A stretch of DNA of 64,000 bases, from contig CALGKB010000004.1 of assembly GCA_937927915.1 (NCBI GenBank), positions 124,001 to 188,000 on the forward strand, written 5' to 3'. Origin of the DNA: an uncultured Pseudanabaenaceae cyanobacterium. GTDB lineage: Bacteria; Cyanobacteriota; Cyanobacteriia; Pseudanabaenales; Pseudanabaenaceae. Positions 1-64,000 of the stretch are shown here, in pieces; position 1 is the stretch's first letter; each line of letters starts with the position of its first letter. A program made the position numbers and the translations under genes. The notes under the pieces were generated by a model. It saw only the letters and a program-made list of their open reading frames with translations, ran no database searches and was not told the origin of the DNA.

Positions 1-1
1 C

Positions 2-847
2 AAAAACCTATTAGCTAATCGTCCCCTGGGGCAAAGGGCGATCGTGATGCTGGCGGGGGTGACGGCTAACTTTTTCTTTGCCTATCTCTTGCTAGTCCTC
101 GTGGCATGGCAGACGGGTACACAGGTACTGGACCAACCAGGGTTACGGGTACTCAACTACAGCTATCCCAACTCCCCAGCGGCGGTGGCGGGTATCCAGC
201 CAGGGGACATCATTTTGGCAGTAGACAACCATGACCTCGGCAACCAAGAAAACATCATCACGGAATTTCAACGGGAAGTGGCACGCCACCAAGACCGATC
301 GATGCTTCTGACTCTGGCACGGCAGGGGCAAACATTATCTGTATCTGTCTCTCCCCAGGGCAATCCTCCCCGCCTTGGCATTTTGCTAGATTATGCTGGC
401 ACAAAGGTAAGGCAACCCTTTAGTAATCCCCTCCATGTTTTGGTAGCAGCAGCGGTCAGTTGGTGGGACCTATGCCAGATCACTTTGCAGGGACTCCAGG
501 GCTTGCTAACCAACTTTCAGGAAACCTCCCAGCAGCTAGCAGGTCCAGTGGCGATCGTGGCGACGGGTTCCCGCATTGCTCAAACGGGCTGGACGGAGTT
601 GTGCAACTTTGCTGCCATCATCAGTATCAACCTAGGGATTGTCAATCTTTTACCTTTACCCGCTTTGGATGGGGGACAACTATTGTTTCTGCTAGTGGAA
701 GCATTGCGAGGAGGCAATCCGCTCCCCAAGGAAATCCAGGAAAATGTCATGCAGGGGGGGTTAGTAGTGCTGCTGAGTATAGGTATGTTTATGATCTGCC
801 GTGATTCCTACAATCTGCTGCAGGGCTACCTAGAACAGATTTTTTAG
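2..847 (+). CDS. rseP: RseP-type site-2 (M50) zinc metalloprotease, 3' part
   Basis: Intramembrane protease of the RseP/S2P family, which cleaves membrane-anchored substrates. The reading frame is open from the first bases of the window, so the 5' end, including the HExxH zinc motif of the first membrane helix, lies upstream. Visible in order: a membrane segment (MLAGVTANFFFAYLLL), one PDZ domain with the carboxylate-binding region SPAAVAGIQPGDIILAVD, and a C-terminal membrane region with the conserved NLLPLPALDGG motif, whose Asp is the third zinc ligand in this family. The 3' end overlaps the convergent OmpA-like gene by 4 bases. The internal ATG at 44 is not the true start, because homology continues upstream of it. 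Confidence 0.9.
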   Translation, partial: KNLLANRPLGQRAIVMLAGVTANFFFAYLLLVLVAWQTGTQVLDQPGLRVLNYSYPNSPAAVAGIQPGDIILAVDNHDLGNQENIITEFQREVARHQDRSMLLTLARQGQTLSVSVSPQGNPPRLGILLDYAGTKVRQPFSNPLHVLVAAAVSWWDLCQITLQGLQGLLTNFQETSQQLAGPVAIVATGSRIAQTGWTELCNFAAIISINLGIVNLLPLPALDGGQLLFLLVEALRGGNPLPKEIQENVMQGGLVVLLSIGMFMICRDSYNLLQGYLEQIF

Positions 848-1395
848 GGACTAATGACAATTTCAATGCGGTCTTCCCCGTTGGTAGGGCTGGCATCAGC
901 GCTGGCAAACCAATAGTAACGGTCTTTACCCACCTTACTTTTGAGATAATTCTCCACAGCGAGGGCACGGCGGTAGGGCAAGTTGAGACTCTCCTCAGCG
1001 GTAGCCTGGGTACGAGCATGGCTGATAATGCGGATATGGCTGTTGGGTTGGGGGGGTAACTGCTGGGCAATCTGATCAAGGAGAGGTAACCCTTCTTCCC
1101 GCAGGGTGGCAGTGACAGGTAAAAATAGGACGTTACTATCGAGGACAAAGCGTTGACCACGGGGGGCGGAATTATTGACTCCTAGGGGGGGAAACCACTG
1201 CGGCTGCCATTGCGCCAAACCAATACCTAAACCGCTGGAGAGCAGCAAAGCTAGGACAAAACCAAAAGGCGATCGGGGGCGTTTTCTCGTGCTACGCTGA
1301 GGTCTGGATATTTTGAGCTGGTCACCATGAAAAGTTGGCTTTCCTACGTGCTCCTGTTGTTTATTCCCCTGTCGATCGCGGCGTTTTTTCTGCAT
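844..1395 (-). CDS. OmpA-like C-terminal domain protein with one membrane anchor
   Basis: A 183-residue protein with a basic N-terminus, one hydrophobic segment (FVLALLLSSGLGIGLAQW, about residues 47-64) and a C-terminal OmpA/MotB-like domain. That domain shows the usual order: a strand, a helix (LLDQIAQQL), a strand (HIRIISHARTQ) and a helix with NLPYRRALAVENYL. Such domains often bind peptidoglycan. The classical NxxLSxxRA signature is only approximate here, so peptidoglycan binding is inference. The only in-frame ATG before the membrane segment is at 1395. This makes the first 23 codons antisense to the start of the calcium antiporter gene, and no ribosome binding site precedes it, so the start is uncertain. 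Confidence 0.65.
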   Translation of the reverse strand: MQKKRRDRQGNKQQEHVGKPTFHGDQLKISRPQRSTRKRPRSPFGFVLALLLSSGLGIGLAQWQPQWFPPLGVNNSAPRGQRFVLDSNVLFLPVTATLREEGLPLLDQIAQQLPPQPNSHIRIISHARTQATAEESLNLPYRRALAVENYLKSKVGKDRYYWFASADASPTNGEDRIEIVISP

Positions 1396-2397
1396 TGGGG
1401 GGCGGCGTTAGTGTTTTGTACTTCCTGCTTAGCTATCATACCCCTTGCCTCCTGGTTAAGTACAGCAACGGAGGAAATTGCTGTGGTTTTAGGTCCTTCC
1501 TGGGGGGGACTCCTCAATGCCACCTTTGGCAATGCGACAGAACTAATTATTGGCATTGTTGCCCTCAAGTCAGGCTTTGTCAACATTGTGAAGGCGAGTT
1601 TGACCGGTTCAATTATTGGCAATTTGCTGTTAGTGATGGGCTTATCCATGTTTTTGGGGGGCTTGCGCTACAAAGAACAGAACTTTCAACCGACTATGGC
1701 AAGGGTAAATGCTTCCGTGATGAATCTAGCAGTAGTTGCCATTCTCCTGCCCACAGGGTTAAATTTCTTCGCCTCTGGCATCCCCGAAGCTAGACTACAG
1801 GGCTTGTCCGTAGCTGTCTCCATCGTCCTGATTCTAGTTTATATATCTACGCTGTTGTTTTCTATGAAGACCCACGCCTATTTGTATGATGTGGGAATGG
1901 TAGAACTAGAAGAAGCAGAACATGACCCCAGTAAAGTCAATCTCTGGCTCTGGTTAGGTGTGTTGCTAGTGGCGACGGTGTTTATTGCCATCGAATCGGA
2001 ATTGTTGGTGGATACCCTAGAGGAAGCAACCGATCGGTTGGGATTGACAGCATTATTTACGGGGGTAATTTTGTTACCAGTAGTGGGGAATGCGGCGGAG
2101 CACGCCACTGCCGTCACCGTAGCGATGAAGGACAAGATGGAGCTGTCTATGTCTGTTGCCGTAGGTTCTAGCATGCAGATTGCCCTGTTTGTGGCACCGC
2201 TGTTGGTCTTGTTGGGGTGGGTGCTAGGACAGCCGATGGATTTGAATTTTAATCCCTTTGAGTTGCTGGCAGTGGGCATCGCCGTTTTGATTGCTAATTC
2301 CATCACCTCCGATGGCAGTTCCAACTGGTTAGAAGGAGCATTGTTGCTGGCTACCTACATAGTTTTGGGTATCACCTTCTATTTCCATCCCGCCTAG
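1327..2397 (+). CDS. Ca2+/H+ antiporter, CAX family
   Basis: A 356-residue inner-membrane cation/proton exchanger that exports Ca2+ in exchange for protons. About 11 hydrophobic segments are visible. The two inverted CAX alpha repeats carry the family motifs GNATELIIGIVALKSG (about residues 77-92) and GNAAEHATAVTVAMKDKMELS (about 257), whose acidic residues form the ion site. The first residues (KSWLSYVLLLFIPLSIAAFF) match the usual N-terminus of cyanobacterial CAX proteins, which supports the ATG at 1327. The gene is divergent from the OmpA-like gene, and the two overlap by 69 bases if both starts are right. Confidence 0.93.
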   Translation: MKSWLSYVLLLFIPLSIAAFFLHWGAALVFCTSCLAIIPLASWLSTATEEIAVVLGPSWGGLLNATFGNATELIIGIVALKSGFVNIVKASLTGSIIGNLLLVMGLSMFLGGLRYKEQNFQPTMARVNASVMNLAVVAILLPTGLNFFASGIPEARLQGLSVAVSIVLILVYISTLLFSMKTHAYLYDVGMVELEEAEHDPSKVNLWLWLGVLLVATVFIAIESELLVDTLEEATDRLGLTALFTGVILLPVVGNAAEHATAVTVAMKDKMELSMSVAVGSSMQIALFVAPLLVLLGWVLGQPMDLNFNPFELLAVGIAVLIANSITSDGSSNWLEGALLLATYIVLGITFYFHPA

Positions 2398-2528
2398 CCT
2401 GGGAGTGGAAGTTAAAAATAAGGCTGGATCAATGCAGTGGTTTTTGGTCCAGTTCTTTCGCAGCTAAACTACGCCTAGAAGTATAGGCAGCAAGCCAGTG
2501 ACTGTTTGTATTTCTGCCTGTTGTTATC

Positions 2529-3476
2529 TTATTTTTTCTTAGCCTGCAGCCCCGATTGAATTTTCTGCCACTGCTGTTTGACTTGACCGCTGTTTAGTAG
2601 TTCTTGGGCTGTAGCTAGACCTGTAGCTAGGTCTGGACTATAACCACATTGCCATAGATAAAAACCACTATTCCAAATCACACTCCTTTGCAATTCATTG
2701 CTCCCCCCTGCTAAAACTTCCACCATTAGTTGCACACAGCTATTGAGATCAGACCAACGGGGATTGCTGCCCTGCATACCATAGCTGCGAGGATTGACTA
2801 TTAATCTTTGACTTGTTTGACCACAGTTAATGGCTGTAATACCAGACCGATCGCGGGGTAGATCACAACTGCCCTCTAAGCCTTTCACAGTGACAAAGTG
2901 ATTTTTACCTACCAGATGTAAAGCCTCTGTGATAATAACCTCTGTGGGAGGATGGACATAACCAACCATCAATTGCACGGCACCGGCATAGGGACACCAA
3001 ATTAGTTCCAAAGTAGCGATGGGTGGTCTCTTGCCAATCTGCTCTCGATAGGGAACCAAATCATTAGCTAGGGGAAAATGTTCTGGCACATAAATAAATG
3101 CCAAATTAAATTCTTGCAGAATGTTATGAATTTCTGACAACGATCGGTTACGCCAATTTATACCTAAACTCTGCCAAATGTCAATCAAAGGCACCCCTTC
3201 TTTGGTGGGCATTCGATCGCCACCGTGCTGCAGAACAGGAATACCAATACTACTTAGAACTAAGGCAGTCAGGGGACTGAGGGGAATAGTGCGGTCTCTA
3301 CCGTCATAGGGCTGAGTGAGCATGACTACAGTTTTATCGATCGGTGATAATTGGGGACCTAATTCGTAGTAGGCATCTAGCATTCCTGCTAATTCGGCGC
3401 TGGTTGGTCTCTTGATGCGATGGGCAATCAAAAAAGCACCAATTTGAGCAGGTGTAGCCTCTTTTTTGAGCATCAT
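2529..3476 (-). CDS. TrpD-like (glycosyltransferase family 3) protein
   Basis: A 315-residue protein related to anthranilate phosphoribosyltransferase, in the group annotated in cyanobacteria as 'anthranilate phosphoribosyltransferase family'. The N-terminal helical domain (TPAQIGAFLIAHRIKRPTSAELAG) and the region around HGGDRMPTKEGVPLIDIWQSLG are recognisable. The glycine-rich GTGGD motif that binds phosphoribosyl pyrophosphate in true TrpD is replaced by YDGRDRT, so it probably does not make phosphoribosylanthranilate. It lies 43 bases after a MoeA-like gene on the same strand, so a two-gene transcript is likely. Two adjacent ATG codons (3476 and 3473) could start it, and neither has a clear ribosome binding site. 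The physiological substrate is unknown. Confidence 0.8.
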   Translation of the reverse strand: MMLKKEATPAQIGAFLIAHRIKRPTSAELAGMLDAYYELGPQLSPIDKTVVMLTQPYDGRDRTIPLSPLTALVLSSIGIPVLQHGGDRMPTKEGVPLIDIWQSLGINWRNRSLSEIHNILQEFNLAFIYVPEHFPLANDLVPYREQIGKRPPIATLELIWCPYAGAVQLMVGYVHPPTEVIITEALHLVGKNHFVTVKGLEGSCDLPRDRSGITAINCGQTSQRLIVNPRSYGMQGSNPRWSDLNSCVQLMVEVLAGGSNELQRSVIWNSGFYLWQCGYSPDLATGLATAQELLNSGQVKQQWQKIQSGLQAKKK

Positions 3477-3519
3477 ATGTGAGGGGCGAGGAGAAAATTA
3501 CAGGAGTAGTCAATTTGGC

Positions 3520-4473
3520 TCAACAGGGTGTAGTTGACAAAACATAGCGATATAAACAAATCAAACTGGATACAGGATTACCAGGCAGTCCAAAGATAGC
3601 AGTTTGGTACTTATGATCGACACCAAAATAAAAGGGTTTGCCTGGACGTTGTTTGACACCATGTATATAGCAGGTTACCTCCATTTCTGACCAGATGGCA
3701 GGCAAAAAGTCATATTTCCCCTTAGAAATTCCCCCTGTATAAATCAGTTGCTCATAATTCTGTGTAGCCTGCTGGTAATGCTCCTTTAATACTTGATAGT
3801 CATCTGGCAGAACAATAGTATCTACTTCCTGATAACCATGTTTGAGAAATGCCGATCGGAGGGCATAAATATTTGACTGTCTTAGTTGATAGGACTGGGG
3901 TGTTTGCTGGGGCGGAATTAACTCATCCCCTGTGCTGATTATAAGCGTAGATGGTAATCGTTTTACTCGCACTTGTGTATAGCCCAAGGAAGCGAGAATA
4001 CCCCAGTCAGTTGGTTGTAAAATTCTACCTTCCTGTAATATGCTTTGTTGAGCAGTTAAATCACTACCGCGACGATGTGCATGGGCATAGGGCAACCAAT
4101 TTTTTTCTTGCACAATGTAAGCTTTGCTGTTTCTAACTGTAACGTATTCGTAGGGGATAACCAAGTCACAACCCACAGGTAGGGGTGCCCCTGTCATAAC
4201 TTCTATGGCAGCCGTATGCTCCTGTAACAATAGAGGTGGTTTACCAGGCGTAGCTGTAGCACTAATGATAAATTCTCTCCTTCCCTGCTGATATTCTTCC
4301 CACATTACAGCAATCCCATCCATCATTACGCGATCGATAGGTGGGTAGTCCCGATCGGTGGTAATAGTCATCGCCAATGTACCATGCCTGGGGTGCGCTA
4401 AATCCAAGTCATCTTCACCCCAATTAGGCAAATTATCTCTAATTAAACTGGTAGCTCGGTCTGGGTCTATCAT
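3520..4473 (-). CDS. MoeA-like molybdopterin molybdotransferase lacking domain IV
   Basis: MoeA inserts molybdate into adenylylated molybdopterin. This 317-residue protein has the N-terminal domains (MIDPDRATSLIRDNLP; GAPLPVGCDLVIPYE) and the MoCF-like domain (LIISTGDELIPP; IYTGGISKGKYDFLP; FGLPGNPVSSLICLYRYV). Typical MoeA proteins have about 400 residues. This one stops right after the GNPVSS helix, so the C-terminal beta-barrel domain IV is absent. The MDGYAV motif reads MMDGIAV and the SGG.S.GDYD motif reads TGGISKGKYD. The 43 bases between its stop and the next gene carry no frameshifted remnant of domain IV that I can see. It may be a specialised paralogue or a decayed copy. Confidence 0.8.
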   Translation of the reverse strand: MIDPDRATSLIRDNLPNWGEDDLDLAHPRHGTLAMTITTDRDYPPIDRVMMDGIAVMWEEYQQGRREFIISATATPGKPPLLLQEHTAAIEVMTGAPLPVGCDLVIPYEYVTVRNSKAYIVQEKNWLPYAHAHRRGSDLTAQQSILQEGRILQPTDWGILASLGYTQVRVKRLPSTLIISTGDELIPPQQTPQSYQLRQSNIYALRSAFLKHGYQEVDTIVLPDDYQVLKEHYQQATQNYEQLIYTGGISKGKYDFLPAIWSEMEVTCYIHGVKQRPGKPFYFGVDHKYQTAIFGLPGNPVSSLICLYRYVLSTTPC

Positions 4474-4493
4474 AAGTTTAGTGATCTAGCTGA

Positions 4494-4521
4494 GTTATAT
4501 ATTCATTGACATAGTCCGCAA
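4494..4521 (-). promoter_or_regulatory. candidate promoter for the MoeA-like/TrpD-like pair
   Basis: On the minus strand TTGCGG (complement of 4516-4521) is followed after 16 bases by TATAAC (complement of 4494-4499), about 20 bases before the ATG at 4473. This fits a sigma-70 type promoter. It is inferred from sequence only. Confidence 0.3.
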
Positions 4522-4556
4522 CCTGAACTTAGCAATTACCTACTCTTCTGTCTGGG

Positions 4557-6431
4557 CTACTTAACAATCATGTCTTGAATAAACCAGTTGTCATTTTGCC
4601 GTAGGAGTTTGTAAGTGACTTCGTACTGGTCATCAGTTTGGGAATAGGCAGCCACTCGTTCCCCCCGGTAAATATAGTCGCGGTCTTCCCTAATTACAGC
4701 TACCACCTCAGCTTTATCTGTGCCCTCGGGCGTGACGGTCTTAATTTCTACTTGCTTGATAGTGTAAACCATGTGGGCTTGGTCTGCCTTGTTGCGTTCT
4801 GCCCGCTGTCGCCATTCCGAGAGGCTGGGGTCTACCAAAATGGTCTCTAGGGCAGCGATGTCGTACTTCTCCCCCATTGCCTGGGCTTTGATGGTCTGCC
4901 ATCTGTTGATAATTTGCGTGGCTTGTTCTACATCCATTTCCTCTGGCACTTTCAGGAGAGCAACCTGGCTGAAACTCCCTAGTACAGGTCTTTGGATCAG
5001 CACTAAAGGTGCAGTCGGGGAGGGCACAGATAACAAGCCTTGGCGGCGCAGTAGCCACAGTCCTATACCACCACCCAAACCTGCAAGGGCAACTGCCACA
5101 ATCAGGAGCAAACGGGGGAGAAACCTCCCTGTCCCCCTAGTCACCGCAGGACTTGGTTCCCTCTCCACAGGCGGGGTAGAAATAGGGATAGCAGCAGGGG
5201 ATGGCACGGCAATTGTGGGGGGGGCAGGGGGAGCGGTGGGGCGGGGCACAGAACTGGGTACCCATTCCCCAGCACTTTCGGAGGCGGGAGCTTGGGAGAG
5301 TTCTTCCAGGTAGGTTTCCACCTGCTTTTCGGCAAAGTAAGCCTTCAGGGAGGGAGACTTCCCCGCCAGGTCAGCAAAATGGGGATAGACTTCCTTTTCC
5401 AGCCACCGTTCGCAGTACCAACAAAGATTGAGCAATAGATCGGGTTCCGCGTTGGGGTCAGGGCGAAATTTCACGATCGTGTCATACTCATTGCTGAGAA
5501 TAATTTCTGATAGGGCTTCTTCCGTCTGTCCCAAGAGGAGGGAACAGAGGGCAGTTTCCAGATAGACATTTTGGTTGGGGCGAAGCTTGAGGAAAATGCC
5601 CTGGGCACGGCGAATGTAATCGGGGCGGAATTCGGCAAATCCCCTAGCAATGAGGCTATAACCGTGCAGATAGCTAGCTACGAGGGAGGGACGTTTAGCC
5701 TCTTCTGCAAACAATTGTTCCTGGGTGTGGGTGGGGAGGTATTGCCGCACCTGTTGGATAAAGTGGAGGAACTGCTCCCGATCTAGACCAGAGTAGTCGT
5801 TGCCTGTGCCTTCGATGCCACCCCGTTCATCGAGCATCTCTTTGAGGAAAGTAATTGCCTGCCCCATACGCTGGGGATGATGGTTGAGGAGGTGCAAAAT
5901 GCGGTGGGGTCTCAGTTTGAATAGGTATGCCTGCAGTTCTCCCCGTAGGTGCAAAAATAAGCCTGCCTCCATCAATTCGGTCTGTGCCTGCTCTAGGGCA
6001 TCCCCCGCGGCGGTGAAATTCCCCTGCTGCCACTGCTCTAACCCAATTGCTTGTGCGGCTAAAGCCCTGACCAAAATGCGGTCGCTGCGGGTCAAATCAT
6101 CTTCTTCCGGCTCTGGTTGGGCAAGGTCGAGGACTGCCTGGTATTCCCCCACACTGTACAGGATTAGCAGTGCCCCCATGCGATCCCTGTCGGGAATTTC
6201 CAGGGTTTGCTCCCCCTCTGCTAGGATGTGGTCGTATTCTAGGCGTTGTTCGGGGTCGGTCAGAACTTGATACGATCGTTCGAGGACCCGTCGCCGTGCT
6301 TGGAGGGCTGCCTCGGAAAAATCGCGGTGGGGTATCCAGGTTGCCAGGGAATGGTAGACCTGCTCAATGTAGGTAGGACTGGCATCGGGTGCTATCCCTA
6401 AAATACGGTAGTGGTCAAGGGAAATACGCAC
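4557..6431 (-). CDS. ftn2: cell division protein Ftn2/ZipN (ARC6 homologue)
   Basis: The cyanobacterial ancestor of plastid-division protein ARC6. It anchors FtsZ rings to the membrane and recruits other division proteins. Length is 624 residues. The N-terminus is a J-domain-like segment (LDHYRILGIAPDASPTYIEQ), followed by a long helical region. Then come a proline-rich linker (about 375-435), one transmembrane helix (FLPRLLLIVAVALAGLGGGI, about 438-460) and a C-terminal IMS/DUF4101 domain. The start is a GTG at 6431, because the J-like segment begins directly there and no nearby ATG exists. It lies alone between the MoeA-like gene and pstA. Confidence 0.9.
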   Translation of the reverse strand: MRISLDHYRILGIAPDASPTYIEQVYHSLATWIPHRDFSEAALQARRRVLERSYQVLTDPEQRLEYDHILAEGEQTLEIPDRDRMGALLILYSVGEYQAVLDLAQPEPEEDDLTRSDRILVRALAAQAIGLEQWQQGNFTAAGDALEQAQTELMEAGLFLHLRGELQAYLFKLRPHRILHLLNHHPQRMGQAITFLKEMLDERGGIEGTGNDYSGLDREQFLHFIQQVRQYLPTHTQEQLFAEEAKRPSLVASYLHGYSLIARGFAEFRPDYIRRAQGIFLKLRPNQNVYLETALCSLLLGQTEEALSEIILSNEYDTIVKFRPDPNAEPDLLLNLCWYCERWLEKEVYPHFADLAGKSPSLKAYFAEKQVETYLEELSQAPASESAGEWVPSSVPRPTAPPAPPTIAVPSPAAIPISTPPVEREPSPAVTRGTGRFLPRLLLIVAVALAGLGGGIGLWLLRRQGLLSVPSPTAPLVLIQRPVLGSFSQVALLKVPEEMDVEQATQIINRWQTIKAQAMGEKYDIAALETILVDPSLSEWRQRAERNKADQAHMVYTIKQVEIKTVTPEGTDKAEVVAVIREDRDYIYRGERVAAYSQTDDQYEVTYKLLRQNDNWFIQDMIVK

Positions 6432-6475
6432 GGCAGTTGCTCAATTGGGTTGTCTCTAACATACCAGATTTTTTC

Positions 6476-7327
6476 CTAGTCCCGCTGCGACAGGAGTTTT
6501 GCCACCAGATTAGCGATCGTTACCAGCAGGCACAAAATCAAGGCTGTTGTCCAGGCTAATTGCTGTTGATTGGCAAAGGGGGAGCGGGAAAATTCATAGA
6601 TTAAAACTGCCAGGGAAGCTGTCCTATCCCACACACTACGTGCCCAATATTGATTGAAAAGGGCAGTAAAAATGAGAGGAGCGGTCTCCCCCATCACCCG
6701 TGTCACTGCCAGGAATATCCCTACTGCAATAGAGGGCAAAGCCGCAGGCAGGAGGACGCCCAACACCACCTGTGCCTCAGTAGCTCCCACTGCCAAAGCC
6801 GCCCAGCGCAAATCCTCTGGTACTTGGTGCAGACTTGCCAAACTAGTACGGAACACCACAGGCAACATGACAATTCCTAGGGCAACTGCCCCCGCCACCG
6901 CAGAAAAGGAGAAACGTCCCTGGGTCAACTGTGCCGTCGGTAGGACAATCAGTCCATAGACAAACACCCCCGTCAGGATAGAAGGGACGCTGTAGAGGAC
7001 GTTAGCCGCCACCTTGATCCCCCTCCCCCCTATCCCTTGCCCCAGCAGGTTGACCGCTCCCATCGCCCCCTCCTGCCCTGCTAATCGCCCCCCTTGGTCC
7101 GGGTCAGAATCAAACTCCGCCACATAGACAGCCGCTGCCACCCCCAGCGGGACACTCCAGACCATCGCCATGGTCACCATAACGATCGTGCCCACCAGAG
7201 CATTGGCAAAACCGCCCCCTTCGCTGTGGGGGGGTGGGGGTAACTGGGTAAAAGCCGCTAAGTCAAAACGGGATAAGCCCTGACGCACCACGTAAAACAA
7301 CAGACTGACCAAGGGGACAAGACACAA
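6476..7327 (-). CDS. pstA: phosphate ABC transporter permease PstA, isolated; start unclear
   Basis: Membrane permease of the high-affinity phosphate importer, normally paired with PstC, PstB and PstS. Six hydrophobic segments and the PstA-type sequence around SVPLGVAAAVYVAEF and the coupling helix region (VFRTSLASLHQVPEDLRWAALAVGA) are clear. The first usable start is TTG at 7327, which would cut into the first membrane helix. The same frame continues upstream to about 7438 and encodes a plausible PstA N-terminus (SWRSLTDRLLSFCALLCTLL) but has no ATG, GTG or TTG, only CTG and ATT. That extension would overlap the gene for the cyclic-nucleotide-binding protein. No other pst gene is in the window. 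Confidence 0.85.
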   Translation of the reverse strand: MCLVPLVSLLFYVVRQGLSRFDLAAFTQLPPPPHSEGGGFANALVGTIVMVTMAMVWSVPLGVAAAVYVAEFDSDPDQGGRLAGQEGAMGAVNLLGQGIGGRGIKVAANVLYSVPSILTGVFVYGLIVLPTAQLTQGRFSFSAVAGAVALGIVMLPVVFRTSLASLHQVPEDLRWAALAVGATEAQVVLGVLLPAALPSIAVGIFLAVTRVMGETAPLIFTALFNQYWARSVWDRTASLAVLIYEFSRSPFANQQQLAWTTALILCLLVTIANLVAKLLSQRD

Positions 7328-7400
7328 AAGCGTGCAGAGCAGCGCACAGAAAGACAGCAGACGATCGGTTAAGGATCGCCAAGAGAGGGAGTAAGTGAGA

Positions 7401-8072
7401 TTATCTCTGTCTTTCCAAACGTCTTTCGTAATCTTTCTTCACCAACTTGTAGATCAGTTCCGCATTAAAAACAGACTGCATGGCTAAACCCATCGTGGGA
7501 TTGCGATCGAGGAGTGCCCGCAACTCTGTTTTCTTCCATTTTAGCACTCTGGTAGGGGCAAGGGTTTTGGTTGTGGCGGTAGCCGCTCCCCCCTGCAAAA
7601 AACTCATCTCCCCGATGATATTGCCGTCTTTCAGTTGGGCAACTTCTTTGCCTGCCTTTTGCACCGACACAAGACCGTTGTAAATCAAAATTACACTGTC
7701 AATATCTTCCCCCTCTTGGCTGATCACAACTTGGGGGGGCAAATTCTGCCACTCCCCTATGCGCAATAACTTCTTGTATTCTAGGAGGGAAAAGCGGTGG
7801 AAGACTGTCTCGTAGAGTTCCATTTCGTCTGGCTGGAATTTTAACTGCCCCCGCTCCACCAAGGCGTACAAAATTTGTCCTGCATTGATGATAATAAAAC
7901 AGCCATTCCACAGAATACCTACCCACAGAGGATGGTCAGCAATTAAAAAGTCATAGCTAATTTCGGCAATGCTGGCACAAATGGCTACGATCCGCAGTAA
8001 TAAAATATCCCTGACGAGGTAACTAATCGCCTGCAGGGAGTAGGAAACATGACCAAATAACTCATAGGGCAT
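7401..8072 (-). CDS. membrane protein with C-terminal cyclic-nucleotide-binding domain
   Basis: About 223 residues. The N-terminal third has three hydrophobic segments (SYLVRDILLLRIVAICASIA; PLWVGILWNGCFIIINAGQI). The rest is a cNMP-binding fold with the phosphate-binding-cassette region (LKDGNIIGEMSFLQGGAATA). In CRP-type cassettes the corresponding segment is GExxL...R; here GEMSFLQGG..TATTK retains the Glu but lacks an obvious Arg. The layout of three short helices followed by a cNMP domain resembles animal Popeye-domain proteins, which is inference. The ATG at 8072 was chosen because it gives an 11-base overlap with the upstream QueD-like gene, whereas the ORF's first start codon at 8135 would give 74. 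Confidence 0.75.
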   Translation of the reverse strand: MPYELFGHVSYSLQAISYLVRDILLLRIVAICASIAEISYDFLIADHPLWVGILWNGCFIIINAGQILYALVERGQLKFQPDEMELYETVFHRFSLLEYKKLLRIGEWQNLPPQVVISQEGEDIDSVILIYNGLVSVQKAGKEVAQLKDGNIIGEMSFLQGGAATATTKTLAPTRVLKWKKTELRALLDRNPTMGLAMQSVFNAELIYKLVKKDYERRLERQR

Positions 8073-8937
8073 AACTAGAGGTGGGCTGCTGTAGCAATTC
8101 GTGGAGAGGGCAATCACTGGGACCAAATACTTCACAGGAATTGTTGGGACTCTCAGTCAGTTTCACCCGATAAAGTTCTGCCCCTAGCTCTCTGATTGGC
8201 TCTGTGAGGACGTTCTGGATATAAACGGCAATGTTTTCAGCAGTGGGCACCACTTCGGCAAAGTAGGGAATATCAAAGTTCAAAAAGGTATGGTCTAAGG
8301 GTTCAATCACGTAGGTTTTGATCACTTCCTCCAACTTTTCCAGATCAATAATCATACCTGTACGGGGATGAATTTGTCCTTTGACTGTAATTTCCACGTA
8401 GTAATTATGTCCATGACCATTGGGGCGGGCACATTTACCATAGATGGCTGTATTTTCTTCCAAAGAAAGGGTCTGTAATGCTAACCGATGGGCGGCAGCA
8501 AAATGGCTTTTGACCGTCAGATATGCTTCCATAGAGTTTCCTTTATAATCTGCCCAAAGTTGTGGATGTTCGTAGAGCTGGATGTTTACCAATGGTAAAT
8601 GGGGAGCAAGGCGTTGCCAAATTACTCTGGCGATATTTTCCGTAGTTGGCAGGGATGCCTGAAATTCTGGCCAGACGTTATTCAAATAACTGAAATTTAA
8701 GTGCTGGACAACTTCCCTGTGGATGATATGTTTGACCTCTGATAGGTTTAAGACCATGCCGTTGTGGGGGTCTATTTCCCCTTGCATGGAGACAAACAGT
8801 TCGTAATTGTGCCCGTGACCAGGGAAAATGCTACCTTTGCCAAAGCGGCGAAAATTTTCTTCTTCCGACAACTCCGGTAACCAATAGCGATGACTGGCGG
8901 CAAACTGGGCACGGCGATTGACAATACACTGAGGCAT
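8062..8937 (-). CDS. tandem two-domain QueD/PTPS-like 6-carboxytetrahydropterin synthase homologue
   Basis: A 291-residue protein made of two consecutive 6-pyruvoyltetrahydropterin synthase-like domains. Enzymes of this family make 6-carboxytetrahydropterin for queuosine or process pterins. The C-terminal domain (about 137-275) is complete: zinc histidines H150, H175 and H177, the catalytic Cys C169 (YGKCARPNGHGHN), D215-H216 and E262. The N-terminal domain (about 5-130) keeps the zinc histidines H16, H41 and H43 and E123. It has Gly35 in place of the Cys and Asn81-Phe82 in place of Asp-His, so it is probably non-catalytic. The ATG at 8937 is well placed at the start of domain 1. Downstream it overlaps the cNMP-binding gene. 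Confidence 0.88.
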   Translation of the reverse strand: MPQCIVNRRAQFAASHRYWLPELSEEENFRRFGKGSIFPGHGHNYELFVSMQGEIDPHNGMVLNLSEVKHIIHREVVQHLNFSYLNNVWPEFQASLPTTENIARVIWQRLAPHLPLVNIQLYEHPQLWADYKGNSMEAYLTVKSHFAAAHRLALQTLSLEENTAIYGKCARPNGHGHNYYVEITVKGQIHPRTGMIIDLEKLEEVIKTYVIEPLDHTFLNFDIPYFAEVVPTAENIAVYIQNVLTEPIRELGAELYRVKLTESPNNSCEVFGPSDCPLHELLQQPTSSYAL

Positions 8938-8986
8938 GCACTCCGATCGTTCTCTCTCCCTTTAGCCTAGCATCTTTGGGGACATC

Positions 8987-10786
8987 CTACCATTGCAGTT
9001 CACAGATTGTGCCTTGGGGCTGATTGGGGCGGCGCTGGAATTTCCCCCGCAGGCGTTTTGCCAGTTGCTGGGCGTGTTTTGTTCCCCCGCTAACTCTGGG
9101 GTTGTCCTGGGGCAGTCCTACGCCGTTGTCGATGACTCGGATGGTGCGTTTGCCTTCTATCTCCTTGCAGACTACGGTCAGGCGCGTGGCACCCACAGCG
9201 TGCTTCCCCACGTTGCAGAGGGCTTCTTCCAAAAAATCGCAGATTTCCCGCTTCAGTTCGCCGCTTAGCCCCCGATCGTCTATGGGCTGGATGTCTGGAA
9301 TTTTTACCTTGAGGGAGCGAAAACAGGCAAAGTCCCGCTGCATGGTGCGGTGGTAGACTTCAAACAGTAGTTCATGGAGGGGAATGGAGGCAGCTCTGGC
9401 TAAATTTTCGGGACGCAGGGATTCATAGACGGTGCGCAGTTCCCGATCGAGTTGTTGCAGTTTGGTGATGATGACAGCCTGGGGTACTTCTTCCATCTTG
9501 AGGAGGCTGAGCATTTCCCCTAGGGTGTGCAGGGGTCCATTGTGCATAGCATTAAAAGCATCATCAAGGGTGCGCTGTCGCTGTTCTAAGAGTTCTGCCT
9601 GCTGCTGTAAAAAGGCGCGGAAATCCCTGACGTTACGTGTAATTATTGTACTACTTATGGTGCTAAAAATTGTAGGGGCAATAGGTAGCCAGTAGTGACG
9701 GACTAACAGTCCATAATTAGCGCTAAAGAGGAGCATAATACTGCCTGCTAGCCCTCCATACATAGACCAAGGGGAATTACAACGGAGCGCCCAAACCATT
9801 CCCCCCAAACCTCCTACCAGGATCAAACAATACTCTAGCCAGAGGGGTATAGAACACAGGGGCGATCGTTTATCTAATACCGTACTGAGAATTTGACTGA
9901 CAACGTGGGCATGGTATTCTACGCCATAGATTTCTGTGTTGTAGGCAAAGAAAGTGTCTTTAGCACTGAAGGGAGCAGTGTAACCAATAATTACCACTTT
10001 ATCCTGCCAGTAAGCCCGATCGTTTTTCTTGGTCTGGAATTCCTGCAATGAAAGAATAGGGAATTTTGCTCCCCTCCGCCAGTTAATTAATATTTGATTG
10101 CCACCGCTATCAGTGCGCACATAGCCGCCATTATTACCAGTAAAACGGGGCAGTTCTACATCGCCAAAACGAAAGGCATTTTTATCCCTAATACCGTTGG
10201 TGAGGGTGATACCTGCTGCCTGTAAATACAAACTAGCTAAACGGGTGGCAAAGGCAAACTTATACTCCCCATTTGTACCGAAGGCAGATAGCAAAGCGCG
10301 ACGAATTTTACCGTCCTGGTCTAGTAATACATCGGCAAATCCTACTTTTTCTGGGGGTAGGGGAGGAGGTTGGACAAGGGGGTTAGAAGGGGCAGGTAAA
10401 ACTGATTTTTCAATCCCCACTACTTGGGGGGTATGTTGCCAAATTGTCTGCAATTCTGCTGTGCCTGGGGGAACAGGTAAATCCCGAAAAATGTCTACCC
10501 CGATCGCTCTGGGCTGGTGCTGTTTTAAGTCGGAAATTAGCTGGGCAAGGACTCCATCGGGTACAGGGTAGCCCACATTTCTGATATCTTCTTCATTGAT
10601 GCCAATAATCACAATTCTGTGATCAGGGGCTTCAGGGGGGTTATGGGCAAAACTCCAGTCCAAGATGTTTAGTTCCCAACTCTGCCATAGTCCCCCCACC
10701 TTAGTCAAAATCACAATGGCAGTCACCGTCAAACCAGAACTGAGGGGGAGCAAATTTTCCTGGCACCAGAGGAGGAAATTATGCAT
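8987..10786 (-). CDS. CHASE2-domain sensor histidine kinase
   Basis: About 599 residues. A first membrane helix near the N-terminus is followed by an extracytoplasmic CHASE2 domain (HRIVIIGINEEDIRNVGYPV to YGVEYHAHVVSQILS). Then come membrane segments (about 320-390), a coiled dimerisation region with a candidate phospho-accepting His in AMHNGPLHTLGEMLSLL, and a HATPase domain (EEALCNVGKHA; RVIDNGVGLP; SGGTKHAQQLAKRL). The histidine region resembles the HisKA_3/NarX type, with HNGP where HDGP is usual. No response regulator is adjacent. ATG 10786 is preferred over GTG 10810 because AAAGG precedes it closely. It overlaps the end of the LptF/G gene by 8 bases. Confidence 0.88.
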   Translation of the reverse strand: MHNFLLWCQENLLPLSSGLTVTAIVILTKVGGLWQSWELNILDWSFAHNPPEAPDHRIVIIGINEEDIRNVGYPVPDGVLAQLISDLKQHQPRAIGVDIFRDLPVPPGTAELQTIWQHTPQVVGIEKSVLPAPSNPLVQPPPLPPEKVGFADVLLDQDGKIRRALLSAFGTNGEYKFAFATRLASLYLQAAGITLTNGIRDKNAFRFGDVELPRFTGNNGGYVRTDSGGNQILINWRRGAKFPILSLQEFQTKKNDRAYWQDKVVIIGYTAPFSAKDTFFAYNTEIYGVEYHAHVVSQILSTVLDKRSPLCSIPLWLEYCLILVGGLGGMVWALRCNSPWSMYGGLAGSIMLLFSANYGLLVRHYWLPIAPTIFSTISSTIITRNVRDFRAFLQQQAELLEQRQRTLDDAFNAMHNGPLHTLGEMLSLLKMEEVPQAVIITKLQQLDRELRTVYESLRPENLARAASIPLHELLFEVYHRTMQRDFACFRSLKVKIPDIQPIDDRGLSGELKREICDFLEEALCNVGKHAVGATRLTVVCKEIEGKRTIRVIDNGVGLPQDNPRVSGGTKHAQQLAKRLRGKFQRRPNQPQGTICELQW

Positions 10787-11957
10787 TTGCCTTTTGTAAA
10801 AGAAAGACACCCGCTGCTAAACCAATTAAATTCGGTAGCCATGCTGCCAAGACAGGGGAGAGAATTTCCACTTGCCCTAATGCTCCACACACAAACAACA
10901 AAACATAGTAACCAAAAATAATCATCACACTGATACCAAACCCGATCGCTGTACTCGTTTTTTGGGGACGCATTCCCAGGGGGGAACCCACTAAAGCAAA
11001 TACCACACAAATAAAGGGCAAAGCATACTTCTGTTGTAGGCTCACTTCTAATTTGCGGGCCTCTTTCCAGTTACCGGATTGCCGTGTTAGTTCAATAAAT
11101 TTCGTCAATTCACGGATGTTCATTTCTTCCGCACTGCGCTGTTCCTGGGCAAAATCGAGGGGGGCACGGGGCAGACGTAAATCCTGCCGTTCAAAGCGCA
11201 AAATACTGTAGTATGTACCGTCCGGTTTGATTAAATAATTGGTGCCGTTGCGAAATTCCCATACCCCTTGGTCAGGTTTCCATCGGGCTGATTCGGCTGA
11301 GAGGATTTGTTGAATTTTTCCCTGGGAGAAATCTAAAACCGTAATGCCATACATAACTTCCCCATCAAAGCGGCGGGCATAAAAACTGCGCACTAGTCCC
11401 TGTTCCCTACTGCCATCGGGCTTGATAATTTCCCCGTATTGCTGATAGAAAATATCCCGATCGCGAAACTGAGGGTTGTTTTGTTTGAGGGCACGGCGTA
11501 GGACATTTTTCGCCTGAAAATTAGCGGAGGGAACAATCACTTCATGGAAGGCAAAGGTAATGCCAGAGACCAATAAACTTAAAACTAAAGCGGGCATGAC
11601 TAGGCGATAAACCCCAATGCCACAACTACGCAAAGCGGTAATTTCTCCATCGGAGGCAAAGCGTCCATAGGTCATCAAAGTTGCCAACAACATGGACATG
11701 GGGAAGGAATAAACCATGAAGCCGGGTAACTGTAAAGCAAACACTTCCAGGGCAGTAAAAACACTCAACCCCGCATTGGTAATCAGACGAATTAACTCAA
11801 ACAAAGACCCGATCGCTAGAGCAATAGAAGTAAATGCCCCCACCCCGAACAAAAAGGGACTGACCATCTCGCTAATTAAATAGCGGTCCATGATGGAGAT
11901 AGGGGAGAAACTAACAGTAATAACCGCTCGCTGTTTTGTTTTGGGAAAAGTTGCCAT
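10779..11957 (-). CDS. LptF/LptG-family lipopolysaccharide export permease
   Basis: A 392-residue permease subunit of the YjgP/YjgQ family. These proteins work with LptB to extract lipopolysaccharide from the inner membrane. The family layout is visible: an N-terminal membrane part beginning DRYLISEMVSPFLFGVGAFT, three helices, a large periplasmic beta domain (about 165-290), and three C-terminal helices (ALPFICVVFALVGSPLGMRP onward). Cyanobacteria commonly have a single such gene serving both roles, which is established for the group but not shown here. The ATG at 11957 lies two codons inside a GTG; an internal ATG at 11891 just before DRYL is also possible. Confidence 0.9.
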   Translation of the reverse strand: MATFPKTKQRAVITVSFSPISIMDRYLISEMVSPFLFGVGAFTSIALAIGSLFELIRLITNAGLSVFTALEVFALQLPGFMVYSFPMSMLLATLMTYGRFASDGEITALRSCGIGVYRLVMPALVLSLLVSGITFAFHEVIVPSANFQAKNVLRRALKQNNPQFRDRDIFYQQYGEIIKPDGSREQGLVRSFYARRFDGEVMYGITVLDFSQGKIQQILSAESARWKPDQGVWEFRNGTNYLIKPDGTYYSILRFERQDLRLPRAPLDFAQEQRSAEEMNIRELTKFIELTRQSGNWKEARKLEVSLQQKYALPFICVVFALVGSPLGMRPQKTSTAIGFGISVMIIFGYYVLLFVCGALGQVEILSPVLAAWLPNLIGLAAGVFLLQKANA

Positions 11958-11993
11958 GCCCACGCAGGTACTGCCAATCTATTTTAACTTTCC

Positions 11994-12842
11994 CTATTCA
12001 ATGCCGCTACTGCTGGGTGCGGAGAAGAATATACCGGCAATGCCCTGGTAGAGGTAAAACAAGCCCCCGATCGTGAGAATTACGCCCGCTACTTGCAAAA
12101 CCTTTTCACTGTGGGGAATGAACTTGCGGGCCTGTTTGGCAAACCCCACACCCACACTCGCCAGAAAAATAATCAAGGTATAGCCCACGCCATAGGAGGT
12201 CATCACTAGAGCACCTAGGAAGGGTGAACCTGTGCCCCCCGCCGCCAGTAGGGTAGCAATGGCAATGCTCGCCCCACAGGGAGAAAGTACCGTCCCAAAG
12301 GAAACCCCCACCCAAAAGGGATGCCCCAACCACCCCAGGGCATTGAGACGGGGCAATTTGCCCAATTGCAGGATGCCTAACTGCTTTAGACCCGCCAGGA
12401 GGATACCCACCCCGATCGCCACGTAAATATAGCTACGCCATGCCACCAGTACAGCGTTGGTAAGACCAGCAAACGCCCCCAGGACGGCAAACAGACTGCA
12501 ACCCCCCCCGACAAAAAATAAAGAATTAGCCAGAGCTGCGCGGCGGCATTGGGGTTCCAACGTACCAATGTAGGTGAGATAGACGGGCAGGAGGGTAACA
12601 ACACAGGGAGTGAGGCTGACAATCACCCCCCCCAGAAATGCCAGTAGGGGTAGTAAAAACATAGACTGACTGACTTGCCCCAACCAGTTTTGATAGGTGA
12701 CGATCGTGGGGAGGAGAAGACGATGCCAAACTACCGTCAGTTGTTCCCAGAGAGGAGAGAGGAGAAGGTACAGACAGACCCCCACCCCAAAACCCAGGGG
12801 GATTTGCCACCTACTGCTTAGCCATTTCTGCCAGCGCCGCAT
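11994..12842 (-). CDS. CcdA/DsbD-type transmembrane thiol-disulfide transporter
   Basis: A 282-residue membrane protein of the cytochrome c biogenesis CcdA/DsbD family, which carries reducing power across the membrane. Two conserved Cys sites lie in membrane helices: SLTPCVVTLLPVYLTYIG (about 76-93) and LSPCGASIAIATLLAAGG (about 186-204). The extra N-terminal membrane segment before the core is unusual but plausible. The gene overlaps the upstream thioredoxin-like gene by 32 bases, which fits a transporter and its periplasmic partner. ATG at 12842. Confidence 0.88.
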   Translation of the reverse strand: MRRWQKWLSSRWQIPLGFGVGVCLYLLLSPLWEQLTVVWHRLLLPTIVTYQNWLGQVSQSMFLLPLLAFLGGVIVSLTPCVVTLLPVYLTYIGTLEPQCRRAALANSLFFVGGGCSLFAVLGAFAGLTNAVLVAWRSYIYVAIGVGILLAGLKQLGILQLGKLPRLNALGWLGHPFWVGVSFGTVLSPCGASIAIATLLAAGGTGSPFLGALVMTSYGVGYTLIIFLASVGVGFAKQARKFIPHSEKVLQVAGVILTIGGLFYLYQGIAGIFFSAPSSSGIE

Positions 12843-13257
12843 CTATCGCTTTGGTAAAGGTTTCCACCGTCGCGCCGTGGGAAAATTGCTCCAAGACTTT
12901 CCCTGAGCGGGGGTCAATGGCTAGAATTAACCCCGTTTGACCGCCATATTTGTTGAAAAAGTCCGTTAGATTGACAGAAGCAGCTACTTGGCGGGATGCC
13001 TGCAAACTCTTACTATCAGTGATGTCAAAGGTAATAAAAGTCACTCTCCCCTTATATTTCTCCTTCACCTGTTGCACTGTCGGCTCCATCTGGCGGCACA
13101 TAGGACAATTGCGGGCTTTGACTTGCACGATCGCTGGTTTGTCCTGGAATTGGGAGGGGAGGGGGTTACCCACCGACGCAATTTTGCCTCCCCTGTGGGC
13201 ATAGACAGCTAGGGTAGGTAAAGATACAGCGACAAGTACAGGCAGGAAGGAACGCAT
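12811..13257 (-). CDS. exported thioredoxin-like protein with CPMC active site
   Basis: A 148-residue protein with an N-terminal hydrophobic signal or anchor (RSFLPVLVAVSLPTLAVYA) and a thioredoxin fold. The active site is NCPMC, followed by a typical beta-alpha-beta pattern (KGRVTFITFDITDS; TGLILAIDPRSGKVL). Its likely job is periplasmic or lumenal disulfide exchange fed by the adjacent CcdA-like transporter. Start ATG 13257 is supported by GAGGTAAG seven bases upstream, whereas the preceding TTG has no such site. Confidence 0.87.
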   Translation of the reverse strand: MRSFLPVLVAVSLPTLAVYAHRGGKIASVGNPLPSQFQDKPAIVQVKARNCPMCRQMEPTVQQVKEKYKGRVTFITFDITDSKSLQASRQVAASVNLTDFFNKYGGQTGLILAIDPRSGKVLEQFSHGATVETFTKAIDAALAEMAKQ

Positions 13258-13282
13258 CAAACTTACCTCAAATCTGGAAAAA

Positions 13283-13870
13283 TTATAGCGATGTCCGTCG
13301 CCGCAGGTCCCACACCTGGGTACTATTCTCCTCCCCCGTCAAACACCGCACCTGTATCCTGTGGTCAGCGACAAAGCCTTGGAAACTGGCACCGAAAGTA
13401 GCATCAGGACAAATCGGTAAATGCAGCGGTAAAAACTGCCTCTCTGTATCGATCACATCCAAAGTGGAATAGAGGTCGAGGCCATTTGAGCGGTCAACTC
13501 TTAACACCAAAAAACGCCCATCGGGGGAGAAGGCAAGGGGAGTGACATACTGCAAGAAGACAACTGAGCGATGACGTAGGAGAGGAAGGGCGTTTGTTTT
13601 TCTATCTAAAAAGACCAAAGAGACGGTAGGAGTTTGAACATGGGCAGGGAGGCACTGTCCTTTTTGGTAGGGAGTGCGTTGCAGAGTGCCAGTAGTAAAA
13701 AAAACCCGCCCCGATCGGGGTTGTACCAGGGCAGGACTTTTGTAGTTAACGGCACTCACGTGCCTACAGGAGGGGTCTAGCTGTTGGATGAACCTAGATA
13801 TATCTTCTCCCTGCGCCAAAGCGGGCAAAGCCAGAATGCCCACCACTCCCCCCAGAGCCACCAGCCGCAT
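13283..13870 (-). CDS. secreted protein of unknown function with beta-propeller-like segment
   Basis: A 195-residue protein with a clear signal peptide (MRLVALGGVVGILALPALAQ, cleavage after ALAQ or ALA). The mature part has one motif typical of beta-propeller blades (PLAFSPDGRFLVLRVD) and four cysteines. I do not recognise a family, and at this length it could be only a partial propeller. The ribosome binding site AGGAG overlaps the TAG stop of the small gene just upstream (8-base gap), suggesting translational coupling to it. It belongs to the minus-strand run from the Tic22 genes to the CcdA/thioredoxin pair. Confidence 0.75.
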   Translation of the reverse strand: MRLVALGGVVGILALPALAQGEDISRFIQQLDPSCRHVSAVNYKSPALVQPRSGRVFFTTGTLQRTPYQKGQCLPAHVQTPTVSLVFLDRKTNALPLLRHRSVVFLQYVTPLAFSPDGRFLVLRVDRSNGLDLYSTLDVIDTERQFLPLHLPICPDATFGASFQGFVADHRIQVRCLTGEENSTQVWDLRRRTSL

Positions 13871-13878
13871 AAAGGCTC

Positions 13879-14025
13879 CTAGTTGCTGTCAGGGGTACTT
13901 AAGCGCAGATGGCGCCTGATCTCCTCTTTGCGTTGGTTTTCCTTATCTTTGCGTTGCTCAAAGAAATTGACACCCGTGCTGCGCCGAATATGTTCCTGAA
14001 TGCGCTGTTTGTTAGCCTCACTCAT
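13879..14025 (-). CDS. small basic protein, 48 residues, unknown function
   Basis: A short frame starting at ATG 14025 and ending at TAG 13879-13881. It encodes MSEANKQRIQEHIRRSTGVN followed by a Lys/Arg/Glu-rich stretch and ends in STPDSN. It is predicted helical, highly charged and without a membrane segment. The start is strongly supported: ACTGGAGGTGGTAAC directly precedes the ATG, one of the best ribosome binding sites in the window. It lies 32 bases after the tic22-like gene and 8 bases before the secreted-protein gene, all on the same strand. I do not recognise the family; it could be a cyanobacterial conserved small protein. Confidence 0.75.
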   Translation of the reverse strand: MSEANKQRIQEHIRRSTGVNFFEQRKDKENQRKEEIRRHLRLSTPDSN

Positions 14026-14057
14026 GTTACCACCTCCAGTACTAAGGGCATTATAGA

Positions 14058-14795
14058 CTAGGATTTGGCAGCTTTCTCCCCTTTGCCAGAGTTAGCCTTG
14101 ATCCAATCAAAGGATTTTTGGGCGGCAAAGAAAGCAAACCGTTCCACCTCCGGCGCTGCCTTATTTTCCTCCGTGTCTACCATGGAGTTTAGTACTTGGA
14201 AGAAAGAGACTACTCTCACCTGGGGCTGTTTGTCGGTCTTGTCGTTGGCGTTAACCTGGGCAATCAACCGATCGAGGTCTTCTCTTTCAAAAAAGAAGGG
14301 GATAAACACCTGTTCTCCCTGGGAAACCGTAAACAGACCGCCGTTTTGTTCATCCGTCATTTCCACAGCAAAAAAGACAGGGACGTTGGGGAGTTCTTCC
14401 CCGTTGCCGCCAAAGACTGCCGCCGCTGCCTGCAAGCTGGATTCCGAAGGTACAAGCTGGTAGACAATGTCTTTATCCTGGTTGCTGTGCACAAAATTGT
14501 ACATATCCCGCATTGAACGGGCGAGAATCTGGGGTTCTAATTCTGGACTACTGCTTTGAATTTGCCGAAGGGTAGTCTCGGCATCCTGGGGATTGAGGAA
14601 GAAGGGCAAGACCCGATCGCTGTCCTTTTCGCCGTTTGTACCCACCAGGGGAATGCCCTGGCTATCGGTGATGACAAAAATGGGAATCGTAGCTAGACGC
14701 TCTACTACCTGGGCTTCTGTCAGGGCAAAGGCGGGCAGCGCCAAACCCATGAGGAGAGCAACTAACACCCACAGCCGCACAAAAAAGGTAACCAC
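14058..14795 (-). CDS. Tic22-like periplasmic protein (copy 1)
   Basis: A 245-residue protein with a signal peptide (LWVLVALLMGLALPAFA) and a Tic22 fold: an N-terminal TEAQVVERLATIPIFVITDSQ segment, then the region VPVFFAVEMTDEQNGGLFTV and IPFFFEREDLDRLIAQVN. In plants Tic22 assists protein import in the plastid intermembrane space. In cyanobacteria homologues are periplasmic or thylakoid-associated and linked to outer-membrane biogenesis; this is known of the family and not shown here. It lies downstream of a clear paralogue with only 44 bases between them. Confidence 0.88.
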   Translation of the reverse strand: MVTFFVRLWVLVALLMGLALPAFALTEAQVVERLATIPIFVITDSQGIPLVGTNGEKDSDRVLPFFLNPQDAETTLRQIQSSSPELEPQILARSMRDMYNFVHSNQDKDIVYQLVPSESSLQAAAAVFGGNGEELPNVPVFFAVEMTDEQNGGLFTVSQGEQVFIPFFFEREDLDRLIAQVNANDKTDKQPQVRVVSFFQVLNSMVDTEENKAAPEVERFAFFAAQKSFDWIKANSGKGEKAAKS

Positions 14796-14839
14796 AAACT
14801 TACTCCTGAAGGGGGATGCCCCTAGTTTAGCAGATGGAG

Positions 14840-15562
14840 CTACCTCTTACCCTGGGTCTCTAGGGCTTTTTGCACGGCACTGCTGGAAGGCACAAATTGG
14901 AAGGTGGCACTGGTGGGGTCAGGTTTGCTGGTGGGGGTGGCAATCATAGAGCTAATTACCCGATCGAGGGGCACTACCTCAATTCTGGGCTGTGGTGCTT
15001 GGGGATTTGCCTTGCGGTACTCGTTGATAAAATTTTGGAGGTCAGAGCGATCGAAGTAGAAGGGCGTGAATTTTTTCCCCCCCTCCTCAATCATAATTAC
15101 ACTGCCATTTTTATCAGCGGTGGCATAAAAAACAGGGATACCTTCAAACTGGTTGTCGGGTTTACCCTGTTCCCGCAGGACGGCACGGGTGGCTTCCAAA
15201 CTGTTGCGGGCGGGTACCAGCACAAACTCAACATTGGGGGATTTCTTTTGCTTTTGTAATTCAAAGAATTGGGGCATAGAAGCGGCAACAATGCGCACCT
15301 GTCGGGCAAGGGGGGGATTAACTCTTTGCAGGTCTTGCATAGCTACCTGGGCATCATTGTAGCTGAGGTAAAAACGAATAATTTGTACTTCCTTACCCTT
15401 GTTGTTGAGGGCTAAAGCCACTGGTTCATTTTGGGGGGTCATCAACACAAACAGGGGGACAGAACTGAGACGACTGATCACTTGTTGTTCCGTCATTGCC
15501 ACTGCTGGGGTCACTATTCCTAACAGCAAACTGCTAGTTACTGCCATCAACTGTCGCATCAT
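14840..15562 (-). CDS. Tic22-like periplasmic protein (copy 2)
   Basis: A 240-residue paralogue of the following gene, with a signal peptide (MAVTSSLLLGIVTPAVA) and the same ordered motifs: MTEQQVISRLSSVPLFVLMT, then IPVFYATADKNGSVIMIEEG and TPFYFDRSDLQNFINEYRK. The two genes are tandem and co-oriented, so they are most likely an operon born of duplication. Their overall divergence suggests the duplication is old. Two ATGs three bases apart (15562 and 15559) could start translation. Confidence 0.88.
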   Translation of the reverse strand: MMRQLMAVTSSLLLGIVTPAVAMTEQQVISRLSSVPLFVLMTPQNEPVALALNNKGKEVQIIRFYLSYNDAQVAMQDLQRVNPPLARQVRIVAASMPQFFELQKQKKSPNVEFVLVPARNSLEATRAVLREQGKPDNQFEGIPVFYATADKNGSVIMIEEGGKKFTPFYFDRSDLQNFINEYRKANPQAPQPRIEVVPLDRVISSMIATPTSKPDPTSATFQFVPSSSAVQKALETQGKR

Positions 15563-15632
15563 TCCTCTTGCTCCTAAATCTCCTAAGTCATGCCTACTTT
15601 AACAAAAGAATTTTTACCCTGGGAAAGGTTCC

Positions 15633-16436
15633 CTAGTTTTTCAAGCCTGTAGCTGCCACCCCCCGCAGGAGTTGTTTTTGTCCCAACCAGAACAGCAACA
15701 AAACTGGCAGAGTGGCAATGACAACGGCTGCCATCAACAACGACCAGTCAGCGGTGTAGAGTTCCTGGAAGCCCGCTAATACCTGTTGCACCGTCTGCAG
15801 GCTGGGTTTGGTAGTAAATAGGAGGGGCTTGAAGAGATCGTTCCATTCCCCTATGAAAGCAAAGAGAGCTAAGGTTACAATAGCAGGTCTGGTCAGCGGG
15901 AAAATAATATACCACAGGATTTGCCAGCGGTTGGCACCATCGAGCAGGGCAGCCTCTTCTAGGGCAAGGGGGATAGTGGACATATATTGCCGTAGCCAAA
16001 AGATACCAAAGCCACTGGCAGCGGAAGGTAAAATCAGGGCGGCATAGCTGTTAATTAAATGACCTGTACGCAGGACTAAAAAGATGGGCAAAGCTAACAG
16101 TTGAAAGGGGATGACAAGGGTAGCAATCACGGCAAATAAAACAACATTCTTGCCATAAAAATTTAAGCGGGAGAGGGCATAGGCAGCCAGGAGGGAGGTT
16201 ACAATTTGGCATAAAGTTGCTCCTATAGCCACGATCGTGGAGTTGACAAATGCCAAGATAAAGTTAGCTTCTGTCCAGGCTTGGCGGTAGTTAGCGAGGG
16301 TCAAATGGCTGGGTAACCAACTGACGGCGGGACGAAAATCGGGGGGAGCCAGGGAGGTGATGACCACAAACACTAAGGGTAACAGGAGTAGAATTACCCC
16401 TAGCCACAAAATAGCCGTTAACCACCAATTCTGCAT
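15633..16436 (-). CDS. MalG-type carbohydrate ABC transporter permease, orphan
   Basis: An inner-membrane permease of the binding-protein-dependent sugar importer family. Six membrane segments are visible, with the EAA coupling loop (EEAALLDGANRWQILWYII) near residue 180 and a conserved C-terminal region. The MalF-type partner, ATPase and binding protein are not in the window; the neighbouring ATPase is of the unrelated LivG type. The ATG at 16436 starts just before the first helix (QNWWLTAILWLGVILLLL). A GTG at 16490 would add 18 residues and overlap the upstream gene by 17 bases. Confidence 0.88.
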   Translation of the reverse strand: MQNWWLTAILWLGVILLLLPLVFVVITSLAPPDFRPAVSWLPSHLTLANYRQAWTEANFILAFVNSTIVAIGATLCQIVTSLLAAYALSRLNFYGKNVVLFAVIATLVIPFQLLALPIFLVLRTGHLINSYAALILPSAASGFGIFWLRQYMSTIPLALEEAALLDGANRWQILWYIIFPLTRPAIVTLALFAFIGEWNDLFKPLLFTTKPSLQTVQQVLAGFQELYTADWSLLMAAVVIATLPVLLLFWLGQKQLLRGVAATGLKN

Positions 16437-16473
16437 AACTCGAGGGGGGAATTTAGCTGCATTATACTCTTGA

Positions 16474-17187
16474 CTAACCCAAGTAGGCACTGATTACTTG
16501 CGGGTCTTCTTTCACTACCTCTGGCGCACCCAGGGCGATCAACTCCCCAAAGTTCAACACCCCAATCCGATCGCAGACAGACATCACCAGGGGCACATGG
16601 TGTTCAATGAGGAGGATGGTCAAATTAAACCGCTGGCGCACATCCCGTATTAATTGGCTCAACTCTGCTTTTTCTCTGGGATTCATCCCTGCCGCTGGTT
16701 CATCTAGCAGCAAGAGTTTGGGCTGTAGGGCTAAAGCCCTCGCTATTTCCAAGCGCCTTTGGTCGCCGTAGGCTAAGTGCCTGGCTGGCAGGTGATACCG
16801 ATCGGCAAGACCAAACAACTCCAACAGCGCCAGACTGGATTCCCGTACTTGCCTGGTGGTCAACTGGCGGCGCCCGTGATGACCGATCATGACATTTTCT
16901 AAAACGGACAACTCCCGAAACAGACGGATATTTTGAAAGGTGCGTGCCATCCCCTTTTGTGCCAGTTGATAGGAACGATCGGTGGTTATATCCTCTCCCT
17001 GGAAGAACAAGCGCCCCCCACTGGGTTCTATGACCCCCGTAATGATGTTAAAGAGAGTAGTCTTGCCCGCCCCGTTGGGACCGATGAGACCAAAAATTTC
17101 CCCTGTCACCACTGTAAAAGAGACATCGTGGAGAGCAATCAAACCACCAAAACGGCGATTCACTTTGTCTAGGACTAATAAATCCAT
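16474..17187 (-). CDS. LivG-type ABC transporter ATPase, orphan
   Basis: A 237-residue ATPase of the branched-chain amino acid (Liv/Urt) type. Walker A is GLIGPNGAGKTT (about 33-44) and Walker B is LLLLDEPAAGMNP. The ABC signature region reads LAYGDQRRLEIARALA in place of LSGGQ, which is normal for LivG. The C-terminus EDPQVISAYLG is also typical of LivG. The cognate permeases (LivH, LivM), LivF and binding protein are not nearby. The gene is divergent from dnaK with 130 bases between them. Confidence 0.92.
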   Translation of the reverse strand: MDLLVLDKVNRRFGGLIALHDVSFTVVTGEIFGLIGPNGAGKTTLFNIITGVIEPSGGRLFFQGEDITTDRSYQLAQKGMARTFQNIRLFRELSVLENVMIGHHGRRQLTTRQVRESSLALLELFGLADRYHLPARHLAYGDQRRLEIARALALQPKLLLLDEPAAGMNPREKAELSQLIRDVRQRFNLTILLIEHHVPLVMSVCDRIGVLNFGELIALGAPEVVKEDPQVISAYLG

Positions 17188-17317
17188 TGCTGAATTGGGC
17201 TAGGGTTCGGTAAATACTACCTCCAAGGGCGGCTTTGCAGGCTGTGTCCTGGGGGCAAAAGTAGTTACTCTGATTGCATGGGATTATTCATCTAATAATA
17301 TTGGAGTAGGAAGCCTT

Positions 17318-19207
17318 ATGGCAAAAGTAGTAGGAATCGATTTAGGGACAACCAACTCAGTAGTCGCGGTCATGGAAGGGGGAAAGCCCACCGTAATTGC
17401 TAATGCAGAGGGCTTCCGAACTACTCCTTCTGTGGTTGCTTATACCAAAACGGGCGATCGGTTGGTGGGGCAGATCGCTAAGCGGCAAGCTGTTATCAAC
17501 CCCGAAAATACTTTCTATTCCGTCAAACGCTTCATCGGACGCAGGTATGATGAGGTAGCCAACGAGGCAAAACAGGTGCCCTACAAAGTGTTGAGGGTAG
17601 GGGACAACGTCCGTTTGGAAGCCCCAGCGGTGGGGAAACAATTCGCGCCGGAAGAGATTTCCGCCCAGGTGCTGCGCAAGTTGGTGGAAGATGCCAGCAA
17701 GTATTTAGGGGAAAAGGTCACCCAGGCGGTAATTACCGTCCCTGCCTATTTCAATGACTCCCAACGGCAAGCAACTAAGGACGCCGGCAAGATTGCGGGT
17801 ATAGAAGTGTTGCGGATCATCAACGAGCCGACGGCTGCTGCCCTTGCCTATGGTTTGGATAGTCGCAAGAACGAAACAATTCTGGTGTTTGACCTCGGGG
17901 GTGGTACCTTTGACGTGTCTATCCTAGAGGTGGGGGACGGTGTATTTGAGGTGCTGGCGACCAGCGGTGACACCCACTTGGGCGGTGATGACTTTGACAA
18001 GAAGATTGTGGATTGGTTAGCCAACAACTTCCTAGCGAAGGAAGGGATTGACCTGCGCAAGGACAAACAGGCGCTGCAACGTCTCACGGAAGCGGCTGAG
18101 AAAGCCAAGATTGAGCTGTCCAGTGTTACCCAGACGGAAATCAACCTGCCCTTCATTACGGCTGATGCCAATGGTCCGAAGCACCTGGACGAAGTGCTTA
18201 CCCGTGCTAAGTTTGAAGAGCTGTGCTCTGATCTAATCGATCGCTGTCGCGGTCCTGTAGAGCAAGCCCTCAGGGATGCCAAGCTGGACAAGTCCAAGAT
18301 CAGCGAAGTGGTATTGGTGGGTGGTTCTACCCGTATTCCCGCCATTCAAGACCTCGTCCGCCGCATGCTGGGCAAAGAACCCAACCAAACTGTAAACCCC
18401 GATGAAGTGGTAGCAGTGGGGGCAGCGATCCAAGCTGGTGTACTGGCAGGGGAAGTCAAGGACATTCTGCTGTTGGACGTAACGCCCCTCTCCTTGGGTG
18501 TGGAAACCCTGGGGGGTGTGATGACCAAGATTATTCCCCGCAATACCACCATTCCCACCAAGAAGTCGGAAGTCTTCTCCACCGCCGTTGACGGTCAGAC
18601 GAATGTAGAAATCCACGTCCTGCAAGGGGAGCGGGAAATGGCTGCCGACAACAAGAGCCTTGGTACCTTCCGCCTCGATGGTATTCCTCCTGCCCCCCGC
18701 GGTGTGCCCCAAATTGAAGTGACCTTTGATATCGACGCTAACGGTATCCTGTCGGTTACAGCTAGGGACAAAGGGACAGGTAAGCAGCAGTCCATTACCA
18801 TTACGGGGGCTTCTACCCTGGACAAGGCAGAGGTGGAAAGAATGGTACAAGAGGCAGAACGCAATGCCGAAGCCGATCGGCGTAAGCGGGAGCAAATTGA
18901 GACTAAGAATCAAGCGGATTCCCTCTGCTATCAGGCAGAAAAACAAATCAAGGACTTCGCAGACAAGATCGACAGTGCTGACAAGAGCCGCATTGAAGCC
19001 CTCGTCAAAGACCTGCGGGAGGCAATGAACAAGGATGAACACGATCGGATCAAGTCCCTCAGCGAAACCTTGAAGAAGGAAGTTTACGAACTCAGTGCCA
19101 AGATGTACCAACAGTCCAGTACGGACGGCAGCGGGTCTAGCTCCAGTAGCAGTAGTAGCAGCGGTGAAGGGGATGTGATCGACGCTGATTTCACTGAGTC
19201 GAAGTAA
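17318..19207 (+). CDS. dnaK: chaperone DnaK (Hsp70)
   Basis: ATP-dependent chaperone of 629 residues. The nucleotide-binding domain shows [17 protein letters not shown] at the start, [20 protein letters not shown] (about 140) and [20 protein letters not shown] (about 190). The substrate-binding domain begins after [14 protein letters not shown]. The tail is a run of about ten serines and ends in the acidic [12 protein letters not shown]. The ATG at 17318 is preceded by GGAGTAGGAAG. No grpE or dnaJ is adjacent. Cyanobacteria usually have several DnaK paralogues; this looks like the main housekeeping form. Confidence 0.97.
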
Positions 19208-19228
19208 ATTACTCCTGTAAAGTTGTGT

Positions 19229-19261
19229 ACTCCTCTGTCGGGTGGGATAGAGGAGTTTTTA
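19229..19261 (+). terminator. rho-independent terminator after dnaK
   Basis: A perfect 8-base inverted repeat, ACTCCTCT (19229-19236) and AGAGGAGT (19249-19256), encloses a 12-base loop. The last T of the stem opens a run of five T. It starts 22 bases after the dnaK stop and before the ligA start at 19296. Confidence 0.8.
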
Positions 19262-19274
19262 CTTTATAATTTAG

Positions 19275-21275
<2,001 letters not shown>

Positions 21276-21284
21276 AAACTGCCT

Positions 21285-21425
21285 ATGTCTTCTAGCTCTG
21301 ACAGCTTCCTCAAATTAGCCATGCGCAACATGGTCGCCAAGGGGGGCACCTCCCTTAAGCATTTCTTTCTCACCACAATCGGGTTATTGGCAGTACTTTT
21401 AACTCTGGCGATTTTATTCCATTGA
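21285..21425 (+). CDS. small single-pass membrane protein, DUF3285-like
   Basis: A 46-residue protein: soluble N-terminus SSSSDSFLKLAMRNMVAKGG, then TSLKHFF and one hydrophobic helix (LTTIGLLAVLLTLAILF). The pattern KLAMRNMV.K.GTSL.HF..TT.GLL matches my memory of the cyanobacterial DUF3285 family. The gene lies 9 bases after ligA. Its TGA stop (21423-21425) overlaps the ATG of ybeY (21425-21427) as TGATG, so the two are probably translationally coupled. Function is unknown. Confidence 0.82.
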   Translation: MSSSSDSFLKLAMRNMVAKGGTSLKHFFLTTIGLLAVLLTLAILFH

Positions 21426-21874
21426 TGGTCGTGTATGTGGAAACCCTGGTGCCCCTGCCAGAGCCTATACCAGAGGAGAGATGGCAGAGTTGGTTTACTC
21501 GCTGGGGGGAAGTGATGGGCATCAACGAGCGGGAATGGGAGTTGACCCTGCGGCTGACGGATGATGAGGAGATACGGGCACTGAATCGGCAATATCGCGG
21601 TCAGGACAGACCTACAGATGTACTATCCTTTGGGGTAGAGCCTCTGCCAACTGGCATAGGGGGGGAACCCTTTTACCTCGGTGACATTGTCATTTCTGTG
21701 CCCACTGCCCAACGTCAAGCCCCCGACCGTTCCCTAGTGGGGGAGATTGTCTGGTTAGCTAGTCACGGCTTTTTGCACCTCCTAGGGTGGGACCATCCCG
21801 ACGAGGAGAGCTTAGAAAGAATGTGGGGGCAACAGGAAACTCTTATGCAGGCAATTGGCATGGTCTATGGATAA
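21425..21874 (+). CDS. ybeY: rRNA maturation endoribonuclease YbeY
   Basis: A 149-residue metal-dependent RNase needed for 16S rRNA 3' maturation and ribosome quality control. The family zinc motif H-x3-H-x5-H is present as SHGFLHLLGWDH near residues 114-125. The upstream segment NRQYRGQDRPTDVLSFG is also characteristic. The start ATG overlaps the stop of the DUF3285-like gene (TGATG). A TTG directly before it would give one extra residue. The 3' end overlaps dgkA by 8 bases. Confidence 0.95.
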   Translation: MVVYVETLVPLPEPIPEERWQSWFTRWGEVMGINEREWELTLRLTDDEEIRALNRQYRGQDRPTDVLSFGVEPLPTGIGGEPFYLGDIVISVPTAQRQAPDRSLVGEIVWLASHGFLHLLGWDHPDEESLERMWGQQETLMQAIGMVYG

Positions 21875-22325
21875 GCCCCTAGAGCGTCCCCCTTCCCTCA
21901 CAGTGGCAGAGAATGTCTGGGCAAGTTTCCGCTTTGCCTGGGCAGGGATTTGCTACACCTTCCGTACCCAACGCAATTTTCGTATCCAAATAGGCATCGG
22001 GATTGTCGCCCTCTGTCTTGCCCTCTTCCTCCGTCTCTCTGCCCTCAAGTTTTTGTGTGTCTGTTTGACGATCGTGGTAGTCCTGGCTTTAGAACTCCTA
22101 AATACAGCGATCGAGGCAGTGGTGGATTTAACCATCGGTAAAACCTTCCATCCCCTTGCCAAAACGGCGAAGGACTGTAGTGCAGGAGCGGTATTGGTGG
22201 CGGCGGTGGGTTCCCTGATCGTCGCTGTAGTTTTATTCCTCCCTCCCCTGGCGGCAAAATTTGCCTTTGTCTTCGGCAGCCTGTGCCTGTCCCTCCCATC
22301 GAACGGCAACTGGTATGATAGGTAG
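21867..22325 (+). CDS. dgkA: diacylglycerol/undecaprenol kinase, DgkA family
   Basis: A 152-residue integral membrane lipid kinase. It has three membrane helices and the family core sequence ELLNTAIEAVVDLTIGK, whose Glu/Asn residues are catalytic, followed by AKTAKDCSAGAVLVAA. Proteins of this Gram-positive-like type usually phosphorylate undecaprenol for cell-wall lipid recycling; the substrate here is not shown. ATG 21867 overlaps the end of ybeY by 8 bases, a pairing (ybeY-dgkA) common in bacteria. Confidence 0.93.
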   Translation: MDKPLERPPSLTVAENVWASFRFAWAGICYTFRTQRNFRIQIGIGIVALCLALFLRLSALKFLCVCLTIVVVLALELLNTAIEAVVDLTIGKTFHPLAKTAKDCSAGAVLVAAVGSLIVAVVLFLPPLAAKFAFVFGSLCLSLPSNGNWYDR

Positions 22326-22346
22326 CTACCTATAGCTAATGATTCT

Positions 22347-23282
22347 ATGTCCCAACAGTATGCCTACCTACGGGGGGAGTTTTTGCCCCTGGAAGATGCC
22401 AACATCAATATCCGCACCCATGCTTTTCTCTACGGTACGGCGGTGTTTGAGGGGATTAAAGCCTATTGGTTGCCTGAGACGCAAGAGATGGCAGTTTTTC
22501 GTGTCTATGACCACTATCGCCGCCTGAGTCAGAGTAGTCACATCCTGCGGCTGCAATTGCCCCTGTCCATCGATGCTATGGTGGACATTACCCTGCAGTT
22601 GATTCAAAAAAATCAGTGCCGCCAAGATACCTACATCCGCCCGATCGTCTATAAAGCGGACCTGCGCATTGGTCCTATCCTCAAGGTGCCCGATACCAAG
22701 GATGATTTCTGTCTGTTTACGGTGCCGATGGCGGGCTATCTGGATACGGAAAAGGGAATTCATGTGGGGGTGTCCCCCTGGCGCCGCCTAGATGACAATG
22801 CCATTCCCGCCCGCGCTAAGGTCAACGGTGCCTATGTCAACACAGCCCTTGCCAAAACCGATGGTGCCCTCTGCGGGTTTGATGATGTAGTGGTGCTGAC
22901 GCAGGAGGGGCATGTAGCAGAAGGGAGTGCCATGAATTTGTTCCTGGTGCGCAACGGTCAACTCCTGACTAGCCCTGTCTCTGACAACATCCTAGAGGGC
23001 ATTACCCGCCATAGTGTCATCACCCTTGCCGAGCGGGAACTGGGCATTCAAACCCTCTGTCGTCCCCTCGATCGGACAGAACTCTACATCGCCGATGAGG
23101 CATTTTTTGTCGGCACAGCCACAGAAGTCGCCCCCATTACCAAGTTTGACCATCGCCCTGTGGGGAGCGGACAGGTGGGGGCAATCACCAGGCAAATCCG
23201 AGACCTCTACAGCAAAGTGGTGCATGGACTCCTGCCCACCTACGAAGAATGGGTGACTAGGGTGAAGGTGGCGTCACTGTGA
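22347..23282 (+). CDS. ilvE: branched-chain amino acid aminotransferase IlvE
   Basis: A PLP enzyme that makes Val, Leu and Ile from their 2-oxo acids. Length is 311 residues, class IV fold. The Schiff-base Lys is in ARAKVNGAYVNTALAK (about 152-167), and the C-terminal signature EGSAMNLFLVRNGQLLTSP, then EGITRHSVITLA, is clear. ATG 22347 fits the family start (FLYGTAVFEGIKAY about 20 residues in). The 3' end overlaps the convergent M16 peptidase gene by 26 bases. Confidence 0.95.
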   Translation: MSQQYAYLRGEFLPLEDANINIRTHAFLYGTAVFEGIKAYWLPETQEMAVFRVYDHYRRLSQSSHILRLQLPLSIDAMVDITLQLIQKNQCRQDTYIRPIVYKADLRIGPILKVPDTKDDFCLFTVPMAGYLDTEKGIHVGVSPWRRLDDNAIPARAKVNGAYVNTALAKTDGALCGFDDVVVLTQEGHVAEGSAMNLFLVRNGQLLTSPVSDNILEGITRHSVITLAERELGIQTLCRPLDRTELYIADEAFFVGTATEVAPITKFDHRPVGSGQVGAITRQIRDLYSKVVHGLLPTYEEWVTRVKVASL

Positions 23283-25989
23283 CAATTAGTAACCGATCCG
23301 GTTGCAGCAAGGTGCGGGCTACCTCGTTCACCTGTGCTAGGGAGATGCTCTGCAGGCGTTGGGGAAACTGGTAGAAATCCCCTAGGGGTAGTCCATAGAT
23401 TTGATCAGTGAGAATCACCTGCGCCAAGCCACTGGGGTCAGCTAGATCGACAGGGAAGTTGTTGATGAGAGTGTTTTTAGCCGCTTCTAATTCGCTAGCT
23501 GTAATCCCCTCCCGCTGCACCTGCCGAAGCAGAGTTAAAGTACTCCCGATCGCTCGTTCCACATCCTGGGGATTGGTCTGCATCTGCACTAGGAATGTCC
23601 CCCCCAGTTGCCCCGCCTGAAACTGGCTATAAATGCCGTAGGTCAAACCCTGGCGGTCCCGAATTTCCGTGCCCAGACGACTGGAGAGGGTGTCACCTCC
23701 CAACACTTGATTGAGGAGCAAAGCAGTGTAGTAACGGGGGTCAGTACGCCGAATGCCAGGGTGCCCTAGCACAGTCACCGCTTGGGTTTTGCCCGCCAAA
23801 TTGACCGTCTTATAGGTCAACTGCTGCGGATATGGCACCGCCGGTAAGTCCATTGTCTCTGCTGTGTTGCCCCGCTCCCACTCCCGAAATAGCATCTGTA
23901 ACTGGCGCTTGGTGGCTTCCTTGTCAAAATCCCCCACCAAAACGATCGTTGTCCGCTGCGGTTGGTAATACTGCTGGTAGAAGTTCAAGACATCCGATCG
24001 GGTGATTGCCTGCAGAGACTCCGTCGTGCGCATAGGATGAAAGGGATGCCCAGGGGGATAGAGTAGCTGCTGGAATGTCCGCCGTGCCAAGCTGCCAGGG
24101 CTGTCTAGCTCCGCCTTCAGGTTGACCAAATTGCGCTGCCGACTCAGTTCCAGTTCCCGCTCCGGGAAGTTAGCCCTTTGCAACACCTCCGCCAATTGCT
24201 TCAACAAAATGGGGGCATCTTCTCGCAGAGCCACACCGCTGATACTTACCCCCTCCCGATTGGCACTGAAACTCAAACTAGCTCCCCGCCGCTCCAATTC
24301 CCTGGCTAGGGTAAAAGCGTCCGCCGTCGTCGTGCCGTTGCGTAAATTCTGGGCTACCAAGCTCGCTAGACCCGCCTTCTCCTCTGGGTCTAACCCTGTG
24401 CCCGCACGGATATTGCCCGCGATCGTGATACTAGGGGAACTGCGATCGGTCAACAACAAAAACGTCAAGCCGTTATCGAGGGTAAACTTCTCAGGCAGCT
24501 GGGGATTGCTGATAGTGCTGCGCTGGAAGGCACTAGCGGGCAGATACTTCTTCACCTCCCTGGGATCAACAGGCGTAGAGGGAGCATAGCCACTGTGTTG
24601 AATTGCCGGTGCCCCACTCCCCCCTGTAGCTGTGACCACCGTCGGTTCAAAATAGCCCACGATCGGCTGCTGGAAATACTTTTGTGCCACCCGCTGCACA
24701 TCCTCTGCCGTCACCTGGGCAAGGCGTTGTAAATACTTCTCACTGAAGCGATAGTCCCCTGCCACCGCCTGGTTGTAACCTAACTGAAAGCCCTGTCCGC
24801 GAATATTGCGATTGCTAAGGATGTAGTTTGCCCGAATCTGACTCTTGGCATCTTGGAGTTCCTCTAGACTGATGCCCTGCCCTTGCACCCGCTTGATCTC
24901 CGCTAAAATAGCATCCCGTAACTCATCCAAACTTTTGTCCTGGGTAGGGGTAGCACTAAAGAAATACCAACCCGTCGTCTTCATACTAGAAGCATTGCCA
25001 CTGACATTGCTAGCTATGCCTGTGCGCACCAGCGCCTGATACAAACGGGAAGATTTGCCCCCCGTCAACACCGTATCCAAAACATCAATGGCAGGGGTAT
25101 CGGCATCCGTCAAGGTGGGCAGATTGGGGAACACCATTTGTAAAAAGGGATTGCTGCCCGGTTCCCGTAAAACGATCGGTTGTTGGGGATATGCGGCAGG
25201 ATTGTTGCCGCGATATTCCGCCGGCTCCGAGGCAGGTGGCAGCTTGATCTGGCCAAAGGTGCTTTTGATCTTTGCCAAGGTTTTGTCCACATCCACATCC
25301 CCCACCACCACCAGGGTAGCCCGATCGGGGCGATAGAAAGTGCGATAGTGTTGTTGCAAGTCCGCTACAGTAAAGCGCTCCACATCCTCGCGGTTGCCAA
25401 TCACTGTCCAGCCGTAGGGGGAATTGGGGTAGGCAGCTGCCATGACACGGCGATAGAGGCGCGTAGCGGGATTGTTGTTGTTGCCGTCCAACTCCGACAG
25501 CACTACCGTGCGTTCACTCTGCAGGGACTCTTCATTCACCAAAGCGTTGACCATGCGGTCAGCCTCCAGCTCCAACAGAGCCTCTAACTTGTCCTTGCCC
25601 ACTACCCCGTAGTATGCGGTCACATCGTAGCTGGTAAAGGCATTGGAGTCACTGCCCAGGGCGCTAAACAATCTGCCAAACTGGATGGGACGGCTACGTG
25701 TACCCTTGAACAACAGATGTTCCAGCTGGTGGGAAATGCCCGTGATGCCAGGACGCTCATTGCGGGAACCGACGGGATACCAGACCTGCACGGTTACCAC
25801 CGGCGCGCTGTGCACTGGCTTAATCAATACCGTCAAGCCATTGGCTAAGACTGTCTTGCTGACATCCGTTAACACCTCAGCACTGCTAGTTGCTTGTTGC
25901 AGGGGCGAGGCTTCCCGATAATGGGTCATAGAAAATCCCGGTAAACAATATAAACTGACCACCGCTAGGGTGATGACTAGCACGCGCAT
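23257..25989 (-). CDS. M16-family zinc peptidase, two fused halves, secreted
   Basis: About 910 residues with an N-terminal signal or anchor (RVLVITLAVVSLYCLPGFS). The N-terminal half has the inverted zinc motif HQLEH (GISHQLEHLLFKGT, about 95) and the distal Glu region of an active M16 protease. The C-terminal half repeats the fold (KFTLDNGLTFLLLTDRSSPS; LASLVAQNLRNGTTT) without a zinc motif. This matches the pairing of active and inactive halves as in pitrilysin-type enzymes, fused in one chain. ATG 25989 is preferred over 26004 because GGGAG lies eight bases before it. Substrates are unknown; presenilin-like peptide clearance is typical of the family. Confidence 0.9.
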   Translation of the reverse strand: MRVLVITLAVVSLYCLPGFSMTHYREASPLQQATSSAEVLTDVSKTVLANGLTVLIKPVHSAPVVTVQVWYPVGSRNERPGITGISHQLEHLLFKGTRSRPIQFGRLFSALGSDSNAFTSYDVTAYYGVVGKDKLEALLELEADRMVNALVNEESLQSERTVVLSELDGNNNNPATRLYRRVMAAAYPNSPYGWTVIGNREDVERFTVADLQQHYRTFYRPDRATLVVVGDVDVDKTLAKIKSTFGQIKLPPASEPAEYRGNNPAAYPQQPIVLREPGSNPFLQMVFPNLPTLTDADTPAIDVLDTVLTGGKSSRLYQALVRTGIASNVSGNASSMKTTGWYFFSATPTQDKSLDELRDAILAEIKRVQGQGISLEELQDAKSQIRANYILSNRNIRGQGFQLGYNQAVAGDYRFSEKYLQRLAQVTAEDVQRVAQKYFQQPIVGYFEPTVVTATGGSGAPAIQHSGYAPSTPVDPREVKKYLPASAFQRSTISNPQLPEKFTLDNGLTFLLLTDRSSPSITIAGNIRAGTGLDPEEKAGLASLVAQNLRNGTTTADAFTLARELERRGASLSFSANREGVSISGVALREDAPILLKQLAEVLQRANFPERELELSRQRNLVNLKAELDSPGSLARRTFQQLLYPPGHPFHPMRTTESLQAITRSDVLNFYQQYYQPQRTTIVLVGDFDKEATKRQLQMLFREWERGNTAETMDLPAVPYPQQLTYKTVNLAGKTQAVTVLGHPGIRRTDPRYYTALLLNQVLGGDTLSSRLGTEIRDRQGLTYGIYSQFQAGQLGGTFLVQMQTNPQDVERAIGSTLTLLRQVQREGITASELEAAKNTLINNFPVDLADPSGLAQVILTDQIYGLPLGDFYQFPQRLQSISLAQVNEVARTLLQPDRLLIVTVTPPSP

Positions 25990-26046
25990 TGCCTGCTCCC
26001 ACATTAGTCTTTGTCCCTACTGCCTGCCCTATTATACGCCAATGAT

Positions 26047-27054
26047 CTAAAGCACACGGCTGTTGAGAATTTCCTCCGCTGCATCGATACCTGCAATGAA
26101 GGCACTTTCTATGCCATCCCCCGCCAACCAATCAGCGGCAAAAAATAGGGGCAGGGGACGATAGGAAGCTAGACTGGGCAGCTCTAGGGGCTGTTTCACT
26201 CTACTATAGCGCCAGCGATGTACCTGCCACCAGTCGGGTTTCGCAATTTGGCTGGTCAAGAGCTGACCGATCGCCTCCAGCATGATTTCTCCTACCCTAC
26301 CCAAGTCCCCAGTACTGTAGTGGTGGAGGGCAAAATCCTCTGTGCTGTGTACCACAATAGAAGCATAGGGGGGCTGGTCTTGTTTGGTACTGTTGAAATA
26401 GAGAGTCTGAATTATAGGGTGGTCACGGCAGATCAAAACTTCCCAATCCCTCGGCAGTGACCGCTGGCTATGGTAGCCACACAGGAGAGTCATGGTGCTA
26501 TGGTATTTGACCACCTCCAGGGATTTTAAGACTTCAGGATGAAAGGAAAGAGCGTAGGCTAAGAGGTCGTAGGTCTGGGGGGCGGGGGGAGTCATCACCA
26601 GGATATCGGCGCTAAATTCCCCCTTGTCTGTCAGGAGCTGCCACCGATCGTTAGCTATCTTGATCTCCGCCACCTTAGTCTGCAGATGCACAGTTTGGTC
26701 TTGGGCGAGGTCTTTGGCAATGGCGGTGATACCCTGGGGGGCAGCTAGGAGGGGACGGTCTTCCTGTTGGTTGGCTAAACCATGCACGGACAGGAGAAAG
26801 CGACGGTCTGTCCAGGTCTGGAGAATGCCCCGCTGCAGGAGGCTTTGCACCCATTGGTTATAGCGGGGGTCTGTCCCTGTTTGCACGTAGGGCAATCCGT
26901 GATCTAACCAGGTACCCTGGGCACGGCGGGTAGCTACTCTGCCTCCTACCCCTGCTGATTTTTCCAGAATAATGGCATTAATCCCTGCCTGCTTTAAGCG
27001 CCTCCCACAGGCTAAGCCAGCTATACCTGCCCCCACTATCACTACCTGTTTCAT
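26047..27054 (-). CDS. FAD-dependent oxidoreductase, renalase/amine-oxidase-like
   Basis: A 335-residue flavoprotein. The N-terminal dinucleotide-binding motif is VVIVGAGIAGLACGRRLKQA, followed by EKSAGVGGRVATRR, which is typical of the monoamine oxidase/renalase superfamily. The C-terminal FAD contact region reads LFFAADWLAGDGIESAFIAG. Cyanobacterial proteins of this type are annotated as NAD(P)/FAD-dependent oxidoreductases of unknown substrate. It is divergent from the BT1 transporter, 137 bases apart. Confidence 0.88.
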   Translation of the reverse strand: MKQVVIVGAGIAGLACGRRLKQAGINAIILEKSAGVGGRVATRRAQGTWLDHGLPYVQTGTDPRYNQWVQSLLQRGILQTWTDRRFLLSVHGLANQQEDRPLLAAPQGITAIAKDLAQDQTVHLQTKVAEIKIANDRWQLLTDKGEFSADILVMTPPAPQTYDLLAYALSFHPEVLKSLEVVKYHSTMTLLCGYHSQRSLPRDWEVLICRDHPIIQTLYFNSTKQDQPPYASIVVHSTEDFALHHYSTGDLGRVGEIMLEAIGQLLTSQIAKPDWWQVHRWRYSRVKQPLELPSLASYRPLPLFFAADWLAGDGIESAFIAGIDAAEEILNSRVL

Positions 27055-27191
27055 ACCCTGGGTGTATGCTTGCTTTGCTACTTTAGCAGAAATTTAAGTT
27101 AGACAAAAAACGCTACCCTACCTCTAGGTATGCTTCACCAAGAAAGAGGGAGTTTGTGCTTTAATATTGTAAAAATTTCTTCATAATCCCT

Positions 27192-28451
27192 ATGTTCCTA
27201 CTGCAGACCTGGCAGACGAAACCCAAACTCGATCGGGAGATGCTAGCGATCGGGGTGATTTATTTTATTGAGGGGGCATTGGGACTGGCGCAGTTGGCGG
27301 TCAGCTTCTTTTTCAAGGATGAATTGGGGCTAACTCCCGCAGAGACTGCCTCTTTGGTGGGGCTGGTGATGTTGCCCTGGACGGTGAAGCCCTTCTATGG
27401 TTTTATCTCCGATAGTTTTCCTGTGGGGGGGTATCGCCGTCGCCCCTACCTGTTGTTTTTTAGTGCGGTGGGCTGTCTGGCGTGGCTGGCGATGGCAACG
27501 ATCGTCAACAGTGCGCAGTTGGCAGTGCTGTTTATTGGTCTAGCTTCCCTAGCGATTTCCTTCAACGATGCCCTAGTGGATGCTCTGGTGGTGGAGCGGG
27601 CACGGTTGGAGAGTTGGGGGGATGCGGGTTCCCTGCAGTCTTTCAGTTGGGGCACGTTGTCGGCGGGGGGAGTAGTAGCGGCATTTTTAAGTGGCTATCT
27701 CCTAGAGCATTTCGGCACCAGGGTGGTATTTGGCATTACGGCAATTTTGCCTTTGATTTGGGGGGCGGCGAGTTTAGCTATTCGAGACGAGCGGGTGGAG
27801 ACGGCGATTAGGGGGCAGTTTTTACCGCAGTTGCAGTCCCTCAAGCAGGCGTTGACCAATCGTCAGATTCTTTTACCGGCACTGTTTTTATTTCTCTGGC
27901 AGGCGACTCCCTCGGCGGATACGGCGTTTTTCTTTTTCACCACCAATGAGTTGCATTTTAATCCCCAATTTCTAGGTACGGTGCGCTTGGTAACCAATGT
28001 GGCGGGGCTGTTTGGGGTGTGGCTGTTCCATCGCTTCCTGCGTCAGGTGCCCATGCGCCCTATATTTGGCTGGACAACGGTGATCTCTACACTCCTGGGG
28101 TTAACGAGTTTGATTTTGGTCAATCATTGGAATCGCACCCTTGGTATTGACGACCGCTGGTTTAGTCTAGGAGACAGTCTGATTTTAACGATCGCGGGGC
28201 GCATTGCCTTTATGCCCACCCTAGTCCTGGCGGCACGTCTCTGTCCTGAGGGGGTAGAAGCAACTTTGTTTGCCCTGTTAATGTCGGTGCTGAATTTGGC
28301 AGGGTTGTGTTCCCAACAGTTAGGGGCACTACTTACCCATTGGCTGGGGGTCACGGAGTCAGATTTTCACAACCTGGGGCTGTTGTTGGTGATCACCAAT
28401 CTCTCTAGTTTGCTCCCCTTGCCTTTTTTGCGCTGGTTGCCCGATAAATAG
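27192..28451 (+). CDS. BT1-family folate/pteridine transporter (MFS)
   Basis: A 419-residue membrane protein with about 12 helices. The N-terminal segment VIYFIEGALGLAQLAVSFF, then LPWTVKPFYGFISDSFPVGGYRRRPYL is diagnostic of the folate-biopterin transporter (BT1) family, of which a Synechocystis member has been shown to carry folate. FNDALVDALVVERAR is a second family signature. It converges on folP (dihydropteroate synthase) with a 47-base overlap, a functional link in location. The ATG at 27192 directly precedes the family N-terminus. Confidence 0.9.
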   Translation: MFLLQTWQTKPKLDREMLAIGVIYFIEGALGLAQLAVSFFFKDELGLTPAETASLVGLVMLPWTVKPFYGFISDSFPVGGYRRRPYLLFFSAVGCLAWLAMATIVNSAQLAVLFIGLASLAISFNDALVDALVVERARLESWGDAGSLQSFSWGTLSAGGVVAAFLSGYLLEHFGTRVVFGITAILPLIWGAASLAIRDERVETAIRGQFLPQLQSLKQALTNRQILLPALFLFLWQATPSADTAFFFFTTNELHFNPQFLGTVRLVTNVAGLFGVWLFHRFLRQVPMRPIFGWTTVISTLLGLTSLILVNHWNRTLGIDDRWFSLGDSLILTIAGRIAFMPTLVLAARLCPEGVEATLFALLMSVLNLAGLCSQQLGALLTHWLGVTESDFHNLGLLLVITNLSSLLPLPFLRWLPDK

Positions 28452-29271
28452 CATCTGCTACCAAACAGACTTCTTTGAGGGGTTGGGGGTCGTGGACGCG
28501 CAGAATGTCTGCCCCATTGGCAATCCCGATCGTGCAGGCGGCGGCTGTGCCCAGGAGACGGTCTTGGGGGTTTGCCTGTCCCGTCAATTTGCCGATAAAG
28601 CTCTTGCGGGATACGCCTAACAGGAGAGGGTAGCCCATTTCCTTTAGCAGGTGGAGATGGCGCAGAATGGTGAGGTTGTGTTCCAGGGTTTTGCCAAAGC
28701 CAATGCCAGGGTCGACAATTAGGTGCTCAATGCCATAGCGCTGTGCCTCTTTGCTGCGCTGCAGGAGAAAGTGAATTATTTCCGTCACGACATCAGTGTA
28801 GTGGGGGTTTGCCTGCATAGTTTGGGGGGTTCCCTGCATATGCATCAGGACGAGGGGGGCACCCAATTTACCCACGATCGGGAACATCTGGTCATCGTAG
28901 CGCCCACTAGTGACATCGTTGATGATGTCTGCCCCCGCCTTGATCCCCGCCAAAGCCACCTTTGCCTTCATCGTATCGAGGGAGATCACCAAGTTGGGGT
29001 AGTAGGAGCGCACTGCTTCAATGACGGGAATTACCCTTGCCAGTTCTTCCTGGAGGGGGACGGGGGTAGCGCCGGGGCGGGTGGATTCGCCACCGATGTC
29101 TAAAATATCGATGTAGGGTGCCATTTCCCTGACCCGATCGAGGGCTTGTTCTAGTTGGTTGTATTTGCCCCCATCGCTAAAACTGTCGGGCGTGACGTTG
29201 AGGACACCCATGAGGTAGGTGCGATCGCCCCACTGGAATTGTTGTCCCCTAAGGTGCATGGGAGAGGGCAT
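28405..29271 (-). CDS. folP: dihydropteroate synthase FolP
   Basis: Joins the pterin pyrophosphate to p-aminobenzoate in folate synthesis. Length is 288 residues, TIM barrel. The pterin-binding signatures are present: [18 protein letters not shown] (about 20-37) and [14 protein letters not shown] (about 57-70). The Lys in [11 protein letters not shown] is also there. Two ATGs, 29271 and 29259, are possible; both overlap the 3' end of the upstream bcp gene, and neither has a clear ribosome binding site. The pair bcp-folP is probably co-transcribed. Confidence 0.95.
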
Positions 29272-29725
29272 CTAGGACAGCGAGGACTTCTTGGGCGTGG
29301 GTCTCCGTCTGTACCTTGGTGAAAATGTGACGGATTTTGCCTGCCGGATCAATGATGAAGGTATGGCGCATAATGCCCATAAATTCCCTGCCCATCATTT
29401 TTTTGAGACCATAGCTGTCGTAGGCGGTGGCTACACTGTAGTCGGTATCGCTCAGCAGGGGGAAGGGCAGTTGATATTTGGCAGCAAACTTTTGGTGAGA
29501 TTGGGCATCGTCGCCGCTTACACCTAGCACTACTACTCCCCTTGCCTCCAATTCCTGGTAGTTGTCGCGAAAGCTACAGGCTTCCTTAGTACAGCCAGGG
29601 GTGTCATCCTTGGGATAGAAATAGAGCACCACCCACTTCCCCCGCCAATCTGATAACTTCACTGTCTTGCCTTCCCCATCGGGCAGGCTAAAATCAGGGG
29701 CGAGGTCTCCTACTTGTAACTTCAT
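29249..29725 (-). CDS. bcp: thioredoxin-dependent peroxiredoxin Bcp/PrxQ
   Basis: A 158-residue peroxiredoxin reducing hydrogen and organic peroxides. The active site [13 protein letters not shown] holds the peroxidatic Cys and, five residues later, the resolving Cys typical of PrxQ. The FYPKDDTPG motif and C-terminal [15 protein letters not shown] also match. Its ATG (complement of 29723-29725) shares the CATG palindrome with the start of tsaE on the other strand. Confidence 0.95.
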
Positions 29726-30233
29726 GCTGGGGTCTAAGTATCACTGTGTTGTTAGTTTAGCAGAATTGCCCCCTCTGACGGATCGCCTAGTGGCTTGTGT
29801 GGTACCGCCCCTGGTGTTGTTACTGCAGGGCAATTTGGGGGCGGGCAAGACAACTTTTGTGCAAAGTCTGGGCAAGAGTTTAGGCATTAGGGAGCAAATT
29901 AGTAGCCCTACTTTCACCTTGATTGACGAATATTACAGCGGCAAATTTCCCCTCTATCACATCGACCTCTATCGCCTAGAACCAATTGCTATTCCTGAAT
30001 TGCACCTAGAGCTGTACTGGCAGGACAGGCAGGAATTTGAGCCTGGCATAGTAGCAATTGAGTGGAGTGAAAAATTACCCCAACTGCCCCCCCAATTTAT
30101 CACTGTGACATTTCATCTGACAAAGCAAGAGGACACCAGATTACTGACATGGACTGCCCAGGGAGAAGAGGCAATCAAGGCTTTAACCTGTTTGGCAACT
30201 TTAGCTAATTTGACTTCCCTACCCCAGGGGTAA
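29724..30233 (+). CDS. tsaE: tRNA threonylcarbamoyladenosine biosynthesis ATPase TsaE
   Basis: Partner of TsaB/TsaD in making t6A37 on tRNAs. Length is 169 residues from ATG 29724. Walker A is [19 protein letters not shown] (about 34-52), followed by [13 protein letters not shown] and YHIDLYRLE. The [16 protein letters not shown] segment matches Walker B-like residues of the family. The start overlaps the ATG of bcp on the opposite strand. No alternative ATG exists closer to the conserved region. Confidence 0.93.
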
Positions 30234-30245
30234 AACTGTTGAATT

Positions 30246-32012
30246 TCAACTCACCGCCTGCTCCAATTGATACTGTTGCCACAGTTTTTGGTAGAGAGCT
30301 GAACTATACATTAACTCTTGATGGGTGCCGATGGCATGGACACGCCCCCGATCGAGGATGAGAATGCGATCGCAGTTCATCGCCGCTGACAGTTTGTGGG
30401 TGATTAAAATTACCGTCTTTTGGCGGGGCAAGTTCGCCAGAATCTGGGCAGCGGTTTGGTTATCTACACTGGAGAGAGCATCATCTAGTAGGAGAATAGG
30501 GGCATCCATCAAAAGAGCGCGGGCTAAAGCAGTGCGTTGTCTCTGTCCCCCCGATAGGGTAATCCCCCGTTCCCCCACCAAGGTTTCGTATTTCTGGTGA
30601 AAGTTGAGGATTTCGCTGTGGATGTGCGCCTGTTCCGCGTAGTATTCCACCTGGGCTAGGGAAGCATCGGGCTTGCCATAGCGGATGTTGTCCAGGATAG
30701 GCAGACTGAATAAAAAACTCTCCTGCGGCACATAGGTCACGATCGAGCGTAAATCCTGCACCCGCATTTTGGTAATGTCTATGTCGTCAATGAAAATGGT
30801 GCCTGGTTCCACTGGTAACAGACGGGGAATCAAGTTCGCCAGCGTAGATTTGCCTGACCCGATCGCGCCAATGATTGCTAACGTTTCCCCTGCTTCTACG
30901 GTAAAACTGACATCCACAAGGGCGGGGGTTTTTGCCCCTGCATAGGTAAAGGACAGATGACGCACCTCCACCTTGCCCTTGACTGTAGCTAAGTTCACTG
31001 GCACTGCCTGCGGGGGATCGACAATAGCAGGGGGAACACGTAACAGACCTTCTACCCGATCGATACTCACCTGCCCGCGCTGCATCACTGTCAAAGTAAA
31101 ACCCAACAGAGCAGTGGGAAAAGTGAGGTATTCCACATACAGAATCAGCGTGATCAAACCACTGAGATTGAACTTGCCCTCGATGATCAAAAGACCTCCC
31201 TGCCACACAATCAGCAACAAACTCACCCCTACAATTCCCCCCAGGGCAGGAAAGAGGATATTGCGGGTGCGCGCCATCTGCAGATTAGCGTTCAACAGCT
31301 CTAAGTTCTTTTGGCGAAAGGCACGGCGTTCATTTTCCTCCTGGGCGTAGGTTTTAATCAGCGCCATACTGTTGAGGTCTTCCTGCAACAAACTGCTGAC
31401 ATCTGATAATTTTTCCTGCACCGCCTGTTGTTCTTCCCGCATCTTATCGCCAAATGCCCGCACCAAGAGCATCATAAAGGGATAGGGGGCTAATGCCAGG
31501 ACAGTCAAGCGTAAATCGATCGCTATCATCGCTGGCACCGTCAGACCATAGGCAAAAATCGTATTGACTAAACTGAGGAGCGCAAAGCCCAACAGACGAC
31601 GGATATTCTCCACATCACTGGTGACAATGCTGATGATTTCCCCCACCGATTGCTGACTGAAATAACTAGGGGAGAGGGTGAGGAGATGGTTAAAAATCTT
31701 TTGACGCAGCTCATACTCAATGCTCCGCCCTACACCAAAAATCCACAGCCGCGAAGCCATGCGAATTACCCACATGACACAGGCAAGAAGGACTACCCCC
31801 GCCGCTGACCCCAGGAGCGCCCCAATGGGATTGGCAACATCTGCCGTACCCCCGTCCACCATCTTTTCCAGGAGCGCCACTACCGATCGGATGACCTCCC
31901 GAATTGCCACCGACAGACCATTGACGATGAAGAGCGCCAGTATGCCCAGCACCAAAGGCTTTGTGTGGGGACGCAGATACTCCCCCACTTTTTGGAACGA
32001 CAACCTTGCCAT
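30246..32012 (-). CDS. ABC exporter half-transporter (permease-ATPase fusion)
   Basis: A 588-residue type IV exporter subunit: a six-helix membrane domain (about 15-310) followed by an ATPase. Walker A is IGAIGSGKSTLANLI, the Q-loop VPQESFLFS, the signature LSGGQRQRTALARAL and Walker B ILLLDDALSSVD. The residue after the Walker B Asp is Asp rather than the common Glu, as in MdlA/MdlB-type exporters. It probably acts as a homodimer or with a partner elsewhere; the substrate is unknown. ATG 32012 is supported by an upstream AGGTG. Confidence 0.92.
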   Translation of the reverse strand: MARLSFQKVGEYLRPHTKPLVLGILALFIVNGLSVAIREVIRSVVALLEKMVDGGTADVANPIGALLGSAAGVVLLACVMWVIRMASRLWIFGVGRSIEYELRQKIFNHLLTLSPSYFSQQSVGEIISIVTSDVENIRRLLGFALLSLVNTIFAYGLTVPAMIAIDLRLTVLALAPYPFMMLLVRAFGDKMREEQQAVQEKLSDVSSLLQEDLNSMALIKTYAQEENERRAFRQKNLELLNANLQMARTRNILFPALGGIVGVSLLLIVWQGGLLIIEGKFNLSGLITLILYVEYLTFPTALLGFTLTVMQRGQVSIDRVEGLLRVPPAIVDPPQAVPVNLATVKGKVEVRHLSFTYAGAKTPALVDVSFTVEAGETLAIIGAIGSGKSTLANLIPRLLPVEPGTIFIDDIDITKMRVQDLRSIVTYVPQESFLFSLPILDNIRYGKPDASLAQVEYYAEQAHIHSEILNFHQKYETLVGERGITLSGGQRQRTALARALLMDAPILLLDDALSSVDNQTAAQILANLPRQKTVILITHKLSAAMNCDRILILDRGRVHAIGTHQELMYSSALYQKLWQQYQLEQAVS

Positions 32013-32126
32013 GGAGAGCACCTAAAAACATACTGATCATAGCCTTTACCCTTGAGGGAATCATGGTATTGAGGGCGGATTTTTGCTCTGTAGGTTAGAA
32101 TTTTAATCAGTCCATCCCCGTCCTCC

Positions 32127-32519
32127 ATGACCGAGCCAGTATTTTGGTTAGCACTTTCCTTTTTCCTGGTAGCCATTTCCCTGACCATCCTGCTGATGGC
32201 AGCTATTCCCACCTTTCAGGAGATCAGTCGTGCCAGTCGCAGTGTGCAACGCTTAGCTGACCTTTTGGTACAGGAGTTACCCCCTGCCCTAGAATCCCTA
32301 CGCATGGCGGGCTTGGAAGTCTCAGAACTGACGGAAGAACTACACCAGAGCGCCAAGGGGGCATCGGCAGCCGTGCAACAGGTAAGTGAGGGGGCAAAAC
32401 AAACCGCCCAAACCGCCCGATCGGCATTAGTTGCCATCAAAGCTGGTTGGCAGGCATTTATCAAACCCCGCCGCAAAAGTTCACGCCTGAAGGATTTTAC
32501 TAATCAGTCCCTGAAATAG
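32127..32519 (+). CDS. DUF948-type membrane protein with coiled-coil tail
   Basis: A 130-residue protein. An N-terminal transmembrane helix ([20 protein letters not shown]) is followed by a long amphipathic helical region ([20 protein letters not shown] onward) and a basic C-terminus. This layout is that of DUF948-like proteins, which occur near cell-envelope and general stress genes. Function unknown. It is divergent from the ABC exporter and overlaps the end of pyrG by 39 bases. Confidence 0.75.
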
Positions 32520-34073
32520 GGGATGGGGTTGGGAGGGACGGGAGCGGAACTCCGGGTGAAACTGGCAGGCAATGAAGTAGGGGTGTTCCGGAAACTCAAT
32601 GATTTCCACCAGGCGACCATCGGGGGAGACACCGCTGATCTTGTAACCGTCGGCTAAAAACCTATCGCGGTAGGCATTGTTAAACTCGTAGCGATGACGA
32701 TGGCGTTCGTAGATGATCGGTTCCTGGTAGAGAGCATAGGCAAGGGTGTTGGGCATGACCTTGGTGGGATAAACTCCCAGGCGCATTGTCCCCCCTAAGT
32801 CCACTACGTCCTGCTGTTCCGGTAGGAGATGGATGACGGGATGGGGAGTATTAGGGTCAAATTCCGCACTGTTAGCCTGTAAATGGGCGATCGCCCTTGC
32901 CCAATCGATCACAGCACACTGCATCCCCAAACATAAACCCAAAAACGGTATGCCCTGCTCCCTGGCATAGCCCACTGCCTTGATTTTCCCCTCTACCCCC
33001 CTAGGACCAAATCCCCCTGGCACCACAATCCCCTGCACATTTTGTAAAAACCGATCGGGTCCATCTTTTTCGATGTCCTCAGCATTTACCCACACAATCT
33101 CTACGGCACTGTTGAGGGCAACGGCGGCATGGCGCAAAGCTTCAATAACAGAGAGATAGGCATCCGTCAGGCGCACATACTTGCCCACGATCGCTACTTT
33201 CACCTCATGGTGGGGATTGACAATACGACTGACCAGAGTTTGCCAGTTAGCCAGGTCGGGGTTGCGCTGCTCCAGCTGCAACAGTTCCAGGACACGATTA
33301 GCCAAGCCCTCCCGCTCCATAATTAGGGGCACTTCATAGATAGTTTTAGCATCGGGGGCAGGGATGACACATTCCGGCGGCACATCGCAAAATTCCGACA
33401 GCTTTTCCCGAATGCCCTGGGGCAAAGGACGCTCACTGCGACAGACCAAAATGTCTGGCTGGATACCCACCGACCGCAATTCTTTGACGGAATGTTGGGT
33501 GGGCTTGGTCTTCATCTCCCCAGCGGCGCTGATCCAAGGCACCAAAGTCACGTGCATATAGACGGAATTATGCCTACCCACCTCCTTGCGAAACTGCCGC
33601 AGGGCTTCCAGAAACGGTAGAGATTCTATGTCCCCCACGGTGCCCCCCACCTCCGTAATCAGAACATCGGGGTTACTATTGCGAGCTACTCTTAATATTC
33701 GCTCTTTAATCTCATTAGTGATGTGGGGAATGACCTGTACCGTACTGCCCTTGTACTCCCCCTTGCGCTCCTTATTGATCACCGCTTGGTAGATACTCCC
33801 CGTTGTCACGCTGGAGAGTTTGGACATATTGGTATCAGTAAAGCGCTCGTAGTGACCGAGGTCTAAATCCGTCTCGCCACCGTCTTCCGTGACAAATACC
33901 TCCCCATGCTGGAAGGGACTCATCGTACCAGGGTCAACGTTGATGTAGGGGTCGAGCTTGAGGATAGCGATCGTGTAGCCCCGCGATTTCAAGAGGCGAC
34001 CGAGACTAGCAGCAATAATCCCCTTGCCAATACTGGAGACTACTCCCCCTGTGACAAATACATACTTGGTCAT
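32481..34073 (-). CDS. pyrG: CTP synthase PyrG
   Basis: Makes CTP from UTP with glutamine as amino donor. Length is 530 residues from ATG 34073; a GTG two codons upstream is less likely. The synthetase domain starts [18 protein letters not shown], with [20 protein letters not shown]. The glutamine amidotransferase domain contains the nucleophile Cys in [17 protein letters not shown] (about 375-390) and the catalytic HPEF near the C-terminus. All domains are complete. Confidence 0.97.
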
Positions 34074-34100
34074 ACCCACCCTAGAGGACAGTACAATTTT

Positions 34101-34790
34101 CTAGTATGCACCGTTGCCCTTGGGGAAGATCACAATCCCGATGGTTTTGAGGATAATCCACATATCCAGCCAGAAGTTATGGCGCCGGACGTAGTGCACG
34201 TCAATCTGCACCCGCTTCGGGTAGGGGATATTGTTGCGCCCTGAAACCTGCCACAGCCCCGTAATGCCAGGACGGATAGACAGCACTACATCAATGGCAT
34301 CGCCATATTTCACCAGCTCCTCCGGCACGAGGGGACGGGGACCCACCACACTCATATCCCCCTTTAATACGTTCCAAAACTGGGGAAACTCGTCCAGACT
34401 AGTCCAGCGCAGCCACCGCCCAATAGGTGTAATTCTGGGGTCATCCTTGAGCTTGAAATTTTCCTCAAATTCGGCGCGGCAATGGGGACAGGCATCCAAA
34501 AGTTGTTCCAGCATCTTGTCCGCTCCCACCACCATCGTGCGGAATTTCATACAGGTAAACAGCTTGCCGTTCTTGCCCACCCGCTTTTGCTTGTAGACGA
34601 TCGGACCTGGCGAATTCAGGTAGATTAAAACAGCAATCAGGATATAAACTGGAAAAAAGAGGAGCAAAGCTGACAGAGAAAAAACAATATCAAAAATCCG
34701 TTTGCCATAATCCTTGTAGATATCTATGCTAACCCCTACCTGCAGTTGTCCATAGCGGCTTGATTGCCGAAGTCTGCTTCTACTCGTCAC
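34101..34790 (-). CDS. polyprenyl-phosphate sugar-1-phosphate transferase (WcaJ/RfbP-type)
   Basis: A 229-residue membrane enzyme that starts exopolysaccharide or O-antigen units by moving a sugar-1-phosphate onto undecaprenyl phosphate. It has one N-terminal membrane hairpin (IFDIVFSLSALLLFFPVYIL) and the conserved cytoplasmic domain: KRVGKNGKLFTCMKFRTM, LDEFPQFWNVLKGDMSVVGP and RPGITGLWQVSGRN. The start is GTG 34790, strongly supported by GGGAGGTGA four bases upstream. A CPHC pair lies before the KLKDDPRITPIG motif. Other polysaccharide genes are not in the window. Confidence 0.92.
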   Translation of the reverse strand: MTSRSRLRQSSRYGQLQVGVSIDIYKDYGKRIFDIVFSLSALLLFFPVYILIAVLIYLNSPGPIVYKQKRVGKNGKLFTCMKFRTMVVGADKMLEQLLDACPHCRAEFEENFKLKDDPRITPIGRWLRWTSLDEFPQFWNVLKGDMSVVGPRPLVPEELVKYGDAIDVVLSIRPGITGLWQVSGRNNIPYPKRVQIDVHYVRRHNFWLDMWIILKTIGIVIFPKGNGAY

Positions 34791-34825
34791 AACTCACCTC
34801 CCACCACACTGGTTAAAATCATACA

Positions 34826-35842
34826 ATGCCTACGCATTTTTACTGGGGAAATGACGAATATTCGCTTGCCTTGGCAGTCGATCGGTTGCGGCAGCAGGTA
34901 GTGGACAGAGCATGGCAGGACTTCAACTTTACAAAAATTGCCGCGGCGGCGGATAGTCAAATTATAGAGGGGCTGACCCTGGCAATCACTACACCTTTCG
35001 GCAATGGTGGGCGCTTAACCTGGCTCTCCGACTGCCCGATCGGGAAAAAGTGTGGGGAAGAGGTGCTGATGCACCTGGAGCTTTGTCTGCACCGCCTACC
35101 TTCTGAATGTCATCTCCTGTTTAGTCATCCTGACAAACCCGACAGCCGCTTAAAATCTGTCAAGTTGCTGCAACAGTATGGGGAGATCAAGGAGTTTTCC
35201 CTACTAGCCCCTTGGCAGGAGGAGGCGATTTTACAACTGGTGGCAGAGACAGCGCAGGGCTACGGCGTGAATTTAACAGAGTCAGCCAGGGAATTTTTAG
35301 CAGAAGCGATCGGTGGTGATCCTCGTCGGTTGCATCAAGAATTACAAAAAATCAAACTGTGGTTAGGGGACAGGCAGCAGGCACCCACCGTGGCAGAACT
35401 ACAACAATTAGTAACAGCCAGTGGGCACAATACTTTGCAGTTGGGACAGGCAATCAGGCAGGGGAATAGCGATCGGTCTTTGCTCTTATTGCAGGAACTT
35501 TTAGCTAACAATGAACCTCCCCTAAAAATTATCGCCACCTTAGTAGGACAACTGCGGACTTGGTTACAGGTGCGGTTAATGCTGGAGGCAGGGGAGAAAG
35601 ACGATAGTAGAATAGCGGAATTTGCTGAACTGGGGAATCCCAAGCGAGTTTATTTCTTAAAAAAAGAAGTGCAAGGACTCCATTCCCAACAACTGTGGCA
35701 AGCCCTCCAGACATTATTAACCGCAGAAGTAGCCCTCAAAACAGGGGCAGAGGACATCCCTACCCTGCAGACCACTGTAATTCAACTGTGTCAAATTTTA
35801 GCGACGGGGACGGAGGGGCAGCGCCCCAATGCCAGGGGGTAG
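34826..35842 (+). CDS. holA: DNA polymerase III subunit delta HolA
   Basis: The clamp-loader delta subunit, which opens the beta clamp. Length is 338 residues. It starts with THFYWGNDEYSLALAVDRLR, then has the delta-type AAA+ domain without a functional Walker A motif and the helical collar domain (NTLQLGQAIRQGNSDRSLLL; TLVGQLRTWLQVRLMLEAG). Its start is close to and divergent from the sugar transferase gene. The last 45 bases overlap the convergent small secreted-protein gene. Confidence 0.93.
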   Translation: MPTHFYWGNDEYSLALAVDRLRQQVVDRAWQDFNFTKIAAAADSQIIEGLTLAITTPFGNGGRLTWLSDCPIGKKCGEEVLMHLELCLHRLPSECHLLFSHPDKPDSRLKSVKLLQQYGEIKEFSLLAPWQEEAILQLVAETAQGYGVNLTESAREFLAEAIGGDPRRLHQELQKIKLWLGDRQQAPTVAELQQLVTASGHNTLQLGQAIRQGNSDRSLLLLQELLANNEPPLKIIATLVGQLRTWLQVRLMLEAGEKDDSRIAEFAELGNPKRVYFLKKEVQGLHSQQLWQALQTLLTAEVALKTGAEDIPTLQTTVIQLCQILATGTEGQRPNARG

Positions 35843-36187
35843 AATATCCCATCTCCCTGCCTGCTTGTAGTAGGTAGCGAGGGTGATTTGGCGCTTAGTC
35901 TGTAACACCAAACTGTAGTCGTAGGGAATGACAATACTGCTGAGTTGATGGAGGGCACGATACCTACCTAGATAATCTAAATTTGACCACACCCCCGTAT
36001 CCACTGTGAGAATTACTTGTTTTTGGCTGGCATCAATTGTGGTATCCAGGACTAAATTTTTTCCAAAACGATCGATAATCCACCAGGGGCTAGGTTCCAT
36101 AGGTTCTTGAGTAACAATTGTTTCTGCTGCCACCCTAGGAGTCAACAGAATTACTAATAGTAAAACCAGGTATTGGTTTATTCCCAT
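35798..36187 (-). CDS. short secreted protein of unknown function
   Basis: A 129-residue protein with a signal peptide (NQYLVLLLVILLTPRVAA). The mature part, about 107 residues, is rich in beta-prone segments (KNLVLDTTID; KQVILTVDTGVW; SLVLQTKRQITLATYY). I do not recognise a family, though similar short exported proteins are seen in cyanobacteria. It overlaps the aldo/keto reductase upstream by 10 bases and holA downstream by 45 bases on the opposite strand. ATG 36187 directly opens the signal peptide. Confidence 0.7.
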   Translation of the reverse strand: MGINQYLVLLLVILLTPRVAAETIVTQEPMEPSPWWIIDRFGKNLVLDTTIDASQKQVILTVDTGVWSNLDYLGRYRALHQLSSIVIPYDYSLVLQTKRQITLATYYKQAGRWDILPPGIGALPLRPRR

Positions 36188-37305
36188 AGCCGTTTTCCTT
36201 CCTGGGTATAAAGTCGGTTGTGTGTATCTCGCAATAGCTTAGGAATATCCAACTGTTCAGGGCAGCGGGGTAAACAGTCACCACAATCAGTACATTTATT
36301 TGCCTTTTTGCCAGGGAACCAATGCCCTGCATTTTCAAACATCCGATAACGATATTTGCCAAATTCTACCATGTCAAAGGCGACTGCTAAATTGCGCAAC
36401 CGCAACACCTCAGGGATGTTTATTTCCTCGGGGCAGGGTAAACATTGAAAACATTGACTACACCGATCGGTGCCTAACACTAAATACTGCCGATCGAGGC
36501 GTTCTAACGCTGCTTTTTCTGCCTCAGACAGGGGGGCAATATTATCCCAAGCAGGGGCATGGGCGAGAAGCTCTTGGGGGTTAGCAGCGCCTAAACTGAG
36601 GGTGTGTACACGGGGGTCAGAGAGGAGAAAGCGATCGTTCAAATAAAGAGGTGTAAAGGGAGCACAGATTTGTTGTAATTTGGCAGGGGGTTGATAGAGC
36701 ATACCACCTTTGTCGGAGGGGGAAATAATAAATACCCCCATATCTTTTTGATGCGCTAATGCCACAGCGGGTAAGTTACGTTGATTGAAATAGTAGTAAT
36801 GTAAATTCACCGAGGCAAACAGGTCTAAATTGATAGTAGCAAGGATGATTTCTAGGGGGGCGTGGGTAGAAAATCCCACATGACGGATTAAACCTTGCCT
36901 CACTGCTTCTTGTACTGCCGCCATACAACCATCGGGCTGTTTGACTAACTCGTAGTGCTCCCAGGTGTTAATGCCATGAATATCAAAATTGTCAATATAA
37001 TCTAAGTGGAGGCGCTCTAGGGAGCGGTTGATTAATTGCTGCATAGATTGTCGATCGGGAGTGGGGGGAATTTTAGTTGTGACATAGATTTGGGAGCGAT
37101 AGCGGTGCAAACCCTGGCGAAAAGCCGCCCCGATATATTCTTCACTTTTGCCGTAGCCTTTGGCAGTTTCAATGTGGTTGATACCCAGTTCCAGTGCTTT
37201 TTCAATTGTGGCAATAGCGTTAGCTTCCGACTCCAGGAATCGCATCCCCCCTAGGGAGAAGACGGAAAGCCGCATCTCAGTCTTGCCAAACCGTTTATAC
37301 TGCAT
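36178..37305 (-). CDS. aldo/keto reductase with C-terminal [4Fe-4S] ferredoxin-like domain
   Basis: A 375-residue fusion. The N-terminal TIM barrel has the AKR pattern (RFGKTEMRLSVFSLGGMRF; GINHIETAKGYGKSEEYIG; DNFDIHGI). The usual catalytic Asp position reads Glu (IETA), while Tyr (KGYG), Lys (VTTKIPP) and His (DIHG) are present. The C-terminus has two Cys clusters, CSQCFQCLPCP (about 283-293) and CTDCGDCLPRCP (about 340-351), the second a clear [4Fe-4S] motif. Homologues are common in cyanobacteria; substrate unknown. Electron input may come from ferredoxin, which is inference. Confidence 0.9.
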   Translation of the reverse strand: MQYKRFGKTEMRLSVFSLGGMRFLESEANAIATIEKALELGINHIETAKGYGKSEEYIGAAFRQGLHRYRSQIYVTTKIPPTPDRQSMQQLINRSLERLHLDYIDNFDIHGINTWEHYELVKQPDGCMAAVQEAVRQGLIRHVGFSTHAPLEIILATINLDLFASVNLHYYYFNQRNLPAVALAHQKDMGVFIISPSDKGGMLYQPPAKLQQICAPFTPLYLNDRFLLSDPRVHTLSLGAANPQELLAHAPAWDNIAPLSEAEKAALERLDRQYLVLGTDRCSQCFQCLPCPEEINIPEVLRLRNLAVAFDMVEFGKYRYRMFENAGHWFPGKKANKCTDCGDCLPRCPEQLDIPKLLRDTHNRLYTQEGKRLWE

Positions 37306-37346
37306 AGAGTTAGTTTAGCATAGGCAGAGTTCCCCAGGTTGGTAGC

Positions 37347-37991
37347 ATGATCACTGTCAAAATTTGTGGCATTACCCAAAGAGAACAGGCAGAGGCAATT
37401 GCTAACTTAGGTGTAGATTTTCTCGGCTTTATTGCTGTACCCCATACACCCCGCTATGTCCCTCCCGATCGCCTGCCTGCTCTAGTAAAAAATCTACCTG
37501 CTGCTGTGAAAACAGTCTGTGTCTTTCGCAATCAATCTGTGGCGGATGTGCAATCTATAATTGATAAATCTCCCTTTGATGCCATTCAATTACATGGGCA
37601 GGAACCTCTCCCTTTCTGTCAGCAAGTTAAAGAACTTTTTCCTGATAAACTGCTGATCAAAGCCATCGCCGTCAAACAACTATCTGACTTACAAACTGCC
37701 CAAACCTATGCTAAAGTTGTCGACATTCTCCTCCTGGACAACGGTAGTGGCGGCACAGGTAAACCGATCGATTGGTCACTGCTTACTAACTTTTATTCTC
37801 CCTGTCCTTGGTGGTTAGCGGGTGGTCTCTCCCCTGAGAACATGCCAGCTGCCCTCATACAAACTAAACCCAATGGTGTTGACCTTTCTAGTGGGGTAGA
37901 AGATAGCCCTGGTGTGAAAAATATTGCTAAAATTACACAGTTGCTAGGGGTTATTCACGGCAAAGCATGGAAGTCAGACAAACTACAGTGA
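37347..37991 (+). CDS. trpF: phosphoribosylanthranilate isomerase TrpF
   Basis: The third step of tryptophan synthesis. Length is 214 residues, TIM barrel. Signatures: VKICGITQREQAEAI with the catalytic Cys, DFLGFIAVPHTPRYV, VCVFRN, IQLHGQE, LLLDNGSGGTGKPIDW with the catalytic Asp, and the C-terminal phosphate site PNGVDLSSGVEDSPGVK. No other trp gene is adjacent. The 3' end overlaps the pseudouridine synthase gene by 25 bases. Confidence 0.95.
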   Translation: MITVKICGITQREQAEAIANLGVDFLGFIAVPHTPRYVPPDRLPALVKNLPAAVKTVCVFRNQSVADVQSIIDKSPFDAIQLHGQEPLPFCQQVKELFPDKLLIKAIAVKQLSDLQTAQTYAKVVDILLLDNGSGGTGKPIDWSLLTNFYSPCPWWLAGGLSPENMPAALIQTKPNGVDLSSGVEDSPGVKNIAKITQLLGVIHGKAWKSDKLQ

Positions 37992-38893
37992 TAACACCAG
38001 AACCCGTCCGCCTCGATCGTTATACCGCAACAATATGGTCTGATCTATCCCGCTCCCGCCTGCAGAAGTTGATTACCGATGGTCACGTACAAGTTAACAA
38101 CCAAATTGTACTAGACAAAAACTTTTTGCTGAAAACAAACGATCGGGTAGCTATTACCATCCCCCCCAGCCAACCCTTAGAATTGACTCCCCAAACTATC
38201 CCCTTGGAAATCCTCTATGAAGATGCCGAACTGTTAGTGATTAACAAGCCTGTGGGTTTAGTGGTGCATCCCGCCCCTGGTCATCCCGATTTTACGTTAG
38301 TCAATGGCATTCTTGCCCACTGCGACCATCTTTCCGGTATCAATGGTGTAGAAAGACCAGGTATTGTGCATCGTTTGGATAAGGATACTAGCGGGGCTAT
38401 TGTCATAGCCAAAACCGATCGGGCGCATCAAAGTTTGCAAGCACAAATTCAACAAAAAACCGCCAAAAGGGAATACTTAGGCATCGTGCATGGTGTACCT
38501 AGTCAAGCTGCAGGCACAATTTCTGCTCCCATCGGCAGACACCCCAAAGACAGACAAAAAATGGCAGTTGTCCCTACTGGCAGACCCGCTGTTACCCACT
38601 GGCAATTACAAGAAAAGTTGGGAATGTATGCCCTTGTGCATTTTCAATTAGAAACGGGACGCACCCATCAAATTCGTGTCCACTGTGCCCATATCCGCCA
38701 CCCTATTGTCGGTGACCCCCTCTATTCCCATGTCTCCCCCCAAATTGCTAGGAAAATTTCCCATCAAGCCCTCCACGCCTGGAAACTCACCTTTACTCAC
38801 CCTACCCTCGGTACTACCATTGCCGTTGAAGCTACGCCTCCGGATAGTTTTTTAGAATTTCTTAATCATCTCCGTTGTCAGCGTGCCCGTTGA
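37967..38893 (+). CDS. RluD-family 23S rRNA pseudouridine synthase
   Basis: A 308-residue RluA/RluD-type enzyme. The N-terminal S4 domain (RLDRYTATIWSDLSRSRLQK) is followed by the catalytic domain, with the active-site Asp in HRLDKDTSGAIVIAKT (about 135-150) and FQLETGRTHQIRVH. The presence of the S4 domain and the overall length suggest RluD over RluA or RluC, which is inference. The ATG at 37967 lies inside trpF, 25 bases before its end, so the two are probably translated together. Confidence 0.9.
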   Translation: MEVRQTTVITPEPVRLDRYTATIWSDLSRSRLQKLITDGHVQVNNQIVLDKNFLLKTNDRVAITIPPSQPLELTPQTIPLEILYEDAELLVINKPVGLVVHPAPGHPDFTLVNGILAHCDHLSGINGVERPGIVHRLDKDTSGAIVIAKTDRAHQSLQAQIQQKTAKREYLGIVHGVPSQAAGTISAPIGRHPKDRQKMAVVPTGRPAVTHWQLQEKLGMYALVHFQLETGRTHQIRVHCAHIRHPIVGDPLYSHVSPQIARKISHQALHAWKLTFTHPTLGTTIAVEATPPDSFLEFLNHLRCQRAR

Positions 38894-38926
38894 ATTTTAC
38901 AATCCCAGAAAGCGTGCAGAGAATTT

Positions 38927-39913
38927 ATGGTTACTACCCCTTCCCGTTTGACCCTGCAGAAATTAGTTAGCCCCCGCTTTTCCCCCCAGGAGGCGCAAGA
39001 GTTGACCCAGTTTTTGACCGAGACTCCCAAAAAAATTCCGCCCAAGTATTTCTATGACGATCGGGGTTCCCAACTGTTTGAAGCTATTTGTTTACTACCT
39101 GAATATTATTTGACGAAGACAGAGATGGAGTTACTGACGAGAGTTGCTCCCCAATTACCCCACCATACAGGGGCTTGTGAATTAGTAGAATTAGGCAGTG
39201 GTAGTTCTCGCAAGACCCACATTATTTTACAGGCATACCAGCAACAGGGTTTACCCCTCCGTTACACTCCCATTGATATTAGTAGTAGTATTTTGGAAAT
39301 CAGCGCTTACAATCTATTACAGTCCTATCCCCGTTTAGAAGTGCATGGCATTGTGGGCACCTACGAGGAAGCGCTGGCGCATTTACCCCTCACCCAGCTA
39401 CCCTGTCGTCTGATTTACTTTTTAGGTAGTAGTTTAGGTAACCTCGATCGGCAACAGTGTGCTGTCTTTTTCCAGCAGGTCTACCAAGGTTTGCAGAGGG
39501 GAGACTACTTTTTATTGGGGGTAGATTTGCAAAAGGAGAGGGCAATTTTAGAAGCCGCCTACAATGACTCCCAGGGTGTAACTGCTGCCTTTAATCTCAA
39601 CATATTGTCCCATTTGAATTGCAGGTTTGGGGGTAATTTCTCCCTGCCCAACTTCCGCCACATTGCCATTTACAATGACAGGGAACACCAGATTGAAATG
39701 TATTTGCAAAGCCTTGTCTCCCAAGCAGTCTATCTGCAGGGTTTAGATTTACATTTATCCCTCGCCGCAGGGGAAAAAATCCTCACAGAAATTTCCCGCA
39801 AATTTAATCTCAGAGAACTACAAACTGAACTTGAAGACAGGGGATTCCGAGCGGTAGAAACGTGGCAGGACGATCGGGGTTGGTTTGGTCTGTTGCTAGT
39901 ACAAAAAGCGTAA
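38927..39913 (+). CDS. egtD: L-histidine N-alpha-methyltransferase EgtD
   Basis: Makes hercynine from histidine and three SAM, the first step of ergothioneine synthesis. Length is 328 residues. Family features: IPPKYFYDDRGSQLFEAICL, LPEYYLTKTEMELL, the SAM-binding LVELGSGSSRKTHIIL, YTPIDISSSIL and FLGSSLGNLDR. The C-terminal ISRKFNLRELQTELEDRGF is also typical. The sulfoxide synthase EgtB usually found beside it is absent here. The gene converges on the broken PH-domain gene. Confidence 0.93.
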   Translation: MVTTPSRLTLQKLVSPRFSPQEAQELTQFLTETPKKIPPKYFYDDRGSQLFEAICLLPEYYLTKTEMELLTRVAPQLPHHTGACELVELGSGSSRKTHIILQAYQQQGLPLRYTPIDISSSILEISAYNLLQSYPRLEVHGIVGTYEEALAHLPLTQLPCRLIYFLGSSLGNLDRQQCAVFFQQVYQGLQRGDYFLLGVDLQKERAILEAAYNDSQGVTAAFNLNILSHLNCRFGGNFSLPNFRHIAIYNDREHQIEMYLQSLVSQAVYLQGLDLHLSLAAGEKILTEISRKFNLRELQTELEDRGFRAVETWQDDRGWFGLLLVQKA

Positions 39914-40249
39914 GGCAGCTAATCCCTGCCGCTTTGCTTCCTGCATAGCAGGGCGTAGGAGTTCGTACAGTTTCTCTGCCAAAACAAGCGGGGAGTTAGC
40001 AGCTTCCCCGTGCCTAAGAGGCGCTGACTAAAGGGTTTCTGAATTTCTATGTCTTTATAGCTCGATCGTGTGGACTGGCTGGGAAAATAGCCCCTTTTCA
40101 ACCAGGATTCTCTGGTCAGTAATGAGATAGGTTTTGGTGGGGGGTTGTAACCAGAAAAAGACATAGCCCAAAAAGCGAGGGAGACTCCCGATGGGGTGGG
40201 GGTGACCCTCAAAAAATTTCCACTCTGGCTCTAGGTAATCAACAGCCAT
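39896..40249 (-). pseudogene. frameshifted PH-domain (bPH/DUF304-type) protein remnant
   Basis: Starting at ATG 40249, which overlaps the argG stop as TAATG, the frame reads a bacterial PH-like protein (EGHPHPIGSLPRFLGYVFFW; TKTYLITDQRILVEKGLFSQ) and ends at a TAA near 40061. The homology continues in a second frame (YKDIEIQKPFSQRLLGTG). It then switches to a third frame (SPLVLAEKLYELLRPAMQEA) that ends at TAG 39896-39898 inside the 3' end of egtD. So at least two frameshifts interrupt it. The stretch between YVFFW and LQPPTKTY also looks short for the usual membrane hairpin. It was probably once translationally coupled to argG. Confidence 0.75.
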
Positions 40250-41460
40250 TAGTTCTGAGTTGAAGAATGAATTTGCGACCACACCCTGGTAGGTAAGCCC
40301 CAAATATAGATGAAGCCCTCGGCGGCTTTGTGGTCAAACTGGTCAGCGCTGGTATAGGTAGCCAAGTCCTCACTGTAGAGGCTATAGGGAGATTTGCGCC
40401 CCACGATTTGGGCAGTCCCCTTGTGCAGTTTCACTCGTACCGTCCCCGTCACCTTTTCCTGCGTCACTTTGATAAATCCATCTAGTGCCTGGCGCAGAGG
40501 GCTATACCACAGTCCGTTATAGACCAGTTGGGCGTAGGTAGTTTCAATACCCTGTTTGTAGTGGGTGACTTCCTTGGGCAGGGTCAAGCTCTCGAGGTCG
40601 CGATGGGCTTGAATCAACACCATCAAGGCAGGAGCCTCGTAAATTTCCCGCGATTTGATCCCCACCAGGCGGTTCTCAATCATGTCAATTCTCCCCACAC
40701 CGTGATTGCCCACGATCGTGTTTAGTTTTTGGATCAGCGCCACAGGGTCTAAGTTTTCCCCATCTACAGAGACAGGTATGCCCCCATCAAAGCCAATTTC
40801 CACATACTGCGGTTGGTCGGGAGTATCCCCGATCGCTTTGGTCATAGCAAACACCTCTTCGGGGGGTTCCTGCCAAGCATCCTCCAAAATGCCCGCTTCA
40901 ATACTGCGTCCCAACAAATTGCGATCGATGCTGTAGGGCGAGGATTTTTTGACAGGGGCAGGGATGCCAAATTTTTCCCCGTAGGCGATCGTTTCTTCCC
41001 GACTCATACCCCACTCCCGCGCTGGGGCTAGGACTTTCAGTTTGGGGTCAAGGGCAGCAATAGAGACATCAAAGCGCACCTGGTCATTGCCTTTACCTGT
41101 ACAGCCGTGGGCTACTGCATCCGCACCGTATTTATGGGCAGCTGCCACCAAAATTTTGGCAATCAGAGGGCGTGCCAGTGCCGTTGACAGGGGATAGCGA
41201 TTTTCGTAGAGAGCATTGGCTTGGATAGCAGGAAAAGCATAGTCCCGCACGAATTCTAGCTGCACATTTTCCACCAGGGAAATACTTGCTCCTGAGGCTA
41301 GCGCTTTTTTCTGGATGGGTTCTAACTCTTCCCCTTGTCCTAAATCTGCTGCCAGCGTGATAACTTCCTCCACGCCCCACTCATGTTTCAGGTAGGGAAT
41401 GCACACGGAAGTATCTACACCCCCTGAATACGCCAAAACAACCTTTTTTGCCCTTGCCAT
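40249..41460 (-). CDS. argG: argininosuccinate synthase ArgG
   Basis: Joins citrulline and aspartate, using ATP, in arginine synthesis. Length is 403 residues. Key motifs: ATP loop [18 protein letters not shown] (about 7-24), [15 protein letters not shown] (about 115-129), and [17 protein letters not shown]. Complete and typical. Its stop codon overlaps the ATG of the PH-domain pseudogene. It is divergent from nrdJ, 146 bases apart. Confidence 0.97.
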
Positions 41461-41527
41461 GTCGATTTTGCTCTACTTGTCCCTTCAGTTTACAAGAAAT
41501 AGCAAACATTATGGGGATTATCTCAAG

Positions 41528-41557
41528 TTGTAGTAAAGGCTACCCAAATGCTATAGT
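41528..41557 (+). promoter_or_regulatory. candidate promoter of nrdJ
   Basis: TTGTAG (41528-41533), an 18-base spacer and TATAGT (41552-41557) preceded by TG at 41549-41550 form an extended -10 promoter, about 50 bases before the nrdJ ATG. Sequence inference only. I saw no cobalamin riboswitch in this leader. Confidence 0.4.
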
Positions 41558-41606
41558 GGTATGCCCCTTGATCGTTCGATGAGGGTCACGATTTACCGAG
41601 GTACTT

Positions 41607-44600
41607 ATGAGTGATCATTTCCCTGCATCTGCTCCTGTTGCCTATCCTGTCTTTTACCGCACCTACAGCCGTCTAATAGAGAACAGACGGGAAAACTGGC
41701 TGGAAGTGTGCCAGCGGACTGTGGCAGGACTTCAGAAACTGGGGAACCTGACAGAATCAGAAACGGAACTGATTGCCCGCTATCAACGATCGCTCAAGTG
41801 CCTTACTTCTGGACGCTGGTTATGGGTGGGGGGGACACCCTGGCTGGAAAACCCTGCCAACTATTCGGGAGCTTACAACTGTACCTCTACTAATGTTACG
41901 GACTGGGAGAGCTTTGGTCTGCTGATGGATTTGGCGATGCAGGGGAGCGGGACAGGGGCAGTCCTAGAACCCAAATATATAGGTCAACTCCCCGTTATCC
42001 GGAACAAGTTGCACGTGCAAGTAGTGGGGACGATCGGTTCTACTCCCAAAGAAAGAAGGAGGGAACAAACAGAAGTAGTAATAGACGGAACTACTGTTTT
42101 TATTTTTGTGGGAGATAGTCGCCAGGGGTGGGTGAAATCCTACCAAACAGTATTAGAGCTGGCAGCAGACGATCGATTTGATGGCGGGGCAATAAATGTC
42201 GTGGTGGACATAAACGATGTGCGCCCGGAGGGGGAGAAGCTCAAAGGGTTTGGGGGTGTTGCCAATCCTGTTAAACTGCCAGGTTTGTACGAGAAGTGCG
42301 CCAAGATTCTGAACCGTGCTGTCGGACGCAAACTTACCGCCCTGGAGTGCTGCCTACTAATCGATGAAGCGGCAAGTACGGTAGTAGCAGGCAATATCCG
42401 CCGTTGTCTCCCTGAAGATGCTCTTGTGCATACATCCAAGGGATTAGTGTCGATTAAAGATGTGCAGGTTGGCGACTTGGTGCAAACTCCTTTGGGATTT
42501 CGGAAAGTCCTGCAGAAATTTGAGCAGGGAATGCAAGAAGTTCAAGAGATTGAGACCAATGCCACTTTCCCTAGAGCAACGATTAACCACCGTGTCGCAG
42601 TTTTGGCTGATGCCAAAGGTAGCATTCGTTGGAAATATGTAGCGGCGCTAGAGGAAGGCGATCGTCTCTTGCACAACAAACAAATTCTTCCTGGAATAGT
42701 CACCCATTTGCCAGAAGATGACACTGAACAACGTCCTAGGCAGAGCCGCAATGCAAAGTCTATTACTATTCCCGCATTAACTGCTGAAGTTGCTTGGTTG
42801 ATTGGATTTACTCATGGGAATGGCTATGTAGCTTTGGGGCGCAATAAGCATAACAAGCCCTATGGGAAAGTAGAATGGGCGATGGATGCAACGCAGCCTG
42901 AACTTTGCAAAAGACTGCAAGAGAAGTTGGATCAATCCTTAGCAATGTTTGGGGTGACCACTACTCATTGTATTGGCAAGGGAGAAAACACTGCTAAAAC
43001 AGTCTGTGACGCAATCCGACTGGCTGAGTACTTCCATAAGCATATTAAGAAGCCAAACACTGTTTTAGAAGTGCCATCTTTCATCTTACAAGGGACTCCA
43101 GATATTCGGGCTGCTTATCTTGCAGGCTTGATGGATAGTGATGGCGCAATCAATAATCGTCCCCCACATCTAGTAACCTCTGTCTACCGTCAATTTGTTA
43201 GACAAGTAAGTGCTGTTCTTTCAAGTCTTGGAATTGCAGGGAGAATCGAAATCACCATTCCCAAGGAAGCAAATTGGCAAGCAAAATATAATCTCACTAT
43301 TCCTGCTTTCAAAGAACGCTATAACGCACTCATCGCTCCCCATTCAGTTAAGGGCAAAATCCGTCAAGGACTGAAGATGTATGGCTTTACGATCCCTGGC
43401 GAGATGCTGCGTGAAGTGTATAGCTACAGCGAAATGCGTGCTATGGGATTCCAAGGCTCTCGTACTGTTGATGCAAACTACGAGCGCTACATTGCCGAAT
43501 CTGAGGTAGACATGGATATTCCTGTGACCGTCAAAGGTCTAGGGAGTCAAGACTTTGTACAAACCTACGACATTGAAGTTGAAGAAGCCCATTGTTTCTA
43601 CTGCGACGGCTATCTGACGCACAACTCAGCGGGCATGCGGCAGGGGGCAGCAGAGGATGCAGAATTTGCAAACGCTAAGGCAAACCTCTGGCAACAGGAT
43701 GAACACGGTAACTGGCGCATTGACCCCGATCGTGATGCCCTGCGCATGGCAAACCATACCCGTGTCTTCCACCGCAAACCCACCTTGATAGAGACGATCG
43801 AGGCAGTCAGAAAACAATATTACTCAGGGGAGGGAGCAATCCAGTGGGCTGGTGAATCCGTAGCGCGCGCTAGTGCGGACATCATTACCCCACAACTCAA
43901 GACCGAATTTATACAAGCTTATACCCAGGACAAGGCGAAGGAATGGCTATCTCAGAGGTTCCCCCACTTGACCGATATAGACGATCGTTTGTCCCGCTAT
44001 GGGTTGAATCCCTGTTTAACTGCTGACACATGGATACATACAGAACATGGTGCTAGACAAATTAGTGATTTGATTGGTAAGCAAGTAGGAGTATATGTTA
44101 ATGGAGAACTATTTAGTACTACCGCAGATGGATTCTTTCTAACAGGTAGCAAGCCCGTAGTTCGTCTACAAACTAAGGAAGGATTCCAATTACGATTGAC
44201 GGAAAATCACAAATTGCTAAAAGTGACAGCACAAACCCCGAAGGCTCAGTACACCGAATGGGTAGAGGCTAAAGACCTAAAAGTTGGCGATCGCATTTTG
44301 CTTCATAACCATAGAGGAATCCAGCCTTGGGGTGGAGAAGGGAGTTTTGATGAAGGTTGGCTAATTGGTAATTTACTTGGGAATCAGGGGAATAATGAAG
44401 CTTGTTTGCGGTACTGGGGTGAGACTAAAGAAGAAATGGCGATCTACGCAGTCAAGACTCTAGAAGCTGCTACGAATTATGTCGCACGAAACCCAGCAGG
44501 GTATTATCACAAACAATTGCAACATAGAGAGATCAACTCTTCTGGGCTAGCAACTCTGGCAGCAAAATTTGGTCTTTCTCCCCGGAATAAAGTGCTATCT

Positions 44601-46166
44601 CCGGCGATCGAACAAGCAAGTTATGAGTTTTATTGTGGCTTTTTACGAGGTCTTTTTGACGCTGATGGAAGTATTCAAGGCAGTCAAAAAGAAGGTATTA
44701 GTATCAGGCTTTCTCAAAGTAACCTAGAGACCTTGCAAGTTGTTCAGAGAATGTTGGCTCGTATAGGTATAATTTCTTCCATTTACCAACAACGGCGGAC
44801 TGCTGGAATACAGATGTTACCAGATAGTAAACGGGAACTTGCCCCCTACTTCTGGGAAGAACAGCATGAACTAGTAATCGCTAATGATAATTTAGAATGC
44901 TTTGCAACTACAATTGGATTTCAAGACCCTCTCAAAGCATCTCGTTTACAGAAATTGTTAGGTAATTATTCCCGAAGAATGAACCGAGAGCGATTTACTG
45001 CTATCGTTACGGCGATCACTCCTGACGGGGTTGAACCTGTCTATGACTGTACTGTCCCTCAAGTATCTCGCTTTGATGCTAATGGAATAGTTGCTCATAA
45101 TTGCGGGGAAATCATAATGTCCAACAACCACTGTAACCTCGCAGAAATCCATCTAAACCTCCTTGACCCCTACGATAAAATAGCCCAGAAGGAAGCGTTC
45201 ACCGCTGGGGCTTTGTCAGCATCTTGTCTACTAAACCACCGTTTCGTAGTAGAACGCTACCAACGTAGCAGGGAGCTAGACCCGATCGTCGGTGTCTCTT
45301 TCACTGGACTGTTCGATTTCTTTGTAAAATTGTTCGGTGTCGGCTGGCTCCAATGGTGGGCAGAAGACCGCCCCGATACAAAACAGGGGAGAAGATATCG
45401 GCAGGAAGAGAGGGAATATTTGACATTCTGGAAAGATATTGTCCATTCTGTTGTCTGGGACTATTGCGATCGTCATGGGCTAAAACGTCCTAACCGTTGT
45501 ACCACTGTGCAACCCGCCGGGACAAAAAGTTTGCTCACCAATGCCTCCCCAGGATGGCATCCCCCCAAAGCTGCCCGCTATATCCGCCGTATAACTTTCC
45601 GCAAGAATGACCCCGTCGCGCTCGCCTGCCTAGACTACGGCTACAATGTTGTCCCTTCCCAGTCCGATAAGGATGAGAACGGCAATCTGTTAAATGACCC
45701 CTTTGACCCCCGCTGTACAGAATGGCTAGTAGAAATTCCTGTAGAAGTCCCTTGGGCAAATCTGCCAGGCGCTGACACGATCGATATTGCTAAATTCTCC
45801 GCCCTGGCGCAGTTCGACTTCTATATGCAAGTCCAAAAATTCTACACAACCCATAATACCTCAGCAACTATTGAGCTTAGAGAAACTGAAATTGAACCCC
45901 TTGCTAAACGTATTTATGAAGCCATTCAGAATGATGAAGGGTACATTTCTGCGGCTCTGTTAGCACGGTTTGATGACCACCAGACCTTCCCCAGACTCCC
46001 CTTTGAACCCATCGATAAACCTACCTACGATCGTCTTGTCGCCGAAATACTCGCCCGCCGTAAAACCGCTGACTTCCACGCCGCACTAGTAAAATACGAT
46101 CGGGATTTCCAAAGAGATGATGAAGCTGGACCTGCCCCCTGTGACTCCGATCGGTGTCTGACTTGA
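41607..46166 (+). CDS. nrdJ: adenosylcobalamin-dependent (class II) ribonucleotide reductase with two inteins
   Basis: Reduces ribonucleotides to deoxyribonucleotides with a B12-generated thiyl radical. The precursor has 1519 residues. Removing intein 1 (267-673) and intein 2 (803-1165) leaves 749, normal for the monomeric RTPR type. Extein motifs: YNCTSTNVTDWESF with redox Cys92, MQGSGTGAVLEPKYIG, NIRR/SAGMRQGAAED across intein 1, NP/CGEIIMSNNHC across intein 2 with radical Cys1166 and redox Cys1176, and a C-terminal CDSDRC pair (1512, 1517) for re-reduction. Typing as monomeric RTPR rests on these motifs. It stands alone, divergent from argG; B12-related genes lie 2-5 kb downstream on the other strand. 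Confidence 0.93.
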   Translation: MSDHFPASAPVAYPVFYRTYSRLIENRRENWLEVCQRTVAGLQKLGNLTESETELIARYQRSLKCLTSGRWLWVGGTPWLENPANYSGAYNCTSTNVTDWESFGLLMDLAMQGSGTGAVLEPKYIGQLPVIRNKLHVQVVGTIGSTPKERRREQTEVVIDGTTVFIFVGDSRQGWVKSYQTVLELAADDRFDGGAINVVVDINDVRPEGEKLKGFGGVANPVKLPGLYEKCAKILNRAVGRKLTALECCLLIDEAASTVVAGNIRRCLPEDALVHTSKGLVSIKDVQVGDLVQTPLGFRKVLQKFEQGMQEVQEIETNATFPRATINHRVAVLADAKGSIRWKYVAALEEGDRLLHNKQILPGIVTHLPEDDTEQRPRQSRNAKSITIPALTAEVAWLIGFTHGNGYVALGRNKHNKPYGKVEWAMDATQPELCKRLQEKLDQSLAMFGVTTTHCIGKGENTAKTVCDAIRLAEYFHKHIKKPNTVLEVPSFILQGTPDIRAAYLAGLMDSDGAINNRPPHLVTSVYRQFVRQVSAVLSSLGIAGRIEITIPKEANWQAKYNLTIPAFKERYNALIAPHSVKGKIRQGLKMYGFTIPGEMLREVYSYSEMRAMGFQGSRTVDANYERYIAESEVDMDIPVTVKGLGSQDFVQTYDIEVEEAHCFYCDGYLTHNSAGMRQGAAEDAEFANAKANLWQQDEHGNWRIDPDRDALRMANHTRVFHRKPTLIETIEAVRKQYYSGEGAIQWAGESVARASADIITPQLKTEFIQAYTQDKAKEWLSQRFPHLTDIDDRLSRYGLNPCLTADTWIHTEHGARQISDLIGKQVGVYVNGELFSTTADGFFLTGSKPVVRLQTKEGFQLRLTENHKLLKVTAQTPKAQYTEWVEAKDLKVGDRILLHNHRGIQPWGGEGSFDEGWLIGNLLGNQGNNEACLRYWGETKEEMAIYAVKTLEAATNYVARNPAGYYHKQLQHREINSSGLATLAAKFGLSPRNKVLSPAIEQASYEFYCGFLRGLFDADGSIQGSQKEGISIRLSQSNLETLQVVQRMLARIGIISSIYQQRRTAGIQMLPDSKRELAPYFWEEQHELVIANDNLECFATTIGFQDPLKASRLQKLLGNYSRRMNRERFTAIVTAITPDGVEPVYDCTVPQVSRFDANGIVAHNCGEIIMSNNHCNLAEIHLNLLDPYDKIAQKEAFTAGALSASCLLNHRFVVERYQRSRELDPIVGVSFTGLFDFFVKLFGVGWLQWWAEDRPDTKQGRRYRQEEREYLTFWKDIVHSVVWDYCDRHGLKRPNRCTTVQPAGTKSLLTNASPGWHPPKAARYIRRITFRKNDPVALACLDYGYNVVPSQSDKDENGNLLNDPFDPRCTEWLVEIPVEVPWANLPGADTIDIAKFSALAQFDFYMQVQKFYTTHNTSATIELRETEIEPLAKRIYEAIQNDEGYISAALLARFDDHQTFPRLPFEPIDKPTYDRLVAEILARRKTADFHAALVKYDRDFQRDDEAGPAPCDSDRCLT
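42405..43625 (+). mobile_element. intein 1 of NrdJ (407 residues, LAGLIDADG type)
   Basis: A self-splicing protein insertion from Cys267 (CLPEDALVHTSKGLVSIKDV) to His-Asn 672-673 (CFYCDGYLTHN), followed by Ser as the +1 residue. Splicing blocks are visible: N-terminal Cys, block B-like ATINHRVAV, block F YDIEVEEAHCFY and block G LTHN. A double-motif homing endonuclease sits between them: WLIGFTHGNGYV (about 396-407) and YLAGLMDSDGAI (about 503-514). In the first motif the catalytic Asp position is Asn. The host site is NIRR/SAGMRQG of the reductase. At least one CGATCG lies inside. Confidence 0.9.
44013..45101 (+). mobile_element. intein 2 of NrdJ (363 residues, LAGLIDADG type)
   Basis: Runs from Cys803 (CLTADTWIHTEHGARQISDL) to His-Asn 1164-1165 (GIVAHN), with extein Cys1166 as the +1 nucleophile. 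Block B is RLTENHKLLKV, block F VYDCTVPQVSRF and block G VAHN. The endonuclease motifs are WLIGNLLGNQGN (about 918-929) and GFLRGLFDADGS (about 1011-1022). The first has Asn at the catalytic Asp position. The insertion point is directly before the radical-bearing Cys of the reductase (NP/CGEI), so the unspliced protein cannot be active. Two CGATCG sites lie inside. Confidence 0.9.
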
Positions 46167-46257
46167 TAGATACAAAGAGTTGGAAATAGATGAATCTATG
46201 GGACAGTATCTACACTATTAGTTGCGATCAAGCACTCTGATAATCTTTCATAATCAC

Positions 46258-47028
46258 TTAGGCAGATTTGAAGAAGCGAATTATTTCCCTTACGTGCTCC
46301 AAAAATTGACTGTCAACTGTCAGTTGGGATATAGCTTGTTTCGATTCCTGCCTGACCCGATCGATTTCCTGGGTATGTGAAACTGCCATGTGTTCTAATT
46401 TGTCATTGATGAGAGCCAGTTGGCGACGGGTTTCTTGCATAAATTCCTGTTGTTTGACTAGCCAGGAGTCAGGATTATCTAGTTCAAATTGCGCCTGCAA
46501 TTGTCTGACATTATGTTCTAGCCCCTCTAAACGATAGCGCAATTCAATGACATCTTCCCTGGGGTATCGCACTTGTTGGGCTATTTCTTGTAGGCGGTTA
46601 GTGAGGTATTCATAGGCACTCACGATCGGTCTTAAAAAAGTTAGCAATAATGCTCCTGCCGCTCCCCAATAGCCTATTTGTCCACCACTGTATTTAGCTA
46701 ATAGATAAAATCCCAGAGCAGAAATAAGGTGCAGAGATAGGGCAATAGCTAAAGAACGGTTGACCCAGGCACGGGCAAATTCCACCTGTTGCTTATCTAA
46801 ATAAATACCACGTTCCCTGGAACTTTCGGCATCATTGATTACTTGCCTGGCACGAAAATGAATATTCCAAGGTACAGTGACAACTAATAATAACCAACCG
46901 AAAATTGCCCCCCCCGTTAACCAGTCCTGTACTGATCCAATTGGTACCTGCAACCACTGGGTTAAACCCACAATCACCAGGACAAAAAGAAAAATTGCTA
47001 AACCGATCGATAACAAACTTTTCACCAT
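46258..47028 (-). CDS. membrane protein with long C-terminal coiled coil, unknown function
   Basis: A 256-residue protein. Four hydrophobic segments are visible (SLLSIGLAIFLFVLVIVGLT; GGAIFGWLLLVVTVPW; LAIALSLHLISALGFYLLA; GAAGALLLTFLRP). The second half is a coiled coil (LRYRLEGLEHNVRQLQAQFE; ALINDKLEHMAVSHTQEIDR). I do not recognise the family. ATG 47028 starts just before the first helix; a GTG at 47052 would add eight residues. The gene lies alone between nrdJ, which it converges on with 91 bases between, and transaldolase. Confidence 0.7.
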   Translation of the reverse strand: MVKSLLSIGLAIFLFVLVIVGLTQWLQVPIGSVQDWLTGGAIFGWLLLVVTVPWNIHFRARQVINDAESSRERGIYLDKQQVEFARAWVNRSLAIALSLHLISALGFYLLAKYSGGQIGYWGAAGALLLTFLRPIVSAYEYLTNRLQEIAQQVRYPREDVIELRYRLEGLEHNVRQLQAQFELDNPDSWLVKQQEFMQETRRQLALINDKLEHMAVSHTQEIDRVRQESKQAISQLTVDSQFLEHVREIIRFFKSA

Positions 47029-47059
47029 AATTAACTTTGCATAAATTAGCACAAATTAT

Positions 47060-47086
47060 GAATAGAAAGGGGGAAACATTCCCCCA
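47060..47086 (-). terminator. terminator after transaldolase
   Basis: On the minus strand, 30 bases after the tal stop, the hairpin GGGGGAATGTTTCCCCC (complement of 47069-47085) is followed by TTTCTATT. The stem is five to seven G-C-rich pairs with a small loop. The T-tract is interrupted by one C, so efficiency is uncertain. Confidence 0.6.
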
Positions 47087-47114
47087 AATAACAAGGTAGC
47101 TAGGAGTTGAATTT

Positions 47115-48239
47115 TTATGCAGCGACCTTAAGTTGGTTGACTTTTTCTGCCAGAGAGTTCATCAAGGCGGTAAAAGGTTGGACGAATTTCTCAATCCCCT
47201 CTACCTGCAATTCCTGCATCACTTGCTCAAGGTTAATACCTAGGTCTGTCAACTCTTGCAATACTTGTTGTGCTTCTGCCAAGCCCATTTCAATTCTAGT
47301 TTCCACGTCACAGTGATCAATACAGGCAGCGATCGTTTCCGGAGGCATGGTGTTAACGGTGTTTTCCCCCACCAGGTTGTCCACATACATAACATCACTG
47401 TAGGCAGGGTTCTTAGTGCTCGTACTTGCCCACAATAGACGCTGTTCTTGCGCTCCCTTCTCCTTCAAGGCTTGCCAACGATCGGTGGCATAAAGTTGTT
47501 TGTATTTCTGATAAGCCATCTTGGCATTGGCAATAGCAGCCTTCCCCTTGAGAGATTGAATCTTCTGGGGATCAACATCGGTCATCTTATCTAGCAGAGC
47601 GTCAATCTTGGTGTCAATGCGACTGAGGAAGAAGCTGGCAACGGAGGCAATGTGAGCGATCGGTTCTCCCTTTTCTACTCGTTGTTCTAAACCTGCCATG
47701 TAGGCTAAAGCCGTCTCCTCATAGTCTTTTACAGAGAATAGGAGAGTAACATTGACAGGAATCCCTCTAGCAATCACTGCCGTTGTAGCTTGCAAGCCCT
47801 CCACTGTACCAGGAATCTTGATCATGACATTGGGACGATCGATCGTCTGCCAGAATCGCACTGCCTCAGCAATTGTGCCTTCTGTGTCGTGGGCAAGATG
47901 GGGGGAAACTTCAATGGAAACATAACCATCTTTACCGTTGGTCTCGTCATAAACAGGGCGGAGAATGTCAGCGGCATCCTGAATATCTTTGAATGCCAAA
48001 GTTTCATAGATTTCCGTGACAGACTTACCAGCTTTGATGGCTGCCAAAATGGCATCGTCGTAGATAGCGTTGCCCGCGATCGCTTTTTGAAAGATAGCAG
48101 GATTGGAAGTAATGCCCTTGATGCCTTGATTTTGCACCATGTCAGCTAGAGCACCCGACTGAATGATGTTGCGGCTGAGATTGTCCATCCACACACTTTG
48201 ACCGTGTTCGGCGATTTCAATGAGATGATTCTTTGCCAT
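47115..48239 (-). CDS. tal: transaldolase
   Basis: A pentose phosphate/Calvin-linked enzyme that transfers dihydroxyacetone units. Length is 374 residues from ATG 48239, which is preceded by GGGTGGGAA; the upstream in-frame codons lie in the leader. The Schiff-base Lys is in NVMIKIPGTVEGLQATTAVI (about 137-156). SVWMDNLSRNIIQSG, GITSNPAIFQKAI and LLWASTSTKNP are family signatures. The length fits the longer, about 370-residue transaldolase type found in cyanobacteria. A terminator follows. Confidence 0.94.
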   Translation of the reverse strand: MAKNHLIEIAEHGQSVWMDNLSRNIIQSGALADMVQNQGIKGITSNPAIFQKAIAGNAIYDDAILAAIKAGKSVTEIYETLAFKDIQDAADILRPVYDETNGKDGYVSIEVSPHLAHDTEGTIAEAVRFWQTIDRPNVMIKIPGTVEGLQATTAVIARGIPVNVTLLFSVKDYEETALAYMAGLEQRVEKGEPIAHIASVASFFLSRIDTKIDALLDKMTDVDPQKIQSLKGKAAIANAKMAYQKYKQLYATDRWQALKEKGAQEQRLLWASTSTKNPAYSDVMYVDNLVGENTVNTMPPETIAACIDHCDVETRIEMGLAEAQQVLQELTDLGINLEQVMQELQVEGIEKFVQPFTALMNSLAEKVNQLKVAA

Positions 48240-48308
48240 GTGTTTTTCCCACCCAACGATCGCTATGATAGAAGTCCTACTGCCTGCTTTCCCCATTCTT
48301 CACACTCT

Positions 48309-49490
48309 CTACAGAAATTTTTTAATATTTGTTAACAACTCCTCTGCCCCTACCTCTGCCACCAACTGCTGCTGATGATAGAGATAATAGCGGTTGGGAG
48401 CACAACCGACGGCGAGAAAATCACAATGACTGTTATAGGCACAGAGTTTGGCACAGCCACTGAGGTGAAGGTGTAAAGGTTTATCTGCTAGGGAATATTG
48501 TAATATTTGGGCATCGGTTTGGGTGTCTGTCCAACTGGCAAGGCAGTCTTTACCAGCACAGGCACTGATGGCTAAGGGGGGAGGGCAGAAGGAGAAGTGA
48601 TAATGACTGAGGATTTGACAACATTCCCTGCTAAACGAGCGATGGACAAAGGGCAATACAACATTTCGCCAGGGAGTGAAACGGACTTCCGGTATGCGAT
48701 AACGATGACAGACAGTAATTAATTGTGCCAATTGCAGACTAGATAAGTGACCGAGGGGTAAAAAGATACCGATGTAGTAAAAATCATTGTCCTTTTGGGG
48801 GTGAAGACCAAGATGTGCATTTGGCATTGATTTACGGTCAATGGACACCTCTTCTATCTTCTGACCTAACCGATCGATACCGTAGCTAGCAATCATCTTG
48901 GAAAAGCGGGGTTGTGTGTCTGTTAATTTCGTAAATTCTAAATAAAGGTGGGCTAAGTGGTCGAGAATATTGATTACTTCTGTAGAGCTGACAGTTATGC
49001 CTATAGTTTTATTGAGGATAATTTGACAGCAATTCTCCCCCATTGCCCTAACTAAAATGTCATTCGTAAGCGCTGCGATAGATAGAGCTTCTCCCCCGTC
49101 AAAGCCCACACTGAACTTTGGTGAAAGGTACCGTAATTCTCTTCTCTGTGCTAGATAATCTTCCCACCGTTTTGCCACTGGGAAAAGGTCTGTCATGGCT
49201 TCCCGATCGATGCCACAGGTGGGACTGAGCATGATATTGCGCAGATGGTCTGTCTCTAGGTTGCCCACCAAACCAACATCTTGTAGTTCTTCGATCACCC
49301 TAACTGATAAAAGCGACTCCGATCGGTATTGCAGGTTTCCCCGCCTGGTAATTTCCAGCTTGCCCTCTGTCAGACAAGTTTGTATCTTTTGTAATTGCAG
49401 CAGAGAAACTCTACCGCCCACCAAGCGCAGACGATAGAGCCAACCCCCTGGGGTAGGGATTGGTTGCCCCATAGACGGACAGGCATTCAT
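48309..49490 (-). CDS. cobG: CobG-like precorrin-3B synthase / siroheme [4Fe-4S] reductase-like protein
   Basis: A 393-residue protein built like half of a sulfite/nitrite reductase: two ferredoxin-like domains (PTPGGWLYRLRLVGGRVSLL; AHLGLHPQKDNDFYYIGIFL) and a cluster-binding region with CAGKDCLAS and LSGCAKLCAY. In the family these four Cys hold the iron-sulfur cluster. CobG catalyses the oxygen-dependent step of aerobic B12 synthesis, so this call rests on length, motifs and the CobW neighbour. A sulfite-reductase-like protein of other function is possible. Its ATG overlaps the cobW stop (ATGA). Confidence 0.75.
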   Translation of the reverse strand: MNACPSMGQPIPTPGGWLYRLRLVGGRVSLLQLQKIQTCLTEGKLEITRRGNLQYRSESLLSVRVIEELQDVGLVGNLETDHLRNIMLSPTCGIDREAMTDLFPVAKRWEDYLAQRRELRYLSPKFSVGFDGGEALSIAALTNDILVRAMGENCCQIILNKTIGITVSSTEVINILDHLAHLYLEFTKLTDTQPRFSKMIASYGIDRLGQKIEEVSIDRKSMPNAHLGLHPQKDNDFYYIGIFLPLGHLSSLQLAQLITVCHRYRIPEVRFTPWRNVVLPFVHRSFSRECCQILSHYHFSFCPPPLAISACAGKDCLASWTDTQTDAQILQYSLADKPLHLHLSGCAKLCAYNSHCDFLAVGCAPNRYYLYHQQQLVAEVGAEELLTNIKKFL

Positions 49491-50527
49491 GTTTCTAAAT
49501 AGGCTTTCACGCTATCTAATGTCAGATTTCTACCGATGAAGACTAAACGGGTCATGGGTTTTTCTGCCTGCTGCCAAGGGCGATCATAGGTAAGTTCAAT
49601 CCGATCGGCTACTCCCTGAATCACTCCCCGCATAGGCTTCCCTGGCACATGGACAAAGCCCTTGATGCGATAGACTTCTGTTTGTCTGTTAATCTCTTTT
49701 AACTTAGGGACTATCTCTGCTGCTGTAAAAGACCGCTGGGATTCATAATAGACAGAATTGATGTCCTCATCGTGCTCGTGGTCTTCTTCGTTATCGTGAT
49801 GACTAGGGCGATTGTCCAAATCCTCTTCCACCGCACTGTTAAAGCCCAAAATAATGGCAGGGTCAATCTTACCGTTTTGACAGGCAAGTACCTTGATGCC
49901 TGGACGCAGTTCCGTCTTTAACCATGCCTCCACCTTCTGTTGTTGTGCCCGATCGAGCAAATCTGTCTTGGTCATTAACACAAGGTCAGCACAGGCGAGT
50001 TGGTCTTCCAAGAGTTCTGCCAGGGGTGTTTCATGGCTGATGCTGGGGTCATTCTCCCTTTGTTTTTGCAGAGCTTCTAAATCTCCCACAAACTTGCCCT
50101 GGGCAAGGGCTTCTCCATCTACGACAGTTACAACTCCATCAACGGTAAAACTATGGCGAATTTCCTGCCATCGAAATGCCTGCACCAGGGGTTTAGGCAG
50201 TGCCAACCCCGATGTTTCAATTAACACATGATCAATCTGTCCCCTTCTTTTTGCCAGTTCTTGCATAGTTGGTAAAAATTCCTCCTGCACTGTGCAACAG
50301 AGGCAACCATTAGTTAACTCCACAATGTTGGGTGTCACTTCTTTTCCTGCTTCATCACAGACACGACAGGCTTGTAGCAGTTCGCCATCGATGCCCACTT
50401 CCCCAAATTCATTCACCAAAACGGCAATTCTCCGTCCCCGATTATTTTGCAATTGTTCACGGATCAAAGTAGTTTTACCACTGCCCAAAAAACCAGTGAT
50501 AACTGTCACAGGAATCTTCGCTGCCAT
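49487..50527 (-). CDS. cobW: CobW-type metallochaperone GTPase (COG0523)
   Basis: A 346-residue G3E-family GTPase. Walker A is TGFLGSGKTT (11-20), the metal-binding CLCC motif is at 75-78, and the guanine specificity motif is MTKTDLLD (about 193). A His/Asp/Glu-rich loop (HHDNEEDHEHDED, about 250) may hold metal. The C-terminal CobW domain (YRIKGFVHVPGKPMRGVIQG) is complete. In this cobalt/B12 context it probably supplies Co2+ to corrin synthesis, though family members also serve zinc. ATG 50527 has AGGAG upstream inside the end of hupE. Confidence 0.92.
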   Translation of the reverse strand: MAAKIPVTVITGFLGSGKTTLIREQLQNNRGRRIAVLVNEFGEVGIDGELLQACRVCDEAGKEVTPNIVELTNGCLCCTVQEEFLPTMQELAKRRGQIDHVLIETSGLALPKPLVQAFRWQEIRHSFTVDGVVTVVDGEALAQGKFVGDLEALQKQRENDPSISHETPLAELLEDQLACADLVLMTKTDLLDRAQQQKVEAWLKTELRPGIKVLACQNGKIDPAIILGFNSAVEEDLDNRPSHHDNEEDHEHDEDINSVYYESQRSFTAAEIVPKLKEINRQTEVYRIKGFVHVPGKPMRGVIQGVADRIELTYDRPWQQAEKPMTRLVFIGRNLTLDSVKAYLET

Positions 50528-50539
50528 TGTCCATCTCTC

Positions 50540-51154
50540 CTAGAAATTTGGCAATAAATTGTCAATGAGGTGTTGTAGGCAAAAGGTAATTCCAACCCCC
50601 AGTAAAACAAATCCGATCGGTCTATAGCTATCTTTGAGGCATCCCTTAGTCAAGAAAAAAGCTGTTAAGGTAACTGCCAGTTGAATGAAGGTAAACCCTA
50701 ACAAATAGGCAACTAGAGGACTAGTTTCTGCCCCTACAATCGACTCTCCGTAGGCGTAGCCATGCCAAATCCCCCCCACTAATGCCAGGGCAATTATCAA
50801 ATATAATTGGGGGTGATGTTTGCTGATAATCAGGCTACTAAATACCAACAAAGACAGGCTAATTCCTAACTCTAGGAAGGGTAATTCTAGCTGCAGTAAA
50901 TGTAAAAATGTCCCCAAACTAGCTGCTAGTAGAAAAACGATCGGGATAATTATTCCCCCCCCTAGTAATGCTCCTAAAATACCGACTGCAATTACAGTGG
51001 CAAAGTGGTCTAAACCAATAACTGGATGAGCAAGACCCGAGAAAAAACCATCAAAAGCAGTGCGGGGTAATTCCCCCCCCATCATGTGATGCGCCTGGGC
51101 AGGCAAAAGGCATAAAAACAAAAAGAGTAAAGACAAAAACATTCTTAACACCAT
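50540..51154 (-). CDS. hupE: HupE/UreJ-family metal transporter, probably cobalt
   Basis: A 204-residue membrane protein with a signal-like first helix (RMFLSLLFLFLCLLPAQAHH) and about six further helices. The motif HPVIGLDHFATVIAVGILGA is diagnostic of HupE/UreJ, and HLLQLELPF and GGIWHGYAYGES are also typical. HupE genes under B12 riboswitches in cyanobacteria have been proposed to import cobalt; that is the most likely role here. ATG 51154 is supported by GAGGT eight bases before. The longer frame upstream lies in the riboswitch and is not protein-coding. Confidence 0.9.
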   Translation of the reverse strand: MVLRMFLSLLFLFLCLLPAQAHHMMGGELPRTAFDGFFSGLAHPVIGLDHFATVIAVGILGALLGGGIIIPIVFLLAASLGTFLHLLQLELPFLELGISLSLLVFSSLIISKHHPQLYLIIALALVGGIWHGYAYGESIVGAETSPLVAYLLGFTFIQLAVTLTAFFLTKGCLKDSYRPIGFVLLGVGITFCLQHLIDNLLPNF

Positions 51155-51174
51155 ATCTGTACCTCGCAGATTGT

Positions 51175-51315
51175 TTGTCTGTCTACTTGGCGGGCATTCT
51201 GACTGAGAAAGATGACCTTTCATCACAGCTGCGGGACAGCGCTGGACTTGCACCAGACTTTCCCCGATCGGTTCCTACCGACCTCCAACGGCTGACCCCC
51301 GTTGGAACCAAGGAC
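51175..51315 (-). promoter_or_regulatory. cobalamin (B12) riboswitch upstream of hupE-cobW-cobG
   Basis: On the minus strand the conserved core is clear: GGGAA, then GGTGCAAGTCCAGCGCTG (complement starting at 51254), then CCCGCAGCTGTGA. After a variable arm comes the B12 box AGTCAGAATGCCCGCC (complement of 51189-51204). These match the canonical order GGTGCAAATCC...GCNGCCCCCGCAACTGT...AGTCAGG.GACCTGCC. Paired elements GGTTCC/GGAACC and AACGG/CCGTT lie at the 5' side. It sits between the stop of the DUF2993 gene and the hupE start, so adenosylcobalamin should repress the operon. Exact ends are approximate. Confidence 0.93.
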
Positions 51316-51325
51316 TATGTCTATA

Positions 51326-52108
51326 TTATGGCAAACGATCGAGTTGGGCAAACCCGATGAACTGCATCTGCCCTTGGGTGATGTCAAACTTTAGCACCCT
51401 TGCTCTGATCCCCTGCGCTTCCAACTGGCTGAGGTCCAACAAACGGTTCGCTCCCCGTACCAGCGTATTGATTAAAATATCAGGAATTCTCATGCCCTCA
51501 ATGTACAAATCTACACGGCTGAGTTTGATATTGCCGTTCGGTAAAACCTCAATGGCAAGGTCAGCAGTAATGTCTAAAGGTTTAATCTCTTTCTTGCGGG
51601 GGCTGAGATTTGCTGTCAATCTAATGCGTTGATCAGACAGAAAGAAGATTTGGGGATTAGTGACATCAATTTCCTCGACACCCAAGCTGGGATTAAAGCT
51701 GGAAAAATCTGCCTTGATACTCTGAAATAAAGACCGAATTTGTTCCGCCCCCAAAGCCCGATTGATGTCCTCTTCTTTGACAATTACTTTGACTACCGCC
51801 TGTAACGGCTCCACCAGTCTGACCTGGTTGTTGGCTAAGTTAATATTGACCCGATCGGTTTCCAGTTCTAATATATCTACGCGCAAAAAGGGAAAGAAAT
51901 AGACACCGCGACTAGCAAGACGCACCCTGTCAATTCTCCCCTGCAATATTTGATAATTGGGACTAGTATCTACCCTTACAGCTAACTCCTCAATGCGGGG
52001 TACCTGCTGGCGAATTGCCCCCTCCACCGTTTGATTAACTAATATCCCTAACCCACTCCCTAACCCCAACAGGCTAGTGAGAATAACTGCTACTGTTTCC
52101 ACTGCCAT
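51326..52108 (-). CDS. DUF2993 (LmeA-like) lipid/envelope-associated protein
   Basis: A 260-residue protein with an N-terminal hydrophobic segment (VAVILTSLLGLGSGLGILVN) and a long beta-rich domain (LQGRIDRVRLASRGVYFFPF; LEVDGEI-like strands such as IKLSRVDLYIEGMRIPD). This is the DUF2993 family, widespread in cyanobacteria and actinobacteria and resembling lipid-binding tubular domains. Function here is unknown. It lies directly upstream of the riboswitch on the same strand, so its transcript could run into the riboswitch unless terminated. Confidence 0.85.
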   Translation of the reverse strand: MAVETVAVILTSLLGLGSGLGILVNQTVEGAIRQQVPRIEELAVRVDTSPNYQILQGRIDRVRLASRGVYFFPFLRVDILELETDRVNINLANNQVRLVEPLQAVVKVIVKEEDINRALGAEQIRSLFQSIKADFSSFNPSLGVEEIDVTNPQIFFLSDQRIRLTANLSPRKKEIKPLDITADLAIEVLPNGNIKLSRVDLYIEGMRIPDILINTLVRGANRLLDLSQLEAQGIRARVLKFDITQGQMQFIGFAQLDRLP

Positions 52109-52165
52109 TCCCTTGCCTTTACCCCATTACTCTAACAAAAAATCTCTCTTAGTCCCTAAATTTTT

Positions 52166-52858
52166 ATGCTAACTTTTTACAGGAGTTGCTTGCCATTCCT
52201 CTCTGTGTCCAATCCCGACAACCAGCTTGACCTCCCCCCCCTCACGGTGTTTCGCCATGAATTTGTGGGGCGCATGGACTTATTTGCCGATCGACAGACG
52301 GTCATGGACTACCTCGACCGCCATCAGGGCTGGTTTCGCCGCTGTGCCCATCCTTTCCGTGCTGACCCGATCGGGGAGAACGGCTATGCCATTGGGATAG
52401 GGAAAATTGGTGCCTTTGGCTTCAAGGTTGACCCCAGGGTAGGATTGCATCTATTGCCCCAAGAGCAGGGGGTGTACCGCATCTGCACTATCCCCATTCC
52501 CGACCAGGAACCCCAGGGCTACGAAGTGGATTTTAGGGCAGAGATGTACCTGCAGGAAGAGCCTGTCCCCCCCGCCTACGAAACAGACATCCCCCTGATG
52601 ACGAAGGTGGAATGGCACCTTTTACTCACCGTATCCCTCCGCTTCCCCCCCTTCATTTACCGCTTGCCCCAGGAAACCATCCAGTCCACAGGGGATGCCA
52701 TCCTAGCTATGGTAGTCCGTCGTGTCTCCAATAGCCTTACCCGCAAGGTGCAAGCAGACTTTCACCACACCCACAACATCCAGGTACCCAAAAAGTACAA
52801 GTATGACCCCTCTAAAACAGTCGTTTCGATCCGTCAGGGCGAATCGTCGCCCAGTTAG
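52166..52858 (+). CDS. DUF1997 family protein
   Basis: A 230-residue soluble protein of the cyanobacterial/plant DUF1997 family, with typical segments: AIGIGKIGAFGFKVDPRVGL (about 75-94), then YEVDFRAEMYL and the C-terminal ILAMVVRRVSNSLTRKVQAD followed by FH. Function unknown; plant homologues are plastid-targeted. ATG 52166 opens the only long frame. The 3' end overlaps the convergent kinase gene by 47 bases. Confidence 0.82.
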   Translation: MLTFYRSCLPFLSVSNPDNQLDLPPLTVFRHEFVGRMDLFADRQTVMDYLDRHQGWFRRCAHPFRADPIGENGYAIGIGKIGAFGFKVDPRVGLHLLPQEQGVYRICTIPIPDQEPQGYEVDFRAEMYLQEEPVPPAYETDIPLMTKVEWHLLLTVSLRFPPFIYRLPQETIQSTGDAILAMVVRRVSNSLTRKVQADFHHTHNIQVPKKYKYDPSKTVVSIRQGESSPS

Positions 52859-54386
52859 TCTTTGCCATCGCCAGTTGTTCGTCGGTTACCCTAGCAGCCT
52901 TGAGGTCCGCTCCCTGGAGGTTTGCCCCCTTCAAATTGGCATTGGTGAGAAATGCCCCCTTCAAGTTTGCCCCACTCAAATTAGCCCCGCTTAGGTTAGC
53001 CTTCCCCATGTAGGCGTACTGCAGATTTGCCTCCCTTAAATCGGCATTGGTGAGGTTTGCACCCCCTAAATCCGCCTTGGTGAGAATTGCCCGCTGTAAC
53101 TTCGCATGGCTGAGGTTCGCCCCCGACAGCTTCGCTTGGGTCATAATGCTGCCCTGAAAGCTAGCCCCCGTCAGGTCAGAGTGGGAGAAGTCTGTCTCCT
53201 GCAGCTTGGAGCGACTCATCACAATTCCCTGTAAGTTAGCACTGGCAAGGGAAGCCTTGGAGAGGTCTTGATTAGCAAAATTACGCTTGCCGTGATTGTA
53301 CTCTACTATAACTTTGCGCCCCCCTTTCAAATCCTTAGCAGGGTTGCGTTCCGGTGCCCTTGTGAGCATCCCCTGTCCCGCCAAATCCTGTTGTCTAGTG
53401 TTTTCCGCTGGGATACGAGTAATTCTACCCCGCCCTGGAATAGGAGGACGGCTAGGGGAACTGATGGTGGGACTGATAGTAGAGGCAGGGGCGCTGGATA
53501 GGTCTTTGAGTACTTCTTCCGCCGATCGGTAGCGCTGGCTGAGGGACTGCTGCAACATTTTGTCAAAAATTGCCATCATGTCCTCACTCATTTTCACCTG
53601 GGACTTCCAGTTGATCTCCCCTGTGCGGGGGTCATGCCCATAGTCCTTTGGGGAGCGCCCCGTCATTAAATAGAGACAGGTCATTGCCATCGCATAAATA
53701 TCACTGGCGTAGACAGGACGCATTGCCATCTGCTCCGGCGGCGCAAATCCTGGTGTCCCGATGGCAAAGTTGGTCAACAGAGCACTGGGGTCTTCCTCTG
53801 CCAGATGGGGGTTGAGCTGGGTAGAAACGGCGCCAAAGTCGATTAGCACTAGCTTGCCGTCCTGCTTGCGGCGGATGATGTTGGCGGGCTTGATGTCACG
53901 GTGAATGACACCGTTTTCATGGATAAAGGAGAGAGCAGGCAGAATCTCTAGGAGTAGTTTGCGGATGCCCTCTTGACTAAACACACCGTGGCGCTCTAGT
54001 TCCTGCTTTAGGGTCTCTCCCTCGATGTACTCCTGTACTAGGTAAAAATAGCCGTTTTCCTCAAAGTAGTCCAGTAGGCGAGGAATTTGGGGGTGGTTGC
54101 CGATCTTGCCCAGAGTGTATGCCTCCCGCTCAAACAGCTCCCGTGCCATTTTCATCACACTGGGGGAATGGGTACTGGGGCGCAGTTGCTTGACCACACA
54201 CACAGGCTTGCCCGGCAGTCCGTAGTCATTAGCCAGAAATGTGGCTCCAAACCCTCCTTTTCCCAAGGGACGACTGGCTACATATCTGCCCCGCAACTTC
54301 AAACTGGCTCCACAGGAGGCACATACATCATCCCGATCGGGGGGGTTTTGGGGAGAGCTACAGTTGGGATTAACGCAATAACTCAC
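52812..54386 (-). CDS. Ser/Thr protein kinase with zinc ribbon and pentapeptide repeats (SpkB-like)
   Basis: A 524-residue kinase. The N-terminal zinc ribbon has C4, C9, C22 and C25. The kinase domain (about 35-300) is complete: LGKGGFGATFLA glycine loop, Lys66 in CVVKQLRP, IHRDIKPANII and VLIDFGAVST. A linker rich in Ser, Thr and Pro follows. The C-terminus (about 365-510) is a run of pentapeptide repeats of the A(D/N)Lxx type (LSGANLSHAKLQRAILTKAD), forming a right-handed beta helix. Layout matches Synechocystis SpkB, which is linked to motility and oxidative stress. It converges on the DUF1997 gene. Confidence 0.93.
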   Translation of the reverse strand: MSYCVNPNCSSPQNPPDRDDVCASCGASLKLRGRYVASRPLGKGGFGATFLANDYGLPGKPVCVVKQLRPSTHSPSVMKMARELFEREAYTLGKIGNHPQIPRLLDYFEENGYFYLVQEYIEGETLKQELERHGVFSQEGIRKLLLEILPALSFIHENGVIHRDIKPANIIRRKQDGKLVLIDFGAVSTQLNPHLAEEDPSALLTNFAIGTPGFAPPEQMAMRPVYASDIYAMAMTCLYLMTGRSPKDYGHDPRTGEINWKSQVKMSEDMMAIFDKMLQQSLSQRYRSAEEVLKDLSSAPASTISPTISSPSRPPIPGRGRITRIPAENTRQQDLAGQGMLTRAPERNPAKDLKGGRKVIVEYNHGKRNFANQDLSKASLASANLQGIVMSRSKLQETDFSHSDLTGASFQGSIMTQAKLSGANLSHAKLQRAILTKADLGGANLTNADLREANLQYAYMGKANLSGANLSGANLKGAFLTNANLKGANLQGADLKAARVTDEQLAMAKTNWATIRPDGSKRLF

Positions 54387-54433
54387 GGCTCTGACTCAAG
54401 CAACCACAGTCTAAGTCTATTCTAAACCGCAAA

Positions 54434-55171
54434 TCAGTAATCCTCTCGCTCACTTGGATCAATGTCGGGATAGTCGTTGGGGTCAGGGTTGGTTGGGCGG
54501 GGACGGCGGCGGCGGGGACTGGGAGCTTCTACATCCTCACTGCTTGTATTGCGACTGCCCTTGCTGCGGGGACGGCGGGGAGCTACTGGTTTAATATCCT
54601 CATCTAAGACATCAATGACCGAGTTATCACTGCTAGGGCGGGGACGGGTACGCCGTGAGCGACGAGTTTTAGGGGGTTCCACATCTCCCTCTAACTCAGA
54701 AGGACGGTAGGGACGCATCTGAGGTGGTTGCTTGCTCAAAGGACGATCGGGAATCTCATGCCCATAGTCATAGTCCCGGTAATCGTAGGGAGGGGGCATG
54801 GGGGGTTCCTCTTCCTCGATCGGTGGGTTAATCACCGCCCGCCGCGCTTGGGTGGAGACTGTCTGTCGCAAACTCAAGGTTTCTAGACCAAACCACCAGC
54901 CAAAGCCCACCAACAACATCTGAGCAAACTGGGTAGTCTGGTCCATCTTGAAGTTATAAAACAGGAGTACCAGCCCGTAGATAAAAGCTACCGCCGCCAA
55001 AAAGATGTCATGGTCGCGGGAGAGTTCAGGTCGCCAGTTACGGATAAAGTACAGCCCCACTCCGCCCAAAATAGCAGAGATAGCGAGGAAGAGGATAAGG
55101 GGATTCCCGCCTATGGCAATACCGAACTGCCCACCAGCACCTTGGGCAAGCAGGGGAATAGAATGTAACAT
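54434..55171 (-). CDS. ycf66: Ycf66 family protein
   Basis: A 245-residue protein. The N-terminal part has three hydrophobic segments with the Ycf66 pattern (NPLILFLAISAILGGVGLYF; RPELSRDHDIFLAAVAFIYG; FGLETLSLR). The C-terminal half is a disordered tail rich in Pro, Arg, Asp and Glu. Ycf66 is encoded in cyanobacteria and some chloroplast genomes; its role is unknown. ATG 55171 is supported by GAGAGG upstream. It follows psbX by 36 bases and is likely co-transcribed. Confidence 0.9.
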   Translation of the reverse strand: MLHSIPLLAQGAGGQFGIAIGGNPLILFLAISAILGGVGLYFIRNWRPELSRDHDIFLAAVAFIYGLVLLFYNFKMDQTTQFAQMLLVGFGWWFGLETLSLRQTVSTQARRAVINPPIEEEEPPMPPPYDYRDYDYGHEIPDRPLSKQPPQMRPYRPSELEGDVEPPKTRRSRRTRPRPSSDNSVIDVLDEDIKPVAPRRPRSKGSRNTSSEDVEAPSPRRRRPRPTNPDPNDYPDIDPSEREDY

Positions 55172-55207
55172 GGCAACCTCTCTGGTAAGATAGTGAACAG
55201 CGAACAA

Positions 55208-55330
55208 CTATTGACTACGGCGCTTGATCTTGTCGTTTTGGCTGACAATAATCAGAGCACCAAACAGGGTGACTAGAACTACAGCCCCCCAAAATAATCC
55301 CCAAAAAAAGTTGATAAGCGAAGGTGTCAT
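55208..55330 (-). CDS. psbX: photosystem II protein PsbX
   Basis: A 40-residue single-helix thylakoid protein found near cytochrome b559 and the quinone-binding sites of photosystem II. Sequence: TPSLINFFWGLFWGAVVLVT, then LFGALIIVSQNDKIKRRSQ. The N-terminal TPSL.NF, the hydrophobic helix and the ISQ.DK end match cyanobacterial PsbX. ATG 55330, TAG 55208-55210. It is divergent from the second kinase and upstream of ycf66, an arrangement known in other cyanobacteria. Confidence 0.92.
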   Translation of the reverse strand: MTPSLINFFWGLFWGAVVLVTLFGALIIVSQNDKIKRRSQ

Positions 55331-55439
55331 AGTCTTTTATTAAATCTTCCTAGCCATATATTATCACTCCCAGTCTCTCTATGGTAGACCTGGCTTGGGG
55401 AGATGCTGCCTCTGGGGTTAAAATGGGCGTAGTGCTCCA

Positions 55440-56906
55440 ATGGCTGCTCCTATGGATATTTACTGCTCCCGCCCTGGCTGTGCACGACCCCACAATCACT
55501 TCCCCGATGTGGACACCACTAGTATCAGAACTACCGCTATAGATCAGTTGTTTTGCCAAAGCTGCGATATGCCCCTCATTCTGGATGGGCGCTATGTGAT
55601 TGAAAAACCTTTGGCCCAAGGGGGCTTTAGCATTACCTACCTCGCCAGGGACCGGCGGACACCGGCGATGAAACGCTGTGTGGTTAAGCAGTTGATTCTA
55701 CATGGCTACAACGAGGAACAAAAGCGGAAGGCAAGGGAATTGTTTGAACGGGAAGGTGCCATTTTGGAGGAGTTGGGGGGGCACCCCCAGATACCAGATT
55801 TATTGGCATTCTTTGAGTTGGAGGTGGACGGGGAGAGTTTTTTTTATCTGGTGCAGGAATTTATCGATGGGGTGACCTTAGAAACTTTGATCAATGACTT
55901 TGGTCCCCTCCCTACTTATGATGTCATTGATATTCTGCGTAATTTGTTGCCAGTACTGCAGTTTGTCCACGATCGGGGGGCAATTCACCGCGATATTAGA
56001 CCTGCCAATATCATGGTGCACCGCCAAACCCAAGTATATTATCTGTTGAACTTCGGGGCAGTAAAACAAATTCGCTCAATTCCGGACGAGCACTCCCAAG
56101 GATCGACAAAAATTTACACCCCTGGCTATGCTGCTCCGGAACAGATGGGTGGACACAAAGTCTATCCTGCCACTGATATTTATGGCTTGGGAGCAACTGC
56201 TATCTTTTTACTCACAGGCAGACATCCTCACAAACTCCTAGATAGTGTCACCCAACGCATTGAATGGCGTACCTATGGGCGGCGGTTAAACCCTGACTTT
56301 GCCGACATTATCGATCGGATGGTTGCTCCTAGTCTAAGGGAACGCTACGACAGTGCCAAGGCTGTCCTGGCGGATTTGGAGAAATTAAATGGGGCGCCCG
56401 CTGCACCACCGCCTGCCCCAGACCCTCCCCCCCAGGAGATGCCTATGTTTGAAGTGGCAAGGGACATTGAGATAGAGATACCCCCGAGGAAGAGGAAGCC
56501 CATCCGAGCGGCAACTAGTATCAACAAAGTGGCGAAGTCCATTAATCAAATCCCCCTTGTTTCTTTTATTTTGAGTGGCTTTGGTTTTGGTTTTCAAGTC
56601 GGTGCCTGGGGGTTTTTACTCCTTGGCAAGGGGAGTCAAGTCATGGGACCTTTCACTATGTTTTTGTTGGCTGGTATTCTCCTATGGCTGCTGTTTCTGC
56701 GGGCAAGGAAAGTTTTGGACAATAAAGATATGCTCGCCTCTACTCTGGTTACTTTTGTCCTTTTCTTGCTCCTCAAACTGTTCTTTCGCTTCCCCGAACC
56801 CAAAATTGCGGAATTTCTCGCTATCTGTCTTATCTGTGGCTTTGGTCTGGTGGCAGTGCTGACACTATTTCGCCTCGTTAATCAACTCCTGCGCCGTTTG
56901 CTGTAG
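55440..56906 (+). CDS. zinc-ribbon Ser/Thr kinase homologue with altered catalytic motifs, membrane-anchored
   Basis: A 488-residue protein. The zinc ribbon has C9, C14, C39 and C42. The kinase domain (about 52-310) has CVVKQLIL with the VAIK-type Lys, but the glycine loop reads LAQGGFSITYLA, HRDIKPAN reads HRDIRPAN (183-189), and the magnesium-binding DFG Asp is Asn204 (LLNFGAVKQ). Activity may be weak or absent. After a Pro-rich linker the C-terminus has four membrane helices (about 380-485). Two starts, 55440 and 55452, are possible. It is a paralogue of the SpkB-like kinase on the other side of psbX-ycf66. Confidence 0.88.
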   Translation: MAAPMDIYCSRPGCARPHNHFPDVDTTSIRTTAIDQLFCQSCDMPLILDGRYVIEKPLAQGGFSITYLARDRRTPAMKRCVVKQLILHGYNEEQKRKARELFEREGAILEELGGHPQIPDLLAFFELEVDGESFFYLVQEFIDGVTLETLINDFGPLPTYDVIDILRNLLPVLQFVHDRGAIHRDIRPANIMVHRQTQVYYLLNFGAVKQIRSIPDEHSQGSTKIYTPGYAAPEQMGGHKVYPATDIYGLGATAIFLLTGRHPHKLLDSVTQRIEWRTYGRRLNPDFADIIDRMVAPSLRERYDSAKAVLADLEKLNGAPAAPPPAPDPPPQEMPMFEVARDIEIEIPPRKRKPIRAATSINKVAKSINQIPLVSFILSGFGFGFQVGAWGFLLLGKGSQVMGPFTMFLLAGILLWLLFLRARKVLDNKDMLASTLVTFVLFLLLKLFFRFPEPKIAEFLAICLICGFGLVAVLTLFRLVNQLLRRLL

Positions 56907-56941
56907 AAAAAAAGACTGCACCCACCCCGCGTAGGGCAGTC
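56907..56941 (-). terminator. terminator after nblA
   Basis: On the minus strand, 9 bases after the nblA stop, GACTGC and GCAGTC (complement of 56914-56941) form a hairpin. Seven T follow (complement of 56907-56913). The same hairpin lies just after the stop of the convergent kinase gene but lacks a T-tract in that direction. Confidence 0.75.
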
Positions 56942-56950
56942 AAAGAATGC

Positions 56951-57121
56951 CTAGAGGTTTTCTTTAATGAGATGCTTAATCACGTTGTCTTTGATCATCA
57001 GTTGCCGCAATAACTCCAGGACAAATTCTTGGGACTGCTCTAGGGTGAGTTTTTTTACCTGCTCTTCGTAGACTTTCAGGCTGAATTCCTGCTCTAGTGT
57101 TAACTCTAACGGTATACCCAT
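56951..57121 (-). CDS. nblA: phycobilisome degradation protein NblA
   Basis: A 56-residue adaptor that triggers phycobilisome breakdown by Clp protease when nutrients run out. The sequence MGIPLELTLEQEFSLKVYEE, QVKKLTLEQSQEFVLELLRQ and MIKDNVIKHLIKENL follows the NblA pattern (two helices, L.LEQ.F.L, QV..L..EQ..E, Q.M..DN). ATG 57121 is strongly supported by CGGAGGTAATGCT. A terminator follows, so it is probably a single-gene unit with its promoter in the short gap to the HTH-TPR gene. Confidence 0.92.
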   Translation of the reverse strand: MGIPLELTLEQEFSLKVYEEQVKKLTLEQSQEFVLELLRQLMIKDNVIKHLIKENL

Positions 57122-57209
57122 AGCATTACCTCCGTTTTGTAAAGTCTTGTTAATAAATATCATATACCCTTGACAAGATGACGTTTGTGTTCTTTTAGAC
57201 AGAATTTCC

Positions 57210-58952
57210 CTAAGCCGAAGTTCGGTTTACCCGCCGCCGGTAGTAGAGGGCACGCACCTGTTCTTCCCGATCGCCTTTGAGTTTTGCCAGGGCTAGCCAT
57301 CTCTGGGCATAGCGATCGGCTTGGGGGTAGTTGTGTTGGGCTAGGTAGCTGAGGGTGAGGGCACGCCAAATTTGCATATCCAGGGTGGGGGAGTTGAGGG
57401 GGGTAGCAATGGCTCTTGCTTTCTCTAGGTATTCCAGGGCGGTGTGGTGGAGTCCCAGTCCGGCGTAGGCTAATCCCAGTTGTAGGTTGGTGTAGGACTG
57501 TTGCAGGGGGGCATCTTCTCCCAGGTGGGTCAGTTTTTGCAGATGGTTGATCGCTTGTTCGTACTGCTTGAGGTTGATGTAGCAAGCCCCTATGTTGTAG
57601 AGGGTTTTGCGGGTTTCTCGCTCCAGGAGTTCGGCAGCGGTGTGGTGGAGGAATTGCTGATAGTACCCGATCGCTGTGCGGTATTGGCGGAGGGCAAAGT
57701 AGATATTACCGAGGTGGTGGAGAACCTGGGCTTGTTCCTGGAAGAGGTCTTCTCTTTCCGCCAGGTCATAGTACTGCTGGTAGTAGCTGATGGCAGCTTG
57801 GTAGTTGCCTAGGTCGTGGTGGAGTTGGGCTAGTCCCCTGTAGCACTGCAGTTCCAGGGCACGATCGGGGTATTGTTTAACTAGTTTGAGGGCAAGTTCC
57901 AGGTAGCTGAGGGCTTGGGGATAGCGTCCCAAATGGTGAGCCACTGTCCCTGCCAGAGCTAGTATGCAGCCATGGAGGATGGGGTCAGATACCCGCCGCC
58001 CCCCCTGCCGCCAATGGGGAGGTAGGAGGGATTCCGCCAACTCCAAAAACAGTTCGTAGAGGTGGGTTTGGGCAAGATCAAAGCGCCGTAATACCTGGGC
58101 TAGTTCTTCCCACTGGGCATTGGTGACAAGGATGCGCGCCCCCTCTAGGATATTAGCCCAATCGATGGGGGGTTCACGGTGGGGCACAACGGGTTCAATG
58201 ACGGGTAGATTCCCCTCCTCCGTCACAATCATTTCCGCTGGCGGTTCTGCCTCTGTCTTCTCTGGGGGAGCGGTAATCAGGACTGTTTCTCCCATCGCCA
58301 CAGGGGGAGTTTCTGGGGTAATGACAACCCTGGGTTCTGATTTTTCCTCCAGGGGGCTGGGAGGGGTATCGGCAGTAATTACAACCGTCGGTGTCGCTTC
58401 CCCTGGGATCGCCACAGGGGGAGTTTCTGGGGTAATAGCAACCCTGGATTCTGATGTTTCCTCCAGGGGGCTGGGGGGAGTATCGGCAGTGATTACAACT
58501 GGCGGGGGAGCTTTTTCTGCAATCGGGATTACCTGGGTCTCTGGAGTAATCGCAACCCTTGATTCCTCCGTCTCTGCGATCGGGACTGCTTGGGTCTCTG
58601 GGATGCTGCTGCGAAACAGGTGGGAAGCCAACCGAGGGATGACCGATCGTTTGAGCGTGGGTGCAGGGGCGGGGGGGGAAGGGGGGGGTGAAGGAGGAAC
58701 CTCTCTGCCTAGAATGCCCTCTGCCTTGGCGGGGGAAACCCGTGTCAGTTTTTGCCAGTCCAGCTCTAACCGCTCGCAAATTTGAATAAAAGTAGGTGCA
58801 TCGATCGGTCTGCCCGCCATAAATTCCCGCACTTTGTACAGAGAGATACCGACCGCTTCTGCCAGAGCTTTTTGGCTGGAAATACCAGTTTTCTGCATCG
58901 CAGTTTTAACGCGGCGCAGGGAATTAGCAGGAACTTTTAAGGTAGCGGACAT
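57210..58952 (-). CDS. HTH-TPR protein with repetitive Pro-rich linker
   Basis: A 580-residue protein. The N-terminus is an XRE-like helix-turn-helix (SSQKALAEAVGISLYKVREF, about 25-45; DAPTFIQICERLELDW). A disordered linker (about 80-265) rich in Pro, Thr, Glu and Val holds two copies of a 38-residue unit. The C-terminus (about 320-570) is a series of TPR repeats (YPQALSYLELALKLVKQYPD; YQAAISYYQQYYDLAE; YRTAIGYYQQFLHH). This suggests a DNA-binding or signalling scaffold; targets are unknown. ATG 58952 has AGAGAGG upstream. Confidence 0.85.
   Translation of the reverse strand: MSATLKVPANSLRRVKTAMQKTGISSQKALAEAVGISLYKVREFMAGRPIDAPTFIQICERLELDWQKLTRVSPAKAEGILGREVPPSPPPSPPAPAPTLKRSVIPRLASHLFRSSIPETQAVPIAETEESRVAITPETQVIPIAEKAPPPVVITADTPPSPLEETSESRVAITPETPPVAIPGEATPTVVITADTPPSPLEEKSEPRVVITPETPPVAMGETVLITAPPEKTEAEPPAEMIVTEEGNLPVIEPVVPHREPPIDWANILEGARILVTNAQWEELAQVLRRFDLAQTHLYELFLELAESLLPPHWRQGGRRVSDPILHGCILALAGTVAHHLGRYPQALSYLELALKLVKQYPDRALELQCYRGLAQLHHDLGNYQAAISYYQQYYDLAEREDLFQEQAQVLHHLGNIYFALRQYRTAIGYYQQFLHHTAAELLERETRKTLYNIGACYINLKQYEQAINHLQKLTHLGEDAPLQQSYTNLQLGLAYAGLGLHHTALEYLEKARAIATPLNSPTLDMQIWRALTLSYLAQHNYPQADRYAQRWLALAKLKGDREEQVRALYYRRRVNRTSA
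58290..58499 (-). repeat. tandem 114-base repeat coding for 38-residue units
   Basis: Within the linker of the HTH-TPR gene, residues 152-189 (VVITADTPPSPLEETSESRV...) recur at 190-221 with few changes (second copy partial). At DNA level the two copies, offset by 114 bases, keep long identical blocks such as CCACAGGGGGAGTTTCTGGG. This points to recent slippage or unequal exchange. Confidence 0.85.
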
Positions 58953-59080
58953 AACCTCTCTGCCCAGTACGACTATAGTAATTTTGCTATGATTTTAGAG
59001 AAAACCCAAGAAAATGGCTAACAAATATTGGCGACAGGCAAGGAAGGTAGTAGGATGCTAAAGGTGCGCAAAAGGGGGTT

Positions 59081-59707
59081 ATGACGACCTACACACCAAC
59101 CCAAATGACCGCCTGGTTACGGGGTCTTCTGAGCATCGCCCTAGCGGACGGCAAATTTACCCCAGATGAACAGTCCCTCCTACGGGAGTTACAGGAGACA
59201 GAACATTTGGAAAGTGCTGATCCCCATTTACTGTGCACCATCTCTCCTCAAGAGTTAGCCACCGCCTTTGGGCAGGATGACAACTTAGCCCAAAATTTCC
59301 TGCGGACAGCGGTGATGATGGCAATGGTAGATGGGGAATACTCGGAGACGGAGGATCAGTTGATCCACCAATACGCTAGTGCCCTTGGGCAGGAGATGAA
59401 AGAAATGGTTGAATTACGTGCCCACCTCCACAATCCTCTGGGTGTGGAACATGATGTGCTTACGCCTGTCAAAAATTGGCTCGATCGGTTAGAAGTCAAA
59501 GACCGGCGTTTGGCGCGCTTCCTATGCCGCGTGATTCCCGCCCAGTGTCCCTTTGAACGGGATGTCGTTCTCTTTGGCAAAAAGATCATGCACATTCCCG
59601 CCCTGTGTAAACTCAATCCCCTCTACGACCAACTCATTGGCTTGCGCTTCCGTTCCCTCTCCTACCTGGCAGAGGAATGTGGCGAGGATGTCAGCCAGTA
59701 CTGCTAG
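59081..59707 (+). CDS. TerB-like N-terminal + Mo-nitro_C (PF06967-type) C-terminal protein
   Basis: A 208-residue soluble protein. The N-terminal part resembles TerB helical repeats with acidic metal-binding sites ([39 protein letters not shown]). The C-terminal part (about 125-208) is the cyanobacterial 'Mo-dependent nitrogenase C-terminus' domain ([60 protein letters not shown]). Despite the name, that domain occurs without nitrogenase, and no nif gene is here. Function unknown. ATG 59081 has GGGGG upstream. It overlaps glyQ by 17 bases at the 3' end. Confidence 0.85.
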
Positions 59708-60545
59708 ATTCGAGGTAGAGTTTGGCGACCTGGCGGGCTAGATTGCGGATGCGGGCAATATACCTAGTGCGTTCTGTCACTGAGATCACCCCCCTGGCAT
59801 CCAGGAGGTTGAAGGTATGGGAGCACTTCAGCACATAGTCAAAGGCAGGGAGGGGTAACTCTGCTTTGATCTGTTCCTGGGCTTCTGCCTCGTACTCCTG
59901 GAAGAGCTGGAATAGACGCTGGTTGTTCTGCCCCTTGTTGCCGAAATTGTAGTAACTCTGCTCCACCTCGTTGCGATGGTGTACCTGCCCGTAGGTGACA
60001 TCCCCCCGCCACACTATGTCAAAGATGGAATTCACTCCCTGCAAATACATTGCCAGCCGCTCTAGTCCGTAGGTGATTTCCACAGAGACAGGGCGACAGT
60101 CGATCCCCCCCGCCTGCTGAAAGTAGGTAAACTGCGTCACTTCCATGCCGTCTAGCCACACTTCCCAACCTACGCCCCACGCCCCCAAGGTGGGAGACTC
60201 CCAGTCATCTTCCACAAAGCGAATGTCGTGGTCAGCGGGGTCAATGCCCAACACTTTCAAACTCTGCAAGTACTGCTCTAGGACATCGTCGGGGGAAGGC
60301 TTCAACAGCACCTGGAACTGGTAATAGTGTTGGAGGCGGTTGGGATTCTCACCGTAGCGTCCATCCGTAGGGCGACGACAGGGTTCTACGTAAGCCACAC
60401 ACCAGGGGGCAGGACCGATCGCTCTCAGAAAAGTATGGGGATTCATGGTGCCCGCGCCCTTTTCCATGTCGTAGGGCTGTGCTATCAAACAACCCCGATC
60501 GCTCCAGTAGTTTTGCAACGTCAGAATGACCGACTGAAAATCCAC
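59691..60545 (-). CDS. glyQ: glycine-tRNA ligase alpha subunit GlyQ
   Basis: The catalytic subunit of the bacterial alpha2beta2 glycyl-tRNA synthetase. Length is 284 residues. Family features: [60 protein letters not shown] and [20 protein letters not shown]. The start is GTG 60545 with a strong GGAGGAAAGGT upstream. The beta subunit gene (glyS) is not adjacent, which is usual in cyanobacteria. Confidence 0.96.
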
Positions 60546-60566
60546 ACCTTTCCTCCAAGCACTCCG

Positions 60567-61160
60567 CTATTGTAACTCCTGTCTGCCCTCGATCGCTTTA
60601 ATGAGGGTCATTTCATCGGCGTATTCCAAATCCCCTCCTATAGGGATGCCAAAGGCAATGCGGGTGACCTTGGTAAATTCCTTGAGCAACTTGCCTACAT
60701 AAAAAGTAGTCGTCTCTCCTTCCACTGTGGGATTGATGGCAAGGATCACTTCCTTTACCCCCCCCTTTACCACCCGTTGCACCAGAGTTGGGATGTTCAA
60801 CTGGTCGGGACCAATCCCCTGCATGGGGGAAATTACCCCCCCCAACACATGGTACTTGCCCCAATACTCCCGCGTCTTTTCCAGGGCTATTACATCGCGG
60901 CTGTCACAGACCACGCAAATGGTGGAGTCATCGCGGTCGGGGTTACGACAGATTTCGCAAATTGGGTCAACGGAAAGATAGCCGCACACTTGGCAGTGCC
61001 CCACCTGTTCCTTACAGTCCAAAATGGCATGGGCAAGGGCAGTCACCTCTTCCCTAGGGCGGGATAGCAGGTAAAGTGCCAGTCTCTGTGCCGACTTGGG
61101 ACCGATCCCTGGCAGACGTTGCAACTGTTCGATGAGGCGGGCGAGGGGGGGAGTGTACAA
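60567..61160 (-). CDS. recR: recombination mediator RecR
   Basis: Works with RecF/RecO to load RecA at gaps. Length is 197 residues. Features in order: helix-hairpin-helix ([20 protein letters not shown]), a four-Cys zinc finger (CQVCG...CEIC, about 56-71), and a TOPRIM domain ([16 protein letters not shown]) ending in [12 protein letters not shown]. The only possible start is TTG 61160: an in-frame stop lies five codons upstream and the family N-terminus ([12 protein letters not shown]) begins at once. Confidence 0.96.
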
Positions 61161-61167
61161 AAAAGAT

Positions 61168-61197
61168 TTGCGTCAACAACCTACTTAACTTTATACT
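61168..61197 (+). promoter_or_regulatory. candidate promoter of rpsD
   Basis: TTGCGT (61168-61173), an 18-base spacer and TATACT (61192-61197) lie 31 bases before the rpsD ATG, in the 68-base gap between divergent recR and rpsD. Confidence 0.45.
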
Positions 61198-61228
61198 AGA
61201 AAGGCTGTAGATTTTTGCAAGGAAATTC

Positions 61229-61837
61229 ATGTCTCGGTATCGGGGACCACGCTTAAGGATTGTCCGCCGCTTGGGGGATTTACCTGGCTTAACGCGCAAA
61301 CAGCCCAAACATCCCTACCCACCAGGGCAACATGGGCAAAACCGCAAGAAAAAGTCAGAATATGCCATCCGTCTGGAGGAGAAGCAAAAATTACGCTTTA
61401 ACTACGGTCTTAGTGAACGACAACTGATCAGGTATGTCAAACGGGCAAGGCGGGTAAAGGGTTCGACGGGGTTAGTGCTCCTGCAACTGCTGGAAATGCG
61501 CCTGGATAACACAGTCTTCCGCTTGGGAATGGCTCCCACAATTCCGGCAGCACGGCAACTGGTCAGTCACGGGCATATCACCGTCAACAACCGCGTCGTC
61601 AACATTCCCAGCTATGGCTGTCGTCCAGGGGATGTGATTGGGGTCAGAGATAACGAACGATCGCGACAACTGGTACAACAAAATTTAGAGTATCCCGGTC
61701 TCGCCAATATCCCCAGTCATTTAGAATTAGATAAGACGAGATTGGTTGGGAAGGTAAACGGTGTGATCGAGCGGGAATGGGTAGCCCTGAATGTCAACGA
61801 ACTGCTGATTGTTGAGTTCTACTCGCGGCAAGTCTAA
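61229..61837 (+). CDS. rpsD: 30S ribosomal protein S4
   Basis: A primary 16S rRNA-binding protein and often the translational regulator of its own operon. Length is 202 residues. It starts [20 protein letters not shown] and has the S4 RNA-binding domain ([40 protein letters not shown]). It lacks the N-terminal zinc-binding Cys residues of some S4 proteins, as expected for cyanobacteria. AAGGAA precedes the ATG. Its TAA overlaps the next ATG (TAATG). Confidence 0.97.
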
Positions 61838-62388
61838 TGCCCCTGGAGGTGCCCACAGACCTACTCCCCCGTTGTCCCCGATCGGTGGCAATGGAACTGG
61901 ACAATTTGATGATGGCTTTGGAGTCCTTAAACCTGGAAGCAGTGGAAGCTTTACTGGCGGCAGTCCAGGAACTGGGTCTGGAGAAGTGGGTGCCCCATCG
62001 GGTAGCTTTTTGGCAATTACGCAACACCAACCCCCTGCGCAACTCTTACCAGCGGGAAGCCCTGCAGTGGGAGGAGGCAAAAGCCCTTGTAGCGATCGTC
62101 TGTCGGGTGGCACAGCAGCTACACACTGTCCTGCGCTTTTTGGTCACCACTTACCAGCAACAACTAGAGGGGAAATTGGAGGCGTTAGGTATGCAACAAA
62201 ATCAGGGCTACGTTGACTTCTATGTCGATCGCTTTCAAGAACTCTACGCCCACCGTATGCGTTCCCCCCTCTCCCGCCCAGAAGGGCAGGAACTGGCATT
62301 GCAGCTGTTGGTAGAACTATTTTTCATCAGTGGCAGTGGGGGAGAGCAACGCCTGTGGCATAGTTTGATGGATGGGGCAGTGGAATAG
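61837..62388 (+). CDS. DUF3038-type protein
   Basis: A 183-residue soluble, helix-rich protein (MELDNLMMALESLNLEAVEA; WQLRNTNPLRNSYQREALQW; LALQLLVELFFISGSGGEQR). The sequence and its position next to a DUF4335 gene match the cyanobacterial DUF3038 family as I know it. Function unknown. The ATG shares its A with the rpsD stop (TAATG), so translation is probably coupled. The stop in turn overlaps the GTG of the next gene. Confidence 0.82.
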   Translation: MPLEVPTDLLPRCPRSVAMELDNLMMALESLNLEAVEALLAAVQELGLEKWVPHRVAFWQLRNTNPLRNSYQREALQWEEAKALVAIVCRVAQQLHTVLRFLVTTYQQQLEGKLEALGMQQNQGYVDFYVDRFQELYAHRMRSPLSRPEGQELALQLLVELFFISGSGGEQRLWHSLMDGAVE

Positions 62389-63275
62389 TGTTACAGCGGT
62401 CTTACATCACACCCAGTTGTGCTTTGCTGGTAGAGGGGCTGAGTACCGTTGATGACCAGCAGATGACTCTCCTAACCCGCTTTATCTGTCAGGTGGGGGG
62501 CAAAGAAATCAGTGGCGGCAAAGAGTTACTCATTTATTTAACCCAAGGGGTCAGTCACTTCTGTCAGCGCTTACTTAGCGGCGAAGGGGCAGAATATCAT
62601 CACGATCAGGTCAAGATCACCCCCCAGGGGCAGCGGTATCATCTGCGTATAACCAGCGAGGATGGGGAAGTAGAGCTAGACCTCGATCGGATACAGCTGT
62701 TTGACCTCATGGAAGTCCTGGACCAGCTGTGCCTGGATGCCCAGACTCTGCCGGATGTGGTAATTCCCTTCCCTGCCCTGCGTCCCCCCACTAGCCCCGT
62801 CAACCCCGCCGTTCCTGCTGTTGTAGGTATTACCAGCGTTTTGGCAATTGCCCTTGCCCTGTGGTTTGTCCCCATTCCTGAACCCAAGCGGGAGGAGACT
62901 GTGCCCGCCCCTACCCCTGTCAGTCCTGTACCTGCCCCTGTCCTTGTCCCCAAACCAATCACTGACCCCGCTGAGTTGGCAAAATTGCGATCGGATTTAT
63001 TTACTCTCCTCGATCGGGCGTGGGTGAATACGCGTACCTTTACCGTACCTTTAACTTACAAAGTGACTGTGGATGAGCGGGGTAGGATTATTGGCTACCA
63101 AGAGACTCCTGAAACCAGAGAAAGACTGGGGGAAGAAGCAGAAGAAGTCTTGGCAAGAATGACAGAAGAATTACCCCTAGAAACCCTAAAACAGCAAAAT
63201 CAAGACCTAAAGCCCGATCGGGTAGCTACTTTTACCGTTACGTTTGACATTACCAACCAACTACTTGTGGAGTAA
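62388..63275 (+). CDS. DUF4335-type membrane protein
   Basis: A 295-residue protein. The N-terminal domain (LQRSYITPSCALLVEGLSTV; FICQVGGKEISGGKELLIYL) is the DUF4335 signature. One membrane helix follows (VPAVVGITSVLAIALALWFV, about 138-157), then a Pro-rich linker and a C-terminal domain of about 100 residues (TFTVPLTYKVTVDERGRIIG). Start GTG 62388 overlaps the preceding TAG (TAGTG). Function unknown; it regularly accompanies DUF3038, so the two products may interact. Confidence 0.82.
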   Translation: MLQRSYITPSCALLVEGLSTVDDQQMTLLTRFICQVGGKEISGGKELLIYLTQGVSHFCQRLLSGEGAEYHHDQVKITPQGQRYHLRITSEDGEVELDLDRIQLFDLMEVLDQLCLDAQTLPDVVIPFPALRPPTSPVNPAVPAVVGITSVLAIALALWFVPIPEPKREETVPAPTPVSPVPAPVLVPKPITDPAELAKLRSDLFTLLDRAWVNTRTFTVPLTYKVTVDERGRIIGYQETPETRERLGEEAEEVLARMTEELPLETLKQQNQDLKPDRVATFTVTFDITNQLLVE

Positions 63276-63326
63276 GGCGGGGGCAGTATTCTAGAGAGGG
63301 GGAGATTTCTACCCCGCTAAAGAGGT

Positions 63327-63332
63327 TATAAT
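63327..63332 (+). promoter_or_regulatory. candidate -10 element of gyrB
   Basis: A consensus TATAAT lies 30 bases before the gyrB ATG. No good -35 is seen at the expected distance (GATTTC at 63304). Confidence 0.35.
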
Positions 63333-63362
63333 TTAGCTCTGTTCCATTGCGTGGACTTCCCT

Positions 63363-64000
63363 ATGGCAAACCCCCAAGCAGCGACAGACAACTACAGTGC
63401 TGACAAAATCCAAGTCCTAGAAGGGATCGAACACGTCCGCAAACGTCCGGGGATGTACATCGGCTCTACGGGGGCAAAGGGCTTGCACCATCTAGTCTTT
63501 GAGGTGGTGGACAACAGTGTGGATGAGTCCCTGGCGGGCTATTGCAGTCATATCATTGTGGAGGTACACCCTGATAATTCCGTCTCTGTGACCGATAACG
63601 GGCGGGGTATTCCCACAGACATTCACTCTAAAACGGGGAAATCGGCGCTGGAAACGGTGATGACAGTACTGGGGGCAGGGGGTAAATTTGGCGGTGGCGG
63701 CTACAAGGTTTCTGGCGGATTACACGGCGTGGGAGTTTCGGTTGTCAATGCTCTGTCTGAATGGGTGGAGGTGACAGTATGGCGGCAGGGGCAATGTTTT
63801 CGCCAGCGTTATGCTAGAGGCGTCCCACAAACCGAAGTGACAGTAGCTCCCGAACCCACCGATCGGCGTGGTACAAGAGTTCATTTCAAACCCGATCCTC
63901 AGATTTTCACCACAACCACTGTGTTTGACAATGCCATTTTGATTGGCAGATTGCGGGAACTGGCTTATCTCAACGGTGGGCTGAAGATTGAATACAGTGA
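63363..64000 (+). CDS. gyrB: DNA gyrase subunit B, 5' part
   Basis: The ATPase subunit of gyrase, which introduces negative supercoils. The frame opens at ATG 63363 and runs off the window after about 212 codons, so only the GHKL ATPase domain is seen. Motifs: [36 protein letters not shown] with the catalytic region, [13 protein letters not shown] and [20 protein letters not shown] with the ATP lid. It could in principle be ParE, but the N-terminus [16 protein letters not shown] favours GyrB. Confidence 0.93.

Follow-up and report, generated by a model that had tools for sequence, protein, structure and literature searches.

Does a single cysteine serve both as a splicing nucleophile of an intein and as the radical-bearing residue of the ribonucleotide reductase (RNR) which this intein interrupts, and does such an arrangement have a special meaning for the host? 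This question is raised by an nrdJ gene in the window, i.e. the 64,000-nucleotide stretch of DNA from an uncultured Pseudanabaenaceae cyanobacterium analysed here.

Organisation of the intein-containing nrdJ gene

The product of the open reading frame at 41607-46166 is classified by sequence as a monomeric adenosylcobalamin (B12)-dependent class II ribonucleoside-triphosphate reductase (NrdJ, RTPR, NrdJm). The NCBIfam RTPR model TIGR02505 matched the frame in three pieces with a score of 683 bits (cut-off 340), and in silico excision of both inteins yielded an NrdJ of 749 residues. The features of the locus are as follows (an arrow marks a splice junction):

41607-46166, + strand: nrdJ precursor ORF, 1519 aa, open throughout, with two inteins
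41607-42404, + strand: N-extein, spliced residues 1-266
42405-43625, + strand: intein 1 at site A, 407 aa, NIRR↓CLPED...LTHN↓SAGMRQ
43626-44012, + strand: middle extein, spliced residues 267-395, ending in YGLNP
44013-45101, + strand: intein 2 at site B, 363 aa, with C1, TENH in block B, VYD in block F and an HN end
44369-44386 (approximate), + strand: LIGNLLGN, the first LAGLIDADG motif within intein 2, without the catalytic Asp codon
45102-45104, + strand: TGC, codon of the +1 Cys of intein 2, spliced Cys396
45102-46163, + strand: C-extein, spliced residues 396-749, beginning with CGEII and containing Cys406 and Cys742/Cys747

Intein 1 belongs to an intein family other than that of intein 2. 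In relatives, site A (NIRR↓S) is occupied by several unrelated intein types which end in THN, VSN or VHN.

Identity of the +1 cysteine of intein 2

The initial annotation had placed the His-Asn end of intein 2 directly before the cysteine of NPCGEI and had assigned to this cysteine the roles of radical residue and transesterification nucleophile. The junctions read LSRYGLNP↓CLTADTWI upstream and NGIVAHN↓CGEIIMSN downstream, in agreement with the proposed abutment. The range 44013-45104 given for the intein starts correctly and is three bases too long at its end, since the intein stops at 45101 and TGC encodes the +1 Cys of the extein.

Alignment of the extein sequence with the structure of the Lactobacillus leichmannii RTPR (1L1L) by phmmer covered spliced residues 392-714 and placed GLNPCGEI over GTNPCGEI and Cys396 over chain position 408. 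C408 of the L. leichmannii enzyme is known to carry the thiyl radical, and the alignment thereby bears out the proposed identity of the +1 Cys, which is also the residue expected to act as the transesterification nucleophile. The idea that one residue takes part in two reactions is thus supported by homology of the cysteine. The associated claim that the enzyme is dead before splicing can be kept in a weaker form: the unspliced precursor is very probably inactive, because its NPCGEI loop is interrupted between Pro and Cys. Besides C396, residues N394, E398 and C406 align with 1L1L, C406 lying one gap off C419. The NxCxE motif, the disulfide cysteine and the C-terminal cysteine pair characteristic of monomeric class II RNRs are all present. 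C92, C742 and C747 are fully conserved in the NrdJ comparison, and we infer that C92 is the equivalent of C119.

Splicing residues and proposed mechanism

Intein 2 was matched by the Pfam models Intein_splicing and LAGLIDADG_3 as well as by the N- and C-terminal intein models of NCBIfam. Each element expected of a class 1 intein was found, namely an N-terminal Cys or Ser nucleophile (C1), the block B TxxH motif (TENH, residues 63-66, with T and H invariant), and a penultimate His and terminal Asn followed by Cys, Ser or Thr at position +1 (VAHN↓C). C1, T63xxH66, D345, H362 and N363 showed no variation among 16 aligned homologues, and the junction residues were constant in a larger homologue set. 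The AlphaFold2 model (mean pLDDT 83, pTM 0.85, with low confidence for the last nine residues) revealed a HINT fold with an inserted endonuclease domain, and a Foldseek search with this model returned the solved endonuclease-bearing inteins TliVMA (E 1e-16), PI-PfuI and PI-SceI. The class 3 signature, a block F Cys replacing Asp in an intein without an N-terminal nucleophile, is absent from intein 2, which keeps the VYD Asp together with C1.

Splicing would accordingly start with an N-S acyl shift by Cys1 at Pro395, after which Cys396 would attack the thioester and Asn363 would cyclise. A final S-N shift would remake the Pro395-Cys396 peptide bond, and the freed Cys396 would become the thiyl-radical residue of mature NrdJ. 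A proline at position -1 slows the first splicing step in some inteins, and it is present in all members of the intein 2 lineage. The predicted tryptic junction peptide of spliced NrdJ is YGLNPCGEIIMSNNHCNLAEIHLNLLDPYDK.

Distribution of the intein lineage and use of the site

A profile scan with one genome per species identified 76 loci with an intein related to intein 2, almost all of them cyanobacterial, and viral contigs contributed 14 more loci. The 71 genome loci which parse cleanly comprise 61 monomeric-type NrdJ genes and 10 dimeric-type or divergent RNRs, the latter including carriers from Desulfohalobiaceae and a Kaiserbacterium. All junctions read in relatives conform to NP↓C...HN↓CxE. 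Every parsed site-B intein in related loci abuts the same cysteine, which argues against a chance placement of the boundary.

In a sample of 386 cyanobacterial genomes, 88 contain the empty motif NPCGE(I)(I/L), two of them from the family of the window, and about 27 the occupied form HN↓CGEI. This latter count excludes four matches rejected as chance, which lie in frames with stops; two of them come from genomes that have a genuine site too. Site B is therefore a recurrent intein target with patchy occupancy. A second intein lineage (L023-L029), about 29% identical, uses the same codon boundary. The special meaning which had been read into the arrangement is not upheld, as the site is used by the same lineage elsewhere, by an unrelated lineage and by inteins of class Ib phage NrdE.

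In eight loci (L014, L076-L080, L084, L085) the intein 2 lineage resides in dimeric-type NrdJ with the arrangement CTNP↓C...↓CGEIFLPPNSACNL, and it has thus passed from one RNR subfamily to another while keeping to the homologous codon. The lineage also occurs in the viral contigs L107-L118, some of them longer than 300 kb, where it interrupts divergent RNRs and the junctions read NP↓C...↓CVEI or CSEI. The NrdJ gene of one of these contigs (L116, about 7000-8550) gave broken HSPs with a possible extra interruption before residue 531. At locus L060 (1432-3927), an intein or intron of about 2.5 kb separates extein residues 113 and 114 of NrdJ, close to GSGTG.

Horizontal origin and decay of the endonuclease

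The nearest relative of intein 2 is found at locus L031 of Pseudanabaena sp. UBA1465. The two inteins are 82% identical and the flanking exteins 71%, and an intein identity exceeding the extein identity occurs in only 1.5% of 780 carrier pairs. By this comparison, the copy of intein 2 in the window was gained horizontally. The dN between the two copies is 0.10 at a dS of about 1.5 and is lowest in the splicing blocks, a pattern which points to purifying selection on intein 2. Intein 1 is just 37% identical between the same two loci; therefore, sites A and B have separate histories.

The first LAGLIDADG motif of the window copy carries an 18-nt in-frame deletion where L031 has LVGNLLGDGSLYQ, so that LGN-QGNN of the window aligns with LGDGSLYQ of L031, in which the Asp is kept. 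The second motif (P2, FDADG) is intact. In active LAGLIDADG enzymes, both motifs end in an acidic residue, and that of P1 is lost here. The homing endonuclease is probably dead, because the deletion removes the catalytic Asp, and this loss would have occurred after arrival of the horizontally gained copy. In some relatives (L017, L018, L095, L096, L105), the intein is retained although most of its endonuclease domain is gone.

RNR complement of the host genome

The host genome, which is 98.9% complete, was searched with TIGR02505, TIGR02504, PF00268, PF13597 and PF02867. A single RTPR match was obtained, the nrdJ gene at 41607-46166, and no class I small subunit (beta), class III enzyme or dimeric NrdJ was found; at this level of completeness, a second RNR is improbable. 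Neither PF02867 nor PF00268 matched anywhere in the genome. PF02867 misses even the NrdJ of the window, and its negative result was therefore backed by the other models. With all splicing residues intact and no other detectable RNR in this genome, splicing is therefore needed by the living cell, and we infer that intein 2 splices in its host.

Alternative explanations

In all likelihood, intein 2 represents an ordinary intein of class 1, from a lineage specialised on the RNR radical-cysteine motif. Alternatively, its splicing could have been lost, leaving nrdJ as a pseudogene. The 18-nt deletion would fit such decay, but it lies in the endonuclease part; the splicing residues are intact, the frame of 1519 aa is open, the splicing blocks have a low dN/dS and searches of the genome revealed no other RNR, which makes a pseudogene highly improbable. 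Still less credible is a boundary misplaced by one codon, with the radical Cys on the N-extein side. Intein 2 also starts with Cys, so that NPC can be read at the upstream junction, and the split NrdJ-1 intein, which is inserted one codon later, offers a precedent. The latter intein requires a Ser at position +1 (PMC13123727). However, an intein of class 1 requires a Cys1 of its own and an HN preceding the +1 nucleophile, the Gly which the shifted reading (NPC↓...C↓GEI) puts at +1 would not function, and CxE follows HN in all homologues.

A different proposal accepts the boundary and the splicing activity, and makes intein 2 a switch through which redox state or metals in the environment gate dNTP synthesis; we regard it as unlikely. 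Oxidation of C1 or the +1 Cys, or binding of a metal to them, would slow splicing and thereby control the sole RNR through its future radical thiol, an equally doubtful scenario for this intein. Both residues are oxidisable thiols, a third cysteine (C346, beside the Asp of block F) is shared by all 16 aligned members, NrdJ is the sole RNR found, and endonuclease-defective as well as endonuclease-less copies persist. On the other hand, a search of intein 2 for a conserved redox partner found no invariant cysteine among these 16 members besides C1 and C346, and C346 is replaced in further members (VYDVTV in L114, VFDAQIP in L098/L099) and missing in other lineages at site B (VYDLHVP, VYDTTQ). 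The CPC-type redox trap, as in the MoaA intein, has a Cys at extein position -3. Intein 2 has Leu393 there (LNP↓C), and it lacks the class 3 Cys. Redox- and zinc-sensitive inteins are indeed known from mycobacterial DnaB (PMC6195587, PMC7360933), but DnaBi2 demonstrates that some Cys inteins are not redox sensitive (PMC6195587). Furthermore, a function needed by the host is hard to reconcile with the sporadic presence of the intein and with empty sites in close relatives, and persistence of copies with a dead endonuclease is expected without gating, because removal must be exact. Sequence comparison revealed no signature in favour of redox or metal gating of intein 2.

Why the radical cysteine is targeted and the intein retained

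For an ordinary class 1 intein, the dual role of Cys396 would follow from two circumstances: an intein needs Cys, Ser or Thr at position +1, and the endonuclease lineage targets one of the most highly conserved stretches of nrdJ, whose conservation reflects its catalytic role. Among the 92 Cys/Ser/Thr positions assessed, 28 are at least 98% conserved, and the neighbourhood of C396 is the second most conserved. A choice of the radical cysteine for its own sake need not be invoked, as the conservation of its neighbourhood suffices. Intein 2 would persist because the sole RNR stays functional only if the insert is deleted precisely; inexact removal would be lethal, since the +1 nucleophile is the catalytic residue of this enzyme. 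It thus illustrates why inteins resist loss when their +1 nucleophile doubles as the radical residue in an essential enzyme without a substitute. The presence of the lineage in NrdJ of both types, monomeric and dimeric, as well as in RNRs of viruses makes it well suited to studies of homing and decay at one codon. If splicing were conditional, its importance would be far greater.

An extra intein ten extein residues past site B was observed in 18 of 62 carriers of monomeric-type NrdJ (FH↓C...↓CNL(A/S)E; L034, L051, L059, L060, L093, L096, L106 and others). At this site C, the +1 Cys aligns with C419, an active-site disulfide cysteine, and the inteins end in Gly-Gln or Gly-Asn, not in His-Asn. 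Site C (C406) ranks 57th by the local conservation measure among cyanobacteria, so that conservation fails to explain this site as well as it explains site B. Cyanobacterial NrdJ can thus harbour inteins at two cysteines of its active site which are separated by ten residues.

Comparison with known systems

The intein of bnrdE from SPbeta (SPBc2), with junctions SNL↓C...GN↓CSEV, uses the homologous radical Cys as its +1 residue like intein 2, of which it is a full-length homologue with 27.5% identity. It differs in residing in a class Ib NrdE and in ending with Gly-Asn instead of His-Asn. As both inteins are inserted at the codon boundary before the radical Cys, site B most likely corresponds to RIR1-i of InBase, a name which we transfer on the basis of the shared position. 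According to PMC1635734, alleles at RIR1-i occur in prophages of B. subtilis, in three viruses of eukaryotes (iridoviruses) and in a cyanobacterium. The NrdE intein of Corynebacterium phage P1201 (SNL↓CVTGDT...GN↓CSEIF) likewise has the radical Cys at +1, but it is of mini-intein size and interrupts a class Ib phage gene; according to a survey cited in PMC3653736, this nrdE is functional despite the intein.

The arrangement is not unusual, and nrdJ inteins are already on record (PMC9403480). Those of Thermosynechococcus TA-1 and CL-1 contain an endonuclease, and their insertion site is not given there (PMC9403480); four inteins are attributed to the Trichodesmium RNR (Liu 2003, as cited in PMC1635734). 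Both cases resemble the window in having endonuclease inteins in cyanobacterial nrdJ, a likeness at the level of the gene. More generally, inteins tend to sit in catalytic and ligand-binding sites (PMC7765530, PMC5874633). The R2 (NrdB) intein of Aquifex aeolicus lies between two iron ligands with Cys230 at +1 and splices to give active enzyme (PMC8772380). It shares with intein 2 the insertion into an RNR active site before a +1 Cys, but the host protein is the radical-generating subunit, and Cys230, placed between metal ligands, is not reported to be catalytic. DnaBi1 of Msm is a redox-sensing class 3 intein whose nucleophile is a Cys in block F and for which a disulfide has been demonstrated (PMC6195587). 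Like intein 2, it combines a replication-essential host protein with an oxidisable catalytic Cys; in contrast to this redox-responsive class 3 intein, intein 2 belongs to class 1.
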